Shown here piece by piece: positions 1 through 64,000 of a stretch of 64,000 nucleotides of DNA. The stretch's first letter is position 1. Every line of letters starts with the position of its first letter. The stretch is from Plesiomonas shigelloides (lineage in GTDB: Bacteria; Pseudomonadota; Gammaproteobacteria; Enterobacterales; CAMTGL01). The notes under the pieces were generated by a model that ran no database searches, was not told the origin of the DNA, and saw only the letters and a list, made by a program, of their open reading frames with translations. Position numbers and translations under genes: made by a program. The stretch covers positions 1,860,001-1,924,000 of the forward strand of contig NZ_LT575468.1 in NCBI RefSeq assembly GCF_900087055.1, read 5' to 3'.

Positions 1-2
1 TC

Positions 3-1373
3 GGCGGCTACGTGTACGTATTTGAACGTAACACCTACCGCTTGATGAGCAGCGAAGGCAACATGTTCATCAACTTTGCCCATTGGCAAGATGGCAAACT
101 GAACGTTAACGTGCCAAAAACGCTGATCCGCAACAAAATGCTGCTGGCATGGATTTATGATGCAGACGGCAAGCTGCTGTGGCGGCTGGCTGACCTGCCG
201 GAATTTGAAGAACAAATCAGATCCGAATGGCTGAAAAAACCCGGTTTCTATGAAATTGATAGCCCACACCCCATCGCCACGTATCCGCTGCTGGGTAACG
301 AGCGGCTGAAAAACCGCCTACCGGATTATATTGATGATGATGTGACCTATTCGGTAGCGGTTAACACCTATCCGGCGATGAACGAGCTTCCTTCGATGAC
401 CATCGTCACCCTCGATGCCGTACCACAAGAGTTACAAGACTCCGATTATGTCTGGACCTTATTCGAATGGGTGCTGGTCGCACATTTGCTGCTGGTGATG
501 CCACTATTATGGCTAGCAGCCAACTGGAGCTTGCGCCCCATCGCTGAGCTTTCGTTACAGGTGGAAGAGCTAGAGACCCACGACCGCGAACATCTGGATT
601 TACGCCCCAAGCCACCACAAGAATTGCGCCGGTTGATCTTAAACCTCAACCGTTTGATCAGTTCGCAAAAGCAGATGCAAGAGCGCTACCACGCCACGCT
701 CGGCGATCTGACGCACAGCCTTAAAACCCCGCTGGCGGTGCTACAAAGCACCCTACGCTCATTGCGTTTATCGCCCGAAAAAACGTCACTGGAGGAAGCC
801 GAACCGGTCTTGCAAGAGCAAATCGATCGCATTTCGCAGCAAATCGGCTATTACCTGCGCCGTGCTGATCGCCCCCACGATGATCCATTACACCGGCAAT
901 TGACCTCCGTACCCGGCATGCTTGACCCGCTTTGTGGCGCGCTGAATAAAGTCTATGCCAGTAAAGGCGTAAGCCTGACACTAGATATCCCGCCAGAGCT
1001 GATTTTCTGCGGCGATCGGGAGGATTTTATGGAGGTGATGGGCAACATCATCGATAACGCCTGCAAGTACTGTCTCGAATTCGTCACCATCTCTGCCCGC
1101 CAGCAAGGCGATGCGCTGCAATTCATCATTGAAGATGATGGCCCCGGCATTCCCCCAGCCAAGCGCGAAACGGTGATCCAACGAGGGCAACGCGCCGATA
1201 CGCTCAAACCAGGACAAGGCTTGGGATTAGCCATCGCTACCAGTATCTTGGAGCGCTACCGCGGTAAAATTGAGATAGCGCAAAGTTTGCTGGGTGGCGC
1301 GAAATTTACGGTTACCTTTGCCGATCAAGAAGACAAGGCGCTTTACCCTAAAACACGTATAATGCGCGGATAA
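3..1373 (+). CDS. phoQ: Sensor histidine kinase PhoQ (5' end cut by window edge)
   Basis: Membrane sensor kinase that responds to low Mg2+, acid and cationic peptides and phosphorylates PhoP. The frame is open to the window edge, so the first transmembrane segment is missing. Visible in order: most of the periplasmic sensor domain, the second membrane segment (LLLVMPLLWLAANWSLRP), HAMP, the dimerisation/phospho-acceptor motif LTHSLKTPLAVLQS, the N box NIIDNACKYC, and the G boxes DDGPGIP and GQGLGLA. Similarity to E. coli PhoQ is continuous. The periplasmic acidic patch is short (DYIDDD) compared with the EDDDDAE cluster of E. coli. A TATAAT at 1358-1363, inside the 3' end, may be a -10 element for roxA, but no good -35 is seen. 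phoP should lie just outside the window. Confidence 0.95.
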   Translation, partial: GGYVYVFERNTYRLMSSEGNMFINFAHWQDGKLNVNVPKTLIRNKMLLAWIYDADGKLLWRLADLPEFEEQIRSEWLKKPGFYEIDSPHPIATYPLLGNERLKNRLPDYIDDDVTYSVAVNTYPAMNELPSMTIVTLDAVPQELQDSDYVWTLFEWVLVAHLLLVMPLLWLAANWSLRPIAELSLQVEELETHDREHLDLRPKPPQELRRLILNLNRLISSQKQMQERYHATLGDLTHSLKTPLAVLQSTLRSLRLSPEKTSLEEAEPVLQEQIDRISQQIGYYLRRADRPHDDPLHRQLTSVPGMLDPLCGALNKVYASKGVSLTLDIPPELIFCGDREDFMEVMGNIIDNACKYCLEFVTISARQQGDALQFIIEDDGPGIPPAKRETVIQRGQRADTLKPGQGLGLAIATSILERYRGKIEIAQSLLGGAKFTVTFADQEDKALYPKTRIMRG

Positions 1374-1396
1374 AAGTACGACAGGAACACAACCGC

Positions 1397-2533
1397 ATGC
1401 AGTATCAACTTAATCTTGATTGGCCAGCGTTCATGGCTGAATTCTGGCAGAAAAAACCGGTGATCCTACGCCAAGCATTCCCTGGCTTTGTCGATCCGCT
1501 GACCGCGGATGAATTGGCCGGTTTAGCGATGGAGCCCGATGCCGACAGCCGTTTGGTGAGCTTTAAAAATCAAACTTGGCAAGCTGAACATGGCCCTTTT
1601 GAAGCCTACGACCACTTGGGTGAAACCCACTGGTCACTGCTGGTACAGTCAGTTAACCATTGGCATCCAGTGGCTGCGCAGCTGGTCACGCCATTTCGCG
1701 TTCTGCCTAACTGGCGTTTTGACGATCTGATGGTTTCGTTTTCAACACCGCAAGGTGGCGTTGGCCCGCATATCGATCAGTATGGTGTATTCATCATTCA
1801 AGGTTCGGGTCGTCGCCGCTGGCGCGTTGGGGACAAACTGCCGCTTAAAGAGCACTGCCCGCACCCAAGTCTGCTGCATGTTGAGCAATTTGAGCCAATT
1901 ATCGATGAAGAGCTCAATACCGGCGATATCCTGTATATTCCGCCAGGCTTCCCGCACGATGGTTACTCACTGGAAACCTCAATGAGTTTCTCTGTGGGTT
2001 ACCGTGCGCCGAATCAGCGTGACCTGATCAGCAGCTTTGCGGACTACCTGCTGGCCAATGATCTTGGCAATCAACGCTATGACGATCCTGAACTGGCGCT
2101 GACTCGCACTCCTGGCGCGATCACTGAGGCTGAATTGAACAAGCTGCAAACCATGATGTTGGCGACCTTGAAAGATCCCGCCATCTTTACTGACTGGTTC
2201 GGCAGTTTCATCAGCCAATCGAGCCATGAGTTAGATCTGGCTCCGGCCGATCCAGAGTTTACTGCCGAAGAAATTTACGACATGCTGCAGCAAGATGCGC
2301 TGCCGTTGTATCGCCTTGGTGGTTTGCGTGCGTTTTATATCGGTGAGCGCTGCTTTATCAATGGTGAGGAGCTGCATCTGCCAGAAGGCTGCGCCGAAGT
2401 TCGTCATCTGCTGTGCGATCAAGAATCATTCACTGCTGACGATCTGGGTGACAATCTGGGTAACCCAGCACTGCTGTCGACGCTCACAGAGCTGGTGAAT
2501 TGCGGCTATTGGTATTTTACTGACGAAGAGTAA
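1397..2533 (+). CDS. roxA: Ribosomal protein uL16 3-hydroxylase RoxA (YcfD)
   Basis: JmjC/cupin-type Fe(II)- and 2-oxoglutarate-dependent oxygenase that hydroxylates an arginine of ribosomal protein L16. The 378-residue product starts like the E. coli protein (QYQLNLDWPAFMAEFWQKKP). It carries the metal-binding HxD in GVGPHIDQYGVF and the later His in PPGFPHDGYS, followed by the C-terminal winged-helix region typical of the family. It starts 23 bases after phoQ stops, on the same strand, as in E. coli, so it is probably cotranscribed with phoPQ. A perfect TATAAT inside the end of phoQ could give it an extra promoter. Start chosen at the ATG preceded by AGGAAC. Confidence 0.95.
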   Translation: MQYQLNLDWPAFMAEFWQKKPVILRQAFPGFVDPLTADELAGLAMEPDADSRLVSFKNQTWQAEHGPFEAYDHLGETHWSLLVQSVNHWHPVAAQLVTPFRVLPNWRFDDLMVSFSTPQGGVGPHIDQYGVFIIQGSGRRRWRVGDKLPLKEHCPHPSLLHVEQFEPIIDEELNTGDILYIPPGFPHDGYSLETSMSFSVGYRAPNQRDLISSFADYLLANDLGNQRYDDPELALTRTPGAITEAELNKLQTMMLATLKDPAIFTDWFGSFISQSSHELDLAPADPEFTAEEIYDMLQQDALPLYRLGGLRAFYIGERCFINGEELHLPEGCAEVRHLLCDQESFTADDLGDNLGNPALLSTLTELVNCGYWYFTDEE

Positions 2534-2603
2534 ATCCCTCTCCGCGCAGATTCGCTAACCCGCATTGGCTGAATCCGCGAAAGCGCTTAATCCACGAAAA
2601 CTG

Positions 2604-2645
2604 AGCTCAGCATGGTCACTTTGTTGATCATGCTGAGCTTTCTTG
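2604..2645 (+). terminator. Terminator-like hairpin after roxA
   Basis: Perfect 11-bp inverted repeat, AGCTCAGCATG (2604-2614) and CATGCTGAGCT (2629-2639), with a 14-base loop, followed by a short TTTCTT run. The weak T-run makes it a moderate terminator. It lies about 70 bases after the roxA stop. Confidence 0.55.
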
Positions 2646-2826
2646 ATCATGCACAGCGTTCTTCACCTAATGAATGTTCCCCCCAATGAAGCTACCTTAT
2701 CCTGTGCAACAACCGAGTGTGACAGCAAAAATTAAATCAATCTGATACAGGAAATTCGTTCTTCGTCGCCACAATGGCTCACCTCTCTGACAGTGTTTAT
2801 AGTCATGTGAAACCTTGCTTTTGGAC

Positions 2827-3411
2827 ATGATGATGGAAGCGCTGAATCAGCATCTTTTCTTATTGATTAACGCCACAGCCGATACGCCCTTGTGGTTAAT
2901 CAGCACGGCTCATTTTATTGCTCGTTGGCTTATTTATATTGTTTTAGCCACATTTATTTTCCAATTTATCCGCGGCGATAAAGAAACCCAGCAGCATATC
3001 ATTGCGCTGTTTATCTGTGCCCTACTAGCCTATTTGGCCTGCTTTATTATTGGCAAGATTTATCCGCATCCGCGCCCGTTTATGGTGCCTATCGGGAAAA
3101 CCTACCTGCTCCACAATGCCAATGCCTCATTCCCAAGCGGACATGCAACGTTGATGTTCAGCCTCGGCTTTTATCTGCTGTTTAGTGAAAGAGCCGTCAA
3201 AGAGGGAAAACTTAGCCGGAAAACACAAAGTGCTTGGCTAATCCTGTTACTCGGCGTAGCTATCAGTTGGGCGCGGGTATTTTTAGGCGTTCATTTCCCG
3301 TTCGATATTCTGGGTGCTATTCCGGTCAGCCTGTTGGCGGCTTATCTGACATGGCGTTTAGCCTCTTATCTCTGTCCGCCGCGCCGCACACCACCACAAC
3401 GGCGCACATAA
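2827..3411 (+). CDS. PAP2-family phosphatase, probable undecaprenyl-diphosphatase (YbjG/BcrC-like)
   Basis: Inner-membrane lipid phosphatase of about 194 residues with several hydrophobic segments. The PAP2 signature is complete: KIYPHPRPF (KxxxxxxRP-like block), PSGHAT (SGH) and the later SWARVFLGVHFPFD (SRxxxxxHxxxD-like block). Its start (EALNQHLFLLINATADTP) resembles E. coli YbjG, which recycles undecaprenyl pyrophosphate to the monophosphate carrier for peptidoglycan synthesis; that substrate is inferred from the family. The frame opens with a TTG at 2815, but an ATG lies at 2827 with further ATGs at 2830 and 2833; no strong ribosome-binding site separates them. It stands alone between roxA and a convergent EAL gene. 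Confidence 0.8.
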   Translation: MMMEALNQHLFLLINATADTPLWLISTAHFIARWLIYIVLATFIFQFIRGDKETQQHIIALFICALLAYLACFIIGKIYPHPRPFMVPIGKTYLLHNANASFPSGHATLMFSLGFYLLFSERAVKEGKLSRKTQSAWLILLLGVAISWARVFLGVHFPFDILGAIPVSLLAAYLTWRLASYLCPPRRTPPQRRT

Positions 3412-3439
3412 GCTCTACCACGTGAGTTCCACTATCACT

Positions 3440-3463
3440 ATGTGAATATGTGAATATGTGAAA
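3440..3463. repeat. Three tandem 8-bp units
   Basis: ATGTGAAT, ATGTGAAT and ATGTGAAA stand head to tail between the PAP2 gene and the convergent EAL gene. This is a short slippage-type repeat with no evident function. Confidence 0.6.
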
Positions 3464-3547
3464 AACGTCGTCTGCGCTGTTGGCCACAGGTTATTCACTC
3501 ACACACTTAACTCTCGCAATTAACTACAGCCATACTGGCAGCTCGTG

Positions 3548-5068
3548 CTAGTCGGTATGGCTCACATCATGCAGCAATTGTTCACACGTCAGCGGCCGAC
3601 TGAAATAATAACCTTGCGCGAACAAAACACCGCTCCGGCGTAGATAGGTCAGTTGTTTTTCTGTCTCTACCCCTTCGGCAACCACCTTCATCGAAAGATC
3701 GGTTGCCATCTGCAAAATCGAATTCAGCACTGGGGTGTGTACCGTTTCCTGCCCGATGGATTGGATAAAACCTTTATCAATCTTTAGAAAATCCATCTTG
3801 TGCTTTTGCAGATAAATCAGCGCACTATGGCCAGTACCAAAATCATCAATCGCCAGTTCAAAACCGAGGTCATGCAGTTCTTTGAACAACCGTTCAGCCT
3901 CGGCATCATCTTTAATTAACACCCGTTCGGTAATTTCCAGCACACAGACAAAATGCTGCGCTGGCAGACAAGCACGAAACGCGGTTAAATCCGCAATAAT
4001 ATGCTCTGATTGCAAGTGCACTGCCGAGATATTAACGGCCAGCTTCATCCCCGGTGAGAAATGTTGCACCATCAATTTGGCATCTTTAGCCACCAGCTCG
4101 AACATATGCTTCGTGAGCTCAATAATTACCCCATTATGCTCGGCATACGCAATGAACTGATCCGGCGGAATGAGCCCTTTCACCGGATGCTTCCAGCGTA
4201 GCAACACTTCAAAACCGGCCATCACTTGGGTATGTAAATTAAACACCGGTTGGTACACCACGAAAAACTGACCCTCACGGATCCCTCGCAGTATTTCCGA
4301 GCGCATATCTTGTGCTTTGCCATGGTAGATATAGATCAGCATCATGACTAACATACTGATCGTTAATGAGAAAAAGATCATCTCATACCATGAAGTCACC
4401 GTTAGCAATTTGCCAAAAAAATACAATCGATAACCATATTTTTCTGACTCAATACTGGCGAGTGGTTTAGGCAGTGTAGACGGGCTTTGAAACTCATGCT
4501 GTCCTGTCACCAAGGCTTTGTTATCAATCACGATAGCAATCGCAGTTAATTTGGCAGAGGCTGACACCAAAAGTTGTGCGCTGTTAACTGGCAGCGGGAT
4601 TGTCGCCAACCCACCAGAAACTCGCCCACTGTGATCTTTTACCCACAAATAAACGATGGGCTTATTAGGCAAGGCGGCGGTTCCCAAGCTCACATGCAGG
4701 CCATAAGGCTTATCTACGCGCGTATCTGGGAAATAGTTTTTAAGCAAAAAAGTGCGACTGCCTAATGCCGATGAACAGTAAATCTCATCCCCTTTCACAA
4801 TAAGATAAGAGCGAACCATATCATCGAATGCTGCCAGTTTAACGAGATCTTCTTTTATCGCAGAACAGGTCAACTGAGGAAGTGAAAATAGTTTATCAAT
4901 TTCGCCAACGACTCGGTCAAGGCGCTGATCAATACTGATACGAGTCTGCGTTAATGCTGCATTGGTTTCATTAGCCGAATAAGATTGGATAAAAAGAAGA
5001 GAAAGAATAAAGACAAGAATGAACGTAGATACGCCAGAGAATATTATTATTGATATTTTACTTCTCAT
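3548..5068 (-). CDS. CSS-motif EAL-domain cyclic-di-GMP phosphodiesterase
   Basis: Membrane phosphodiesterase that should hydrolyse c-di-GMP. The N-terminal membrane segment (about residues 7-28) is followed by a periplasmic CSS domain with the motif YCSSA at about residues 97-101 and a partner Cys at about 68. A second membrane segment (about 230-248) precedes the cytoplasmic EAL domain from about 260. The catalytic set is present: EVLLRWKHP (EAL variant EVL, about 287), IDDFGTGHSAL, LKIDKGFI and VAEGVET. No GGDEF domain is present. In E. coli the CSS-EAL proteins are controlled by periplasmic DSB redox state, with the Cys pair limiting activity; that mode is inferred here. The gene is monocistronic. 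Confidence 0.9.
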   Translation of the reverse strand: MRSKISIIIFSGVSTFILVFILSLLFIQSYSANETNAALTQTRISIDQRLDRVVGEIDKLFSLPQLTCSAIKEDLVKLAAFDDMVRSYLIVKGDEIYCSSALGSRTFLLKNYFPDTRVDKPYGLHVSLGTAALPNKPIVYLWVKDHSGRVSGGLATIPLPVNSAQLLVSASAKLTAIAIVIDNKALVTGQHEFQSPSTLPKPLASIESEKYGYRLYFFGKLLTVTSWYEMIFFSLTISMLVMMLIYIYHGKAQDMRSEILRGIREGQFFVVYQPVFNLHTQVMAGFEVLLRWKHPVKGLIPPDQFIAYAEHNGVIIELTKHMFELVAKDAKLMVQHFSPGMKLAVNISAVHLQSEHIIADLTAFRACLPAQHFVCVLEITERVLIKDDAEAERLFKELHDLGFELAIDDFGTGHSALIYLQKHKMDFLKIDKGFIQSIGQETVHTPVLNSILQMATDLSMKVVAEGVETEKQLTYLRRSGVLFAQGYYFSRPLTCEQLLHDVSHTD

Positions 5069-5195
5069 ATTTCATTCCATAGATTACAGGCTCATCCACT
5101 GCCTTTCTATGAATGACTATAGCACCGTTATGCAACAATACACACGCTATCCTCGCGGGGCTCATTCTTTTTGCATAAAAAACACGCAAAAATGA

Positions 5196-5561
5196 TTACG
5201 GCAAGTTATTGGTTCGGTTAAATAAGCTATTTTGGATATACCATGCGCTAAAAGATACCGGCTGGCATGTTTTTTCCTTTAAATAACAATACGTTCCGTC
5301 AGAAAACTCAATAACACCACGTTGATTGGCATGTAACAGACTATCCCATGCGGTTTGGCTGTTTACATTTTTACGCTCCACATGAAAATGACTTAACGTC
5401 TTATTTTTTGATATTCCCTGCTGCGTGGCACAAAATGCTTTCGGTTTATCACAGACAACACCCTCTTCCGGAATAAAGATATCCGGCGCGGTAAAAACCA
5501 GAGAGTCCAGTATTGCGGCTCCACTGATGACGACTGAAAGTAAAATGATGAAGGGATTCAT
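5196..5561 (-). CDS. Small exported protein, resembles the YcgJ family
   Basis: 121-residue protein with a hydrophobic N-terminus that could be a signal peptide or anchor. Two Cys pairs stand out: GVVCDKPKAFCATQQGIS and GTYCYLKEKTCQ. The spacing recalls the poorly characterised E. coli YcgJ family, with two likely periplasmic disulfides; this assignment is from memory of the pattern and tentative. The ATG follows GGATAGTGCA. A TATACT lies on this strand at 5588-5593, bracketed by an inverted repeat TGCACTAT (5562-5569) / ATAGTGCA (5592-5599), which could be an operator. No function is proposed. Confidence 0.6.
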   Translation of the reverse strand: MNPFIILLSVVISGAAILDSLVFTAPDIFIPEEGVVCDKPKAFCATQQGISKNKTLSHFHVERKNVNSQTAWDSLLHANQRGVIEFSDGTYCYLKEKTCQPVSFSAWYIQNSLFNRTNNLP

Positions 5562-5771
5562 TGCACTATCCGCTTTTACACTGCTTACAGTATAGTGCAG
5601 AAATAGAGCAGAAAATTATATTGAAGGTTTTTAAATAACTAAGTAAGTCTAAAGAATTACGCCTCTGAACTTAGCTGAGTGCAACGCTAAGCCAAATCAA
5701 CACGACAAACCAAACGCTCGGCTAACAGAACAAAACAACTGACATAATGCACTCGCATTTAACACAGCAAT

Positions 5772-5798
5772 AGCCCGCCAACAGTGAGGCGGGCTTTT
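5772..5798 (+). terminator. Intrinsic terminator facing rightward with no upstream gene
   Basis: AGCCCGCC (5772-5779), an 8-base loop and GGCGGGCT (5788-5795) followed by TTTT. The T-run lies on the + strand, whereas both flanking genes run on the - strand; on the - strand the stem is followed by TATTGCTG. It therefore suggests a + strand transcript ending here, or it serves poorly for the leftward 76-residue gene. Confidence 0.55.
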
Positions 5799-5817
5799 AT
5801 CGCTGACTTATCAATTC

Positions 5818-6048
5818 TTATCCCCTTTGCGGTTTCATTGCCCGTGACCAGAAGCGGTTGTCAGTTGAGCTTTTCATCGGGTTACCGTACTTAGCCGCCA
5901 AAATCGCATTCAACCGCGCTAAACCCACTTCAATGCCGCAATGGGCTTTCAATGCTGAAGACAATTGCTTGGTTGTAAACTGATCCGAAAGCAAAGTCCG
6001 ACTCAGGTTCATGATAGTAGTGTCGTTAACTGATATCCGCATTTTCAT
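5818..6048 (-). CDS. Unknown 76-residue protein with a CRP-type promoter
   Basis: I do not recognise this protein. It is soluble-looking, with a helical, basic C-terminal half (ALKAHCGIEVGLARLNAILAA, then NRFWSRAMKPQRG) and one Cys. There is no signal peptide or membrane segment. The ATG follows AAGAGAATGAAA, an acceptable ribosome-binding site. A perfect CRP core site lies 56-71 bases upstream, at the spacing expected for a class II promoter with a -10 near 6077-6082. That promoter architecture supports it being a real gene. The helix-rich segment could be a small DNA- or RNA-binding element, but nothing proves this. Confidence 0.6.
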   Translation of the reverse strand: MKMRISVNDTTIMNLSRTLLSDQFTTKQLSSALKAHCGIEVGLARLNAILAAKYGNPMKSSTDNRFWSRAMKPQRG

Positions 6049-6103
6049 TCTCTTTTATTGAATAACCATGCATTAAATCTATCAGGTCAAATCCACTATC
6101 GTC

Positions 6104-6119
6104 TGTGATTTTGGTCACA
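6104..6119 (-). promoter_or_regulatory. CRP site upstream of the 76-residue gene
   Basis: TGTGA (6104-6108), six bases, TCACA (6115-6119): both half-sites match the CRP consensus exactly, and AT-rich flanks extend the match. Centred at 6111.5, it is about 41 bases from a start near 6070 on the - strand, where an ATAGAT-like -10 lies at 6077-6082. The rest of 6120-6470 holds only the gloA leader; I see nothing else in it. Confidence 0.65.
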
Positions 6120-6470
6120 TTTACAGAAAGTTAATTGCATGAGTGATGCAAAATATTTCCATTAAGCACCGGCTCCTCTCAGCAAAAACATAACTTTAAA
6201 ATCATATAATTATGAGATTTCATCGCAGGTATCGACATGAAAACAGCTGTCAGCCGCAGATCTGACACATACCGCAACACAAAGTGTTCTGCTACACACA
6301 CAGAAAGGCCGCGATAAATCCACACAACAAGAAAGGAATAAAAATTCATTTGGCACGCTATTTTATCCCTCGCCACAGCGCCACTATTGTCCAATGTGGG
6401 GGTTTATTCTGGCGGCAGTTCCTGCGATCATGAGAGTTGAAGGATGACATTTCAGAAGAGGATATAAGCC

Positions 6471-6875
6471 ATGCGCATTCTGCATACCATGTTACGTGTT
6501 GGCGACATGCAGCGCTCTATTGAGTTCTACACCAAGGTTCTCGGCATGAAACTGCTGCGTACTAGCGATAACGAAGAATATAAGTACTCACTGGCCTTCG
6601 TCGGCTTTGGTGATGAGAGCTCAGGTGCTGTGATTGAGCTGACTTATAACTGGGGTGTTAGCGAATACGAGATGGGTACGGCGTTTGGCCATATCGCACT
6701 GGGCGTTGATGATGTCGCAGCCACTTGTGAGGCTATCAAGCAAGCTGGCGGTAAAGTCGTGCGTGAAGCAGGCCCTGTCAAAGGCGGCAGCACCATCATT
6801 GCGTTTGTTGAAGATCCGGATGGCTATAAGATCGAACTGATCCAAAACAAGCAGGCCAGCCAAGGTTTAGGCTGA
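6471..6875 (+). CDS. gloA: Glyoxalase I (lactoylglutathione lyase)
   Basis: Converts the methylglyoxal-glutathione hemithioacetal to S-lactoylglutathione in the cytoplasm. The 134-residue length is typical. The Ni(II)/metal ligands of the E. coli enzyme are all present at the same positions: His5 (MRILHTML), Glu56 (AVIELTYN), His74 (GHIALGVDD) and Glu122 (KIELIQNK). The ATG follows GAGGATATAAGCC. It stands alone on the + strand and ends at a strong bidirectional terminator shared with motY. Confidence 0.97.
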
Positions 6876-6923
6876 CAACTCATCTAGCTCTCGCTCGACG
6901 AGTCAGTCTTGTGGGTGAAAACA

Positions 6924-6953
6924 AAAAGCGCTGTCAGTGACAGCGCTTTTTTT
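6924..6953. terminator. Bidirectional terminator between gloA and motY
   Basis: AGCGCTGT (6927-6934), loop CAGTG, ACAGCGCT (6940-6947), with A-run on the left and seven T on the right. It can end gloA rightward and motY leftward. Confidence 0.85.
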
Positions 6954-6992
6954 ATCGCGAGACGTAATCGATAGCTCTCGATTGGCTAACAG

Positions 6993-7865
6993 TCACATAT
7001 CCGACGACCGCGACAGCGAAATAATCAAGCGGCGGTTCAGACCGCGATTGAGCGCTGAGCGATTATCCGCTACTGGGCGCTGATCACCATGCACCTGCAG
7101 CTGAATTTGCTCTGGCTTTAATCCCTGCGTCACAAAATAGTGCTGCATGTTTTCGGCTCGCTTACGCGCCAGCTCTTCTGAATTGGAGGCCACTTCCCGA
7201 TCGTCACTGTGCGCAGCCACCAATACCAGCTCTACATCCTTGATATGACGGATATACTGCGCAATTTGATCGAGCTTTTTCTGCGAATCAAAGGTCAGCT
7301 TTTCGCTATTGGCCTGATAATGCAACACAGTGTAGGCAATATCATCAAAGCTGTACGGCAGCAAACGTTGCACGCAGGCTAAATATTTCTTGTATGGCCC
7401 TTTAAAGTGCGCCGGTGACAGACTCACTTGCACCCGCTCGTTGTTGTAGTACCAATCACGGTAGCTCAAGGTTGGTAAACGGCCACGCTCGAGCTCGGTC
7501 AACATCCGCCATGCATCTTGTCCATTCACATAACCATCAAACTGCTTGAACAGCTTTAAGGTATTGATGGTGCCGGCATTAGTGCCTGGCATCCAGCGAG
7601 GAGGTAACGATAGCAGCGTTGCCTGACGGGTTTCCGCCATCGGCCGGAACATTTGCAGTTCAAAATCGAGGTTAATTTTCTTGCTGGCATGGGAGCTGAA
7701 CACACCGGTGCCATAGCCCGGAACCGGATGCTCTAAACGGCATTCCAGCGGCGTATCCTGCGTCATCACCCAGGTAGAATCATCAATTCCGGCGAAAAAC
7801 TGCCTTTCAGCCCGTAAAAAGGGGCTAACTAGCATCAAACCGGCAACTACAACTTTTTTAATCAT
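6993..7865 (-). CDS. motY: Sodium-type flagellar motor protein MotY
   Basis: Periplasmic T-ring protein that docks PomA/PomB-type stators around the basal body of sodium-driven polar flagella. The 290-residue product has a signal peptide (MIKKVVVAGLMLVSPFLRA), the MotY N-terminal domain (TPLECRLEHPVPGYGTGVFSS, KKINLDFELQM, LFKQFDGYV) and a C-terminal OmpA-like peptidoglycan-binding domain (about residues 180-290; VLVAAHSDDREV, NRGLNRRLIISL). The frame extends 8 codons upstream, but AGGAG lies 10 bases before the ATG at 7865, so that start is preferred. It is divergent from rnt. MotY is characteristic of vibrios and relatives and absent from E. coli. Confidence 0.93.
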   Translation of the reverse strand: MIKKVVVAGLMLVSPFLRAERQFFAGIDDSTWVMTQDTPLECRLEHPVPGYGTGVFSSHASKKINLDFELQMFRPMAETRQATLLSLPPRWMPGTNAGTINTLKLFKQFDGYVNGQDAWRMLTELERGRLPTLSYRDWYYNNERVQVSLSPAHFKGPYKKYLACVQRLLPYSFDDIAYTVLHYQANSEKLTFDSQKKLDQIAQYIRHIKDVELVLVAAHSDDREVASNSEELARKRAENMQHYFVTQGLKPEQIQLQVHGDQRPVADNRSALNRGLNRRLIISLSRSSDM

Positions 7866-7997
7866 TCGGTGGCAACTCCTGCGTATCATAGTGATTAGCG
7901 ACCGCGGGAAGGAATACTTTAGTTAAGCGCCATAAATTGCAATAATAAGCTCTCTTTATTTCACGCACGCTGATCTGTACAGCACCAAAGAGAAATC

Positions 7998-8678
7998 ATG
8001 GCTAAAACTCTTAACCCGAATTGTCTGAGCGCCCGTTTCCGAGGCTATTTCCCGGTGGTTATTGATGTGGAAACCGCAGGATTTAATGCGCAGACGGATG
8101 CGCTGCTGGAAATCGCGGCCGTCACGCTGAAGATGGATGAAGATGGTTGGTTGATGCCGGATCAGAAACTGAGCTTCAATGTTGAGCCGTTTGAAGGCGC
8201 CAACCTCAATCCGGAAGCGCTGGCGTTTACCGGTATCGATCCCCACAATCCACTGCGCGGTGCCGTGAGCGAATATGAGGCATTGCACGAGATTTTCAAA
8301 GTGGTGCGCAAAGAGCAAAAGGCCAATGAGTGCAACCGCGCCATTGTTGTCGCGCATAACGCAGCCTTTGACCACGGCTTTCTGATGGCGGCCGCTGAGC
8401 GTGCTGGCCTCAAACGCAACCCGTTCCACCCGTTTGCCACCTTTGATACTGCCGCGCTCAGTGGCCTGGTGCTAGGACAAACTGTGCTCGCGAAGGCTTG
8501 CCAAACCGCCAAGATCCCGTTCGATAATAATCAGGCGCACTCTGCCCTGTATGACACCGAACGCACCGCAGAGCTGTTCTGTGAGCTGGTTAATCGATGG
8601 AAGCGTCTGGGTGGCTGGCCACTGGCATTCGCAGCAGATGATGAAGAGTCAACCGCAGAAATCGCTGACTCAAATTGA
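7998..8678 (+). CDS. rnt: Ribonuclease T
   Basis: 3'-5' exoribonuclease of the DEDDh family that trims tRNA CCA ends and matures 5S and 23S rRNA and small RNAs. The 226-residue protein shows the Exo I motif [10 protein letters not shown], Exo [12 protein letters not shown] and Exo [16 protein letters not shown], with the catalytic D, E, D, H and D in place. It starts at ATG after AAGAGAAATC. It is divergent from motY with a shared 130-base promoter region. Confidence 0.97.
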
Positions 8679-8775
8679 GCCTCTGAGCTACCTCACTGTC
8701 ATCATCAACAGAAAAGTGAAACCCGCATTTCAGCCGCATACATTGCAGCTTGTTGCGTGGTAAACATGACAATCT

Positions 8776-8809
8776 ACCGGATGATTTTTACAATAAAATC
8801 ATCCGGTTT
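8776..8809 (+). terminator. Terminator downstream of rnt
   Basis: Perfect 12-bp stem CCGGATGATTTT (8777-8788) / AAAATCATCCGG (8795-8806), extended by an A-T pair, with a 6-base loop and TTT after it. Confidence 0.7.
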
Positions 8810-8860
8810 AGTTCGATAATTAGCCGCTATCAGGCTTAACTCCCCTTTTCTCTGCGTTTA

Positions 8861-8869
8861 TGCTATACT
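8861..8869 (+). promoter_or_regulatory. Extended -10 promoter of the PhnA-domain gene
   Basis: TGCTATACT forms an extended -10 element (TGn plus TATACT at 8864-8869), 36 bases before the ATG at 8905. It lies inside the longer open frame beginning at 8860, which argues that the 8860 ATG is not the start. Confidence 0.5.
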
Positions 8870-8904
8870 TTGCTTGTATTATTCCGTATTACGAGCGAAT
8901 TACG

Positions 8905-9483
8905 ATGTCAATTGAGCAAATCTTACAAGAACGCAGTGGCTCACACTGTGAACTCTGTGGAAGTGAGAATAATCTTTCTGTTTATTCTGTCCCTCACTCA
9001 GCGTCTGATGATGCGGATCATTCCGTACTTCTGTGCGATACATGCCGTAATCAGATCGAAAACCCTGAAACTGCCGATCAGGCTCACTGGCGTTGTCTGA
9101 ACGACAGTATGTGGAGCCAAGTGCCTGCAGTACAGGTAATGGCATGGCGTCAGCTGAAGAATCTGTCTCACGAAGTTTGGGCTCAGGATCTGCTGGATAT
9201 GCTGTATCTGGACGAAGAAACTCTGGCATGGGCAGAAGCTGGTGTGTCTGCAACCAGCAGCAACGATGACACCGCCCCGACTCTGGACAGCAACGGCAAC
9301 GTGCTGCAAGACGGCGACTCTGTCACCCTGATTAAAGATCTGGTCGTTAAAGGTGCTAACTTCACTGCCAAGCGCGGCACCATGGTGAAGAATATCTCTC
9401 TGACCAGCAACCCAGAGCACATTGAAGGCCGCGTAAACGGCGTGCAAATCGTTCTGGTTGCCAACTTCCTGAAGAAGGCTTAA
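8905..9483 (+). CDS. PhnA/YjdM-domain zinc-ribbon protein
   Basis: 192-residue protein. The C-terminal 70 residues match the PhnA/YjdM domain (LDSNGNVLQDGDSVTLIKDLVVKG ... GTMVKNISL in pieces of that block), a small SH3-like barrel of unclear role. The N-terminal half has CELCG and CDTCRNQI cysteine pairs that likely bind zinc, and is longer than the zinc ribbon of the 111-residue E. coli YjdM. Despite the name, YjdM is not known to act in phosphonate breakdown. The ATG at 8905 is favoured because the upstream ATG sits on the promoter. It ends at a strong terminator. Confidence 0.8.
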   Translation: MSIEQILQERSGSHCELCGSENNLSVYSVPHSASDDADHSVLLCDTCRNQIENPETADQAHWRCLNDSMWSQVPAVQVMAWRQLKNLSHEVWAQDLLDMLYLDEETLAWAEAGVSATSSNDDTAPTLDSNGNVLQDGDSVTLIKDLVVKGANFTAKRGTMVKNISLTSNPEHIEGRVNGVQIVLVANFLKKA

Positions 9484-9531
9484 TTCAGCGGTTCACGAAA
9501 CATTTGGTTTCGGATTCATACCTCTGATAAT

Positions 9532-9588
9532 ACGACTGCCCGTTACAATATATACGCTTTGTGTATATTGTCGAGCGGTCGTTTTTTT
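9532..9588 (+). terminator. Strong terminator after the PhnA-domain gene
   Basis: Long interrupted stem with outer arms ACGAC/GTCGT and inner ACAATATA/TATATTGT, followed by seven T (9582-9588). Confidence 0.8.
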
Positions 9589-9805
9589 ATCTATTTTCTC
9601 ATTTATCTAGTCATTTTCAGCAACTCTGATTTATCACAAAGGTTGCGTCTATCGTACTTGTATCACCTAAAGAGCATAGCAAATCGCAGTAGAATAAAAC
9701 TGAGATAAAAAGCGAAATACTGATGATGCGAGTAAGCTAAAAATGCATACTTGGATATGAAAGACAGATAAAAAAGCAGAAAAAAGAGAAGAGAAAGAGC
9801 CAAAA

Positions 9806-9931
9806 AAAGAAAAACGCCGGTCTTCAATGCCGGCGTAGCAAGAATAAGTTTGCTGTAATGCAAGGAAAATAGAAGGAAGTTAAGACAACGTGGAGTACAG
9901 TGTCCATCGCTTAAACACTGTATTCACCTGC
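9806..9931 (-). ncRNA. fnrS: FnrS, anaerobically induced small RNA
   Basis: Read on the - strand it begins GCAGGTGAAT, like E. coli FnrS. It then has a perfect 8-bp stem TACAGTGT/ACACTGTA enclosing the loop AAGCGATGG; E. coli has the same loop on a stem of different sequence (recalled), so the pairing covaries. Next comes GTCTTAACTTCC, close to the GTCTTACTTCC target-pairing segment of E. coli. It ends with the terminator ACGCCGG (9814-9820) / CCGGCGT (9830-9836) and a long T-run. It lies 105 bases downstream of zntB, the same neighbourhood as in E. coli. FnrS is an Hfq-dependent repressor of aerobic-metabolism mRNAs when oxygen is absent. Confidence 0.88.
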
Positions 9932-9965
9932 CAGTGCAGTTTGCTACTGAATGCGGTTGCAAGTA

Positions 9966-9979
9966 TTGATTTCGCGCAA
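9966..9979 (-). promoter_or_regulatory. FNR site of fnrS
   Basis: TTGAT, four bases, CGCAA: one perfect and one partial FNR half-site. Its centre (9972.5) is 41.5 bases from the predicted fnrS start at 9931, the exact class II position. A poor -10 (CAAACT, 9938-9943) fits strict activator dependence. Confidence 0.75.
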
Positions 9980-10036
9980 TTTTTTGCGTCATTGCAGTCA
10001 ATTATCTGTAATGACACACATTTTCTCGCAAAACGC

Positions 10037-11044
10037 TTATAACCAGCGTTTTCTTTTCAGCCAAAATCCAATACCGCCCGCAAGCCCCACCAGCGCCAAG
10101 CAAAACAGTGGAAAACTGCCGCTAAAGCCTTTACCCGGAATGCCCTCCAGATTGACTCCAAACAACCCCGTCAAAAACGAAATCGGTAAAAACATCATAG
10201 CCAGCAAAGACATGGCATAAGTGCGCCGGTTCATGGCATCTGCCAGCAAGTTCGCAATTTCATCAGCCAAGACCGAGGTACGGGAAATCGCAGCATCCAA
10301 ATCGTCCAAGGTTCTGCCTAATCGCTCCGAGACTTCTTGCATGCGCCGTTTATCGTCATCATCGAACCAGCTGATTTTCTCTGCGGCAATGCGCGAATAG
10401 ACATCGCGCTGCGGAGACAGATACCGACGCAATACAATCAACTGCTTGCGGATCAACGCCAGACGTCCGCGATCGGGGATCTTGTGCTCCAGCAAGCCAT
10501 CTTCCAGCTCGATAATCACTTCATGCAGATCGTCGATAAACTCAGAGGCGTAATCGGTCATGCAATCGCAAATCTCGACCACCCATTCGCTGCTGTTGGT
10601 CGGCCCGTTACCATTCCACAGTTCGGTTTCCAGATCTTCGACCGAAAACAGTCGCCGCCGCCGCGAAGAGACTATCAGATCACGACTGACGTAAGCGCGC
10701 AACGCCACCATCTGATCAGGGCGCTCATCGTTGTTGTAATTGATGCTACGGAGGGTGATTAAGACCCCTTCCCCTAATCGGGTAAAGCGCGGACGCGAGC
10801 TTTCCCCCAGCAATGCCTCTTTTACGTTTTCCGGCAGCAAGCCGGTATCGCGGATCCAGTTAGCCGAATCAGGCTGGCTGTAATCCAAATGCAGCCACAC
10901 AGGCCCTTGCTCTGCTCTCAGTTTTGCATCTTTAGCCTGCGTTGTGTTGGCCTTTGCCAGCTTGTCAATGGGCAGAGCACCACCCTGCCCATCTAACCAC
11001 AGGGCACTGATTGCTCCCTTTACCTGCACATCGTTAACTTGCAT
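10037..11044 (-). CDS. zntB: Zinc transporter ZntB (CorA family)
   Basis: CorA-superfamily inner-membrane transporter that handles Zn2+, probably as a pentamer with a large cytoplasmic funnel. The 335-residue product has the soluble N-terminal domain, long helices (about residues 190-270) and two C-terminal membrane segments. The pore motif is GVN (GLFGVNLEGIPG) instead of the GMN of CorA, as in ZntB, and it ends in the basic tail WLKRKRWL. The frame continues 25 codons upstream, but AGGAAAGG precedes the ATG at 11044, so that start is chosen. The fnrS gene follows downstream. Confidence 0.93.
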   Translation of the reverse strand: MQVNDVQVKGAISALWLDGQGGALPIDKLAKANTTQAKDAKLRAEQGPVWLHLDYSQPDSANWIRDTGLLPENVKEALLGESSRPRFTRLGEGVLITLRSINYNNDERPDQMVALRAYVSRDLIVSSRRRRLFSVEDLETELWNGNGPTNSSEWVVEICDCMTDYASEFIDDLHEVIIELEDGLLEHKIPDRGRLALIRKQLIVLRRYLSPQRDVYSRIAAEKISWFDDDDKRRMQEVSERLGRTLDDLDAAISRTSVLADEIANLLADAMNRRTYAMSLLAMMFLPISFLTGLFGVNLEGIPGKGFSGSFPLFCLALVGLAGGIGFWLKRKRWL

Positions 11045-11206
11045 GAGCCTTTCCTGACACATTGAAAGAAACCTGTTTACCGGATCACAAATTCGCGTTA
11101 ACCCATTTACGCCAGCCAAAAATATGGTAGATTCCCCGCGGGCTGACGCAATCTCGTCATACCAGCCCGCACGACCAACAGATATTCTTTTTGAGGACTA
11201 TCAGCC

Positions 11207-11383
11207 ATGAAACCAGTAGTCGATAATTGGCTGGAACAGGAGTTAATGCTGCAGGAAGTGATCCGGGCAGAAAAACTTCGCCATATACGTGAAGAACATG
11301 AAGATGCGTTTACCGATATGAGCAACCGGCGCAGAACCTGCCGCCGCCGCCAAATCAAACGCTGCAAGCGCGGAACTTTGTAA
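11207..11383 (+). CDS. Unknown 58-residue basic protein divergent from zntB
   Basis: Short open frame starting at ATG behind TTTTGAGGACTATCAGCC, a good ribosome-binding site (GAGGA). The product has an amphipathic acidic/basic helix (residues 8-37, DNWLEQELMLQEVIRAEKLR pattern) and an Arg/Lys-rich end with two Cys (RRRTCRRRQIKRCKRG). It could be a nucleic-acid-binding or metal-related small protein. I do not recognise the family. It is divergent from zntB across a 160-base intergenic region. Confidence 0.5.
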   Translation: MKPVVDNWLEQELMLQEVIRAEKLRHIREEHEDAFTDMSNRRRTCRRRQIKRCKRGTL

Positions 11384-11495
11384 TTCAACCCGATTTTGGG
11401 TGCAGTATGGCTCCACACTGCGCCCTGTATTGCTCACCATGCATCTTCACTGGGTATTCTTCCCTACAGCGTATTGCTGCTTTAGGTTTGACGTT

Positions 11496-11933
11496 TTACT
11501 GCTCACCGTGTGTGTTTTCGGCGATCACGGCAGTCGTCAGACGCGCACTGCAACATAAACGCTGCTGCTCATCAAAAATCTCTATCTGCCAGACCTGATG
11601 CCGCCGACCGACATGTAACGCTTTGCACACTCCACGCGCCATACCGCTTCGGATCGCGCGCAAATGGTTGGCATTCACCTCCAACCCCACTACCTGTTCA
11701 CGCCCTTCGGTACACAGATAGCCGGCCACAGAGCCGAGCGTTTCGGCCAATACTACTGACGCGCCGCCGTGTAACAGGCCAAATGGCTGGGTAGTACGCT
11801 GATCAACCGGCATCACCGCTTCCAGCGCATCAGGGGTAATGGCAGTAAACTCGATGCCGACATGTCCTACCATACAGTGTTTGCCCATCTCATTCAGCTG
11901 GGCCAATGTTGCAGTTCGTTTCCAAATTTTCAT
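11496..11933 (-). CDS. menI: 1,4-dihydroxy-2-naphthoyl-CoA thioesterase MenI (YdiI)
   Basis: Hotdog-fold thioesterase that releases 1,4-dihydroxy-2-naphthoate in menaquinone synthesis. The 145-residue sequence matches E. coli YdiI closely (MPVDQRTTQPFGLLHGGASV, ETLGSVAGYLCTEG, RHQVWQIEIFDEQQRLCCSA); the HGGASV segment with the following Glu is the active site of the 4HBT class II family. It is 37 bases downstream of ydiJ on the same strand, the E. coli arrangement, so the two are probably an operon. Confidence 0.95.
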   Translation of the reverse strand: MKIWKRTATLAQLNEMGKHCMVGHVGIEFTAITPDALEAVMPVDQRTTQPFGLLHGGASVVLAETLGSVAGYLCTEGREQVVGLEVNANHLRAIRSGMARGVCKALHVGRRHQVWQIEIFDEQQRLCCSARLTTAVIAENTHGEQ

Positions 11934-11970
11934 GGTGATATTCTGTTTATTTTCCGTCAGTAAGTGATGA

Positions 11971-14900
11971 TTACGCTTGGCTGCGCAGGATAGAAAGCAG
12001 CGCCTGTGCAGGATGCAAGATACGCTCTTTTTCCATGCGCTTAACTTGGCTACGGCACGAATAACCGGTAGTCAGGCAGCGATTCAATGGCCGAATTTTC
12101 AGCTGCGCTTGCCAAGACAGGCGATAAATTCCGAGGGAATTGTCTCGGTTTTTCGCCTCATGCCCGTACGTGCCGGCCATCCCACAGCAACCGACGCTGA
12201 CCGTCTGCAACTCGGCGCCAAAATGGGCAAAGATCGCTTTCCAGTCCGCCGAGCTTTGTGGCAACGCGGTGCTTTCCGTGCAGTGCCCCAGCAAATACCA
12301 GACATCTGATGATTTACTCAGTGCCGGAACCGAGCCAAGACGCGGACGCAGCCACTCCTGCACCAATTGCACCTCAAATGTACCGCGCGCGTCACCCAGC
12401 ACTTCACGGTATTCATCGCGATAGCACAACACCAGTGCTGGATCGACGCCCACCATCGGAATCTCGAGCGCAGAGAGCTGATTTAAAAATTCAGCCGTGC
12501 TGGCCGCGGTGCGGGCAAACTCACGTAAAAAGCCTTTCACATGCTGCGGCTTGCCATTGGGTTTAAACGGCAACAATACCGGCTTGAAGCCCAAATGCTC
12601 GGCCAAGCGGACAAAATCCGCGACCACTTGTGCGTCATAGAAGCTAGTAAACGGATCTTGCACGACCAGCACATGGCGAGCTTTTTCTTCTGCCGATAAC
12701 GCTTGTAGCTGCTCCAGCGAGAAAGTCAGTGCCGCATGGCCCGTCAACTCTTCGCGCAGCGTCGGCACTGACAGCGAAGGCACATCAATCATGCCGATGG
12801 TTTTCTCGGTTAACGTCTGCATCCACGCTGGTTGCATGATGGCATTGAACAGTTTCGGCGCTTTGGCCATCAGCGGGGCATACTGCTCGACCGTCGCCAC
12901 CATGTAATCTCGGGCTGGCCGCAAATAGCGGGTGTGGTAGAGCTGCAAAAAGCGCGCACGAAACGCCGGCACGTCAATCTTGATAGGACACTGGGTCGAG
13001 CAGGCTTTGCAGGCCAAACAACCCGCCATTGCCTCTTTCACCTCATGGGAAAAGTCATATTCACCACGGCGTGCCGCCAAGGTATAGCGGGTTTTATCCA
13101 TCAGCTCGCGAAAGCTAAATGACGAACCGGCCAGTTGCTGCTCTATGCTCAGCACATCAGCGCCTTCATCGGCCAACATGGACAGCCATTCGCGCACCAA
13201 CGCGGCACGCCCTTTTGGAGAATGGCGGCGATCGCGGGTTATTTTCACTGACGGGCACATCGGGCTGTGCGTATCAAAGTTAAAGCACAAGCCGTTGCCG
13301 TTACACTCCAGTGCACCGCGATAAGACTCGCGCACACTGAGCGGAATTTTACGATCATGCCAACTGCGCTTTTCTCCCGCCACTTGCACCAGTTCAGCGC
13401 CCGCTTTCAATGGCGTGCAGATCTTGCCCGGATTTAAGCGGTTATCTGGGTCAAACACGGTTTTGATCAGTTGCAACTCAGCCCACAGCGCTTCGCCGAA
13501 AAATAGTGGGCTGTATTCCGAGCGAAAACCTTTACCGTGCTCTCCCCACATCAAGCCGCCGTATTTGGCCGTTAGCGCCACCACTTGGTCAGAGATGGTT
13601 TTCATCAAGCGCTCTTGCTCTGGGTCACACAGGTCCAGCGCAGGACGCACGTGTAATACCCCCGCATCAACGTGACCAAACATCCCGTAATGCAGCCCTT
13701 GGCTGTCGAGCAGCGCACGAAACTCGGCGATATAATCCGCCAGATGCTCCGGCGGAACGCAGGTATCCTCGGCAAAAGCTATCGGCTTGGCCGCACCTTT
13801 GGTATTCCCCAGCAGCCCGACGGCCTTTTTGCGCATGGTGTAAATGCGCTCGATATCCACTAAATCATGACATACCTGATAACCGATCACGCCACCTTCG
13901 CGGTTTGGCAGGAGTGTATCGAGGCGCTGACAGAGATCGCTCACCTGCGCATCAATCAGCTCGGCATCATCACCGGCATACTCGACAATATTCAGCCCTT
14001 GCATATCGCAACCTGGTACATCAGTGATCAGTTCGCGCACCGAATGCCAAACGATGTCCTCGCGGGCCAGATTCAGCACCTTGGAGTCCACAGTCTCCAC
14101 AGAGAGCGCTTGCGCGGCCACCATAAAAGGGGCATGACGCAGCGCCGAGTCAAAGCTGTCATATTTAATGTTAATCAGACGGCGCTGCTTAGGGATAGGC
14201 GTGATATTCAGCTTGGCCTCGGCAATAAACGCCAATGAGCCTTCTGAACCGGTAAGGAGGCGAGTTAAATCAAACTGACGCAGATCATCGCTAAATACAT
14301 GGCGCAAGTCATAGCCGGTTAAAAAACGATTGAGCTTAGGGAAACGCGCCAAAATCAGCTCACGCTGGTCACGGCAACGTTGCAGCACGGTCTGATAAAC
14401 CCGTCCAATCGGGTCTTTTTGCTGTGCCAGTTGCTCCGCCACTTCCACCGGCATCGGTGCGGTATCCAGTAGCGAACCATCGAGCATCACTGCACGCAAA
14501 CCGAGCACATGATCAGAGGTTTTGCCGTACAGCAGTGAGCCTTGCCCGGAGGCATCGGTATTGATCATGCCGCCAATCGTGGCACGGTTACTGGTGGAAA
14601 GATCAGGAGAGAAAAAATAGCCGTGCGGTTTTAAATAGGCATTGAGCTGATCTTTGACCACGCCCGCTTCCACTCGCACCCATTTTTCTTCCAGATTTAA
14701 CTCCAAAATCCGGTTCATGTAGCGCGAAGTATCCACCACCACACCGGTCGTCAATGATTGACCATTGGTGCCGGTTCCTCCGCCACGTGGGGCGAACGTG
14801 AGTTCTTTGAATTCCGCCTGCTGCGCCGTGCGGGTCAATAATAAGATGTCCGCCACCGAGCGTGGAAACAGTACCGCCTGTGGCAATTGCTGGTAGACAC

Positions 14901-15039
14901 TGTTGTCGGTCGCCATGCTCAAGCGCCCGCCATAGGTCACATCCGTATCACCACTAAAACCGGCTGAGCTCAGCGCCGATAAAAAAGAGTGGGTCAACGG
15001 CGCTACGCCGGGCACGCCGGAAAGTTGCGGAATCATCAT
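11971..15039 (-). CDS. ydiJ: FAD- and Fe-S-dependent D-2-hydroxyacid dehydrogenase YdiJ
   Basis: Large 1022-residue flavoprotein. The N-terminal half is a PCMH-type FAD-binding domain (FAPRGGGTGTNGQS; STSNRATIGGMINTDASGQG) with an FAD-linked oxidase C-terminal domain. The second half carries ferredoxin-like clusters (GCLACKACSTQCPIKIDVP) and a CCG-type domain (SVGCCGMAGTYG) of the GlpC/lactate-oxidase kind. E. coli YdiJ is reported to oxidise D-2-hydroxyglutarate; the same activity is inferred. Start at the first of two adjacent ATGs, preceded by AAGGGATAACCA. It is followed by menI in an apparent operon. Confidence 0.93.
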   Translation of the reverse strand: MMIPQLSGVPGVAPLTHSFLSALSSAGFSGDTDVTYGGRLSMATDNSVYQQLPQAVLFPRSVADILLLTRTAQQAEFKELTFAPRGGGTGTNGQSLTTGVVVDTSRYMNRILELNLEEKWVRVEAGVVKDQLNAYLKPHGYFFSPDLSTSNRATIGGMINTDASGQGSLLYGKTSDHVLGLRAVMLDGSLLDTAPMPVEVAEQLAQQKDPIGRVYQTVLQRCRDQRELILARFPKLNRFLTGYDLRHVFSDDLRQFDLTRLLTGSEGSLAFIAEAKLNITPIPKQRRLINIKYDSFDSALRHAPFMVAAQALSVETVDSKVLNLAREDIVWHSVRELITDVPGCDMQGLNIVEYAGDDAELIDAQVSDLCQRLDTLLPNREGGVIGYQVCHDLVDIERIYTMRKKAVGLLGNTKGAAKPIAFAEDTCVPPEHLADYIAEFRALLDSQGLHYGMFGHVDAGVLHVRPALDLCDPEQERLMKTISDQVVALTAKYGGLMWGEHGKGFRSEYSPLFFGEALWAELQLIKTVFDPDNRLNPGKICTPLKAGAELVQVAGEKRSWHDRKIPLSVRESYRGALECNGNGLCFNFDTHSPMCPSVKITRDRRHSPKGRAALVREWLSMLADEGADVLSIEQQLAGSSFSFRELMDKTRYTLAARRGEYDFSHEVKEAMAGCLACKACSTQCPIKIDVPAFRARFLQLYHTRYLRPARDYMVATVEQYAPLMAKAPKLFNAIMQPAWMQTLTEKTIGMIDVPSLSVPTLREELTGHAALTFSLEQLQALSAEEKARHVLVVQDPFTSFYDAQVVADFVRLAEHLGFKPVLLPFKPNGKPQHVKGFLREFARTAASTAEFLNQLSALEIPMVGVDPALVLCYRDEYREVLGDARGTFEVQLVQEWLRPRLGSVPALSKSSDVWYLLGHCTESTALPQSSADWKAIFAHFGAELQTVSVGCCGMAGTYGHEAKNRDNSLGIYRLSWQAQLKIRPLNRCLTTGYSCRSQVKRMEKERILHPAQALLSILRSQA

Positions 15040-15547
15040 TGGTTATCCCTTACAGCCTTGCATCCTGAAACCACGGTGAGCGCACGTGCTTATTGGCGTC
15101 ACCCTAGCCTGCATAAATGTATATTTAACCTGCAGTATCAACAATCTGTCTGCATAAAACCAGCGTTTCAACGGGAGCCATGCATAACGCGCTTATCCTT
15201 GATACGCGGTTTTATCGCGCATCCATACCGTATCAATCGCTTATCGGAATAAAAATTACACGGGATAAAACGCCCCTGCAACTGACTTACTGCGCTTTAT
15301 GTTGTCTGTTTACCACTGCGTATTTATTCAGCAATACCGATTCAGCTAAAACAGCAAAGCCCACAATGAAAACAGTGATAACACCGTACGTTTTGTGCGC
15401 TATACCTCACGAGTTCATCCCCTACTCAGTGCGCGCCATTTGACCTTAAATAGCAAACAAAGGTAGAGATATGACAGACAAATATAATAATTTGCTCTTG
15501 CTATACACAACAAAGTGCACACAATTTTAATTCAGACAGGATAAGTT
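15040..15547. other. 508-base intergenic region between ydiJ and gdhA
   Basis: Divergent promoter region. It contains an 8-bp inverted repeat TTGATACG (15199-15206) / CGTATCAA (15229-15236) with 22 bases between, flanked by two CGCTTATC copies. A short frame at 15180-15443 has no ribosome-binding site or recognisable product. I see no RNA gene. Confidence 0.5.
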
Positions 15548-16897
15548 ATGAGCCATATACCTTCTTTGGACGATTTTATCGCCGGTGTTAGCCAGCGTAA
15601 CCCCCACCAGCCGGAGTATCTGCAAGCGGTACATGAAGTGATGGCAACCCTGTGGCCTTTTATTCAGGAAAACCCTCGCTACGCCGCCCAAGGTCTGCTG
15701 GAGCGTTTGGTGGAGCCTGAGCGCTTAATTCAATTTCGCGTTTGCTGGACCGACGATCACGGCAATGTGCAGGTTAATCGCGCGTTTCGCGTTCAACACA
15801 ACTCAGCCATTGGGCCGTACAAAGGCGGGATGCGCTTTCACCCTTCGGTGAATCCTTCCATTTTGAAGTTTTTGGCTTTTGAGCAAACCTTTAAAAATGC
15901 CCTGACCACATTGCCGATGGGCGGCGGCAAAGGCGGCTCTGATTTTGACCCCAAAGGGAAAAGTGATGCTGAGATCATGCGCTTTTGTCAGGCATTGATG
16001 ACCGAGCTATACCGCCATTTGGGGCCAGACACTGACGTACCCGCTGGCGATATCGGCGTTGGAGCGCGTGAAGTCGGCTTCATGACGGGGATGATGAAAA
16101 AGCTGACCAACAATGCCGCCTGCGTATTTACCGGTAAAGGCATGAGCTTTGGTGGCAGCGCGATGCGCCCAGAAGCCACCGGTTACGGGCTCATCTATTT
16201 TGTGCAAGCGATGTTGGCTGAACGCGGTGAAAGCTTGGCCGGTCGCACCGTCACCGTGTCTGGCTCCGGTAATGTGGCACAATTTACCATCCAAAAAGCC
16301 CTCGAGTTGGGTGCCAAGGTTATCAGTGCCTCAGACTCCTCCGGCACGGTATACGATCCTGCTGGATTTACGCCGGAGAAACTGGCCGACCTGTGCCGCA
16401 TTAAAAACGAGCAAGCCGGACGCGTTGCCGATTATGCCCGTTTGCACGATTTGACCTATCTGGCCGGACAGCGCCCGTGGGGCATTGCCACAGAAATTGC
16501 GCTGCCATGCGCGACACAAAATGAACTGGATACCGATGATGCCGCGGCGTTGATCCGAAACGGTGTGCGCCTCGTCGCCGAAGGCGCCAATATGCCGACC
16601 ACTGAGCCGGCGGTTTATGCGCTGCAAGAGTGCGGCGTGCTGTTTGCACCCGGTAAAGCGGCCAACGCAGGCGGCGTGGCGACCTCGGGTCTGGAAATGT
16701 CGCAAAATGCGCTGCGTTTAGGCTGGTCAGATCGCGAAGTGGATCAGCGTCTGCAAGACATCATGCTGAGTATTCACGCAGCATGTGTACGTTATGGCCG
16801 CGATCCGCAGAGCAACCATGTCGACTATGTGCGTGGAGCGAATATCGCCGGTTTTGTGAAAGTGGCCGATGCCATGTTGGCGCAAGGTGTGCTGTAA
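15548..16897 (+). CDS. gdhA: NADP-specific glutamate dehydrogenase
   Basis: Cytoplasmic enzyme forming L-glutamate from 2-oxoglutarate and ammonia with NADPH, the low-affinity ammonia route. The 449-residue length matches the hexameric bacterial NADP enzyme. Signatures: GPYKGGMRFHPSVNPSILKF, the catalytic-lysine region LPMGGGKGGSDFDPKGKS, the Rossmann motif VSGSGNVAQF and AEGANMPTT. The ATG follows AGGATAAGTT. The gene is monocistronic and ends at a bidirectional hairpin shared with ppsA. Confidence 0.97.
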   Translation: MSHIPSLDDFIAGVSQRNPHQPEYLQAVHEVMATLWPFIQENPRYAAQGLLERLVEPERLIQFRVCWTDDHGNVQVNRAFRVQHNSAIGPYKGGMRFHPSVNPSILKFLAFEQTFKNALTTLPMGGGKGGSDFDPKGKSDAEIMRFCQALMTELYRHLGPDTDVPAGDIGVGAREVGFMTGMMKKLTNNAACVFTGKGMSFGGSAMRPEATGYGLIYFVQAMLAERGESLAGRTVTVSGSGNVAQFTIQKALELGAKVISASDSSGTVYDPAGFTPEKLADLCRIKNEQAGRVADYARLHDLTYLAGQRPWGIATEIALPCATQNELDTDDAAALIRNGVRLVAEGANMPTTEPAVYALQECGVLFAPGKAANAGGVATSGLEMSQNALRLGWSDREVDQRLQDIMLSIHAACVRYGRDPQSNHVDYVRGANIAGFVKVADAMLAQGVL

Positions 16898-16931
16898 CAC
16901 TCACAATATTCAATTCAATATGTGCCAAACA

Positions 16932-16958
16932 AAAGGGAATACCGGATGGTATTCCCTT
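16932..16958. terminator. Terminator between convergent gdhA and ppsA
   Basis: AAGGGAATACC (16933-16943), loop GGAT, GGTATTCCCTT (16948-16958). The T-run is better on the - strand (TTTTGTTT), so it mainly serves ppsA and also closes gdhA. Confidence 0.75.
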
Positions 16959-17010
16959 GAATTACGGCTAACTTAGCCGCTCGATATGCTGCAGATTATC
17001 TCTGCAAACT

Positions 17011-19392
17011 TTAGCAAGCTCCTTGTCGCTCAGCCTGTTCGGCCAGATACAACCAGGTTTCCACCACCGTATCTGGGTTTAACGAGACACTGTCGATCCC
17101 CTGCTCCAGTAGCCAGGCCGCAAAATCAGGGTGATCCGATGGGCCTTGTCCACAAATCCCGACATACTTACCTTGCCGTTTCGCGGCCTGAATCGCCATC
17201 GCCAGCAGCGCTTTGACCGCCGCATTACGCTCATCAAACAGGTGCGAGATGATGCCGGAGTCTCTATCTAGCCCCAGCGCCAGCTGCGTCATATCATTCG
17301 AGCCGATAGAAAAGCCGTCAAACAGTTGCAAGAACTCATCGGCCAACAGGGCATTCGATGGGATTTCGCACATCATGATCACTTTCAGCCCTTGCTCCCC
17401 GCGTTGCAGACCTTGCTCGGCTAACAACGCCAGCACGGATCGCGCTTCATCCGGTGTACGGACAAACGGGATCATCACCTCGACATTCGTCAGCCCCATC
17501 ACCTCGCGCACGCGGCGAATGGCCGCGCACTCCAGCGCAAAGCAATCACGGAAGGATGCCGAAACGTAGCGCGACGCACCGCGAAAGCCCAGCATCGGGT
17601 TTTCTTCGTGCGGCTCATAGCGCTCACCACCCACCAAATTGGCATATTCGTTGGACTTAAAGTCTGACATCCGCACAATCACCCGCTTCGGCCAAAATGT
17701 CGCCGCTAAGGTGGCGATCCCTTCCGTGAGTTTGCTGATATAAAACTCAACCGGATCGGCATAGCCCGCCATCATCCCGCGAATAATGTGCTGCAATTCA
17801 GCTGGCTGCTGCTCGAAATTGAGCAAGGCTTTCGGGTGCACGCCTATCATGCGGTTAATAATGAACTCCAGTCGTGCCAAGCCCACCCCTTCGTTAGGTA
17901 AGCGCGCGAAATCAAAGGCGCGATCGGGGTTACCTACGTTCATCATCACTTTCAGCGGCAGTGGCGGCATCGCATCAATCTGTGAGCTTTGCACGCTGTA
18001 CGGCAATATGCCTTGGTAGATAAAACCGGTGTCACCTTCGGCGCAAGATACCGTAACCGGCATACCATTATGCAGCGTCTGAGTGGCATCACCGCAGCCG
18101 ACCACCGCCGGAATACCCAGCTCGCGGGCAATAATCGCCGCATGACAAGTTCGTCCACCGCGATTAGTCACGATCGCCGCCGCTCGCTTCATGACTGGCT
18201 CCCAATCCGGATCGGTCATGTCAGTCACCAGCACATCCCCCGGTTGGACTTTGTCCATCTCATCGATACGCGCCACAATGCACACCGTACCGGCACCGAT
18301 TTTATGGCCGATGGCACGCCCTTCGGCCAACACCTCACCGGCTTGCTCCAAACGGAAACGCTCGGTGACTTGCTGATTTGCCTGCACTGTCTCCGGACGC
18401 GCCTGCACAATATACAGTCGGCCATCGAGCCCATCTTTGGCCCACTCGATATCCATCGGGCGACCATAATGACGCTCGATCACCAGCGCCTGACGTGCCA
18501 ATTGCTCCACCTCGGCATCGCTGAGGGAGTAGGTTTGCGCACGCGCCGCGTCCACATCACACACTTCGACTTGCTTACCGTGCTCAGCGCTGCCCGAGTA
18601 GACCATCTGCACCCGCTTCGAGCCTAACGTCCGACGCACAACTGCCGGACGCCCCGCTTCCAGCGTCGGCTTATGGACATAAAACTCATCCGGATTCACC
18701 GCGCCCTGCACTACCATCTCCCCCAATCCATAGGACGAGGTAATAAACACCACCTGATCAAAGCCAGATTCCGTATCCAACGTAAACATCACGCCCGATG
18801 CCGCTTTATCTGAGCGCACCATGCGCTGGATCCCTGCCGACAACGCCACGCCTTTGTGGTCATAGCCTTGATGCACGCGATAAGAGATCGCGCGATCATT
18901 AAACAGCGAAGCAAACACATGTTTCACCGCCAGCATCACGGCATCTAACCCGCGCACGTTCAAAAACGTCTCTTGCTGACCGGCAAATGACGCATCCGGC
19001 ATATCCTCCGCCGTGGCCGACGAGCGCACCGCAAACGAGCCTTCCGCATGCATATCCGCACTTAGCTGTGCATACGCCTCAGCAATAGCCTGCGTTAACG
19101 CGGGCTGGAATGGTGTATCCACCACCCATTGCCGAATTTGCGCCCCCGCTTTTGCCAGTGCACGTACATCGTCCACATCCAGCGTATCCAATAATTGATG
19201 GATACGTTGATTCAACCCGCTTTGCTCCAGAAACTCATTAAATGCACGCGCCGTGGTGGCAAAACCATCCGGCACACTGACGCCCAACCCAGACAGATTG
19301 GCGATCATCTCGCCAAGCGACGCATTTTTACCCCCAACACGGTTTACATCATTCATGCCTAACTGGTGATACCAGAGTACATACGGTTCCAC
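17011..19392 (-). CDS. ppsA: Phosphoenolpyruvate synthase
   Basis: Gluconeogenic enzyme making PEP, AMP and Pi from pyruvate, ATP and water. Domains: N-terminal ATP-grasp pyruvate-phosphate-dikinase domain ([20 protein letters not shown]), central phosphohistidine domain with the swivelling catalytic His in [19 protein letters not shown] (about residue 420), and a C-terminal TIM-barrel PEP-binding domain ([27 protein letters not shown]). The open frame begins with TTG at 19413, but a GTG at 19392 has GGAGAGG just upstream and aligns with the E. coli N-terminus ([12 protein letters not shown]), giving 793 residues. Four 14-bp tandem repeats lie 23 bases upstream. It is divergent from its regulator gene ppsR. 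Confidence 0.96.
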
Positions 19393-19414
19393 GGCTCGCC
19401 TCTCCTGTGTCAAT

Positions 19415-19470
19415 GCGATGTTTTCAGTCCGATGGTGTTAGTGCGATGTTTCTAGTGCAATGCTGCTAGT
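19415..19470. repeat. Four tandem 14-bp repeats upstream of ppsA
   Basis: Units at 19415-19428, 19429-19442, 19443-19456 and 19457-19470, consensus GCGATGTTTCTAGT on the + strand, each differing at one to four positions. They end 23 bases before the proposed ppsA GTG start, so they lie in its leader or promoter. Confidence 0.8.
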
Positions 19471-19686
19471 ACAAGGGATTCATTCACTCGGCGCGCCTTC
19501 ACTGACGCCATACCGAGCATCAATTTTCGTGCGTTGGTTTACGTTTCTGGTGTTTCAGATTGGTGTTTTTCCGCGCCTGATTCAGTATGGACTCAGATTC
19601 AATCAGTGAAATGAAACTCTAGCCATCACCGCCTCTGCGCCACCGGATAGCACTGTGGTGCACCCCCCTGTTACGGAGCCACCTGC

Positions 19687-20520
19687 ATGTCATCTCATCT
19701 GGAACGGACGGTATTTTATATCTCAGACGGAACGGCGATCACTGCCGAAGTGTTGGGGCACGCGGTTCTTTCACAGTTTCCGTTAACCCTGCAACAAATC
19801 ACCGTGCCGTTTGTTGAAACGCCACAGAAGGCCGAAGCGATCCGGCAGCAAATAAATTCCTGCTATCAAAATAGCGGCTCACGCCCATTGGTGTTTTATT
19901 CCATCGTGATGCCGGAAATTAAAGCGATCATCGAGCGCAGCGAAGGTTGTTGTCAGGATATTCTGAATACCTTAGTCACCCCGATACAAAATGAGCTGCA
20001 AATTGCCCCAACCCCAACCCTGCATCGAACCCACGGGCTGGCGCGCGGTAACTTGGAAAAATATGACTCCCGCATCGCCGCGGTCGAGTTTGCTCTGGCG
20101 CACGATGACGGCATTTCGCTGCGTAATATGGAGCAGGCTGACGTGATTTTGTTGGGGGTATCGCGCTGCGGTAAAACCCCCACCAGCTTGTATATGGCGA
20201 TGCAATTTGGTTTGAAAGTCGCTAACTACCCGTTTATTGCCGATGACATGGATAACCTCACCCTGCCTGCGGCACTCAAACCGTTTCACGGTAAACTGTT
20301 TGGTTTAACCATTCATCCAGAGCGTTTGATGGCAATTCGCAGTGAACGGCGCGATAACAGCCGTTATGCGTCGTTACGCCAATGCCGATTGGAGCTGACC
20401 GAGGTTGAACTGCTATATCAACGCGAGCGAATTCCCTTTATCGATACAACCAACTTCTCGGTAGAGGAGATCTCAACCAAAATTATGGACATCATGCAGC
20501 TTAACCGTCAGATGTTTTAA
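19687..20520 (+). CDS. ppsR: PEP synthase regulatory protein PpsR (bifunctional kinase/pyrophosphorylase)
   Basis: DUF299 enzyme that inactivates PpsA by ADP-dependent phosphorylation of an active-site Thr and reactivates it by Pi-dependent pyrophosphorolysis. The 277-residue protein shows the family start [22 protein letters not shown], the P-loop-like [15 protein letters not shown] and the C-terminal [13 protein letters not shown] follows GGAGCCACCTGC. It is divergent from ppsA, so substrate and regulator are neighbours, as in E. coli. Confidence 0.96.
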
Positions 20521-20620
20521 ATTTAGACAATCTGCTAACGATTCCTGCCATTGTGTAGGGAATCGATACCTATCTTGGCCGGACTGCTTGCAGCGCGGAT
20601 AAATTCCGTTATTGTGTGTT

Positions 20621-20636
20621 TGTGAGTCTCTTCACA
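20621..20636 (+). promoter_or_regulatory. CRP-like palindrome before aroH
   Basis: TGTGA (20621-20625), six bases, TCACA (20632-20636). Both halves match the CRP core. It is 33 bases from the aroH start, close to or downstream of the likely transcription start (TTGCAG/TATTGT at 20588-20615 region), so repression is more likely than activation if it is used. Confidence 0.4.
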
Positions 20637-20669
20637 GCGCGTCTGTATGAAGTTACCAAGAGAATTTAG

Positions 20670-21719
20670 ATGTCTATTAAAACTGATGAGTTACGCACTG
20701 AGCGCGTTGACAGCTTAGTCACGCCTGCTCAGCTGGCTGACGATTATCCACTCGATGATCAGGTCGCCGCGATGGTATTGCAGGCCAGAACCTGCATTGA
20801 AAATATTTTAAGCGGACAGGATCCGCGCCTGCTGGTGATTGTCGGCCCTTGCTCCATCCACGACCCGAAGGCCGCGCTGGACTACGCCAACCGCCTGCAT
20901 GCTTTGCATGAACGTTATCAGGATCGCCTGTTTATCGTCATGCGCACCTATTTTGAAAAACCGCGCACCGTGGTGGGCTGGAAAGGGCTGATTTCCGATC
21001 CGTTCTTGGATGGCAGCTATCAGGTCAACGAAGGGATCCGCATGGCGCGCAAGCTGCTGGTGGATATCAACGCGATTGGCCTGCCTACCGCAACCGAATT
21101 TTTGGATATGGTGACCGGTCAGTACATTGCCGATTTGATCAGCTGGGGCGCAATTGGTGCCCGTACCACCGAAAGCCAGATCCACCGCGAGATGGCATCA
21201 GCGCTTTCGTGTCCGGTCGGCTTTAAAAACGGTACTGACGGCAACGTGCGTATCGCTATTGATGCAATTCGCGCTTCCCGTGCGCCGCACATGTTCTTAT
21301 CGCCAGACAAAACCGGCCATATGACCATTTACCGCACCTCAGGAAATCCATTCGGGCATATTATTCTGCGCGGTGGTAAAGATCCGAACTATCAAGCGAA
21401 ACATGTGGCCCAAGCGTGCGATCGTCTGCGGGAGTTTGATTTAGCCGAACATCTGGTGGTGGATTTCAGTCATGGCAATTGCCAGAAACTGCATCGCCGT
21501 CAGCTAGATGTGTGTGATGACGTGTGCGGCCAAATTCGCGCCGGCTCACGAGCCATTGCCGGCATCATGGCCGAAAGCTTCCTCACCGAAGGCGCACAAA
21601 AAGTCGTTAACGGTCAGCCGTTGGTGTATGGGCAGTCAATTACCGATCCTTGCCTGAGCTGGGCAGATACCGAAAAACTGCTGGAAAAACTGGCCGACGC
21701 GGTCAACGCACGTTTCTGA
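20670..21719 (+). CDS. aroH: 3-deoxy-7-phosphoheptulonate (DAHP) synthase, AroH type
   Basis: First enzyme of the shikimate pathway, joining PEP and erythrose 4-phosphate. The 349-residue protein matches the Trp-sensitive E. coli AroH more closely than AroF or AroG at its N-terminus (KTDELRTERVDSLVTPAQLA). Conserved blocks: VIVGPCSIHDPKAAL, the metal Cys of that segment, RTTESQIHREMASALSCPVG, KNGTDGN and VDFSHGNCQK. Downstream of ppsR as in E. coli, which places PEP supply beside PEP use. A CRP-like palindrome lies just upstream; I see no clear TrpR operator. Confidence 0.93.
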   Translation: MSIKTDELRTERVDSLVTPAQLADDYPLDDQVAAMVLQARTCIENILSGQDPRLLVIVGPCSIHDPKAALDYANRLHALHERYQDRLFIVMRTYFEKPRTVVGWKGLISDPFLDGSYQVNEGIRMARKLLVDINAIGLPTATEFLDMVTGQYIADLISWGAIGARTTESQIHREMASALSCPVGFKNGTDGNVRIAIDAIRASRAPHMFLSPDKTGHMTIYRTSGNPFGHIILRGGKDPNYQAKHVAQACDRLREFDLAEHLVVDFSHGNCQKLHRRQLDVCDDVCGQIRAGSRAIAGIMAESFLTEGAQKVVNGQPLVYGQSITDPCLSWADTEKLLEKLADAVNARF

Positions 21720-21739
21720 AATCGGTGATTAACGGCTAT

Positions 21740-21784
21740 ACTCATCCCGTTATCTGGCTGATGGCCATGGCGGGATGAGTTTCT
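21740..21784 (+). terminator. Terminator-like hairpin after aroH
   Basis: ACTCATCCCG (21740-21749) / CGGGATGAGT (21771-21780) with an inner palindromic loop, followed by TTCTCT. A 10-bp stem with a modest T-run. Confidence 0.6.
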
Positions 21785-21895
21785 CTCCTTCCCTATCGTG
21801 TTATTTCTTTCCATCACGACTATCATGCACTGCGCATGAGCGCATCATGATTAGCCATCACCTCAAACCGGCTTTCGTTATCAAGAGGTTCGATA

Positions 21896-22330
21896 ATGCA
21901 GCACGCGCAGTATCCTGACGCCTTGTGTCCCGGCGATCACTTGGTTTCTCCACGCCCCGGCTATTCTCATCACGGCATTTATATCGGTAATAATACCGTG
22001 ATCCACTACTCCGGCCTGCACCGCAATGCGGTCAGCGGCAGTGTGTGTGAAATCAGTGTGGATGAATTTCATGCCGGTTTTGGTTTTCGCGTACAAAACA
22101 ATAAGGGCCGATACCAAGGGCAAGAAGCCGTGAAACGCGCACGTAGTCGCCTTGGGGAAGATAAGTATCACTTGCTGTTTAACAACTGTGAGCACTTCGT
22201 GCATTGGGTTTTGCACGGCAAAGCCCGCAGTCAGCAGGTTAACAATGCGTTGATTGGCTTGACCACCGTGGTTCTCACCGGCGTAGGTCGTTGGGCGTTA
22301 AAAAAATACCGTGGCAGCGAACGGGTGTAA
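21896..22330 (+). CDS. LRAT/NlpC-P60-like (H-NC) domain protein
   Basis: 144-residue protein of the lecithin:retinol-acyltransferase-like papain fold. The catalytic pattern is clear: HHGIYIG (His26), a second His in VIHYSG (His37) and NNCEHFV (Cys98), giving the His-His-Cys triad. A hydrophobic segment near the C-terminus (about residues 114-134) suggests a membrane tail, as in eukaryotic LRAT/HRASLS enzymes. Bacterial members are thought to act as thiol acyltransferases or hydrolases on lipids or peptides; the substrate here is unknown. ATG follows AAGAGGTTCGATA. It stands alone between aroH and rlhA. Confidence 0.8.
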   Translation: MQHAQYPDALCPGDHLVSPRPGYSHHGIYIGNNTVIHYSGLHRNAVSGSVCEISVDEFHAGFGFRVQNNKGRYQGQEAVKRARSRLGEDKYHLLFNNCEHFVHWVLHGKARSQQVNNALIGLTTVVLTGVGRWALKKYRGSERV

Positions 22331-22432
22331 TCCCCCTTCGCCTATCCACGGCATGTTGAATGTTGATTGCGCCTGTTATTGTATTGAGTTGATTGAGCGT
22401 GTTAGGCGTTATCGAGATGAAATTTTGCTAAA

Positions 22433-24292
22433 TTAGCTCGCGCTACGCTGTACTTTGCTTTTCAGTTTGCCCAGCACATGCATCTCGCAGCGCTTACAAT
22501 CAAACTTCAGACGGAAAATGTCGTTACCCATCTCCAGCACCAGCGGATCCGGCTTTAATCCCTTCACCTCTTTCGGACACATATTCTGGGTATAGCGCAA
22601 ACAGTGCTTGGTGATCATCAGCGACACTTCATCCGCTTCCTGATTCAGCTCATAAGCCGGCGCAATGTCATCGACCCCATGCATGCGATAGAAATTTTCC
22701 GCAGCATGATTATACACATTACCCAGATAACTGAGATTTTCCTGTGGGAAAGCCGGATTACCAACGGCCTGATGGCGCAGCGGACGCTGATAGCCATTGA
22801 TGCGCGCCACTTCTAACGCCTCGACCGCCTGACGACGTAACGCATTTAGCGCAGAAACAGGAATAAACCATGCCTGCTCTAATGTCACATCGATGTGCTG
22901 CGAGTAGAACAACGTGTTGCCCAGTTTAGCCAACTGCTCACGGATACTCTGGAACGCACGCTCAGGGTTGTTCGCCGGACTCTTCTCTGCCACTAACGGG
23001 ATGCTAACACTAAAACCTTGCTCATCGGTCATCTGCAACAGGAAACCGTCAGTGGTTTCGCTAAAGTGCTGCGTGACACCAATCTGGCGAGTCGCGGATT
23101 CTTTTTCCAGCGTGCCGTCAAACACCTGATCTCGGTTACGGTACAAAACCGTATTTACCGTCAAACCCCGTACCGGCTCTGCCGTAAACAAGCGACGACC
23201 ATCCGCACGGTTTACCCGCAACCCATTAACCACCTGACGCGCATTGAAATAGCACAGGCCATCACCGTTGTTAAACTCCGTCTCACCGCTCACTTCAAAC
23301 CAGTTCGGGCCAACGCGAGTCACCTTACCCACTTCCTCACCGATATATTTCGGCGTGCGGAATGAAGTGATTGTTGGCTGACGCCCCAACAAGAAGTAAT
23401 CGGTGCTACCTCGGTTGAAGGTTTTATCAGGATTCGGCACAAAGCTGTACTGACTGCGTCCTGCAGAAGAACGCGACAGTTCAGGACGCTCTTCCAAAAT
23501 CTCATCCAAGTGCTGGCGATACCACGCCGTCACATTCTTGATGTAGGAGAGATCTTTCAAACGGCCTTCGATTTTGAACGAACGAATACCGGCATCGATC
23601 ATCGCACGTAAGTTGGCCGTTTGGTTCATGTCTTTAAGGGATAGCAGATGTTGATCTTGTACCAGCGTCTCCCCTTCTCGGGTTTTCAATGAGCATGGCA
23701 CGCGGCAAATCTGCGCACATTCACCACGGTTAGCACTGCGGCCGGTTAACGCATGACTGATATAGCACTGACCACTGTAGGCCACACACAGCGCACCGTG
23801 GATGAAAAACTCCAGCTGTACTGACGTCTGCTCAGATACCGCGCGGATCTGCTCCAAACTCAGCTCACGAGCCAGCACGACTTGTGAGAAACCGACATCC
23901 TGCAAGAAACGGACTTTCTCCGGTGTGCGGTTATCCAACTGCGTACTGGCATGCAGCGCAATCGGCGGCAGATCACATTGCAGCAACCCCAGATCCTGCA
24001 CGATCAACGCATCCGCGCCCGCATTCCAGATTTGATGCGCCAGCACTTCCGCTTGCGCCAATTCGCTATCTTTCAAAATGGTATTCAGTGCCACAAACAC
24101 CTGCGCACCATAGCGATGCGCAAAGGCCGCCAGTTGCTCAATGTCTGCCACACTGTTGCCGGCTGCTGCACGGGCACCAAAGGCCGGACCGCCGATATAC
24201 ACTGCATCCGCACCATGTTTGATTGCTTCAATACCAAACGCCAGATTTTTGGCCGGCGCCAGCAGCTCTAACCGGTTATCTCTTACCATCAT
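22433..24292 (-). CDS. rlhA: 23S rRNA 5-hydroxycytidine C2501 synthase RlhA (YdcP, U32 family)
   Basis: U32-peptidase-family enzyme that hydroxylates C2501 of 23S rRNA using prephenate-linked chemistry with an Fe-S cluster. The 619-residue sequence follows E. coli YdcP: RLELLAPAKN, HGADAVYIGGPAFGAR, IEFF-type block LEFFIHGALCVAYSGQCYIS with GRSANRGECAQICR cysteines, RSFKIEGRLKDLSYIKN, FNRGSTDYFL, and C-terminal Cys pairs (ITKHCLRYTQNMCPK, KFDCKRCEMHV). It is longer than the paralogue TrhP/YegQ (about 450 residues), which decides the assignment. It stands alone on the - strand. Confidence 0.92.
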   Translation of the reverse strand: MMVRDNRLELLAPAKNLAFGIEAIKHGADAVYIGGPAFGARAAAGNSVADIEQLAAFAHRYGAQVFVALNTILKDSELAQAEVLAHQIWNAGADALIVQDLGLLQCDLPPIALHASTQLDNRTPEKVRFLQDVGFSQVVLARELSLEQIRAVSEQTSVQLEFFIHGALCVAYSGQCYISHALTGRSANRGECAQICRVPCSLKTREGETLVQDQHLLSLKDMNQTANLRAMIDAGIRSFKIEGRLKDLSYIKNVTAWYRQHLDEILEERPELSRSSAGRSQYSFVPNPDKTFNRGSTDYFLLGRQPTITSFRTPKYIGEEVGKVTRVGPNWFEVSGETEFNNGDGLCYFNARQVVNGLRVNRADGRRLFTAEPVRGLTVNTVLYRNRDQVFDGTLEKESATRQIGVTQHFSETTDGFLLQMTDEQGFSVSIPLVAEKSPANNPERAFQSIREQLAKLGNTLFYSQHIDVTLEQAWFIPVSALNALRRQAVEALEVARINGYQRPLRHQAVGNPAFPQENLSYLGNVYNHAAENFYRMHGVDDIAPAYELNQEADEVSLMITKHCLRYTQNMCPKEVKGLKPDPLVLEMGNDIFRLKFDCKRCEMHVLGKLKSKVQRSAS

Positions 24293-24393
24293 CAGTCAGC
24301 AAAACCCTGTAAAACCCGAGGAATTAAGGGGCGAGAGTGTATACCAATCAGCATTCTGTTACCAATCTTGCCCCGATGTAGGTGGTAAATGGG

Positions 24394-24570
24394 TTACTCG
24401 CCTTTAAGCGCGATATTGAACACTTCACGCCCCTGCGCTTCCACTTTCAACCGCATATGATTTGGGGTGTTTTCCATCACCAAAATGTTGATATCCGCCT
24501 CATCACCAAGGTGTTTACGGATCACTGTCAGCAATTCATCTGCTACTGAATCGAGATTAAGTTCAGTCAT
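24394..24570 (-). CDS. Unknown 58-residue protein upstream of rlhA
   Basis: Small acidic protein with no hydrophobic segment (ADELLTVIRKHLGDEADINI ... NHMRLKVEAQGREVFNIALKG), predicted helix then strands. I do not recognise the family. The frame opens at a TTG (24585) and has two ATGs; the ATG at 24570 has GAGG nine bases upstream and is chosen. It lies 101 bases upstream of rlhA on the same strand and may be cotranscribed with it. Confidence 0.55.
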   Translation of the reverse strand: MTELNLDSVADELLTVIRKHLGDEADINILVMENTPNHMRLKVEAQGREVFNIALKGE

Positions 24571-26256
24571 AACCATCCGCCTCAAGTATGATCGTCACCC
24601 GCTAGCCATGCGAAATATTACGCATGCCCAATAGTGCGGTATGAACAGGTTTCTTCTCATTGATTCGTTAATGTCGCCGCTACCAGCCTTTACTTCAGCT
24701 AGTCACACCCTTACGGTTTCATCCTGAATGACTGCATTCCTGTTCACTCATCCTTAAGCGCGATCCGTACCGTTACTCCTGCGTACTGCTTACCTGTAAG
24801 ATAACGTCGATTTAACACTGTTTTTTTATACAGTGCATTATGGCAATTCTCGTCATGATGTCCAGTCTGTTTTTACATCCTCGAGCACATCAAGTTCAGC
24901 CAGTGTAATTACCTCCGCCTCAAACACGTTTAGCCAATCCAATCAAATTTCAAGCATAGACCAATTTTATGCGCTTGTGATGCGAGTCAATTTATCGACA
25001 GCAAAAATCAGCAACAACATAGACCGCCAATCAATTAACGCCTTTATCCATCAATTGTGATTTAAATGATATATATGATAGTAGTCCGCAAAATCATCAT
25101 GACTTGTAATCATTTGTTAGGAATGTTTTTACATTCTCACCTAACTACCTCGGGTAAGAATCCCACTTTTCAGTCCCAGATAAAAACCGGTTATGTGGCC
25201 GCTAAGAATCATCAGCAAAGAAAGCAAAAAGATTAGAAGAAAGACAAAAGAAGAGGAATGAAAAAAGGAAAAACAACACACTACAGGTACGCGACAAGGT
25301 AAATAACAGACAGGTAATCAGGATCAATTTAGATCTGCAGCCAATAATCTCCCCTTTCGGTAGTCTATTATCCTATCCACATAACTCGCATAATCCACCT
25401 AACATCGTGGCCTATAAATGTCATATGACAGAAACTAAACGTCCTGTACGCATAGCAGAAAAGTTACTCATCTTGGTAACGTTGATTTAAAATTTTGTAG
25501 CGACATTGAGTAGAGCAATTACTCAGCAGCAGGCTAGATACTACAGTAATGAAAACACCGACATAACACGCGATTCAAAAATACACAGCTCCAAAAATAC
25601 ATTCATAAAATGATTGCTGTGATGATACGCCGGATAATAGTACTAACCATAAACCGATACTCCCCTATAAAAACTGAGTAAACACCTCGAAAATACCTCG
25701 GAGTAGTCATAGCCAAACGGCGTATTACTGTTTTTACTCTCGCCAAGCATTACCGGCAGTTACTATCCAAACGTCCACAGCCTGATTGTAAAATATCAGG
25801 CAAAATAAGGGCATCAATCAACTGAGCCTATCTTCGCTCGTGGCAGTATTTTTTATATTAAAAACAATAACGTTACTGATAATTCATAAACGAAAAAAGG
25901 AGCCTTTCGGCTCCTTTTGAAATCATGACATTACACAATGTCGCACTAACTCTATAGTTATATTCTTTGTACTGTGCTTGCACGTTGTAAAACAGCACCC
26001 TGACGTTAGACAAACTCACGATATAACAGCATATACCGGTTAAGATCAGAGATACTGCGGGTCACTCCGAAAACCCATAATGACGAACGGATGGGGAGAC
26101 TGTTGCCAGCACCGCAGCTAACACTACATTACCGCGCACCACATTACCGCGATTTAGCGCTATGGCTTACTTAGTCATAGCTCTCTGCGGCAGTCAGGTA
26201 CGTTTAACCCAGCCATTCGCCACTGAAACATTATCCGTTTGCAGACGCGGTCAAAC
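24571..26256. other. 1.7-kb gene-free AT-rich stretch before hns
   Basis: No frame here looks coding; the longest (24833-25060, + strand) is Ser-rich with no ribosome-binding site. It holds a purine-rich tract (about 25206-25275), many A/T runs, a terminator at 25893-25918 and a 6-bp hairpin GACATT/AATGTC at 25927-25942. It could be a decayed gene, an AT-rich H-NS-bound region or untranslated RNA; I cannot tell which. Confidence 0.5.
25893..25918 (-). terminator. Intrinsic terminator, stronger leftward
   Basis: GGAGCC (25899-25904), loop TTTC, GGCTCC (25909-25914), flanked by six A on the left and four T on the right. Read on the - strand it ends in six T. It lies about 340 bases past the hns stop, so either hns has a long 3' tail or another short leftward transcript ends here. 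Confidence 0.75.
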
Positions 26257-26673
26257 TTACAGAGTTTTGATCAGGAAAGTATCCAGAGACTCACCTTTCT
26301 CCAGCGCTTTAGCAATTACGCTCGGAGTACGGCCTTGGCCAGTCCAGGTTTTAACTTCGCCGTTTTCATCCAAGTATTCGTACTTAGGTGCACGTGGCGC
26401 GCGCTTACCCTGCTTCTTCGCTGGCTCTTTTGCCACGATATCCAGCAGATCGTTCAGATCAATACCGTCTTCTTTCAGCATTTCGCGGTACTGTTCCAGT
26501 TTACGCGCACGCTCTTCTTCTTGCGCTTTCAGCGTGGACAGCTCTTCACGACGTTCTTCAACAACGACGGTCAGCTTTTCCAGTACAGATTCTAAAGTTT
26601 CCAGATCCACTTCGCGGGCAAATGCACGCAGAGAACGAATGTTTTTAAATAAGCTAATAATTTCTTGTGACAT
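26257..26673 (-). CDS. hns: Nucleoid-associated silencer H-NS
   Basis: 138-residue H-NS family protein that binds AT-rich DNA and silences transferred genes. The N-terminal coiled-coil dimerisation/oligomerisation region (about residues 1-83: [40 protein letters not shown]) is joined by a basic linker ([17 protein letters not shown]) to the DNA-binding domain with the core [12 protein letters not shown]. Compared with StpA the linker and length fit H-NS better, but paralogue choice is not certain. ATG follows GTTGCATTCATT. A good sigma70 promoter lies upstream. Confidence 0.93.
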
Positions 26674-26742
26674 AATGAATGCAACTAACAGATATTGTTC
26701 TAATAGTAAGCCATCATAGATAATGATGACTGCGAGACTTCT

Positions 26743-26771
26743 ATAATAGAACGAATTTCAGCATCTGCCAA
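26743..26771 (-). promoter_or_regulatory. hns promoter
   Basis: On the - strand: -35 TTGGCA (26766-26771), exactly 17 bases, -10 TATTAT (26743-26748), about 70 bases before the hns start codon. Confidence 0.65.
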
Positions 26772-26854
26772 TATATACTGTCGATTAAATTGCAATTCAC
26801 CCATTCAGATAACCCTGATGAATATCAGGAATTGAAAATATCTACGATATTTCG

Positions 26855-26925
26855 GCGACATTCATCGTTTAAATGTCGCGGCACACTCATCCGATCAGCA
26901 TTAACAAATGCACGACATTTGATCA
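26855..26925. repeat. Inverted copies of CGACATT upstream of hns
   Basis: GCGACATT (26855-26862) and AATGTCGC (26872-26879) form a perfect 8-bp inverted repeat with a 9-base gap; a further CGACATTT lies about 30 bases on. It lies roughly 85-155 bases upstream of the hns -35 element and may be an operator or a 3' hairpin of rlmG. Confidence 0.45.
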
Positions 26926-26951
26926 GGCGCAAAGTATCACGCCACAAAAAA

Positions 26952-26986
26952 CCAAACAAATACGGCGCTGCTCACGCAACGCCGTA
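26952..26986 (-). terminator. Terminator of rlmG
   Basis: TACGGCG (26961-26967) / CGCCGTA (26980-26986). On the - strand it is followed by a TTTGTTTGGTTTTTT tract, 37 bases after the rlmG stop. Confidence 0.65.
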
Positions 26987-27022
26987 CCGATTTAGCTCTA
27001 GCATCATCCGACAAGCCGTCTT

Positions 27023-28144
27023 TTATTTCTCTGACTGCAGGATGACAAATTTCTTATTTCCAGCCACTGTCGTGCACTGATTAAACAGACGACGTAATTT
27101 CAGATGGTATGCCAGATGACGGTTACCAATAATGCGCAACCAGCCCCCTTTTTTCAGACAACGACGCGCATCGCGAAACATTTGCCATGCAATATGATCC
27201 GTAATTGACTGCAATTGGTGGAATGGTGGGTTACATAATATCAACTGAATCGAATTAGCAGGAATATCTTCCAGACTATTTCCGACAATAAAACGACAGC
27301 GTGACATAAATTCCGGGTGGTTTTCCTGAATATTTATCCGGCTGGACTGCACCGCCATATAAGATTCATCAATGAAAATAACATCCGCATCTGGATTTTG
27401 CTTTAATGCGGTGAGGCCAATCACGCCATTGCCGCAACCCAAGTCCACCAGCGTACCGCTCATACCTGAAGGAATATGTTGCATGAAAAAACGCGCCCCA
27501 ATATCCAGTGATGCGCGAGAAAACACGTTTGCATGATTATGAATGCGCTCGCCGCTGCCTTCCAAGGTCCACACCGTTGGATAAGGCGATACCGGCGCAC
27601 TCAGAGCCAGATCTGGCGTGGCGTACACGAGGCGTGCTTTTTTCCATGCCAAACTGGTCCGTGTAGGCCCAATAATGCGCTCAAACAGCTTCAAGGTAGA
27701 GGTATGGATATCGCGCGCTTTCGCTGCCGCCAAAATCTGCGTCTGTGGCCCCATCACCGCCTTTAGCATCAATAATTGATGCTCTAGTAAGGCTAAGGTT
27801 TTCGGGATCTTAATCACCACCAACGCTGGATTTTCCGGTAGGGCCTGCAAGGTATCTTGCCAAGTCACACAATCAGCTGGCAGTTCATTACGAGCCAGAT
27901 TGCGCAGCAAAGCCTGTTGGCTAATATAGGAGTCGCCAATACTGATCGGATGATGCGAATGCAAAGCACAAGTCAGTGCGCCAAACTGATCATTAAAAAT
28001 CAGTACCGGCCCATCCGGTTGCACGCCCTCTAATTCCTGCAACAGATATTCATCCGCCGCTTCCCAGGCCTGTAACTCGGCAGACTCCTCTTCCGGATAA
28101 CGCTCCAGCAGCAAGCTTACGTTGCCCGACACAAAATGGCCCAT
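27023..28144 (-). CDS. rlmG: 23S rRNA (guanine-1835-N2)-methyltransferase RlmG
   Basis: SAM-dependent methyltransferase for m2G1835 of 23S rRNA. The protein resembles E. coli RlmG throughout: QAWEAADEYLLQEL, DSYISQQALLRNLA, IKIPKTLALLEHQL, AKARDIHTSTLKLFE, HANVFSRASLDIGARFFMQH, SAM motif I VDLGCGNGVIGL and the catalytic LCNPPFHQ. Two tandem methyltransferase-like domains, the second active, are typical of the RsmC/RlmG family. The frame opens at 28159, but the second ATG (28144) has GGAG five bases upstream and is preferred (373 residues). Confidence 0.95.
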   Translation of the reverse strand: MGHFVSGNVSLLLERYPEEESAELQAWEAADEYLLQELEGVQPDGPVLIFNDQFGALTCALHSHHPISIGDSYISQQALLRNLARNELPADCVTWQDTLQALPENPALVVIKIPKTLALLEHQLLMLKAVMGPQTQILAAAKARDIHTSTLKLFERIIGPTRTSLAWKKARLVYATPDLALSAPVSPYPTVWTLEGSGERIHNHANVFSRASLDIGARFFMQHIPSGMSGTLVDLGCGNGVIGLTALKQNPDADVIFIDESYMAVQSSRINIQENHPEFMSRCRFIVGNSLEDIPANSIQLILCNPPFHQLQSITDHIAWQMFRDARRCLKKGGWLRIIGNRHLAYHLKLRRLFNQCTTVAGNKKFVILQSEK

Positions 28145-28458
28145 TCGATCTCCGCCCATTCAAAACAAGAAAAGTACTGCATTTTAGCCTGAATTCAGCG
28201 CAATGTATTGAGATTGATTCTGCTACACGGCCAAGAATCGCGATAGTGATGCGAAAAAAGGCAATTATAAAAAACAAACCTTAAAATACAGTTAGTTAGA
28301 TATTGGTCATTTGCAAACAGTAGGCGGTTGTGACAGCAAAAATCACGACTTGCCTCAATATAACTACTCGGATGTCAAAATTTATGCTCGACAAATGCCA
28401 GTGAATACGGAATCTTAACCGGTATTCTACAACTTCACTGAATGATATCCTTTTTCCT
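28145..28458. other. 314-base divergent region between rlmG and the antiporter gene
   Basis: AT-rich spacer that must hold both divergent promoters. I see no clear -35/-10 pair, operator palindrome or RNA structure in it. Confidence 0.4.
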
Positions 28459-29781
28459 ATGAATGCTGTTGTTATTGCCGTCAGTATTATGCTCTTGCTG
28501 AGCCTGATGCGGGTAAACGTCGTGATCGCGCTGACATTTTCAGCCATTATCGGCGGCCTGCTAAGTGGCATGAGTCTGACACAAACAGTTGAAACGTTTA
28601 CCGGTGGTCTGGGTGGCGGTGCTGAAATTGCCCTGAGCTACGCCATGCTGGGTACGTTTGCTGTCGCGATTTCCCGCTCCGGTATTACCGATGTTTTGGC
28701 ACAATATGTCATCAAACGTCTTGGCCGTGAAGCCAGCGCCAATAAGGTGTTCTGGTTCAAGTATATGCTGCTGCTGGCCATTACCCTGATTGCGATTTCT
28801 TCGCAAAACGCCATCCCTATCCACATTGCGTTTATTCCTATTCTGATCCCGCCGTTGCTGCATGTGATGGCACAGTTGAAGTTAGATCGCCGCGCTGTGG
28901 CTTGTGCCATTACCTTTGGTTTGACCGCGCCGTACATGATCTTGCCGGTGGGTTTTGGCGGTATTTTCCTCAACAACATTTTGCTGCAAAACCTGAATAA
29001 CAATGGCCTGAGTGTTACTGCAGCTCAAGTTCCTAGCGCGATGGCGCTGCCGGTTGCCGGTATGGTGGTAGGTTTGTTCACCGCGCTGTTCATCAGCTAC
29101 CGCAAGCCTCGTCATTATGATGTTGAGAAAATTCTGGCTGCCGAGCCTGAGAAAAAAGAAATCCAAACGCGCCATTTGTGGGTTGCTGGCGTTGCGATTT
29201 TAGGTGCCCTGAGTGTGCAGCTGTACACGAACTCCATCATTCTGGGTGCACTGATGGGCTTTATCGTGTTCATCATTGGCGGCGTGATCAACTGGCGTGA
29301 CACGCAAGATGTGTTTAGCCGTGGCGTACAGATGATGGCGATGATTGGCTTTATCATGATTACCGCATCTGGCTTTGCCGCTGTCATGAAAGCCACCGGT
29401 AGCGTGGAAACGCTGGTGCATTCCATTACCGATGTGATTGGTCATAACCGCGCGCTGGGTGCGTTCCTGATGCTGGTTGTTGGGTTACTGATCACTATGG
29501 GGATCGGCTCCTCTTTCTCAACCGTACCGATCATTGCCACCATCTATGTGCCACTGTGTATTTCGTTTGGCTTTTCGCCAATGGCGACTATCGCGTTGGT
29601 AGGTGTGGCAGGCGCACTGGGCGATGCGGGTTCACCGGCCTCTGATTCCACATTGGGCCCAACATCTGGCCTGAACATGGATGATCAGCACGACCATATC
29701 TGGGATACCGTAGTGCCAACCTTTATTCACTACAACATCCCGCTGCTGATTTTCGGCTGGATTGCCGCCATGATTTTGTAA
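28459..29781 (+). CDS. Na+/H+ antiporter-family (YuiF-like) carrier
   Basis: 440-residue polytopic inner-membrane protein with about 11-12 hydrophobic segments. It resembles the NhaC/YuiF-like group of the ion transporter superfamily ([84 protein letters not shown]). Members are annotated either as Na+/H+ antiporters or as amino-acid (including histidine) carriers; the sequence does not decide the substrate. The start codon has no good ribosome-binding site. Monocistronic, with a strong terminator. Confidence 0.8.
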
Positions 29782-29818
29782 TTACGAAGACATTAATTAT
29801 AACGTTCGTGCAAGAAAG

Positions 29819-29852
29819 GGCCGCTAACATGCGAAGTGTTAGCGGCCTTTTT
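29819..29852 (+). terminator. Terminator of the antiporter gene
   Basis: GGCCGCTAACA (29819-29829), 7-base loop, TGTTAGCGGCC (29837-29847), then five T. Confidence 0.88.
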
Positions 29853-29855
29853 AGA

Positions 29856-30446
29856 TCACGGCTTCTGCTGCTCGCTGTTATGTGACAATTGTTTCCTCTG
29901 CGCCATAGGCCACAACCAAAATTTGAACAACCGCGTATACCAAGGCAGCAGCAGGTATGAAACGAACAGTACCGTTAATCCGGTAATAAACAAAAAGATC
30001 ACCGGTGTGACCCAGTGCAGATGCAAACTATGGATCAAATACGAAAAAATCTGTACGGAGGGATAGATCGCCAACCACGTTAAGAACACCATTTTGTGCC
30101 GGTTCGGTGGTCTACTGGAAGTCAGCGCGGGAAGCGTAAACCAGATCTCTTGCCCACGCTGAATCTCCACTTCACTGCCTGTACTCAATTTTTCCATAGG
30201 CACAGTCCAGCGGCGACGTAACCCCGAATTAAGCCACGCCTCATACTGTTCACGCGACGCAAAGTTAAACGTCACTTTAAACTCCGGTTGCGCTTGATCT
30301 GGGCGTACGACCCTCGCACCCAGAAATCCAGCAAATGACTGCGTATCATGCAGTAAATGCTCCACCAATTTTTCAAATGCAAACTCATTCCCGGGGATCA
30401 CTTTATGACTGATCACCGAGGAGATAATGTGATGATTTTCTTCCAC
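29856..30446 (-). CDS. ABM-domain membrane protein
   Basis: 196-residue protein with an antibiotic-biosynthesis-monooxygenase-like ferredoxin fold in the N-terminal 100 residues (ISSVISHKVIPGNEFAFEKL, FLGARVVRPDQAQPEFKVTF, YEAWLNSGLRRRW) and two membrane helices in the C-terminal half (about 122-140 and 145-167). ABM domains in this fused form are widespread but unassigned; heme or small-molecule turnover are possibilities only. The start is a GTG. It lies downstream of the multicopper oxidase on the same strand. Confidence 0.7.
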   Translation of the reverse strand: MEENHHIISSVISHKVIPGNEFAFEKLVEHLLHDTQSFAGFLGARVVRPDQAQPEFKVTFNFASREQYEAWLNSGLRRRWTVPMEKLSTGSEVEIQRGQEIWFTLPALTSSRPPNRHKMVFLTWLAIYPSVQIFSYLIHSLHLHWVTPVIFLFITGLTVLFVSYLLLPWYTRLFKFWLWPMAQRKQLSHNSEQQKP

Positions 30447-30489
30447 ATGTCACCCGTGGTACTTGATGTGCACCAAGCCAGTTACAACA

Positions 30490-30526
30490 GATAAAAGACC
30501 ACCGCACACCGGCGGCCTTTTATTTT
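30490..30526 (-). terminator. Imperfect terminator after the multicopper oxidase
   Basis: GC-rich interrupted stem around ACCACCG / CGGCGG flanked by AAAAG and CTTTT; both strands end in a T-run. Located between the oxidase stop and the ABM gene. Confidence 0.4.
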
Positions 30527-30560
30527 TCTCTCACCGCAACCTATTATTCTTTCAGCGGTT

Positions 30561-32153
30561 TTACTCAGTAGCGCGATACTGGATCACCCGCAACATGCCT
30601 GAAACCATGTGGTACATATTATGGCAATGGAATACCCAACGCCCCGGATTATCCGAATAAAACTCCAATGCTACCTTGGCCATTGGCGGTACTGAGATGG
30701 TGTCCATCAAGGCCGAATGATTGGCATCCCGCATATGTGGATCCAATACGCGGAAAAAGTGGCCATGCAAATGCATCGGGTGATACATCATGGTTTCGTT
30801 GATCACTTCCAAGACCACACGCCGTTTCTGAGAAATATCAACCGGCGCAGCATCAGGATAAAATTCTCCGTTGATACTCCAATGGTAGGTTTTCATATCA
30901 CCATTGAGTCGCATAGCAATTCGCTCTTGCGGTACATCTGGCATAGTTGTCGGTAACATGGAACGGATCACCCACGCATCAGCTAACCGTAATTGAGCGC
31001 GTGTTGCGATGCTATCTGCCGGTTTTGGCGCTGCAAACTCTGCTGGCAACGCCACATCACCAACCCGTAAGATCGCCAATGCGCCGGTTGTCTGCCCGAC
31101 CGCCTCGCCCACAATCCGATAAATCCCCGGTTTACCAGCGGTAATCAGCGCATCATAGCGTTCAGCCGTCGCCATCAAGATGGCATCCGACGCTAATGGC
31201 TGCACAATGTTGCCATCTTTAGCAATCACCTGCAGTTCATGCCCCTGCACCGACAAGCAAAAATAAGAAGATGAAGAGCCGTTGATAACACGCAGCCGGA
31301 TACGCTCACCGGGCTTCGCCTCCACGATAAATGGCTTTTCTGGCAAGCAGCCATTAAGAGGGAAACGGGTATATTGCACATCCACACCAAATTTTTTGCC
31401 GCCCGGATATGGGAAAACAGCCTCTTTCGGCGGTAATGTTGGTGCTATGGCCGCCTCTGGCGCTGGCTTATGCTGTAACGCATCCAACACTTGATACGGA
31501 TCAGCGGATAAGCGGTCCTCCATAAACAGCACCGCTTCTTTGTCGTAAACAAACGGCTCATCAGGATCTTCCAAAATCAACGGGCCCGCTAAGCCCTGCT
31601 GATCTTGCAGGCCAAAATGCGAGTGGTACCAGTAGGTTCCCCCCTGTACTACCGGCCAGCTGTAGGTGGTCTCTACACCTTGCGGGAGCGGCACTTGCGA
31701 AACATTCGGCACCCCATCCATCAAGTTAGGCACTAAAATCCCATGCCAATGCACGGTGGTCGGCTCTTTCATCCGGTTACGCACGGTGGTGTAAAAGATA
31801 TCCCCTTTTTTGAGCCGAATTTCCGGCCCACATGGCTGATCATTAATCTGAATCAGCTGGCAGCCTTGCGGCATTTTTGGTCCGTAGGCGATATCCAAGT
31901 TAAATTGTTGCCATGGGAAATTGCCGGATAACGGCGCCGGGATCGCCGCTTTGCCTTCACCCGCAGGCGCTGAAGATGGCATGCATGCCGCTCTAACACT
32001 CGACGACAAAGCCAATAGCGGCTGTGCCGCCAGCATTGCGCCTGTCACCCCTAACAGCTTACGACGAGTCAAATTGCAGGTGCCTGACTCCTGCGTTGCA
32101 GCCGTTGCACTGGTACGATGGAAAATAGATTTGATATTCATCTGGACAACCAC
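30561..32153 (-). CDS. Periplasmic multicopper oxidase (Tat-exported)
   Basis: Three-cupredoxin-domain oxidase coupling substrate oxidation to reduction of O2. The N-terminus has a twin-arginine signal (LTRRKLLGVTGAMLAA, about residues 28-45). Copper ligands: HWHGIL (about 135), WYHSHFG (about 175), HPMHLHGHFF (about 455) and the terminal HCHNMYHMVSGM (about 509-520) with the axial Met of the type-1 site. No Met-rich insert of CueO is visible, so a copper-tolerance role is inferred, not shown. Start: GTG at 32153 or ATG at 32141; neither has a clear ribosome-binding site. Confidence 0.88.
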   Translation of the reverse strand: MVVQMNIKSIFHRTSATAATQESGTCNLTRRKLLGVTGAMLAAQPLLALSSSVRAACMPSSAPAGEGKAAIPAPLSGNFPWQQFNLDIAYGPKMPQGCQLIQINDQPCGPEIRLKKGDIFYTTVRNRMKEPTTVHWHGILVPNLMDGVPNVSQVPLPQGVETTYSWPVVQGGTYWYHSHFGLQDQQGLAGPLILEDPDEPFVYDKEAVLFMEDRLSADPYQVLDALQHKPAPEAAIAPTLPPKEAVFPYPGGKKFGVDVQYTRFPLNGCLPEKPFIVEAKPGERIRLRVINGSSSSYFCLSVQGHELQVIAKDGNIVQPLASDAILMATAERYDALITAGKPGIYRIVGEAVGQTTGALAILRVGDVALPAEFAAPKPADSIATRAQLRLADAWVIRSMLPTTMPDVPQERIAMRLNGDMKTYHWSINGEFYPDAAPVDISQKRRVVLEVINETMMYHPMHLHGHFFRVLDPHMRDANHSALMDTISVPPMAKVALEFYSDNPGRWVFHCHNMYHMVSGMLRVIQYRATE

Positions 32154-32444
32154 AAAATACAGTCAATATTGTCATGCTGCGCCACACAGCTAACTGCGCA
32201 TAAACCCAATAGCCACTGAACGAGCGGCGTACAGCATCGTTGTTGGTAGGATAACGCTGCGGGATTTGTCGGGTTATCAGGCTATGTAAGCAAAAACCGC
32301 AAACCGTATTGGCAATTACAACTGGCAATATCCGGTATTCATCCGCTACAACCCGCAATATCAAGGCCCGTAATCAAGGAATTACAACGAACTAGGTGAG
32401 AGTGTAAGTAAAAATCGCAGGAAGGAAGGGTATCGCAACACAAA

Positions 32445-32478
32445 CAAAAAAGCCGAAGAGCACCACGCACTCTCCGGC
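32445..32478 (-). terminator. Terminator of yedI
   Basis: GCCGAAGAG (32452-32460) / CTCTCCGGC (32470-32478) with one wobble; on the - strand the stem is followed by TTTTTTG. Confidence 0.75.
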
Positions 32479-32498
32479 CTGTATTCAGGGAGTTTTCG

Positions 32499-33482
32499 TT
32501 AGAACAAGCTTTTTTTAATCTGCCCCAACGCGCTCACTACCACAAAAACCGCCATGCCGACCAATACACCAAACAGTGCATTCAGGAACATTGGCATCAG
32601 GGCTGTTAATACGCTCCCCATAGAGCCCATCAATGTCAGTGACGCAGTCAAATCCAACATAGCCACCGACACAAAATGCAAGCCGTGCGCCACAATGCCG
32701 CCACCGACCATAAACATGGCAACGGTACCAATCACCGTCAGCGAACGCATCAAATACGGTGCTGCCATCAAAATGCCATAACCCACTTTGTGCAATACCC
32801 GTACCGGTAAACTGTTACCGGGGATGCGCGCCAGATACAAACCACCATCATCCAGCTTCACAATCACCGCCACAATGCCATACACCCCAACGGTCATGAC
32901 AATCGCCACCGCCGCCAATACCGAGAACTGCACAGTCAAAGAGTAAGCAGCCACCGTACCAAGAGCTATCGCGATGATCTCAGCCGATAAAATAAAATCG
33001 GTAGTAATCGCACCTTTCACTTTTTGCTGTTCAAAACGTCGAAGCCCTTCATCACTGGCCGCAGCTTGTAATAAAGCCGCATTCTCATCGTCTGCATCAG
33101 CATGCCCGGCATTGTCCGCGTCTGCGGTATGAGTCAGTGAGTGCCAGATTTTTTCAAACCCTTCAAAACACAAAAACATACCGCCCAACATCAGCAGCGG
33201 CGTAATAGCCCAAGGGATAATGGCGCTGATCAATAATGCGGCCGGCACCAAAATTAACTTATTACGAAACGAACCTTTTGCAACCGCCCACACAACCGGT
33301 AGTTCACGATCAGCATTTACCCCGGAAACTTGTTGCGCATTCAGCGCCAAGTCGTCACCCAATACACCGGCGGTTTTCTTCGCCGCCACTTTAGTCATGG
33401 CAGCGACATCATCCAAAATACCTGCAATATCATCCAGCAATGCGAAAAAACTTGCTCCAGCCAAGGGAAACCCCGCTTTCAT
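32499..33482 (-). CDS. yedI: DUF808 inner-membrane protein YedI
   Basis: Conserved membrane protein of unknown role. The sequence follows E. coli YedI (LLDDIAGILDDVAAMTKVAAKKTAGVLGDDLALNAQQV region, RELPVVWAVAKGS, KGAITTDFILSAEIIAI, GGGIVAHG) with several membrane segments. The frame begins at a GTG (33527), but that lies within a terminator-like hairpin; the ATG at 33482, giving an N-terminus like the enteric protein, is chosen (327 residues). The upstream leader is structured (see next entry). Confidence 0.88.
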   Translation of the reverse strand: MKAGFPLAGASFFALLDDIAGILDDVAAMTKVAAKKTAGVLGDDLALNAQQVSGVNADRELPVVWAVAKGSFRNKLILVPAALLISAIIPWAITPLLMLGGMFLCFEGFEKIWHSLTHTADADNAGHADADDENAALLQAAASDEGLRRFEQQKVKGAITTDFILSAEIIAIALGTVAAYSLTVQFSVLAAVAIVMTVGVYGIVAVIVKLDDGGLYLARIPGNSLPVRVLHKVGYGILMAAPYLMRSLTVIGTVAMFMVGGGIVAHGLHFVSVAMLDLTASLTLMGSMGSVLTALMPMFLNALFGVLVGMAVFVVVSALGQIKKSLF

Positions 33483-33484
33483 CT

Positions 33485-33738
33485 CAAAAAATAATAAAAG
33501 GCGATCCCGCACGAGATCACCTAACACCCTCGATAGTGGCTACGTACTCACTGATATGCTCCATTTTCATCAGGTTTTTCATGTAAATAGGCAGAGCTGC
33601 TATGTACATAATGTGAAAAATGAGCTGTTGAGCACCGCGGACAATACGCCAGCCGACAGATTAATTATGGTGATGGTTATTTGTCGGCTGCACGACCAAG
33701 GTCACAGAAAGTATAACGGGAATCCACCATTGATTCAT
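33485..33738 (-). promoter_or_regulatory. Structured yedI leader ending in a terminator-like hairpin
   Basis: On the - strand: a TATACT -10-like element near 33711-33716, a perfect 9-bp stem CAGCCGACA / TGTCGGCTG (33650-33658, 33682-33690, 23-base loop), then a 7-bp stem GGTGATC / GATCGCC (33500-33521) followed by a T-rich tract that runs to within 2 bases of the yedI ATG. A 25-codon frame with a hydrophobic middle and a C-terminal NNHHHN (33661-33738) overlaps the first stem but has no ribosome-binding site. This arrangement could be an attenuator or riboswitch; no known class is recognised. The remainder of 33739-33817 shows nothing. Confidence 0.45.
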
Positions 33739-33817
33739 ATGATAAAAATCAGAGTGTCGCTATATTAAGGTTGACGTGAAAACTGTTGGCATAAAGAGCT
33801 TGCCGCAAACGAAGCTG

Positions 33818-36079
33818 TTAAGACGCAATCGCTGAGTCTTTCAATAAAGTCCGGTTAATCGTGTCATTCAAACGGCTCATCGTCAGGGGTTTGGTGCAGT
33901 AATCCACCATCCCAGCGCTCAGGCAATCATTGCGCACCCCAATCGTGGCATCCGCCGTCAGCGCAATGATGCGCGGTGCGGCGCTACCCAATTCGCGGAT
34001 AATGATTTGTGTGGTTTCAATACCTCCCATGCCGGGCATGTGTAAATCCATAAACACAATATCGTAGTGTTTTTGTCGCACCTTCTCACAGGCTTCTTCG
34101 CCACTAGTGGCGGTATCCACCTCATGCCCCATTTTACGGAGCATCGATTTCACCACCATCAGGTTCACTTTGTTATCATCAACCACCAGCAGCTGCTTAG
34201 CACTGTAGATTTTCTCGATTTCCGCGCTTTCATGCGGAGCGCAATGATATTCACGAGCATCAAAGTGTTTAGCGATAACCGCTTGTAAACCTTGTGCTTT
34301 CAGCGGTTTAGTCAGGTAGTCATCCATCCCGGCCGCCAAATACATTTCACGTGAATCTTCCATCGCATCGGCGGTCAGAGCGATGATCACCACTTTTTCG
34401 CCGCGCTCATTTTTCATTTTGCGGATCACGGCAGCCGCCTCTAGGCCGCTCATCAGTGGCATTTGGATATCCATCAAAATCAGATCAAAGACTTCGTCGC
34501 GTACTTTATCGATAGCAATGCAGCCATTCTCCGCAGTTTGGACCTTATGACCATGACTGATCAGCAGCGTAGAGATAAATTTGCGGTTAGCGGCACTGTC
34601 ATCCACCAGCAAGATCCGGATTTGCGGAATGCACTGCTCACAGGCCATGTTTTTGCACTTCTCGTTAGGCGGCGGCATATCCTGTTTCGGGGCATCTTTA
34701 GTAATAAACGAGAATGTAAAACAGCTCCCTTTGCCAAGCTCACTGGTGAGGGTGATATTCCCTTTCATCAATTTGGCAAGACTCTTGGAAATCTCAAGCC
34801 CTAAACCCGAACCGCCATAAAAACGGTTGGTGGACAGCTCCGCTTGTGAAAAGCGCTGAAAGAGTTTGGGGATCACATCGGGGGCAATACCGATACCGCT
34901 GTCCGTTACGGCAATATCAATGCGGTAATTACCACCACTGATAGCCTTACTACGCACATCCATGCGGATAAAGCCTTTTTCGGTAAACTTGACGGCATTA
35001 CTGAGCAAGTTCATTACAATTTGTCGGATCCGGATCGGGTCCACCTCAACCCAAGTTGGTAAATCCGGTTGCAGATTTAAGGTGAACTCCAACCCTTTCT
35101 GGCTTGCCGCATTGAATACCAAGCGATGAGCATTAATCAGTAAGCTCGACAGCGAACAGGCCGAAACATCAAGCCGGACATGCCCCGCTTCCAACTTAGA
35201 CACATCCAGAATATCGTTCAGTAATCCCAGCAAATGCTCGGCGGAGTCGCGCGCTGTTGCCAAATAATCGGCTTGTTGAGAATTCAGAGTGCTATCTTCC
35301 AGCAAAGAAATCATGCCAATCACCCCATTCATTGGGGTTCGGATCTCGTGGCTCATATTAGCCAAAAATACACTCTTCGCCCGGTTACCGGCTTCTGCTT
35401 GGAAACGGGATTCTTCCAGTTTTTCGGTTAGGCGTAACAACTCCAGATTGTGCTTTTTACTGCGCTGCAATTGACGCCACGCCAGCAAGGCAAACGCAAT
35501 AATCAGCACAAACTGCAAGGAGGCAATCGCAGTAGTGGTGACAATCTGGTTACTGACGGTCTTATTACGGCTTTCATCGAAATCCGTAAACGAGACATTC
35601 ACTTGCAAGATGGTTTTTTGAATCAGTGGGTGCAACCGCGCCAATGCCAGCTCTAGCTGTTTAAAGCGCACCGGATCATATTGCACGTCAACATCCGGCC
35701 CTAAAATAGTGTCGGCGTAGGCAATAAATTTCGGTAGTTCGTGTTTGATTTGCTGATAAATCGGCTGGCCATTGAGAATTTCACGGCTATCACTGCCATG
35801 CAACGCCAAATTGATGCGGCTAACAAAGGTGTCATAACGAAGCTGCAATGCCTGCATGGCATCCGGACTGCCCTGTTCATTTTGTACTTTCAGTAACTGG
35901 TACTGCAGACGGTAAAACTCATTCTGCAACTGAAAGTAGGTCCACATCAGGTTATCGTCACCGATACTGGCAGTCCGTTTCAGATCATCAAACTGCCGAT
36001 ACTGGATAAAGGCGATGCTGAAGAAACTCCCCAGCAGCACCAAGCAAATCACGACCAGCAGCCGATAATTGGTTCTCAT
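33818..36079 (-). CDS. Hybrid sensor histidine kinase with two receiver domains
   Basis: 753-residue membrane kinase. Membrane segments at about 6-26 and 183-202 flank a helical periplasmic sensor domain of about 150 residues. Then HisKA with FLANMSHEIRTPMNG (His244), HATPase (NLLSNAVKFT, DSGIGIAP, GGSGLGLEI), a linker containing three cysteines (475, 480, 483), receiver 1 (LLVDDS, phospho-Asp in LILMDIQMP about 537, LTKPL) and receiver 2 (LVVDDN, IVFMDLHMP about 678, CTKPL). It lacks its own Hpt domain; a separate Hpt protein is encoded two genes upstream. Starts 16 bases after the molybdopterin-like gene ends. The signal and output regulator are unknown. Confidence 0.92.
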   Translation of the reverse strand: MRTNYRLLVVICLVLLGSFFSIAFIQYRQFDDLKRTASIGDDNLMWTYFQLQNEFYRLQYQLLKVQNEQGSPDAMQALQLRYDTFVSRINLALHGSDSREILNGQPIYQQIKHELPKFIAYADTILGPDVDVQYDPVRFKQLELALARLHPLIQKTILQVNVSFTDFDESRNKTVSNQIVTTTAIASLQFVLIIAFALLAWRQLQRSKKHNLELLRLTEKLEESRFQAEAGNRAKSVFLANMSHEIRTPMNGVIGMISLLEDSTLNSQQADYLATARDSAEHLLGLLNDILDVSKLEAGHVRLDVSACSLSSLLINAHRLVFNAASQKGLEFTLNLQPDLPTWVEVDPIRIRQIVMNLLSNAVKFTEKGFIRMDVRSKAISGGNYRIDIAVTDSGIGIAPDVIPKLFQRFSQAELSTNRFYGGSGLGLEISKSLAKLMKGNITLTSELGKGSCFTFSFITKDAPKQDMPPPNEKCKNMACEQCIPQIRILLVDDSAANRKFISTLLISHGHKVQTAENGCIAIDKVRDEVFDLILMDIQMPLMSGLEAAAVIRKMKNERGEKVVIIALTADAMEDSREMYLAAGMDDYLTKPLKAQGLQAVIAKHFDAREYHCAPHESAEIEKIYSAKQLLVVDDNKVNLMVVKSMLRKMGHEVDTATSGEEACEKVRQKHYDIVFMDLHMPGMGGIETTQIIIRELGSAAPRIIALTADATIGVRNDCLSAGMVDYCTKPLTMSRLNDTINRTLLKDSAIAS

Positions 36080-36095
36080 GCAGGCATACTCTACA

Positions 36096-36623
36096 CTACT
36101 CGACCTTCATGGATGTCACTTGCCACGCGCAGCGACTGTAATAAGACTTGGTTTTCAACTCAGGATTGGCATCAAACGGATAAATCACAAACAGCGGGCC
36201 TTTGTCGCGCACGCTGAGCATTTTCCCATCAATTTTGCGCGCTAAAATCACATTGTATTTGGCTAAATCCGACACTGGCAGTGTCGACTCATAGTCATTC
36301 AATGCGGTAAAGGTCAGCGTTTTTCCTGATGCCTGCACAGCAGCCAACACATCTTTAATTAGCGGCCCTTCGAAAGTTTTCTCACCTTCATACCATGGTG
36401 TGGTGGTGGTAATGGTGTACTGCGGCAAGGCATCTAACAACGCATTATCAAAAACGGCGCTATCACCCACATTGGTTTTAGCAATAGAGCCGGAAACCGT
36501 CAGGACTGGATCGCCCGTCACCGCCTCAAGCGCTTGTGCCGAAGTAGATACGGTGCTGGAGACAAGGCCGGTCACGGCCATCAGCCCGGCCAACAACCAT
36601 GAACGCAACATAATCACACTCAT
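36096..36623 (-). CDS. Small periplasmic molybdopterin-fold protein
   Basis: 175-residue exported protein with a signal peptide (MSVIMLRSWLLAGLMAVTGL ... SAQA) and a single sulfite-oxidase-like molybdopterin-binding fold (VLTVSGSIAKTN, LPQYTITTTTPWYEGEKTFEG in parts, PLIKDVLAA, YPFDANPELKTKSYYSRCAWQV). Many short members of this family lack the catalytic Cys and probably do not carry cofactor; whether the late Cys (SRCAW) matters is unclear. The frame runs 43 codons further upstream over the end of the Hpt gene, but the ATG at 36623 follows AAGGGGGAAATCCTG and begins the signal peptide. It sits between Hpt and kinase genes, so a role as periplasmic ligand or redox partner of the kinase is plausible. 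Confidence 0.8.
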   Translation of the reverse strand: MSVIMLRSWLLAGLMAVTGLVSSTVSTSAQALEAVTGDPVLTVSGSIAKTNVGDSAVFDNALLDALPQYTITTTTPWYEGEKTFEGPLIKDVLAAVQASGKTLTFTALNDYESTLPVSDLAKYNVILARKIDGKMLSVRDKGPLFVIYPFDANPELKTKSYYSRCAWQVTSMKVE

Positions 36624-36649
36624 CAGGATTTCCCCCTTGGGAGTAATGG

Positions 36650-37024
36650 CTAGTTTTCTAGGTACGCCAGCAACGCATCGCGCGTTGGTCCGGCAAAATC
36701 CAAAAAGTTGTCGTAATCTGGCACGCACTGCTCCCCTGCACCTTTGCGGCACAGCGTTTCAACACTTAAAGCGGCTTGATACAAACGCAGCGCGCCTAAT
36801 GAACCGGAGCTGCTTTTAATGCAATGCGCCAACTTGCCCAACGCTACCCAATCGTTTTGATGACGAGCCTGCTGCATCTGCTCGACATGTTCACCCAGCT
36901 CAGTGAGATAAACTTCAATCACTTCTTTCAGCACATCGGCACCGATTTCGTGTTTCAGCTCACCCAGCACCTGTAAATCTATCCATTCAGCGTCTGCCCG
37001 TTCTGATTTTTGCAGCTGCATCAT
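36650..37024 (-). CDS. Stand-alone histidine phosphotransfer (Hpt) protein
   Basis: 124-residue helical protein with the Hpt signature LAHCIKSSSGSLGA (phospho-acceptor His67), like LuxU or the Hpt domains of ArcB/TorS. It should carry phosphate from the second receiver of the hybrid kinase encoded downstream to an unknown response regulator. ATG (two in tandem) follows GGAGAGGAT, a strong ribosome-binding site. First gene of a three-gene operon with 26- and 16-base gaps. Confidence 0.9.
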   Translation of the reverse strand: MMQLQKSERADAEWIDLQVLGELKHEIGADVLKEVIEVYLTELGEHVEQMQQARHQNDWVALGKLAHCIKSSSGSLGALRLYQAALSVETLCRKGAGEQCVPDYDNFLDFAGPTRDALLAYLEN

Positions 37025-37345
37025 ATCCTCTCCCGCCTGCTGTCACGCCACCCGCATCACATGTCTGTATTGATGTATCTGCCATGTGAACCGATGCAAA
37101 TATATTCTCTATATCTCTTCTCTGCGCCTGCCTGTCGACTGATACCATGCGCCTAACACCTCAACTCAGTCGTAGGCTTAGCACCTTAATAGGATTGTAT
37201 TAAGTATTGCTGCTTTAACTAACAAGATAGCATTGGATAACAAAATATTCACACTGTCACGATGTAGAAATGCGCGGTAACGCCGGCTAAATAAATACCA
37301 AAGAGTATTGGGAAAACGAGCTTGATGGGCGCTGGATGCACCAAA

Positions 37346-37372
37346 GAAAAAGCCGCTGAAATCAGCGGCTTT
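37346..37372 (-). terminator. Terminator of pepT
   Basis: AAGCCGCTGA (37350-37359) / TCAGCGGCTT (37362-37371); on the - strand it ends in a TTTTTCTTT tract. The rest of 37025-37345 holds only the promoter side of the Hpt operon, with no distinct motif seen. Confidence 0.85.
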
Positions 37373-37399
37373 AGAAACGAAAAAGGATATGTAGCTCAC

Positions 37400-38635
37400 T
37401 TATGCGTTACGCGCACGCTCAGCAGTCAACGCCGCAATTTTGGCGATCACGTCAACAGCGCTTTCCATGCCTTCAACCGTCACAAACTCATGTTTGCTGT
37501 GGAAATTATAGCCACCGGTGAAGATATTCGGGCATGGCAACCCGCGATACGAAAGCTGCGCACCGTCGGTACCACCGCGGATAGGTTTTTCGCATACGGT
37601 AACGCCACACTCTTGCATCGCTTGACGCGCAATGTCGATGATGTGCGGGTGTTTAAGCACCTTGTCACGCATGTTGCGGTAGGCATCGCTAAAGCTGATA
37701 GTGGCGTGGCAGCCGTTTCGCATACTGGCATTTAAGCTGTCAACTTTGTCTTGCAGCAGACGCTTACGTGCCGCGAAACTATCGCTATCAAAATCGCGAA
37801 TGATGTAATGCAGCTCCGCTTTTTCCACGGTGCCTTTAAATTGATTCAGATGGAAAAAGCCTTCATAGCCTTCGGTATGCTCTGGCGTTTCTTCTACCGG
37901 CATGCTGGCATGAAACTGAGCGGCTAATGTTAGTGCATTGACCATCACATCTTTGGCAGAGCCTGGGTGGACGTTGTTACCTTGAATATGGATCACTGCG
38001 CTTGCGGCATTGAAGTTTTCATACTCCAACTCACCAACCGCACCGCCATCAATGGTATAAGCCCAATCAGCCGCAAAACGTTTAACGTCGAAATACTGCG
38101 CGCCACGGCCAATCTCTTCATCAGGGATGAAGCCCACACGAATATCGCCGTGCGGAATATTGCTCTCTTTCAGACGCATAATGGCCGTCATGATTTCAGC
38201 AATACCGGCTTTATCGTCTGCACCCAACAAGGTTTTACCGTCAGTGGTGATCAGCGTTTTACCATGCAGCTCGTGCAATACTGGGAACATTACCGGCGAG
38301 AGGATCTCGTCACCGATGCCCAGAGCAATGTCGCCGCCACGGTAGTTATCCACGATTTGCGGGTTAACGTTTTTGCCAGAAAAATCGGGCGAGGTATCCA
38401 GATGCGCAATAAAGCCGATGGTCGGCACCTTCCAATCCACATTGGTCGGCAACGTAGCCATCAGGCAACCGTGTTCATCCAAATGAATATCTGTTAGCCT
38501 CATCTCCTGCAATTCGTCCTGCAGCGCATGCGCCAATTTCATCTGCCCTTCGGTGCTGGGAACATGCCGGCTACTGGCTTTAGATTGCGTATCGAAAGAA
38601 ACGTAAAAGAAAAATCTGTCTAACAGTCTATCCAT
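37400..38635 (-). CDS. pepT: Peptidase T (tripeptide aminopeptidase)
   Basis: M20-family zinc aminopeptidase that removes the N-terminal residue of tripeptides in the cytoplasm. Metal/active-site blocks: [12 protein letters not shown] (His and Asp), [28 protein letters not shown] (catalytic Glu pair), [19 protein letters not shown] and the late [12 protein letters not shown]. The frame runs 22 codons further, but the ATG at 38635 begins the E. coli-like MDRLLDRFF with GAGGCACAGACAAAG before it; this gives 411 residues. In E. coli pepT also neighbours potABCD. Confidence 0.96.
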
Positions 38636-38702
38636 CTTTGTCTGTGCCTCGTATTTAGTCCCTCTATTATGCAAAGAGCGCACAGGCAAGAATTGCGGCA
38701 AG

Positions 38703-39395
38703 TCAGTTTTTTGTCGAATGCTGCTGAATAAACGGTGTTATTTTTTCTGGAATGGCCGGAAATGTAAGTAAATCTGTCTCTATATTTACCATTTGTTCCG
38801 TATTCAGGGTCAAAATATGATTTTTTATATAAAGCGGATTTTTTGATGTAGTTCCAAGAACTTTGCCATCCGCCACCGAAAAGTGCAGCACTAACCCCGA
38901 GACATGCGGCATATAACGGCGGGTGACAAAAGTGCCAAGGCGTTGATAAACCTCGTTCATATCTTTTACCAATGCGGCCAGTTGCTTACCTTCTATCTGC
39001 GTCGTCATCGGCAACGTGCTAACCACTTGTACAGACAAACTGCACGGCTGCTCCGCGTTGATATCCATCGTCAAATTTGGGTTAAGGCTGCGCAAATTGG
39101 TATCCAGCGGGATTTTGATCTCCTGATCTGCACCGGGCTGCAACACTTCCTGATGCCGACCGGATGACATCACAATCTGGCGAATCTGGCAGGTTTGGCC
39201 GTTTTGCGGGTTAACCAGGAAATACGCAAGACGCGCTTGCAGCGCGGGCTTATCTGCCGCCGCTATACGCATTGGGTCGTCATAAAAATTCTTATATTCA
39301 AAGACCTGCGTGACAGCTTGCACAGCAGTACAGGGTAACAACGTTAATGCAGCAGCCACATATGCGGTCATTCGCGCAGAAAAGAAGAATGCCAT
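38703..39395 (-). CDS. Secreted protein of unknown function (DUF2987-like)
   Basis: 230-residue protein with a signal peptide (residues 1-27, ending TAVQA). The middle has two Cys that may pair ([11 protein letters not shown] and [11 protein letters not shown]) around a repeated beta pattern with [13 protein letters not shown]. It resembles the DUF2987 family of gammaproteobacterial periplasmic proteins, recalled from pattern only. It begins at ATG behind AAAGGGACTG and ends 67 bases upstream of pepT on the same strand, so the two may be cotranscribed. Function unknown. Confidence 0.65.
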
Positions 39396-39847
39396 CAGTC
39401 CCTTTACTCCCTTGTCAGTATGACTTCCTTGTATACGGCATAATAACAGAGCGAACGGTTTTCCACCGCTCTTCCTGCGTTTTCTAAGTGATAGCCGAAT
39501 AAGTCATAGTTGTGTAAGTGATGGTTGTATCGTGATAGGTAAAACCCATGTAACACGTAATCAATGAGTTACACGTCAAGTTGAAAATGGCGGTGACATC
39601 ACGTGGCACTGCAAGGTGCCGGTTTGTACCGCGAAACGTCCAATGGCAAATTTATGGGCGCAAACTATCATTTGAGCTTTCGCAGTGAAAAGAGGAAAAT
39701 TGCGCCGATAAGGGGAAAACGCCTTTTATTTCTGGGCAGTTACCATTATCATTCGCGCTCTTTTTTATATCCAGTGGCGTCTTTGGTTAACAGTCTTTTC
39801 CAAAGACGGTTCTATCTGTACACATTAAGGATAGAGTAAGAAACTAA
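39396..39847. other. 452-base region upstream of potA
   Basis: Divergent promoter region. It holds TGTAAC / GTTACA spaced 13 bases apart near 39549-39575 and a GGCAC / GTGCC hairpin near 39604-39620. No gene or recognisable operator is seen; a short frame at 39603-39839 lacks coding character. Confidence 0.4.
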
Positions 39848-40966
39848 ATGACTGAACAACGCTCTCGTACGCCGGTAGTAGAACTCCGAGCAATTTGTAA
39901 GGGATTCGACGGCAGGGACATCATCTCGAATCTCGATCTCACCATCAACCATGGTGAATTTCTGACCATTCTCGGTCCTTCCGGTTGTGGTAAAACCACC
40001 GTACTCCGCCTGATTGCGGGTCTGGAAGACGCCGACTCCGGCCACATTATTCTCGATAACCAGGACATCACCGACATTCCGGCGGAACACCGTCACGTGA
40101 ATACGGTTTTTCAAAGCTATGCCCTGTTCCCGCACATGTCGGTATTTGAGAACGTGGCTTTTGGTCTGCGGATGCAAAAAGTCCCTGCTGCGGAGATCGA
40201 GCCTCGGGTGATGGACGCCCTGCGCATGGTTCAGCTGGATGAATTTGCCGATCGTAGTCCGCATCAGCTTTCTGGTGGTCAACAGCAACGTGTGGCAATT
40301 GCCCGCGCGGTGGTGAACAAGCCAAAAGTACTGCTGCTGGATGAATCACTTTCCGCACTGGATTACAAACTGCGTAAGCAGATGCAAAACGAATTGAAAG
40401 CCCTGCAGCGTAAGCTGGGGATCACCTTCATTTTCGTTACCCATGATCAGGAAGAAGCCCTGACCATGTCAGATCGTATCATCGTGATGCGTGATGGCCG
40501 TATTGAACAAGACGGTACGCCACGTGAGATTTACGAAGAGCCACGCAACCTGTTTGTGGCGCGCTTTATCGGTGAAATCAACGTGTTCGACGCGCAGATT
40601 ATCCGCCGTGTGGATGACGAGCGTGTACTGGCCAACGTTGAAGGCCGTGAATGTCATATTCATAACGTGATGATGGATGTACAGGCGGGTGACAAAGTGC
40701 ACGTGCTGCTGCGCCCAGAAGATTTGCGTATCGAAGAGATCCACGACAGCGAACAAATCGATGGCATCATAGGCTATGTACGCGAGCGTAACTATAAAGG
40801 CATGACACTGGACTCAACCGTCGAGCTGGAAAGCGGTAAGTCAGTGATGGTCAGCGAGTTCTTCAACGAAGACGATCCAGATGTGGATCACTCCCTTGAC
40901 CAGAAAGTGGCCGTGACCTGGGTAGAGAGCTGGGAGGTGGTACTCGCCGATGAAGACGACGCGTAA
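39848..40966 (+). CDS. potA: Spermidine/putrescine ABC transporter ATPase PotA
   Basis: Cytoplasmic ATPase of the polyamine importer. Walker [11 protein letters not shown]-loop [12 protein letters not shown], signature [15 protein letters not shown], Walker [12 protein letters not shown], switch His in VTHDQEEAL, and the C-terminal TOBE regulatory domain (about residues 250-372, [13 protein letters not shown]). One change: the Walker B/D-loop is DESLSALD, as in PotA of enterics. Polyamine uptake is expected; PotA activity is inhibited by spermidine in E. coli. First gene of potABCD. Confidence 0.97.
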
Positions 40967-41807
40967 GTTTCAGAATTTCGTCATTGCGACGATCGTCGGC
41001 TGGCTGACTATTTTTGTCTTTATTCCCAACCTGATGATCATCGCCACCAGTTTTCTGGTGCGGGATGACGCAAACCTGATCCAGCTGACCTTTACGCTGG
41101 ATAACTATACCCGTTTGTTCGATCCGCTGTATGCGGAGGTCATGTGGCACTCGCTTTCTATGGCGATGCTGGCCACGGCCTTGTGTCTGATCATCGGTTA
41201 CCCGTTTGCGTATATTATTGCCAAAATGAAGCCGAAGTGGCGTCCGATCATGCTGTTTTTGGTGATTGTTCCTTTTTGGACCAACTCCCTGATCCGGACC
41301 TACGGGCTGAAAATTTTTATCGGCACCAAAGGGCTGCTGAACACCATTTTGCTCTCCATTGGCTTGATTGATAAACCGCTGAAGCTGATGTACACCGAAC
41401 AGGCCGTGATCATGGGTCTGGTGTATATCCTGTTGCCGTTTATGATCCTGCCGCTCTACTCCAGCATCGAAAAGCTGGATCATGCTTATATCGAAGCGGC
41501 CAAAGATCTGGGTGCCAGCAAGTTCCAGACCTTTATCCGCGTGATTTTGCCATTGACCATGCCAGGCATTGTTGCCGGTTGCGTATTGGTACTGTTGCCT
41601 GCGATGGGCATGTTCTACGTTTCTGACCTGCTGGGCGGAGCCAAGAACTTGTTGATCGGTAACGTGATCAAAAGCCAGTTCCTCAACATCCGTGACTGGC
41701 CGTTTGGCGCAGCAACCAGCGTAACGCTGACGGTATTGATGGGCTTGCTACTGCTGGTGTATTACCGCGTTGGTAAGCTGCTGAACAGAAAAGGTGAGTT
41801 AGAATGA
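40950..41807 (+). CDS. potB: Spermidine/putrescine permease PotB
   Basis: Inner-membrane permease subunit with six hydrophobic segments. The EAA loop that contacts the ATPase is clear: [27 protein letters not shown]. The start codon overlaps the end of potA by 17 bases (translational coupling). 285 residues, as usual for PotB. Confidence 0.96.
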
Positions 41808-42577
41808 TCGGTCGACTGCTGCGTGGCAGCTTTATGGTGACGGTCTATGCCTATCTGTATATCCCGATTGGCATTCTGATCGCGAACTCGTTTAACAGCT
41901 CGAAATACGGCATTAAATGGGAAGGTTTCAGCCTTAACTGGTATGAGCGCCTGTTTAACAATGACAGCTTAATTCAGGCCGCGAGCCACTCGCTGACTAT
42001 CTCTATTTTGTCGGCAACCTGCTCAACCCTGATTGGCGCGATGACTGCGGTGGCGCTGTTTCGCTATCGTTTTCGCGGCAAGCCGTTTGTCAGCGGCATG
42101 CTGTTTGTGGTGATGATGTCGCCAGATATCGTGATGGCCATTTCACTGTTAGCACTGTTTGTGGTAGTTGGCGTATCACTGGGCTTTTGGTCACTGCTGT
42201 TCGCCCACATCACATTCTGCTTGCCGTTTGTGGTGGTTACCGTGTATTCGCGTCTGAAAGGCTTTGATGTGCGGATGTTGGAAGCGGCCAAAGACTTAGG
42301 CGCCAGTGAAACCGTGATCTTACGTAAGATCTTGCTACCACTGGCAATGCCTGCGGTAGCTGCCGGTTGGTTGCTGAGCTTTACCCTATCGTTAGATGAC
42401 GTGGTGGTCTCTTCATTTGTAACCGGCCCAACCTATGAAATCTTGCCATTGAAAATTTACTCAATGGTGAAGGTAGGCGTGTCACCGGAAGTGAATGCGT
42501 TGGCGACACTGATGCTGGGCGGCTCGTTGATTTTGATTATCACCAGCCAGCTGTTACTGCGTAAAAAACATGCCTGA
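41804..42577 (+). CDS. potC: Spermidine/putrescine permease PotC
   Basis: Second permease subunit, 257 residues, six hydrophobic segments, EAA loop [24 protein letters not shown] overlap with the potB stop. It forms the PotB-PotC heterodimeric channel with PotA2. Confidence 0.96.
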   Translation: MIGRLLRGSFMVTVYAYLYIPIGILIANSFNSSKYGIKWEGFSLNWYERLFNNDSLIQAASHSLTISILSATCSTLIGAMTAVALFRYRFRGKPFVSGMLFVVMMSPDIVMAISLLALFVVVGVSLGFWSLLFAHITFCLPFVVVTVYSRLKGFDVRMLEAAKDLGASETVILRKILLPLAMPAVAAGWLLSFTLSLDDVVVSSFVTGPTYEILPLKIYSMVKVGVSPEVNALATLMLGGSLILIITSQLLLRKKHA

Positions 42578-42632
42578 TCTGCGGATGCAGATTAAGCTGT
42601 AAACAGGCGATACCTGTTACTTATCCATATCT

Positions 42633-42665
42633 GCGGGGGGAGAAATGGCTCTACCCCGCTTTTTT
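42633..42665 (+). terminator. Terminator-like hairpin between potC and potD
   Basis: GCGGGG (42633-42638) / CCCCGC (42654-42659), possibly extended inside by GAG/CTC, followed by six T (42660-42665). It lies 26 bases before the potD start, so it may attenuate read-through into potD. Confidence 0.6.
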
Positions 42666-42691
42666 AACCTTAACTTATAGGAGAGTCTTGA

Positions 42692-43744
42692 ATGAAACGA
42701 TGGTCACGTCTTCTTGCTGTGGGGATGATGGCGCTCGGCATTCAAGTTGCGAATGCGGCAGACAACGACAATAACGTAGTGTACTTCTACAACTGGTCGG
42801 AATATATCCCATCTGGTCTGTTGGAAGAGTTCACTCAGGAAACGGGGATCAAGGTGATCTATTCCACCTATGAATCCAACGAAACCATGTATGCCAAGCT
42901 GAAAACGCTGAATAAAGAAAACGCATACGATTTGGTCGTGCCGTCTACCTATTATGTCGATAAAATGCGCAAAGAAGGCATGCTGCAAAAGATCGACAAG
43001 AGCCAGCTGCCAAACTATAAGAACTTGGATCCCGCTCTGCTGAACAAGCCGTTTGACCCGAATAACGATTACTCCATTCCTTATATTTGGGGTGCGACCG
43101 GTATCGGCGTGAATACGGATGCAATTGATCCGAAAACCGTGACATCTTGGGCCGATCTGTGGAAGCCGGAATACGCCGGTAGCCTGCTGATGATGGATGA
43201 TGCGCGTGAGTTCTTCCACGTTGCACTGCGCAAGCTGGGCTACTCTGCTAACACCACAGATCCAAAGCAGATTGAAGAAGCCTACCATGAGCTGCAAAAG
43301 CTGATGCCAAACGTGCTGACCTTCAACTCTGACTTCCCTGCGAATCCTTATATCGCCGGTGAAGTGAATCTGGGTATGCTGTGGAACGGCTCTGCCTATA
43401 TGGCGCGCCAAGAAGGCACCCCAGTACAGATCGTATGGCCAAAAGAAGGCGCTATCTTCTGGATGGACAGCTTGGCTATCCCTGCTGACGCCCGTAACAA
43501 AGAAGGAGCACTGAAGCTGATCAACTTCCTGATGCGTCCTGATGTAGCGGCAAAAGTCGCGAAAGAAATTGGTTATCCAACACCAGTCAAAGCTGCCCAG
43601 CCTCTGCTGCCAAAAGAGATGGTAGAAGACAAAACCATTTACCCTGATGAAAAAACCATCATGGCTGGTGAGTGGCAAAGTGATGTGGGTTCAGCCAACG
43701 AACTGTACGAAACCTATTTCCAGAAGCTGAAAGCTGGTCGTTAA
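42692..43744 (+). CDS. potD: Spermidine/putrescine-binding protein PotD
   Basis: Periplasmic polyamine receptor. Signal peptide MKRWSRLLAVGMMALGIQVA then mature NADNDN; family motifs VVYFYNWSEYIPSGLLEEF, TGIKVIYSTYESNETMYAKL and SLAIPADARNKEGALKLINF. 350 residues as usual. ATG follows AGGAGAGTCTTG. Last gene of the operon, behind a partial terminator. Confidence 0.96.
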   Translation: MKRWSRLLAVGMMALGIQVANAADNDNNVVYFYNWSEYIPSGLLEEFTQETGIKVIYSTYESNETMYAKLKTLNKENAYDLVVPSTYYVDKMRKEGMLQKIDKSQLPNYKNLDPALLNKPFDPNNDYSIPYIWGATGIGVNTDAIDPKTVTSWADLWKPEYAGSLLMMDDAREFFHVALRKLGYSANTTDPKQIEEAYHELQKLMPNVLTFNSDFPANPYIAGEVNLGMLWNGSAYMARQEGTPVQIVWPKEGAIFWMDSLAIPADARNKEGALKLINFLMRPDVAAKVAKEIGYPTPVKAAQPLLPKEMVEDKTIYPDEKTIMAGEWQSDVGSANELYETYFQKLKAGR

Positions 43745-43780
43745 TCGTCTGATTTCAGTTCACTGATTTAGCTATGACTA

Positions 43781-43807
43781 AAAAACCGAGCTCTGCTCGG
43801 TTTTTTT
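43781..43807 (+). terminator. Terminator of potABCD
   Basis: ACCGAGC (43785-43791), loop TCT, GCTCGGT (43795-43801), then seven T. Confidence 0.92.
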
Positions 43808-43943
43808 ATCTGCCCTACTCGCATCCCTTCACGAAAATGTGATTCGTGTTTTACGGACGCTTCGCCGATTTTTGGCAAAAGCGGACATTTGGCGAAAGCG
43901 GATGTTGTGCAAAAAATTGCCCCAACTCACCCCGCTCTTGCTA

Positions 43944-44669
43944 TTAGCGATATTCGCCCGCCAATAGCTGATTCACAAAAGCTGGCACCACGTCACTGGC
44001 TTTGCCATACAGCTTCTCAGCAAACTCATTTTCCACAAGGCTCGGCTCTAAATTTAGCTCAACGGTGTGCGCACCCGCCAAGCGCGCCTCATGCACAAAC
44101 CCCGCAGCCGGATACACATTGCCCGACGTGCCAATCGCAATAAACAAGTCAGCCTGCGCTAACGCGGTGTAAATCTTATCCATCCCAATTGGCATCTCAC
44201 CAAACCACACCACGTGTGGACGTAGCGGTGAAGGAATTTGGCAACAGTGACAATGATCATCGGTATGTAAATCACCGCGCCACTCAATGGTTTGCCCTGA
44301 CTCCGGACAACGCGCTTTGAGCAATTCACCGTGCATATGGATAATCCGGCGATTTCCAGCACGTTCGTGCAAGTTATCGATGTTTTGCGTCACTAGCAGG
44401 AAGTTATCCCCCAGCGCCGCTTCCAAAGTCGCCAGCGCCACGTGCGCAGGATTTGGCTCTAAGTCTTCCGACAACAGCTCTTGACGACGTAGGTTGTAAA
44501 AATGCTGCACCTGCTCTGGATCGCGCAAATAACCTTCAGGAGTGGCGACATCTTCAATCCGATGGTTTTCCCACAACCCATTTTGATCGCGAAAAGTCCG
44601 GATCCCGGATTCGGCGGAAATCCCGGCGCCAGTCAATACGACAACCTTGCCGATATGCTGATGCTGCAT
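43944..44669 (-). CDS. cobB: NAD-dependent deacetylase CobB (Sir2 family)
   Basis: Sirtuin removing acetyl (and succinyl) groups from lysines, e.g. acetyl-CoA synthetase, with NAD+. Signatures: [32 protein letters not shown], the catalytic His in IIHMHGEL, a zinc ribbon with RCPESG and CHCCQ, VWFGEMP, and [15 protein letters not shown]. The ATG at 44669 has GGGAGTAAAATT upstream (241 residues). The open frame extends 46 codons further and that stretch is Arg-rich ([16 protein letters not shown]), like the extended E. coli isoform CobB-L. Confidence 0.96.
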
Positions 44670-45127
44670 AATTTTACTCCCTAGATTCATTTCACCGTGC
44701 GTGTCACCGCATTCCCCGCGGCCAAGATTACAAGACGAACGACGCTGACATTGAAACTGCCAGAGATGCCGCCGCCGACGGACGCGTGTTGTCATCAGGT
44801 GTGTCATTTACATTCAGTACCACGAGTATCTTGCGTGCCGTTTGTTGTTCTACCATCAAGATGCGCAAACCACGGCCGCAATAAGTAGAGCTATTACCAT
44901 GTCACTGTTAGGGATAAAAATAAAGTTCGCCTTTAGTCCATAATAAATCTGCACACACTCGGTAACCCATCCGCAGACAAAGAAAAACCCGAACACACAC
45001 CAAGGTCAGTATTCGGGTTTGAGTCGTGCGAAAAACGGCCAAGCCGCAACGATATTTACACAGAACGTGTAGTTCTGCTGACGTTACCGATGTAATGCCA
45101 AGCTCGTCGCTTACCGTGACTACGCTA
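44670..45127. other. 458-base region between nagK and cobB
   Basis: Apart from the nagK terminator (44983-45020) and the possible Arg-rich N-terminal extension of cobB (44670-44807), no further element is seen. Confidence 0.5.
44983..45020 (-). terminator. Terminator of nagK
   Basis: AAACCCGAA (44985-44993) / TTCGGGTTT (45012-45020), read on the - strand with TTTTTC after the stem. Confidence 0.75.
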
Positions 45128-46039
45128 TTAGGCCAAATTTAAGAAAGCGGCCCCGCGCACGCCCCCCGCGTCACCGTGACGTGCTTTAATGATTTTTGGC
45201 AACTTAGCCACATGCAACAGGTGCGCTGGTAAACGCTTTGGCAACTCTTGGTAAATTAGCTCAAAATTAGACAAACCGCCGCCTAGCACCACCACATGTG
45301 GGTCAAGGCAGGTAAAGATGTTCGCCAAGCAAATCGCCAACAGCTCCATGAACCGCTCAACGTGCTGCACGGCGCGGCGCTCACCTTGTTCATAGTGAGC
45401 TATGATTTCAGGGGCCGACAGTTTTTCTGAGAAATAGTGGTCATACAGCTGCTCAAAACCGCGCCCAGACAGGTAGTTGTCAATACAACCGCTGTTTTTA
45501 CAGCCGCACGGGAAAATCGGCGCATTTTCCATACCGAGCAATTTCAATGCATCGTATGGCAAACGGGTATGCCCAATTTCACCCGCAATATTGGCGCGAC
45601 CAGAGTGCACCTTGCCATTGAAAATCAACCCGCCCCCAACTCCGGTACCCAAAATCAGTCCCAATACGGACGGCTCACCGCGCAGATCTTCATCCCACGC
45701 TTCGGATAATGCGAAGCAGTTGGCATCATTTTCAATTTTTACCGGACGCTGCAAGCGCTCTTCCAGATCGCGTTGCAGAGTGTGCCCCATCGCCGCCGGA
45801 ATATTGGAGGTAAGAAGCTTACCGGTTTCGACATCCGCAATCCCTGGGATCCCAATTCCAACCGTACCTTTGACGCCAAACTCGGCATCAGCATTGTTCA
45901 CCAGCGTCACAATAGCGTCCAGAAAAGCGGCATAGCTTTCGGTTGGCGTTGCCACGCGCTCACGCGCAGCCCGTACCAAATCTGCATCAAAAGCGCCAAA
46001 CTCAATTTTGGTGCCGCCGATATCAAAGCCGTAATACAT
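45128..46039 (-). CDS. nagK: N-acetylglucosamine kinase NagK
   Basis: ROK-family kinase phosphorylating GlcNAc from murein recycling to GlcNAc-6-P. Signatures: [62 protein letters not shown], and the zinc motif [17 protein letters not shown]. 303 residues, equal to E. coli NagK. The frame runs 9 codons further, but GGAG precedes the ATG at 46039. Next to cobB as in E. coli. Confidence 0.96.
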
Positions 46040-46377
46040 TGCTCCACTCCCTTTTTTACACAGCATTGTATGCGCTGCTGCCGTCCGTGTTTGTTAGCGG
46101 TTTACGGCATATCCCCTGAAAAAATGCAACGCATGATCCATTAATAATCAATAGGTTAATTATTGCATAAAATCTGATTATCTTACGTAAGAAACTCACT
46201 GCAACATCCAATATCATGCTCTGTTTCGCAATTTATTCCATGCCCTGCGTAGAAGAGAAAGTCAGGGTATGGCATGCCGCACAGGATCTTTGAGAATCTT
46301 CAGGACGTTACATTAAATGCTGGTCAAGCACCGCAACTGACAGTAGGATCTAAAAGATAATATTGCAGGAGTCCAAC
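46040..46377. other. 338-base divergent region between nagK and ribA
   Basis: AT-rich promoter region for both genes. I see no clear operator or riboswitch; an FMN element is not recognisable before ribA. Confidence 0.4.
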
Positions 46378-46968
46378 ATGAAGTTAAAACGGGTGGCGGA
46401 AGCCGTATTACCGACGCCTTGGGGCGATTTTCAGATGATTGGCTTTGAAGAGCTGGCAACCGGCAAAGATCATCTGGCACTGGTTTTCGGTGACATTTCG
46501 GGTGATGAGCCAGTTCTGGCCCGTGTGCACTCCGAATGTCTGACGGGCGATGCGCTGTTCAGTTTGCGTTGCGATTGTGGTTTTCAGCTGCACGCCGCTC
46601 TAACACAAATTGCCGAAGCCGGACGTGGCGTTCTGATTTATCACCGTCAGGAAGGCCGTGGCATTGGTCTGCTGAATAAAGTGCGCGCGTATGCACTGCA
46701 AGATCAAGGAGCCGACACGGTAGAAGCCAACCATCAACTCGGCTTCGCTGCTGATGAGCGTGACTTCACGTTATGCGCCGATATGTTTACCCTGTTGGGT
46801 GTACAGCATGTGCGTTTGCTGACCAATAATCCGAAGAAAGTGAATATCCTCACTGAAACCGGTATTGATATTGTTGAGCGAGTTCCGCTGCTGGTGGGGA
46901 AAAACCCGAAAAACGAACACTATCTGGCGACCAAAGCCCTGAAAATGGGTCATATGCTCGATCGCTAA
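46378..46968 (+). CDS. ribA: GTP cyclohydrolase II
   Basis: First riboflavin-pathway enzyme, opening GTP to 2,5-diamino-6-ribosylamino-4(3H)-pyrimidinone 5'-phosphate. Zinc ligands in [20 protein letters not shown], the catalytic [14 protein letters not shown] loop, and [22 protein letters not shown]. 196 residues. The open frame begins at TTG 46363, but CAGGAG lies 7 bases before the ATG at 46378, so that is the start. Confidence 0.97.
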
Positions 46969-47300
46969 TACCGCCTATCCTGCTGCAGGATAATGTTTTA
47001 TTACTATACGCTATGTTATTTACACTGGCTCTCAGCGAACATAGCGGTTATCCTGCATCGGCAGCAGCACGTTTTGTCAAAATCACCTCAGCGTATCATC
47101 GCGTTCTCAACCGTGAACCTGAGATGAGTAGCATTGGCACTATTTGAATACGTAAACCCCTTACGAAATGTCGTCGTGCTGCACCGCTTAACGCTATACA
47201 CATGCATTGCTAGGCATCACGAGATATCGATTGTTATAGCTGCATTTTGCCCTTTTCTTTTCGACTTTCAGACACCATCATGCGGGTGTGAGACTAATTT
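46969..47300. other. 332-base spacer after ribA
   Basis: A small palindrome TATCCTG-CTG-CAGGATA just after ribA (about 46976-46992) may be a weak terminator. Nothing else is visible. Confidence 0.4.
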
Positions 47301-47489
47301 ATGACAGCTAAGTTTTTGATACTGTTATTTATTTTTTTCTGTTTTCTGCTGATAGCCAATATAGTGCAACGCAAAAAAAAGAAACAAGACTTGATCCGGA
47401 AAATGCGTATGAAACAGCAAATGCGCCAAGATCAACTCAATGAGCAAAAGCGAAAATGGGATCGGATGATGGGGCGTGAAAAGCGCTGA
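47301..47489 (+). CDS. Small single-pass membrane protein with a basic tail
   Basis: 62-residue protein: one hydrophobic segment (residues 4-21, KFLILLFIFFCFLLIANI), then a charged helical tail (QRKKKKQDLIRKMRMKQQMR ... WDRMMGREKR). Such small proteins often attach to larger membrane complexes, but no partner is suggested here. The ribosome-binding site is weak (GTGAGACTAATTT). Family not recognised. Confidence 0.5.
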   Translation: MTAKFLILLFIFFCFLLIANIVQRKKKKQDLIRKMRMKQQMRQDQLNEQKRKWDRMMGREKR

Positions 47490-47862
47490 TCACGGTAGGA
47501 TCATTCGTGCATTGCCTTCCGTCACTTTCGTCATAAGCGAAAAGTAATCTCGCAGTGACGGATGATCCACTCGACTATTCTCAAACAAATGCTAAAGTGA
47601 CAGACAGTTCGATTTAAACCAAAGCACAAATGATAGCTGATTGTTGTTTGTTATACAGCAATATCCATGCATTAAGAAATCACAATAACTTATCTCGAAG
47701 GGAAGTCTCGCAGACAAGCAACCTCCTTGCAGCTCTCTTACTTTTCTCTTCTCCATTTGTTCTCTATCCACAGGCTTAGCGATCTTGGCGATAAACGAAA
47801 ATTTCGCATCTTTACACGAAAGACACCTTATTAGCCTCGCAGGATATACGAAAAACAAATAC

Positions 47863-47893
47863 AAAAAAGCCCACTGAGTTTTCAGTGGGCTTT
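47863..47893 (-). terminator. Terminator of the tRNA operon
   Basis: AGCCCACTGA (47868-47877) / TCAGTGGGCT (47882-47891), 4-base loop, T-run (TTTTTT) on the - strand. It lies 6 bases past the last tRNA-fMet. Confidence 0.88.
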
Positions 47894-47898
47894 AAATG

Positions 47899-47975
<77 letters not shown>

Positions 47976-48024
47976 CCAAATTCTTTCTTTTTCTTGTCTA
48001 TCACCCATCGGTGACGCATAAAAC

Positions 48025-48101
<77 letters not shown>

Positions 48102-48150
48102 CCAAATTCTTTCTTTTTCTTGTCTGCCACCCATCGGTGGCACATAAAAC

Positions 48151-48227
<77 letters not shown>

Positions 48228-48271
48228 ACAGATTCTTTCTTCGCGTGTCACCCATCGGTGACTGATAAAAT

Positions 48272-48348
<77 letters not shown>

Positions 48349-48397
48349 CCAAATTCTTTCTTTTTCTTGTCTGTCACCCATCAGTGACACATAAAAC

Positions 48398-48474
<77 letters not shown>

Positions 48475-48521
48475 ACAGATTCTTTCTTCGCGACAAACCG
48501 CTAGTGCGTTTTGTTTAAAAC

Positions 48522-48598
<77 letters not shown>

Positions 48599-48626
48599 AC
48601 TGATGTAAAACTATGATGAGAGAAAT

Positions 48627-48700
48627 TGGAGGCGCGTTCCGGAGTCGAACCGGACTAGGCGGATTTGCAATCCGCTACATAACCGCTTTGTTAACGCGCC
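48627..48700 (-). tRNA. tRNA-Cys(GCA)
   Basis: 74 nt with encoded CCA, anticodon GCA in GGATTGCAAATCC, nearly identical to E. coli cysT. Second gene of the operon, after tRNA-Gly as in E. coli glyW-cysT. Confidence 0.96.
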
Positions 48701-48704
48701 TTTT

Positions 48705-48780
<76 letters not shown>

Positions 48781-49076
48781 ATATCACTTTCAATTACCAC
48801 TTTTTATTTTCCCTTTAACATCAAAACGTTATGTTTTCATGTCCCCGGGAACGGATGCAGATACTACCTGATTCCTGCGTTATGTCAACACCCGAAACCA
48901 GAATTAACGGCCATCTGGCTGACATTCATGCACAATGTGCAGTTTTCAAGCAAAAAAGTCTAGAAGAGCGGTAAAAATCACATTAATCGTGTTTTGTGAC
49001 GACTTTTATCTCTTTCTATACCGCTATCGCATGCGGTGTCTATCTGATTGTTCAGATATGCAACAAACCTCAGTTC

Positions 49077-49111
49077 AGTTGTCCTACCGTTTAGGTGACA
49101 GCGCGTATATA
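49077..49111 (+). promoter_or_regulatory. PhoP-box-like promoter of ybjX
   Basis: AGTTGT (49077-49082), 5 bases, CGTTTA (49088-49093), 12 bases, TATATA (49106-49111). This is the direct-repeat, spacing and -10 distance of PhoP class promoters; the second half-site matches 5 of 6, the first only 3 of 6. A longer open frame beginning at GTG 49095 overlaps this element and is thus unlikely to be translated. The rest of 48781-49076 holds the tRNA-operon promoter, which I cannot place exactly. Confidence 0.5.
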
Positions 49112-49148
49112 TGGCGCCATTGTTCCACGGCTATACGACAGAGACGTT

Positions 49149-50138
49149 ATGAACCACCTGCTTTTTTCACCTGAACTTTGCCCTTCCCTACGTAATACTG
49201 ATACCCCAATAACGTCTGCCGGTGTGCGGATGCTGTTTAACCTCAGTAGTGGTCGCCTGACTCAGCAAGGTTGTTTGCATCATCCTAAAAATCGGATCAA
49301 GTTTTTCCTGCGCTCATTGCTCACCTTTCCGTGGACGCTACGCTGGCTGAGTACGATTGGCCAAACCGATGCGCTGTGCTCGTTGGCGCAAAAAGAGCCG
49401 TCGGTTGCCTTACGTTTGCATCGCCCTTACTTAAGCCGAGGCTTGAATCTGAGCCAGCGCCTAAATTTACTCAGCCAGCACTATCAACTGCTGCTAAATC
49501 ATCTGCCAAGTGATGTGGTACAAGCGTGCTTGTCCAATGAGGGTTTTACGCTGGCAGAGCTGGAAGGCAAATCAGGGGAGTTTTATCCGGTACAGATCTC
49601 CGCGCTGCACTCATTTGATAAAGAAGGCGAGCTATCTTTACGCTTATACAACCCGCAGGGACAAGTACTAGTCACCGTCACCTTCAATTTGATTGAGCTG
49701 GAAGGTCGCCCGGCTATCTATATTGGTGGCTTACAGGGACCGCGCCAAAGTACGCCTCATGAAGTGATCAAAGTCGCAACCAAAGATTTACACGGTTTGT
49801 TCCCGAAAAAATTGGCGATTGATGCCCTCGCAGCCTTTGTCATGGCTCTGGATGGTCAGCAAATTATCGCCACCAGCAACCAGACGCATATCTACCGTTC
49901 ACTGCGCTATCGCAAGACCATTCAAGCGGATTACGACAGTTTCTGGGAAACGTTTGCCGGCGAAGCACTCAACTCCGGCCATTACCGATTGGCACTGCCT
50001 CTGCCGCGCAAAGCACTGCAAGATGTGGTGAGTAAAAAACGCGGCGAATATCAGCGCCGTTATGCACTAATAGATCACATGAGTAACGAAATTACTCTAA
50101 AAATGCATAATAAATCTGCTATTATCCGCACGCCCTGA
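49149..50138 (+). CDS. ybjX: VirK/YbjX family protein (DUF535)
   Basis: 329-residue cytoplasmic protein of the VirK/YbjX family, linked in Salmonella and E. coli to the PhoP regulon and to surface or peptide-resistance changes; the biochemical role is unknown. Family-like blocks include LRLHRPYLSRGLNLSQRL, LSLRLYNPQGQVLVTVTFNL, IYIGGLQGPR, HGLFPKKLAIDAL and YDSFWETFAGE. ATG at 49149 follows GAGACGTT. A PhoP-box-like promoter lies upstream. Near ybjD, lysO and hcp-hcr, as in E. coli. Confidence 0.88.
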   Translation: MNHLLFSPELCPSLRNTDTPITSAGVRMLFNLSSGRLTQQGCLHHPKNRIKFFLRSLLTFPWTLRWLSTIGQTDALCSLAQKEPSVALRLHRPYLSRGLNLSQRLNLLSQHYQLLLNHLPSDVVQACLSNEGFTLAELEGKSGEFYPVQISALHSFDKEGELSLRLYNPQGQVLVTVTFNLIELEGRPAIYIGGLQGPRQSTPHEVIKVATKDLHGLFPKKLAIDALAAFVMALDGQQIIATSNQTHIYRSLRYRKTIQADYDSFWETFAGEALNSGHYRLALPLPRKALQDVVSKKRGEYQRRYALIDHMSNEITLKMHNKSAIIRTP

Positions 50139-50182
50139 GCGCAAGGCTAAAAAAGCGATTGCGCGCATTATAATCAGCTAGT

Positions 50183-50196
50183 GCTGATTCGGTTCA
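50183..50196 (+). promoter_or_regulatory. Cra (FruR) operator of fruK
   Basis: GCTGATTCGGTTCA matches the 14-base Cra consensus at 13 positions. It ends 8 bases before the -10 TATAAT (50205-50210), overlapping the -35 position, so repression by Cra and relief by fructose 1-phosphate are expected. Confidence 0.7.
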
Positions 50197-50204
50197 GCCT
50201 GTAC

Positions 50205-50210
50205 TATAAT
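50205..50210 (+). promoter_or_regulatory. -10 element of the fruK promoter
   Basis: Perfect TATAAT, 98 bases before the fruK start. The -35 region is weak and overlaps the Cra operator. GTTCAG (50192-50197) / CTGAAC (50217-50222) form an inverted repeat around it. Confidence 0.6.
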
Positions 50211-50251
50211 AAAGAACTGAACAACTGGCGGTATTACATTGATTGCGGAAC

Positions 50252-50294
50252 ATCAGTGACAGTGCTGTGACGTTGTCACTGATTTTTACTTTTT
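50252..50294 (+). terminator. Terminator-like hairpin in the fruK leader
   Basis: Perfect 10-bp stem ATCAGTGACA (50252-50261) / TGTCACTGAT (50274-50283), 12-base loop, followed by TTTTTACTTTTT. It ends directly before the ribosome-binding site AGGAG (50295-50299), between promoter and gene. Confidence 0.65.
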
Positions 50295-50308
50295 AGGAGT
50301 CATCGCGG

Positions 50309-51241
50309 ATGCAGCGCGTCATTGCGGTAACGTTAAATCCGGCTATCGACCTCACCGGTAACATTGATGAATTACACCCGGGTGAGCTGAATCTGGTTAA
50401 TGATTTCAGCCGTCACTGTGCGGGCAAAGGGATCAATGTCGCTCGTATTTTGGCCGATCTGGGTGCCGACGTTACAGTCACCGGCTTTCTCGGCAATAAC
50501 AACCAGATGGGATTTGAGAGCCTGTTTGAGCAAAAAGGACTGAAAGATCAGTTCTTGCGCGTCGACGGCCGAACTCGAGTCAACATTAAGCTGGCTGAAA
50601 GTAATACCCGCACAACCGAGATTAACTTTCCCGGCTTCCATGTTGATACGGCCATTCAGCAACGTTTGTTCGATCAGCTGCGCCATCAGGCGGGCCCTGA
50701 CTCGTTGTTTATCCTCAGTGGCAGCCTGCCACAAGGTGTCGAGCCGTGGTTCTATGCCGAATTGATCCGCGCCCTGCGTGCCAAAGGCGCGACGGTTTAC
50801 TTCGACTCCAGTTCAGCCGCGCTGACGGAGGGGGTAAAAGCCGGTCCACATTTGATCAAACCGAACCTGAAAGAGCTGTCGCACTGGTGCGGTAAAGAGA
50901 TCACCACCTTAGAACAAGCTCTGCCATTCGCTCATCAGTTACACCAAAACGGTGTAGCGCAGGTGGTGATTTCGGCCAGCTGTCAGGGGGCGATCACGGT
51001 CAGTGGACAAGGCGTCTTCCGTAGCATGCCGCCGAAGGTCAATGTGGTCTCTGAAGTGGGTGCCGGTGATACTTTGGTAGCCGGTCTGGCTTGGGCGGCC
51101 ATTAAAGGCTGGGATATTGCCCAAGGGCTGCGTTTTGCCACTGCGCTGGCAAGCTGGACGGTTTCCGATCATGGCGTGCATGTTCCGTCTATGGAAGCGC
51201 TGGACTATGTGCTGAACAACACGCAAGTCGAATCGCTCTAA
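50309..51241 (+). CDS. fruK: 1-phosphofructokinase
   Basis: PfkB-family kinase converting fructose 1-phosphate to fructose 1,6-bisphosphate. Signatures: VTLNPAIDLTG, HCAGKGINVARILADLG, the closing-loop block GRTRVNIKL, LSGSLPQGV, and the C-terminal PfkB signature VSEVGAGDTLVAGLAWA with the catalytic Asp. 310 residues. It is not in a fruBKA operon: neighbours are ybjX and ybjD. The Cra operator supports fruK over tagatose-phosphate kinase. It ends at a bidirectional terminator. Confidence 0.9.
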   Translation: MQRVIAVTLNPAIDLTGNIDELHPGELNLVNDFSRHCAGKGINVARILADLGADVTVTGFLGNNNQMGFESLFEQKGLKDQFLRVDGRTRVNIKLAESNTRTTEINFPGFHVDTAIQQRLFDQLRHQAGPDSLFILSGSLPQGVEPWFYAELIRALRAKGATVYFDSSSAALTEGVKAGPHLIKPNLKELSHWCGKEITTLEQALPFAHQLHQNGVAQVVISASCQGAITVSGQGVFRSMPPKVNVVSEVGAGDTLVAGLAWAAIKGWDIAQGLRFATALASWTVSDHGVHVPSMEALDYVLNNTQVESL

Positions 51242-51313
51242 GGCTATGCGATCTTAAGATTTAGCGCCTAAGCCGTGCGGAATTATCCATAGACAATCCG
51301 TGACCGACGATAC

Positions 51314-51346
51314 AAAACAGGAGACCTGAGGTCTCCTGTTTTATTT
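51314..51346. terminator. Bidirectional terminator between fruK and ybjD
   Basis: 13-bp stem AAAACAGGAGACC (51314-51326) / GGTCTCCTGTTTT (51330-51342), loop TGA, with T-runs in both directions. Confidence 0.9.
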
Positions 51347-51411
51347 TGCGCGCCTTATCTTTTACTTCACGACGTTTTGCCGCTAGTTTTGCCTTACGCA
51401 GTGCCTCGCGC

Positions 51412-53067
51412 TTAACCGGCTCGTCCGCGTGATAACCAAACCACCCGTGAGAACATCTGTCGCAACAGACGTGGCACAGAATCGGCTCCGCGCTGCTCCG
51501 CCGCTTCCACAATCGCCAGTGCCAAATCTGGTTTCGAGCTTTTGTGGATCGCTTTATCGATCACTCGCCTTGGAGACATCGGAATGCCCTGTGGAATTTG
51601 CGCTACTTGGTGAAAAACGCTAGCAAATCCTTCCCGATATAGATACATCTCCATATCCGACACCGGTAAGAAGGTTAACCGCTCTCGCTCAGTGTCATTG
51701 TTACGCAGCGCGCCTCGCACCGTTGCGGCATATTTTTTCCCCGCATCATCACCATCGGTCAGCACGTGCCATTCAATCCCCATCCCGCGGGCAAATTTGA
51801 TCAGCGGCTTTAAGCCACACTGCGCAAACTCGATGATTTTGATCCCTTCCGAATGGAAATGATAACCAGACAAGCTCGCCAGCTGAGTCAGCAACCACAC
51901 CTCCGTCTCCCCTTCCACCAACAGCCAACTGCGTGCAAATAAAGAAGCTGCGCGGTTAAAGCAGATATGGAAAGCGATGCGGCGGCTGTCCTCACGACTG
52001 AGCATGCCAGGGAATACCCGATACGCTGAAACCTTGTTGGAGTTACGCACTAGGCGGCAAATACGCTCCACCGGCACATAGGAAAGCAGCTCACCCGAGT
52101 TGGTGGTAGTCAGACGCTGCAACGGCAATTCAGATAGCACGCCCCATGCCACCGACAACATGATCGGGTGCAATCGGGTTTCTGGATCTTCGATGATCAG
52201 CAGTGGCCTTGCCTCTGGCGCAAGCGCGTCGATGCCGCGCGAATGCAGTAAGCTGGCAAACATACCCAAAAACAGCAGACGAATATTGCGATTTTCTGGC
52301 CGTTTCGCCAATCCACGCAAAATCTCCAATGATTGCCATGAGTTATGCTGCGTTAAATCAGGAATACGGCGCCGTTTTTGCGGCAAAGGGGCTGAGTCAT
52401 GAATGGCAAAATAGTGCTCTAACAGTTGGCGCGCGGCCTCCAAGCCTTCACGGATCTCACGGTTGGTAATATTTTCTGGGCATTCACTTAAGCTGTGCGC
52501 TAACCGGTCGGTTATCTCAGAAAAACCTTCAAGCGGAACCCCGTTCTCGGTCAACTCCTGCGCCCGATGGCGCACCTGCCGCGCATCGCGTAAACGCAGA
52601 ACCGGATGCAAGCGGATCAGTTGCCGGATCAGCACATCAATATTAGCCACGTGAATCGAACGCCCTGCAGCATCGATGAAATTGCGCCACGTCGCGACGC
52701 TACCGTCTTCGCACCACTCGCCTTCGAGGCGAAAGTGGATCCGGTGCAGGTTATCGACCCCGAGCATACACACTGGGCTAAATAGCTGGTATTTGTCCGC
52801 AGACCAATGCCCCACGGTGTGCTCGCAAAAGGTCAGTACAATGTGCAGATGACGCTCTTTGGCCGTCTCTTCTCCCGGCGGGTGATAAAAATCACTGACC
52901 TGAAAACGATACAACTCTTGCGCAGGCGAAAGGATCAGGCGCAAGGCATCCAACAAACTGGATTTACCCCATGCGTTTTCCCCGATCAGCACCGTATTAT
53001 CATCCAGCTGCAGTGACAGGCGGTTGATCCCACGAAACCCTACCATCTCAATCCGTTCGAGAAACAT
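51412..53067 (-). CDS. ybjD: OLD-family ATP-dependent nuclease-like protein YbjD
   Basis: 551-residue protein with an SMC/RecF-like ATPase domain (Walker A GENAWGKSS near the N-terminus, LLIIEDPETRLHP as Walker B/signature region) and a C-terminal TOPRIM domain (SWLLVEGETEVWLL, HVLTDGDDAGKKYA). OLD-type nucleases cut DNA with Mg2+; the E. coli YbjD role is not established. Starts at MFLERIEMVGFRGINRL, typical of the ATPase domain. A charged alternative frame at its 3' end (51350-51412) looks coding-like but is crossed by a terminator. Confidence 0.9.
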   Translation of the reverse strand: MFLERIEMVGFRGINRLSLQLDDNTVLIGENAWGKSSLLDALRLILSPAQELYRFQVSDFYHPPGEETAKERHLHIVLTFCEHTVGHWSADKYQLFSPVCMLGVDNLHRIHFRLEGEWCEDGSVATWRNFIDAAGRSIHVANIDVLIRQLIRLHPVLRLRDARQVRHRAQELTENGVPLEGFSEITDRLAHSLSECPENITNREIREGLEAARQLLEHYFAIHDSAPLPQKRRRIPDLTQHNSWQSLEILRGLAKRPENRNIRLLFLGMFASLLHSRGIDALAPEARPLLIIEDPETRLHPIMLSVAWGVLSELPLQRLTTTNSGELLSYVPVERICRLVRNSNKVSAYRVFPGMLSREDSRRIAFHICFNRAASLFARSWLLVEGETEVWLLTQLASLSGYHFHSEGIKIIEFAQCGLKPLIKFARGMGIEWHVLTDGDDAGKKYAATVRGALRNNDTERERLTFLPVSDMEMYLYREGFASVFHQVAQIPQGIPMSPRRVIDKAIHKSSKPDLALAIVEAAEQRGADSVPRLLRQMFSRVVWLSRGRAG

Positions 53068-53296
53068 CGCTCATCCCCATTACCTGCAATGTAGTTAGCA
53101 TTATAAGACAGCCTAGCTCGGTCAAGTCTTTTGGTATTTCATCCTGTGGCATCTCACAGATATTGGTAATAATTTGGCGACGTTCCCGCCAAGTGCGTTA
53201 TAACCTGCTATCGCTGACACATTTCTTTACACGAGTAACCGTTTGCTATAGCTTGGTACAGATATGTCTGTCTGATTTATGGTTAAGGGTTAAAGG

Positions 53297-54196
53297 ATGT
53301 ACTCCGGCCTTCTGATTGTAATTGTTCCGCTGTTAATCGGTTATTTGCTCCCCGTTCGTCATCCGCGTTTTGCCCCTTGGATCAGCAAAGTCTGTGGTTG
53401 GATGGTGTACATCATTCTGTTTTTGATGGGCGCCAGTCTCTCTTACTTGGATAATTTGACCAGTAACCTACAGCACATTTTTAGCACCGCTGTGGTCTTT
53501 TTTGTTTGCATCTGCGTTATCAATATGCTGGCGCTGTGCATCATGGATAAGCGCTGGGAATGGCGCGTAAAACTGCACCAACAAAAGCTGCCTTCGCGCC
53601 TGCGGATGGCGGTTGATTCTTTGCAACTGCTCGGGGTGGTCGCCGGCGGTTTTATTCTCGGCTTGCTGACGCAACCTTTACTGGCCAATGCCGGAAAAGC
53701 CAGTGAATATGCGCTGATATTCCTGCTCTGGCTGATTGGTATGCAGCTGCGCAACAGTAATATGCCGCTGCGCCAAATCCTGCTTAATCGTCGTGGATTG
53801 GTGATTGCCGTGGTGGTGTTTTTCAGTTCATTAGGCGGTGGCGCACTGGCCGCTTGGTTACTGGGTCTACCTTGGAATACCGGTTTAGCGATCGCTTCCG
53901 GTTTTGGCTGGTATTCACTATCAGGCATTATGCTGACTGATGCGCTGGGGCCGGTGTTAGGCAGCGCAGCATTCTTTAATGATCTGCTGCGTGAGTTAGT
54001 CGCGATTATGCTGATCCCATCGTTGATACGCCGTTATACCTCCACTGCCGTCGGCATTGGTGGCGCTACTGCCATGGATTTCACCCTTCCGGTTATCCAG
54101 CGCGCAGGCAGCGTTGATTTAGTGCCCGCCGCGATTGTCAGTGGCTTTTTACTCAGCCTGAGCGCTCCGGTATTAATGGCGCTATTTGCGCTCTAA
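53297..54196 (+). CDS. lysO: L-lysine exporter LysO (YbjE)
   Basis: 299-residue inner-membrane exporter of lysine (and the analogue thialysine) with about eight hydrophobic segments. Like E. coli YbjE: VIVPLLIGYLLP, LFLMGASLSYLDNL, DSLQLLGVVAGGFILGLL, SGFGWYSLSGIMLTDALGP, ATAMDFTLPVIQRAG. ATG follows AAAGG. I see no ArgR site or lysine riboswitch in the 230 bases upstream. Confidence 0.95.
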   Translation: MYSGLLIVIVPLLIGYLLPVRHPRFAPWISKVCGWMVYIILFLMGASLSYLDNLTSNLQHIFSTAVVFFVCICVINMLALCIMDKRWEWRVKLHQQKLPSRLRMAVDSLQLLGVVAGGFILGLLTQPLLANAGKASEYALIFLLWLIGMQLRNSNMPLRQILLNRRGLVIAVVVFFSSLGGGALAAWLLGLPWNTGLAIASGFGWYSLSGIMLTDALGPVLGSAAFFNDLLRELVAIMLIPSLIRRYTSTAVGIGGATAMDFTLPVIQRAGSVDLVPAAIVSGFLLSLSAPVLMALFAL

Positions 54197-54230
54197 TAAT
54201 ACACGCCATACTGACTGAACTTATCAGCAT

Positions 54231-54291
54231 AAACTTCAGGATGCCGTTATCTCTGCAAAATGCAGCAAAGTACAGCGGCTTCCTGAAGTTT
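54231..54291 (+). terminator. Large hairpin after lysO
   Basis: AAACTTCAGGA (54231-54241) / TCCTGAAGTTT (54281-54291), with an inner GCCG/CGGC extension and an inner CTGCA/TGCAG hairpin. No T-run, so it may be a processing or 3'-stabilising element instead of a strict terminator. The rest of 54292-54413 shows nothing. Confidence 0.45.
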
Positions 54292-54413
54292 ACCTCACTC
54301 GCCCTACCTTCCCTTTCGTTTATCTACTTGTTTTTCCTTATTTCTTCACTTCACTACACTGATTACGCCAATACTGGGCACTGTTTCACCGTATGCAATT
54401 TTTATCGGCTAAA

Positions 54414-54427
54414 TTGATGTACATCAA
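54414..54427 (+). promoter_or_regulatory. FNR site of hcp-hcr
   Basis: TTGATGTACATCAA is a perfect FNR consensus palindrome, 94-107 bases before the hcp start. Confidence 0.85.
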
Positions 54428-54436
54428 CTGACAGCT

Positions 54437-54459
54437 AAGTTGCATTTGAAATGTCATTT
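54437..54459 (+). promoter_or_regulatory. NsrR operator of hcp-hcr
   Basis: Left half AAGTTGCATTT (54437-54447), one base, right half 54449-54459 matching the inverted motif at 8 of 11 positions: the 11-1-11 arrangement of NsrR sites. It lies between the FNR site and hcp, fitting nitric-oxide derepression on top of anaerobic activation. Confidence 0.7.
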
Positions 54460-54520
54460 TATTACCCCTATCCTCGCCCAATAAGAAGCATACTAAATAC
54501 ACCTTATAAAGGGGATAGCA

Positions 54521-56179
54521 ATGTACTGTGTACAATGTGAGCAAACTATACGAACTCCAGCCGGCAATGGCTGCTCCTACGCACAGGGTATGTGCGGTAA
54601 AACCGCCGAAACCTCTGACCTACAAGACTTGCTGGTTGCAGTGCTGGAAGGCTTGTCCGCTTGGGCCTTAAAAGCGCGTGAGCTGAATATTATTGATGAT
54701 GCTATCGATGCGTTTGTCCCAAAGGCATTTTTCTCTACCCTGACCAACGTTAACTTCGATTCTGCGCGTATTATCGAATACACCGAACAAGCCATTGCCA
54801 TGCGTGAAGCATTAGCTACACGTTGCCGGCAGATTGAGCCTAGCGCCCATGTTGAGCTGCCCGTTGCCGCAATTACCTTAAGCGATCTGAGCATACCAGC
54901 GCTGCTGGCACAATCCGCTGACTATGCCCTGAACAAAGACAAAGCCGAATGCGGCGATGATATCCACGGCTTGCGCGTGCTGTGCCTGTACGGCCTCAAA
55001 GGCGCAGCCGCCTATCTGGAGCATGCCCGAGTATTAGAACAACAAGATCGCGCTATTTACGCGCAGTTCCACGCGTTTATGGCGTGGTTAGGCAGCAATC
55101 CTACCGATGTCACGACCCTGCTGGATAACGCCATGGCAATTGGCCGCATGAACTTTGATGTAATGGCGATGCTAGATACCGGCGAAACCGCACTGTACGG
55201 TAACCCAGTACCGACACAGGTGAACGTGCGTCCGGTAAAAGGCAAAGCGATTTTGATCTCCGGTCACGATCTCAAAGATCTCAAAGCCCTGCTGGAGCAA
55301 ACCGAAGGCACCGGCATCAATGTGTACACCAACGGTGAAATGCTGCCAGCTCACGGTTATCCCGAGCTGAAAAAATACACTCATCTGGTCGGTAACTACG
55401 GTAGCGCTTGGCAAAACCAGCAAGCGGAATTTGCGCGTTTTCCTGGCCCAATCATCATGACCTCCAACTGCATTATCGATCCGAATGTGGGTAACTATGC
55501 TGACCGCATCTGGACTCGTAGCATTGTCGGCTGGCCAGGTGTTCAGCATCTGGAAGGCGAAGACTTCTCTGCCGTGATCGCGCAAGCGCAAGCCATGCCA
55601 GGCTTCCTGCATACCGAAATCGAACAGCTGATCACCGTGGGTTTTGGTCGGGAAACCCTGCTCGGTGCAGCCGATACCGTGATCGATATGGTCGCCGCCA
55701 AGCAACTGCGTCATGTTTTCTTGGTGGGAGGCTGTGATGGTAGCCGTGGTGAGCGCCATTACTACACCGATTTTGCCCGCGCCGTACCGCAAGATTGCCT
55801 GATCATGACGCTGGCATGCGGTAAATATCGCTTCAACACCTTGGATTTCGGCACCATCGGCGCGCTGCCACGCTTGCTGGATGTCGGTCAGTGTAACGAT
55901 GCCTACTCCGCCATCATGCTGGCCGTGCGTTTGGCTGAGAAGCTGGGCTGTGGCGTGAACGATCTGCCATTGACGTTGGTGCTGTCATGGTTCGAGCAAA
56001 AAGCCATTGTGATTCTGCTGACCCTGCTGTCGCTCGGAGTGAAAAATATCTATACCGGCCCAACCGCGCCAGCGTTCTTAACCGACAATTTGCTCGCCAT
56101 TTTGAACGAAAAGTTTGGCATGCGCCCAATCACCACCGTGGAAGCTGACTTAGCAGAGATGCTGCCAACCGCCGGATAA
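54521..56179 (+). CDS. hcp: Hydroxylamine reductase / hybrid-cluster protein Hcp
   Basis: Anaerobic Fe-S-O hybrid-cluster enzyme that reduces NO (and hydroxylamine) in the cytoplasm and S-nitrosylates proteins. The N-terminal cluster cysteines are at 3, 6, 18 and 25 ([21 protein letters not shown]), the enteric pattern. Hybrid-cluster ligands include [26 protein letters not shown] and QCNDAYSA. 552 residues versus 550 in E. coli. ATG follows AAAGGGGATAGC. Operon with hcr. Confidence 0.97.
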
Positions 56180-56236
56180 CCGTGCGCACAGGCTGGAATA
56201 ACGGCTTATCTCTCGGCTTTTTCGCCAACGCATCAC

Positions 56237-56257
56237 AAAGGCCGCAATGCGGCCTTT
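56237..56257 (+). terminator. Hairpin between hcp and hcr
   Basis: AAAGGCCGC (56237-56245), loop AAT, GCGGCCTTT (56249-56257). The T-run is only three bases, so partial termination or mRNA stabilisation may set a higher hcp than hcr level. Confidence 0.6.
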
Positions 56258-56293
56258 ATCATCCCTTTTGTTCATTTTGCCGGAATTAGTCCC

Positions 56294-57412
56294 ATGAAGT
56301 TGACTGAAACTCGCGCCCCTACTGCCTCGAACACCCATAATACATCCGCGGCCGATTTCAGCGCCGCAGTACAGGATCTGTGCCACCATCCAATGCAGGT
56401 GCTAGATATCCATCAAGAAACCCGAGATGTCTGGACTCTTAGCCTTCAACCAGCAACACCTTATGCCTATCAGCCCGGTCAATATGCACTGGTGCGTATT
56501 GGCCATGAAAGCCATACCGTTCGCGCATACACCTTATCTTCTTCGCCTGATGTTTCCACCAATTTAAGTATTACTGTGCGCCGTATTGCGAACGGACAAG
56601 GCTCGGGATGGCTTACCGAAAAGGTGAACGTCGGAGATACGCTGTGGCTCAGTGATGCCCAAGGTGAGTTTACCTGTGCATCGCACCCTAATAATGCACA
56701 CTATCTGATGTTGGGAGCCGGTTGCGGGATCACGCCGCTGATGTCAATGGCGCGCTGGCTGTTAGCGTTTCGCCCACAGACGCACATCACGTTGCTGTAT
56801 CACGCCAGTGATGTTGAAGATCTGATTTTCGCCGACCATTGGCAGCAACTGGCCGCCCGCTTTCCACAGGAACTCACGGTTCATCTGCTTGCCCGTCAGC
56901 CGTATTGGCCTGATGAGCTGCGCTCACGGCTAAATCAAGCTACCTTGGAAATGCTGGTGCCGGATATCCGTGAGCGAATTGTGATGACTTGCGGCCCTGA
57001 GGGCTACATGCAAAGCGCGGTACAACTGGCTAAGACATTAGGTGTACCGGCGGAGCAGATCCACCAAGAAGCCTTTTTCACTGCAACTGAAGCGATCACT
57101 CATACAGATAACGAAAACGCCTGTTCTTTTAATGAACAAGCCGCCGCCCCTAATACGGTGCGTATGCATATTCGCCATGCCTTGCGTGACATCGATGTGC
57201 CAGTGGGTACGTCACTCCTTGCCGCCATGGAGCAGCATAATCTACCAGTATTTGCCGCTTGTCGCGCCGGAGTTTGCGGCTCATGCAAAGTGCAAATTAT
57301 CGCAGGCGAAGTCGACACCACCAGCCAAAGTGGACTGACGCAAGCAGAGATCGAGCAAGGTTATGTATTGGCGTGCAGCTGCCGAATTAAACAGAACATC
57401 ACTTTGGCCTAA
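56294..57412 (+). CDS. hcr: NADH:Hcp oxidoreductase Hcr
   Basis: Electron donor of Hcp: FAD-binding (QPGQYALVRIG, RAYTLSSSPD), NAD-binding (MLGAGCGITPLMSMARWL, MTCGPEGYMQ) and C-terminal plant-type 2Fe-2S domain (CRAGVCGSCKVQII ... LACSC). 372 residues, longer than the 322 of E. coli mainly by about 30 N-terminal residues and a spacer before the ferredoxin domain. ATG follows GGAATTAGTCCC. Confidence 0.95.
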   Translation: MKLTETRAPTASNTHNTSAADFSAAVQDLCHHPMQVLDIHQETRDVWTLSLQPATPYAYQPGQYALVRIGHESHTVRAYTLSSSPDVSTNLSITVRRIANGQGSGWLTEKVNVGDTLWLSDAQGEFTCASHPNNAHYLMLGAGCGITPLMSMARWLLAFRPQTHITLLYHASDVEDLIFADHWQQLAARFPQELTVHLLARQPYWPDELRSRLNQATLEMLVPDIRERIVMTCGPEGYMQSAVQLAKTLGVPAEQIHQEAFFTATEAITHTDNENACSFNEQAAAPNTVRMHIRHALRDIDVPVGTSLLAAMEQHNLPVFAACRAGVCGSCKVQIIAGEVDTTSQSGLTQAEIEQGYVLACSCRIKQNITLA

Positions 57413-57517
57413 GTGAATATCTTACAGGCATCGAGCTAAGCCAATAAATAAGCCAAGTTATCCGCAGATTTTCTGCGCGGCACTCACCGTGAGCAAACCA
57501 CCTTCGAGATCCCGTAC

Positions 57518-57551
57518 AAAAAAACGGCCAACATTGTTGTTGGCCGTTTTC
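57518..57551. terminator. Bidirectional terminator between hcr and kch
   Basis: AAAACGGCCAAC (57521-57532), 6-base loop, GTTGGCCGTTTT (57539-57550), with A-run and T-run on opposite sides. Confidence 0.88.
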
Positions 57552-57577
57552 TTACGCAAACAGTAAAAGTATCCGTA

Positions 57578-58843
57578 TTACTTTTTGTCGGATGGCTCAC
57601 TGCTGGTAGCACTATCGTCACTGTTTTTGTCGCTGTCTTTATCAGTAAAGATACCGTGTCCTGAGTTGAGTAGCATCGAAACCAACATATTATTGTCGAT
57701 TTCTTCACCGTTTAAGATCCGAGCTAGAATCTCGCTACCAAATAATTGCGGCGACAAAATGATATCTGGCTGAACTTTTTTAATCTTATTCAGGTTTTTG
57801 CTGTCACTGACCGCCAATACCGTTTTCACGTCTTTGCTCAAATCTTTGGCTGACAAGACCACAAACGCGTTATCGGCATCATTATCGCTCAAGGCCAAAA
57901 TCGCTCGGCAGCTATCGATACCGGCTTTTTTCAGCACAGCGCTGTCATTACTGTCACCAGAGATAATATCGAACTTGCCACCTAAACGCTGCTCCAGTTG
58001 ATTGGCTTCATCCTCCGACAAATTAGTGATAACGGTAACATTTTGACCACGTTGCTTGAGCTGCAAAATAGTATTGATCGCCAAAATGGAATGTCCGCAG
58101 ACAATAAAGTGATCTTTACGATTCATAGTATGCTTGTTCCCTTTCACTAGTCGGTTCAGCCCTCCACTGATCAGTGGGCCGAAAATAGAAGTCATGGATG
58201 TCGCAAATACGGTAATGCCAGAAATGATGACCGAGATGGTAAATAATCGCGCCGCCTCAGATACCGGCACGATATCCCCGTAGCCCACGGTGGTCATGGT
58301 CTCTATCGAGAAATAAAATGCCGTCATCAGACTATGAATTTTAGGGTTAAATCCTTCCCCTAAATACAGCGAGCCATAGGTTGAGTAAAACAACAAAGTC
58401 GCAAAACTGATGAAGGCAAAAATACTACCGGCAGTAGCACTGCTATGGGAAAAATCTTTACGCAGTAAAACCAGCACCAGAATAGAAAAAATACAAAATC
58501 CGATACTGAATTTTAAATAAGGATAAAAATGAATAGTGTAGATCAGCGTGATCAATAGCAGAATAATACTAATAGCCCACGCAAGTTTGGCCCGAAATAG
58601 CAAACCTAACGAGTTCAGGACGAGGAATACCCCCAACATAAACAGCGGGGCATTTGCCAATAATGACAAATTCAAACCAGAGAAGGCATGGATATGGAAA
58701 ATATCCAGCAGATTGACCGACATGCCATAGATGGTTTTAAAAATCAGCAACCCATTCAGCAACACGGCCAATGCCGCAATGTCATGCCGAACGGCCATCC
58801 ACAAATTTACCGTTGTTCGTTTAAATACAGCCCAGTGACTCAC
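57578..58843 (-). CDS. kch: Voltage-gated potassium channel Kch
   Basis: Six-transmembrane K+ channel subunit with a cytoplasmic RCK (TrkA-N) domain. Very close to E. coli Kch (AVLLNGLLIFKTIYGMSVNL, SLLANAPLFMLGVFLVLNSL). Selectivity filter TTVGYGD in the MTAFYFSIETMTTVGYGDIV block; RCK domain begins FIVCGHSILAINTIL. The C-terminus is an acidic Ser/Asp tail (DKDSDKNSDDSATSSEPSD). The frame opens at ATG 58861, but the GTG at 58843 aligns with the E. coli start (SHWAVFKRT) and has GAGG upstream; that start is preferred (421 residues). Confidence 0.95.
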   Translation of the reverse strand: MSHWAVFKRTTVNLWMAVRHDIAALAVLLNGLLIFKTIYGMSVNLLDIFHIHAFSGLNLSLLANAPLFMLGVFLVLNSLGLLFRAKLAWAISIILLLITLIYTIHFYPYLKFSIGFCIFSILVLVLLRKDFSHSSATAGSIFAFISFATLLFYSTYGSLYLGEGFNPKIHSLMTAFYFSIETMTTVGYGDIVPVSEAARLFTISVIISGITVFATSMTSIFGPLISGGLNRLVKGNKHTMNRKDHFIVCGHSILAINTILQLKQRGQNVTVITNLSEDEANQLEQRLGGKFDIISGDSNDSAVLKKAGIDSCRAILALSDNDADNAFVVLSAKDLSKDVKTVLAVSDSKNLNKIKKVQPDIILSPQLFGSEILARILNGEEIDNNMLVSMLLNSGHGIFTDKDSDKNSDDSATSSEPSDKK

Positions 58844-59028
58844 TGATACCTCTGCAACCACAAATACTGTTTATCAATTTCTCGCCGATTCAGCACCGAT
58901 CTGACTCGCCCGATGCCCGAAGCATGCGCGTTATACTAGATGAGGTTATCCGCAGCAATCAAAAGCTTTTCACTGGATTATGTAACGATTAATCACAAAA
59001 TCATAGCTAACATTGAGGTCTAAATCCG

Positions 59029-59481
59029 TCAGTCATTACGGTTAAAACCCGCAATTTTCCCCTTCATATAATGCACTACACGGCTGATCAGCGGGATATG
59101 CTCATATAACATGGCTCCCATGTCATAGTAGTTACGCTGAAAAATGATCCGTTCGCCTTCCAATCGCAAGTGTGAAGCTCCTTCCACGGAAATATCATCC
59201 CCTTGCTCCAAATTGGCATGGGCGTAACTGAGCTCCCAGAGGATAAACACATCATTATCACTGCTAAAGGCACGAATAACTTTTACGCGGTGATAATAGG
59301 TTTGCTCAATGATGCGAAAAAAATAGACCTGCAGCTCTTGTACGCTGTAGATTTGCTGTACTGGGTCCATAAACACCACATCATCGGCATACAAATCAGG
59401 GAAATGCGCGATTTTCTCGGCAGTCAGTTCGGCATACGCGGCGCTGAATTTATCAATCATGGCTTGATGTTGCGCTAACAT
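59029..59481 (-). CDS. NTF2-like (SnoaL-type) protein
   Basis: 150-residue cone-shaped NTF2-fold protein (IDKFSAAYAELTAEKIAHF, PDLYADDVVFMDPVQQI, GASHLRLEGERIIFQRNYYD). Many bacterial members occupy isomerase- or ligand-binding roles; the pocket here is not assigned. ATG follows AGGAGGGGAGA, an unusually strong ribosome-binding site, so it should be well translated. Stands alone between kch and uraA. Confidence 0.85.
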   Translation of the reverse strand: MLAQHQAMIDKFSAAYAELTAEKIAHFPDLYADDVVFMDPVQQIYSVQELQVYFFRIIEQTYYHRVKVIRAFSSDNDVFILWELSYAHANLEQGDDISVEGASHLRLEGERIIFQRNYYDMGAMLYEHIPLISRVVHYMKGKIAGFNRND

Positions 59482-59591
59482 TCTCCCCTCCTGTTGATAA
59501 CATCACCGTTAAAAGTATATGCCATCTCCCGCCAAGTGCCGTTAACCGCCAGACAAATCGCTCACCATACACAATAAAAACCACGCAATAA

Positions 59592-59616
59592 AAAACCGCC
59601 TCATGGGCGGCTTTTT
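59592..59616 (-). terminator. Terminator of uraA
   Basis: CCGCC / GGCGG stem at 59596-59610 with A-run and T-run flanks; on the - strand it ends in TTTTTT. Confidence 0.8.
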
Positions 59617-59646
59617 ATCTGACTCGTTTTGATTTATACCATCAGC

Positions 59647-60897
59647 TTACTTCACTTCCTCAATAGAGGAGTTATCCGAGCCTTCGGTATTCACTTGATG
59701 CGGTAAAATCAGGTTCAGTAACACCGCCACCAGCGATGCCAGACCTACACCTGCCAGCGCAAAGCTGCCGATTTTCAGCTCCAGCGAGCCAATACCGATC
59801 GTCAAGGTAATTGCTACGATGGCGATATTGCGGGAAGCGCCTAAATCCACTTTCGCATCAACCAGCGTTTTCAAACCAATTGCCGCGATAGAGCCGAACA
59901 GCAGCAGCATGATCCCGCCCATCACAGGCATCGGGATTGAGGTCAGCAGCGCATTGAACTTACCGAAGAATGCCAAGATGATGGCAAAAATCGCCGCCCA
60001 CGTCATGGTACGCACATTGAAGTTACGGGTGATCATCACTGCACCAGTCACTTCCGCATAGGTGGTCACTGGTGGGCCACCAATCAGACCAGCAAAGCAT
60101 ACGCCCAAACCATCACCAAACAGCGTGCGGTGCAAGCCCGGAGTCTTGGTGTAATCCTTACCGGTTACGCCACCAATCGCCATGACGCCACCGATATGCT
60201 CGATACAAGGCGCAATCGCCACCGGTAACATGAAGAGCGCCGCCGCCCAGTTCACTTCCGGCGTAATAAAGGTTGGCACCGCCAACCATGCCGCGGATTG
60301 CAGACCGGTGAAATCCACCATGCCAGAGAATGATGCTACGGAATACCCCACCACGACACCGGATAAAATCGGCAGTAAGCGCAGCCAGCCTTTACAAAAG
60401 ACTGCAGTAACCAGCGTGGTCGCCAGCGATACGCCAGCCAGCGCCAGTGCAGTATCCAACGGGATGATCTGCTCACCGTTCACACGGCCCATCGCCATGT
60501 TACAGGCCACTTGCGCCACTGATAGACCGATAACCATGATCACAGGCCCAATCACTACTGGCGGCAACAAGCGGTGCACAAAGCCCACCCCTTTGGAGCG
60601 GATAATGCCAGCAAACAGGAAGTACATCAGGCCGGCCATGCACAGGCCAAACATAGTGGATGGCACACCCCAGGTTTGGGTGGCATAGATAATCGGGGCA
60701 ATAAAGGCAAAACTCGATCCCAGAAAGATCGGCACTTGATTACGCGTTGATAACTGAAATAACAGTGTTCCCACGCCGGCGCCCAACAGGGCCATTGAAG
60801 GGTTCAATCCCGTCAACAGAGGAACGAGCACCATAGCACCGAAGGCGACAAACAGAATTTGCAACCCGGCAATACTTTGCTTTATCTGGGAGAACAT
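59647..60897 (-). CDS. uraA: Uracil permease UraA (NCS2 family)
   Basis: Proton-linked uracil importer with about 14 hydrophobic segments (416 residues). NCS2 marks: FLGSSFAFIAPI, the central VIMVIGLSVAQVAC, substrate-site PCIEHIGGVMAIGG (with the conserved Glu/His) and PPVTTYAEVTGAVMITRN, GGIMLLLFGSIAAIG. The start at ATG 60897 has AAGGA seven bases upstream; the frame continues 7 codons further. Uracil is the likely substrate; xanthine is less likely. Confidence 0.85.
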   Translation of the reverse strand: MFSQIKQSIAGLQILFVAFGAMVLVPLLTGLNPSMALLGAGVGTLLFQLSTRNQVPIFLGSSFAFIAPIIYATQTWGVPSTMFGLCMAGLMYFLFAGIIRSKGVGFVHRLLPPVVIGPVIMVIGLSVAQVACNMAMGRVNGEQIIPLDTALALAGVSLATTLVTAVFCKGWLRLLPILSGVVVGYSVASFSGMVDFTGLQSAAWLAVPTFITPEVNWAAALFMLPVAIAPCIEHIGGVMAIGGVTGKDYTKTPGLHRTLFGDGLGVCFAGLIGGPPVTTYAEVTGAVMITRNFNVRTMTWAAIFAIILAFFGKFNALLTSIPMPVMGGIMLLLFGSIAAIGLKTLVDAKVDLGASRNIAIVAITLTIGIGSLELKIGSFALAGVGLASLVAVLLNLILPHQVNTEGSDNSSIEEVK

Positions 60898-60918
60898 GCG
60901 GATCCTTAGCAACAACAA

Positions 60919-61195
60919 TATAAGGCAATAACGTGACTTAACCCTCGGGGGTTACCGAGTGGATAAATCCGGATCCTGCTTGTAAAACGGTGTGATAGGA
61001 ATAAAGGGTGCGAAAGGAATATCTCGATACCCAGTAAGGCACAAAACTCGCGATAGATCGCTCATTACACCTTACCGTGTTTCAGGATGTTACAGAGAAA
61101 ACATCCACCGACACTCAATATCAGCAACACACAAGCATCGAGAATCAGATACTACTCGATTCAGCGGCAAATAGCAAACGTTTGCAGCAAAATAG
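60919..61195 (-). other. Leader of uraA with nested palindromes
   Basis: GTAAGG (61034-61039) / CCTTAC (61070-61075) enclose GCGAT / ATCGC. On the uraA strand this lies 130-180 bases before the start and could be a leader hairpin or operator. Nothing else is seen. Confidence 0.35.
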
Positions 61196-61226
61196 AAAAA
61201 AACGGCACCTTGTAAGGCACCGTTTC
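61196..61226 (-). terminator. Terminator of grxD
   Basis: AACGG / CCGTT outer stem and CCTT / AAGG inner stem (61201-61224), followed on the - strand by a long T-run (TTTTTTT). Confidence 0.75.
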
Positions 61227-61262
61227 CATAAAAATCGTGCTCATCACGACATACAGGCGTTT

Positions 61263-61601
61263 TTATTCTGCGCTGTCGTCTTTGTACTTCGCTGCGGTTT
61301 CTTTAATCAACGCTTGCAGTTCGCCCTTTTGCGCCATCTCCAGCATGATGTCGCAACCGCCAACCAATTCGCCTTCAACCCACAGCTGTGGGAAGGTTGG
61401 CCAGTTAGCAAATTTTGGCAATTCAGCACGAATATCTGGGTTTTGCAGGATATCAACGTAAGCAAAACGCTCACCACAAGCCATCAGCGCTTGCACGGCT
61501 TGGGCAGAAAAACCACAGCTCGGTAATTTTGGCGAGCCTTTCATGTACAAAATGATTGGGTTTTCAGCCAGTTGTTGCTTAATCTTTTCAATAGTTTCCA
61601 T
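61263..61601 (-). CDS. grxD: Monothiol glutaredoxin GrxD
   Basis: CGFS-type glutaredoxin (PKLPSCGFSAQ) that carries a 2Fe-2S cluster with glutathione and BolA partners in Fe-S delivery. Other marks: NPIILYMKGSP, WPTFPQLWVEGELVGGCDI. 112 residues; the long open frame of 156 codons is rejected because the ATG at 61601 (METIEKIKQQ) fits the family start with GGAAGTGAG before it. Divergent from sodB, as in E. coli. Confidence 0.97.
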   Translation of the reverse strand: METIEKIKQQLAENPIILYMKGSPKLPSCGFSAQAVQALMACGERFAYVDILQNPDIRAELPKFANWPTFPQLWVEGELVGGCDIMLEMAQKGELQALIKETAAKYKDDSAE

Positions 61602-62003
61602 GATGCTCACTTCCGCATTGGTGTTCTGTTGGCTTGATTCTACCGACTCTGCGGCAAAATAAAAAATCACATATTTTGTGTGGTTTTGGAACAAACATCT
61701 GCTGTACACCGCAATAACACACTGATATATCAACCAGATGCATATTTATTCCACTGAACTCACTATGCATCCAGCTGCAGCACACTCTGGCAGTACCTTG
61801 TGCATAAAACCGGCGTATCGTCCGGATAACAGCAGATGATACACAGAAATTTAGTCTGCAGCCTTTTAATATAGAAAAAACTTGCTAAAATCCCAAACCA
61901 TAACAGTTCAACAACAGCAAGCTGTGTCCAATCATCGCCAATAGGATGATTAGAGGAAGCAATTAAACCGGGCAAAGACCCAACAATAACGGAGATAACG
62001 GCA
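61602..62003 (+). promoter_or_regulatory. grxD/sodB divergent region with sodB leader elements
   Basis: A TAAAAT -10-like element (about 61884) can start the sodB leader. The leader has a 7-bp hairpin AATCATC / GATGATT (61930-61951 region) and then GGAAGCAAT (61955-61963), the exact complement of the RyhB core ATTGCTTCC. The ribosome-binding site GGAGATAACGGCA is at the end. No Fur box was recognised. Confidence 0.5.
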
Positions 62004-62585
62004 ATGTCTTTTGAATTACCTGCACTGCCATATGCAAAAAATGCACTGGAACCACACCTGTCAGCTGAAACGCTGGAGTATCACTACGGTAAGCACCACA
62101 ACACCTACGTGGTTAACCTGAACAATCTGGTTCCTGGCACTGAGTTCGAAGGCAAGTCTCTGGAAGATATCGTTAAAACCTCTTCCGGCCCGATCTTTAA
62201 CAACGCCGCTCAAGTCTGGAACCACACTTTCTACTGGAACTGCCTGGCACCACAAGCGGGTGGCGAGCCTACCGGCGCACTGGCTGATGCAATCAATCAA
62301 GCATTCGGCTCTTTTGACGCGTTCAAAACTCAGTTCAACGACGCAGCAGTGAAGAACTTCGGCTCTGGCTGGACTTGGCTGGTGAAGAAAGCTGACGGCT
62401 CTCTGGCAATCGTGAACACCTCTAACGCTGGCTGCCCACTGACTGAAGGTCACACTCCACTGCTGACTGTGGACGTGTGGGAGCACGCTTACTACATCGA
62501 TTACCGCAACGTACGTCCTAACTACCTGAATGGTTTCTGGGCGCTGGTAAACTGGAACTTCGTCGCTAAAAATCTGGCCGCGTAA
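62004..62585 (+). CDS. sodB: Iron superoxide dismutase SodB
   Basis: Cytoplasmic Fe-SOD, 193 residues. Metal ligands in [10 protein letters not shown] (His), [10 protein letters not shown] (His), [11 protein letters not shown] (Asp, His), with the Fe-type signature. Strongly biased codons indicate high expression. A possible RyhB pairing site in the leader fits the known iron-sparing control of sodB. Confidence 0.97.
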
Positions 62586-62642
62586 GATCTTCGGCTCATC
62601 ATCGGTGCCCGTCATATGCACCGAGAGCACGTAGACCTCGTT

Positions 62643-62668
62643 ATCCCCTGCTCAGGCGGGGGATTTTT
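62643..62668 (+). terminator. Terminator of sodB
   Basis: ATCCCC (62643-62648) / GGGGAT (62659-62664) with a 10-base loop, followed by TTTTT. Confidence 0.7.
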
Positions 62669-62873
62669 ATATCCCACATCCAGCCTCACCTAGCCCAAAT
62701 ACAGGTTGTTTTTCTTCGTTTACACCATCCAACTCCGCAATCAGCAACGCTTTCCCTGAAAATATTTCACTCTGTAACAACCTGCGCAACATCACACTTT
62801 ATCGTCATACATATCCCTATCATGCCCCTGCTTTTTAAAAACATCTTACCGATAAAGGGATATAACAATAAAA

Positions 62874-63590
62874 ATGCGTAAATTGACATTACTTGCCAGC
62901 GCATTGGCGCTGAGCTTCTCGCTAAATACTGCCGTACACGCCGCTGAAACCGCCACCACCGCGCCGCTCTACAGCGGTGTCACCGTGGCCGAGCTGGCGC
63001 AAGAAAAACCCATTCATTGGGTCTCCGTAGAACAAATCGAACACAGCCTCAAAGGCAAAGCGCCGATGGCGGTAGGTTTTGATATTGATGATACCGTGCT
63101 GTTTTCCAGCCCTGGATTTTATCGCGGTAAGCAAATGTTCTCCCCTGATAGCTATGCTTACCTGAAAAACCCACAATTCTGGGAAAAAATGAATAACGGT
63201 TGGGATGAATTCAGCATTCCGAAGAAAGTGGGACATGACTTAATTGCGATGCACTTAAAACGTGGTGATCATATCTATTTCATCACCGGTCGCGATCAAA
63301 CTAAAACCGAAACCGTGACCAAAACGCTGCAAAAAGATTTTGCGATCCCCGATAACGCATTAAATCCAGTTATTTTTGCCGGTGACAAACCAGGCCAAAA
63401 TACCAAAATCAGCTGGATGAAAGCCAAAGACATCAAAATCTATTACGGTGACTCTGATGGCGATATCAAAGCTGCCATTGCGACTAATGCGCGCGGGATC
63501 CGTTTACTGAGAGCGTCTAACTCCACTTACCAGCCGCTGCCGCAAGCCGGCGCCATGGGCGAAGAGGTGATCATTAACTCGCAATATTAA
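62874..63590 (+). CDS. aphA: Class B acid phosphatase AphA
   Basis: Periplasmic Mg2+-dependent nonspecific phosphatase/phosphotransferase of the DDDD (HAD-like) superfamily. Signal peptide [23 protein letters not shown]; nucleophile motif [23 protein letters not shown]-like block [17 protein letters not shown], and [11 protein letters not shown]. 238 residues, equal in length to the enteric enzyme. The ATG has AAGGGATATAAC upstream. Confidence 0.96.
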
Positions 63591-64000
63591 TTCAGATAAT
63601 TTACCGCATCCTCATTCAAGCACGTAGGTGATCCGCTGCCCATCGCGGATCATCTACACCCATCAGTGTAAAGCGTTTTATTGCTCTTACTGTGTTGTAC
63701 TTCTCTCTCGTGCTCTCTTTTTTATCGTTACTATTCTGTGCTTCTCTTTTCTGCGCTTATCTTTTGATGGCTCATCCCCGCATTTTCAAATAACGCCAGA
63801 TATCTGACTTTCCTTACCTAAAAATGCCAGATTACTGACTAAGCGTAACTTAACCTACCGCACAGTTATGAAAAAAAGTGCATTAGAGGTTTGACCCACA
63901 TCGCTGCACTTACGATTATGTCGCACAAAATTTTAAAACTTCAGGTTATTCACGCTCAGGATCGGGAAATGCGTGTTAAGCACACGACAGTGCACACGAT
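63591..64000. other. 410-base 3' end of the window
   Basis: Holds a hairpin after aphA, GTAGGTGATCCGC (63624-63636) / GCGGATCATCTAC (63645-63657), 13 bp with one wobble and no T-run. No gene or further structure is seen to the end. Confidence 0.5.

Follow-up and report, generated by a model that had tools for sequence, protein, structure and literature searches.

The gene fruK in Plesiomonas shigelloides is an orphan across the whole genome, and not merely a gene that lies outside its usual operon. It was found in the window, i.e. the stretch of 64,000 nucleotides that we analysed as a whole, where an intact 1-phosphofructokinase gene follows a leader that has a Cra (FruR) operator-like site and a terminator-like hairpin. 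Our analysis suggests that the most likely role of this stand-alone, Cra-repressed FruK is to serve Cra by supplying fructose-1-phosphate (F1P), a reading to which we give about an even chance. The hairpin itself is ordinary and the gene context is unusual; the interest lies in the orphan Cra-fruK pair rather than in the terminator.

The genome retains Cra but has none of the fructose PTS genes that normally accompany fruK. When the genome was searched with the fructose EIIC (FruA) model, the best match had only 19 bits; by eye, we identified it as a ptsG-type protein, with a gene of the TatD family as its neighbour. Just one match to the EIIA_2 model exists genome-wide, and it must be ptsN as it lies between rapZ and rpoN. 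Since the EIIC and EIIA searches are empty apart from ptsN, fruB and fruA are absent from the genome, and we rejected a hidden fructose PTS elsewhere in it on the basis of the same searches. The original prediction that fruK stands alone was hence right and even understated the situation. The Cra protein of this genome scores 452 bits; it shares 73% identity with E. coli Cra, and the DNA-binding domains of the two are nearly identical. Cra-like sites are located by pykF, epd and glpFK, and probably also by gapA and ackA (all genes named by eye from their translations). Together with the presence of Cra itself, these sites make Cra look like a global glycolytic regulator in this genome. As judged from the gene content, Cra would have to work here without the fructose PTS as a source of its inducer F1P.

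The fruK leader has a near-consensus Cra site at the place where a repressor would block transcription. The coordinates of this site and of the other features are given in Table 1. The site GCTGATTCGGTTCAGC matches the Cra consensus GCTGAAWCGWTTCAGC at 14 of the 16 positions, and it is one of three single-mismatch sites to the pattern GCTGAWWCGWTTCAGC among the matches listed for the 3.406-Mb genome. Genome-wide, this pattern has 199 matches versus 74 for the reversed control, i.e. it is over-represented 2-3 times. The site covers the -35/spacer region of the likely fruK promoter, for which we predict a transcription start near 50217. If the alternative -10 box is used, the site would fall just downstream of the start, which would then be near 50181. 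Neither of the two TATAAT boxes has a good -35, and beside either of them the site is properly placed for repression. It had been claimed that a near-consensus Cra site overlaps the fruK promoter, and our data agree with this claim. Two features expected of a Cra-regulated promoter are present, i.e. a near-consensus palindrome over the promoter and a Cra protein in the genome able to read it. In the window, as in Xenorhabdus and Photorhabdus with their distant fruK lineage, the operator immediately precedes the -10 box. Control of the stand-alone fruK by Cra is well supported because of the site, its position and this parallel, the binding itself being predicted from sequence. We also observed a second palindrome, ATCAGC-TAGT-GCTGAT, at 50173-50188. 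Its right arm is common to the Cra site, and three half-site-like arms are consecutive in this region.

Table 1. Features of the fruK region, in window coordinates
Feature	Position	Strand	Basis or remark
ybjX (DUF535), upstream neighbour	49149..50138	+	PF04393, 282 bits
Alternative -10 box TATAAT	50169..50174	+	sequence; without a good -35
Cra (FruR) operator-like site GCTGATTCGGTTCAGC	50183..50198	.	consensus match; Cra DNA-binding domain nearly identical to that of E. coli
Likely fruK promoter -10 box TATAAT	50205..50210	+	sequence; begins 6 bases past the Cra site
Leader hairpin, perfect 10-bp stem, intrinsic-terminator-like	50252..50283	+	folding, terminator score
Shine-Dalgarno AGGAG	50295..50299	+	sequence; fruK ATG at 50309
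fruK, 1-phosphofructokinase, 310 aa, intact, GAGD active-site motif kept	50309..51241	+	TIGR03828, alignment
13-bp hairpin AAAACAGGAGACC-TGA-GGTCTCCTGTTTT, probably the terminator of both fruK and ybjD	51314..51342	.	inverted-repeat analysis
ybjD, downstream convergent neighbour	51412..53067	-	57% identical to E. coli YbjD

The hairpin in the fruK leader is a real element and looks like a modest intrinsic terminator. Its arms ATCAGTGACA and TGTCACTGAT have 12 nt between them and are followed by the tail TTTTACTTTTT at 50284-50294. The hairpin has 13 pairs when the G-U pairs are counted, with an energy of -14.6 kcal/mol. Perfect inverted repeats with a stem of 10 bp or longer and a loop of 3-14 number 12 in the window and 0-3 per shuffle in 10 shuffles, so that such repeats are about eight times commoner in the window than in the shuffles. 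The fruK leader hairpin has the best T-tail score (3.97) of the 12 repeats, and no shuffle scores above 3.5. This excess and the top-ranking T-tail argue that the element is real, and the perfect 10-bp stem with a T-rich tail reported just before the ribosome-binding site is thus confirmed and, like the Cra site, exceeds chance. A stable stem followed by a T-tract is what an intrinsic terminator should show in sequence, the A/T-rich stem base and the interrupted T-tract making this one modest. Its d'Aubenton Carafa score d ranges from -0.8 to +7.8, i.e. from borderline to modest, according to whether the stem is taken to include the closing A-T pair. Terminator activity is predicted from these features. 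Because the ribosome-binding site of fruK is within 12 nt of the hairpin, the fruK transcripts must pass it. The simplest reading would be passive partial termination, and most likely the hairpin would trim the read-through from ybjX and reduce the basal expression of fruK.

It could also be that the hairpin mainly terminates ybjX and insulates fruK, with the fruK transcripts reading through at a constant partial rate. We consider this nearly as likely to be true as false. This reading is about the hairpin alone and does not conflict with our explanation of the orphan gene. Between the ybjX stop (50138) and fruK, the + strand has no other terminator-like element, the terminator score of the hairpin is modest, and the hairpin was not found in the other lone-fruK leaders, all of which would fit a role in ending ybjX transcripts. 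However, it is located 114 nt beyond ybjX and downstream of the fruK promoter, and hence it would act on fruK too.

The protein encoded by fruK is a diverged 1-phosphofructokinase. It scores 323.2 bits against the cut-off of 292 for TIGR03828 (1-phosphofructokinase), but only 312.1 against the cut-off of 432 for the enterobacterial FruK model NF007068/PRK09513, which the FruK proteins of Xenorhabdus and Photorhabdus pass at 585-587 bits. It is 43-45% identical to E. coli FruK. With this identity and the score under the enterobacterial cut-off, binding to Cra should not be assumed for the window FruK. We rejected the possibility of a mis-called 6-phosphofructokinase II, as the protein has 121 bits on the PfkB model and a Pfk-2 (PfkB) with 522 bits is encoded elsewhere in the genome. 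In the FruK tree the window protein is placed outside the group of Enterobacteriaceae and family f9 FruK proteins with support 100/100, with long branches involved, and the forced alternative position is borderline but not rejected (p-AU 0.054). This tree suggests, at that borderline value, that the window fruK was replaced from an outside source, i.e. may be of horizontal origin.

The 3' ends of ybjX and ybjD overlap in E. coli, and hence fruK has been placed in that junction. The genes lysO and hcp come next after ybjX-fruK-ybjD, as in that neighbourhood. In the one congener compared, whose assembly is 75% complete, Cra was matched, and fruK and ybjD were unmatched, so that this comparison is uninformative. 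No relative of the window gene was found in searches of viral contigs, of plasmids or of named bacterial genomes. An array of eight tRNA genes is located at 47902-48780 on the - strand of the window; several of them are nearly identical and their spacing is even at about 125 bp.

Lone fruK genes recur across the Enterobacterales, both with and without Cra. We found a FruK relative (E <= 1e-40) in 212 of 395 Enterobacterales genomes, and 13 of the 212 do not have fruA (fructose EIIC), an absence that held when the threshold was relaxed. Four of these 13 have a Cra that exceeds the model cut-off or comes near it, namely the window genome, Xenorhabdus griffiniae VH1, Xenorhabdus sp. BG5 and a genome of family f9 (G314). 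The protein closest to Cra in G314 is 51% identical with 349 bits, under the model cut-off of 390, and a protein with 473 bits in the same genome shares only 32% identity with E. coli Cra. G314 has lost fruA and has a FruB remnant of 169 aa (locus L105, 7711-8220) directly before an intact fruK. The Cra search found none in the remaining nine genomes, so there can be a reason unrelated to Cra for keeping FruK. One of the nine (G011) has a FruK homologue of only 31% identity and is a doubtful member. A lone fruK, with neither a fructose EIIC nor Cra above threshold, was seen in G012, G043, G063, G097, G187 and G275, and the neighbourhoods are all different. In G026 the lone fruK (L090, 6672-7646) is inside an apparent N-acetylglucosamine cluster nagB, nagA, fruK, nagC, with nagE nearby (names given by eye).

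A parallel to the window is found in Xenorhabdus and Photorhabdus. In Xenorhabdus griffiniae VH1 and Xenorhabdus sp. BG5, fruK is located between the nfo-side and the yeiP-side genes, and fruB and fruA are gone from both sides. We scanned named genomes and collected 35 loci of the Xenorhabdus/Photorhabdus type, one of which is a metagenome bin. Neither fruB nor fruA occurs within roughly 4 kb of fruK in any of the 35; for Photorhabdus, the search covered the surroundings of fruK. Intact fruBKA was found by the same scan in Enterobacillus and a Serratia. The identical 16-bp Cra-like site ACTGAAACGATTCAAT is present upstream of fruK in 35/35 loci; it is within 240 nt of fruK in 34 of them and at -349 in the other one, beyond an apparent insertion. 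In an alignment of 32 leaders the site does not vary at all (100% identity), its flanks are 82-84% identical on average, and it is followed by an invariant TATAAAT. The median dN/dS of these lone fruK genes is 0.06 and the maximum is 0.17, i.e. they are under strong purifying selection, which indicates that the genes are functional.

Several leaders in this group carry insertions. The leader in X. griffiniae VH1 (L107) has an insertion of ~103 bp between the Cra site and fruK that is absent in its relatives. It carries a perfect 14-bp hairpin, TGATTTCTCCCCGC/GCGGGGAGAAATCA, and looks like a small mobile repeat. Apparent insertions shift the Cra-like site to -349 in Photorhabdus bodei (L133) and to -237 in P. 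heterorhabditis (L137).

We propose that the orphan FruK works for Cra rather than for fructose. In E. coli, FruK can make F1P from fructose-1,6-bisphosphate (FBP) in a reverse reaction and can bind Cra, and Cra represses fruK (Weeramange et al. 2024, PMC11157272). That Cra is induced by F1P is clear, and until this reverse reaction was reported, fructose uptake was the only documented source of F1P (PMC11157272). In our model FruK would run backwards, converting FBP and ADP to F1P and ATP, and F1P would then track the glycolytic flux. Rising FBP would lead to more F1P, and Cra would be lifted from fruK and the glycolytic genes. As Cra would repress fruK and the product of FruK would release Cra, the two would form a double-negative loop. 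FruK might also bind Cra directly. The reverse reaction in the window organism is expected by analogy with the E. coli enzyme. Since there is no PTS that would import fructose and make F1P from it, the most likely beneficiary of FruK is Cra, and a Cra-repressed fruK in a cell that does not get F1P from fructose uptake is what we would expect if the reverse reaction is the essential role of FruK. The features read directly from the sequences here are the orphan gene, the Cra site, the presence of Cra, the absence of the PTS, the recurrence, and the purifying selection in Xenorhabdus and Photorhabdus. We speculate, with somewhat less than even confidence, that a Cra-FruK loop making F1P from FBP solely as a flux signal was kept after PTS loss in more than one lineage, i.e. 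the genus of the window and Xenorhabdus/Photorhabdus, and that in the lineage of the window a FruK of different origin may have been used to rebuild it.

The lone FruK may instead be an ordinary catabolic or clean-up enzyme whose control by Cra was simply inherited, which we consider unlikely although worth weighing. Its substrate would be F1P or a related ketose-1-phosphate (tagatose- or sorbose-1-phosphate) derived from an unrecognised transporter or a promiscuous PTS permease. The lone fruK genes in Cra-less genomes would be explained in this way. In addition, a carp isolate named P. shigelloides was D-fructose positive and mannose negative (PMC9279890), so some fructose route may exist and F1P could come from fructose. 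However, the genome has no fructose EIIC and no fructose/mannitol-type EIIA except for ptsN, and no sugar-transport gene adjoins the window fruK. Xenorhabdus and Photorhabdus have also lost both flanking PTS genes yet kept fruK with its Cra site.

The original prediction also raised a second layer of control, i.e. attenuation or a small RNA released from the leader, and this part is unsupported. We consider it improbable that the hairpin is a regulated attenuator or the end of a leader small RNA of ~75 nt. At its energy minimum the leader forms a competing, antiterminator-like hairpin at 50218-50278 (-20.1 kcal/mol). This fold is exclusive with the terminator hairpin, would disrupt it, and forms first in prefix folding, and the U-rich tail resembles those of Hfq-dependent RNAs. 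However, when the 35 nt upstream were shuffled, the energy of the competing fold was reached in 243 of 1000 cases, so this fold is not beyond chance. The shuffled segment disrupted the terminator hairpin in 105 of 1000 cases, and the fold of the whole leader is unremarkable (z -1.39). The leader has no ATG-started ORF, and a 17-codon TTG frame that overlaps the hairpin does not have a Shine-Dalgarno sequence. A search of the leader against the Rfam covariance models gave no match even at E up to 1, so we rejected a known leader RNA family. No T-tailed hairpin was found between the Cra site and the start codon in the lone-fruK leaders of Xenorhabdus and Photorhabdus. It is very improbable that the palindrome acts at the DNA level, as the operator of a second transcription factor, and not as RNA: its perfect 10-bp arms have equivalent positions 22 bp apart, about two helical turns, but the arms are single-copy in the genome, which led us to reject a repeated genomic operator, and the T-tail fits a terminator.

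How Cra senses flux when there is no fructose is a debated question, and the genomes described here bear on it. A fruK that is kept under an invariant Cra site without fructose uptake amounts to a natural deletion experiment that separates the two roles of FruK. Such genomes let the Cra-FruK idea be tested where the explanation through the fructose PTS is ruled out. We found no description of a lone fruK after PTS loss in a literature search whose coverage left out most subscription journals. The reconstruction of FruR/Cra regulons in Gammaproteobacteria (PMC4052901) likewise has Cra as a global glycolytic regulator in Enterobacterales; its text contains neither the word fruK nor the genus Plesiomonas, so the lone fruK is not described there.

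The fruK leader is similar to the intrinsic-terminator attenuators of 5' leaders in having a stem-loop and a T-rich tail before the start codon, and differs from them in having no statistically supported antiterminator, no leader peptide, no ligand and no counterpart in the Xenorhabdus and Photorhabdus leaders. The E. coli operon fruBKA, the Cra-repressed fructose PTS operon, has a near-consensus Cra site at its promoter as the window fruK does, and its fruB leader has two Cra-like sites. In contrast to fruBKA, the window fruK has its own promoter, a diverged product and no fruB or fruA in the genome. Its leader has a hairpin, and we found no terminator-like element in the E. coli fruB leader, in line with the earlier statement that E. 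coli has no such leader hairpin. The partnership of Cra and FruK in E. coli (PMC11157272) was described with the fructose PTS present, whereas the window genome and the two Xenorhabdus genomes have the partners without the PTS.
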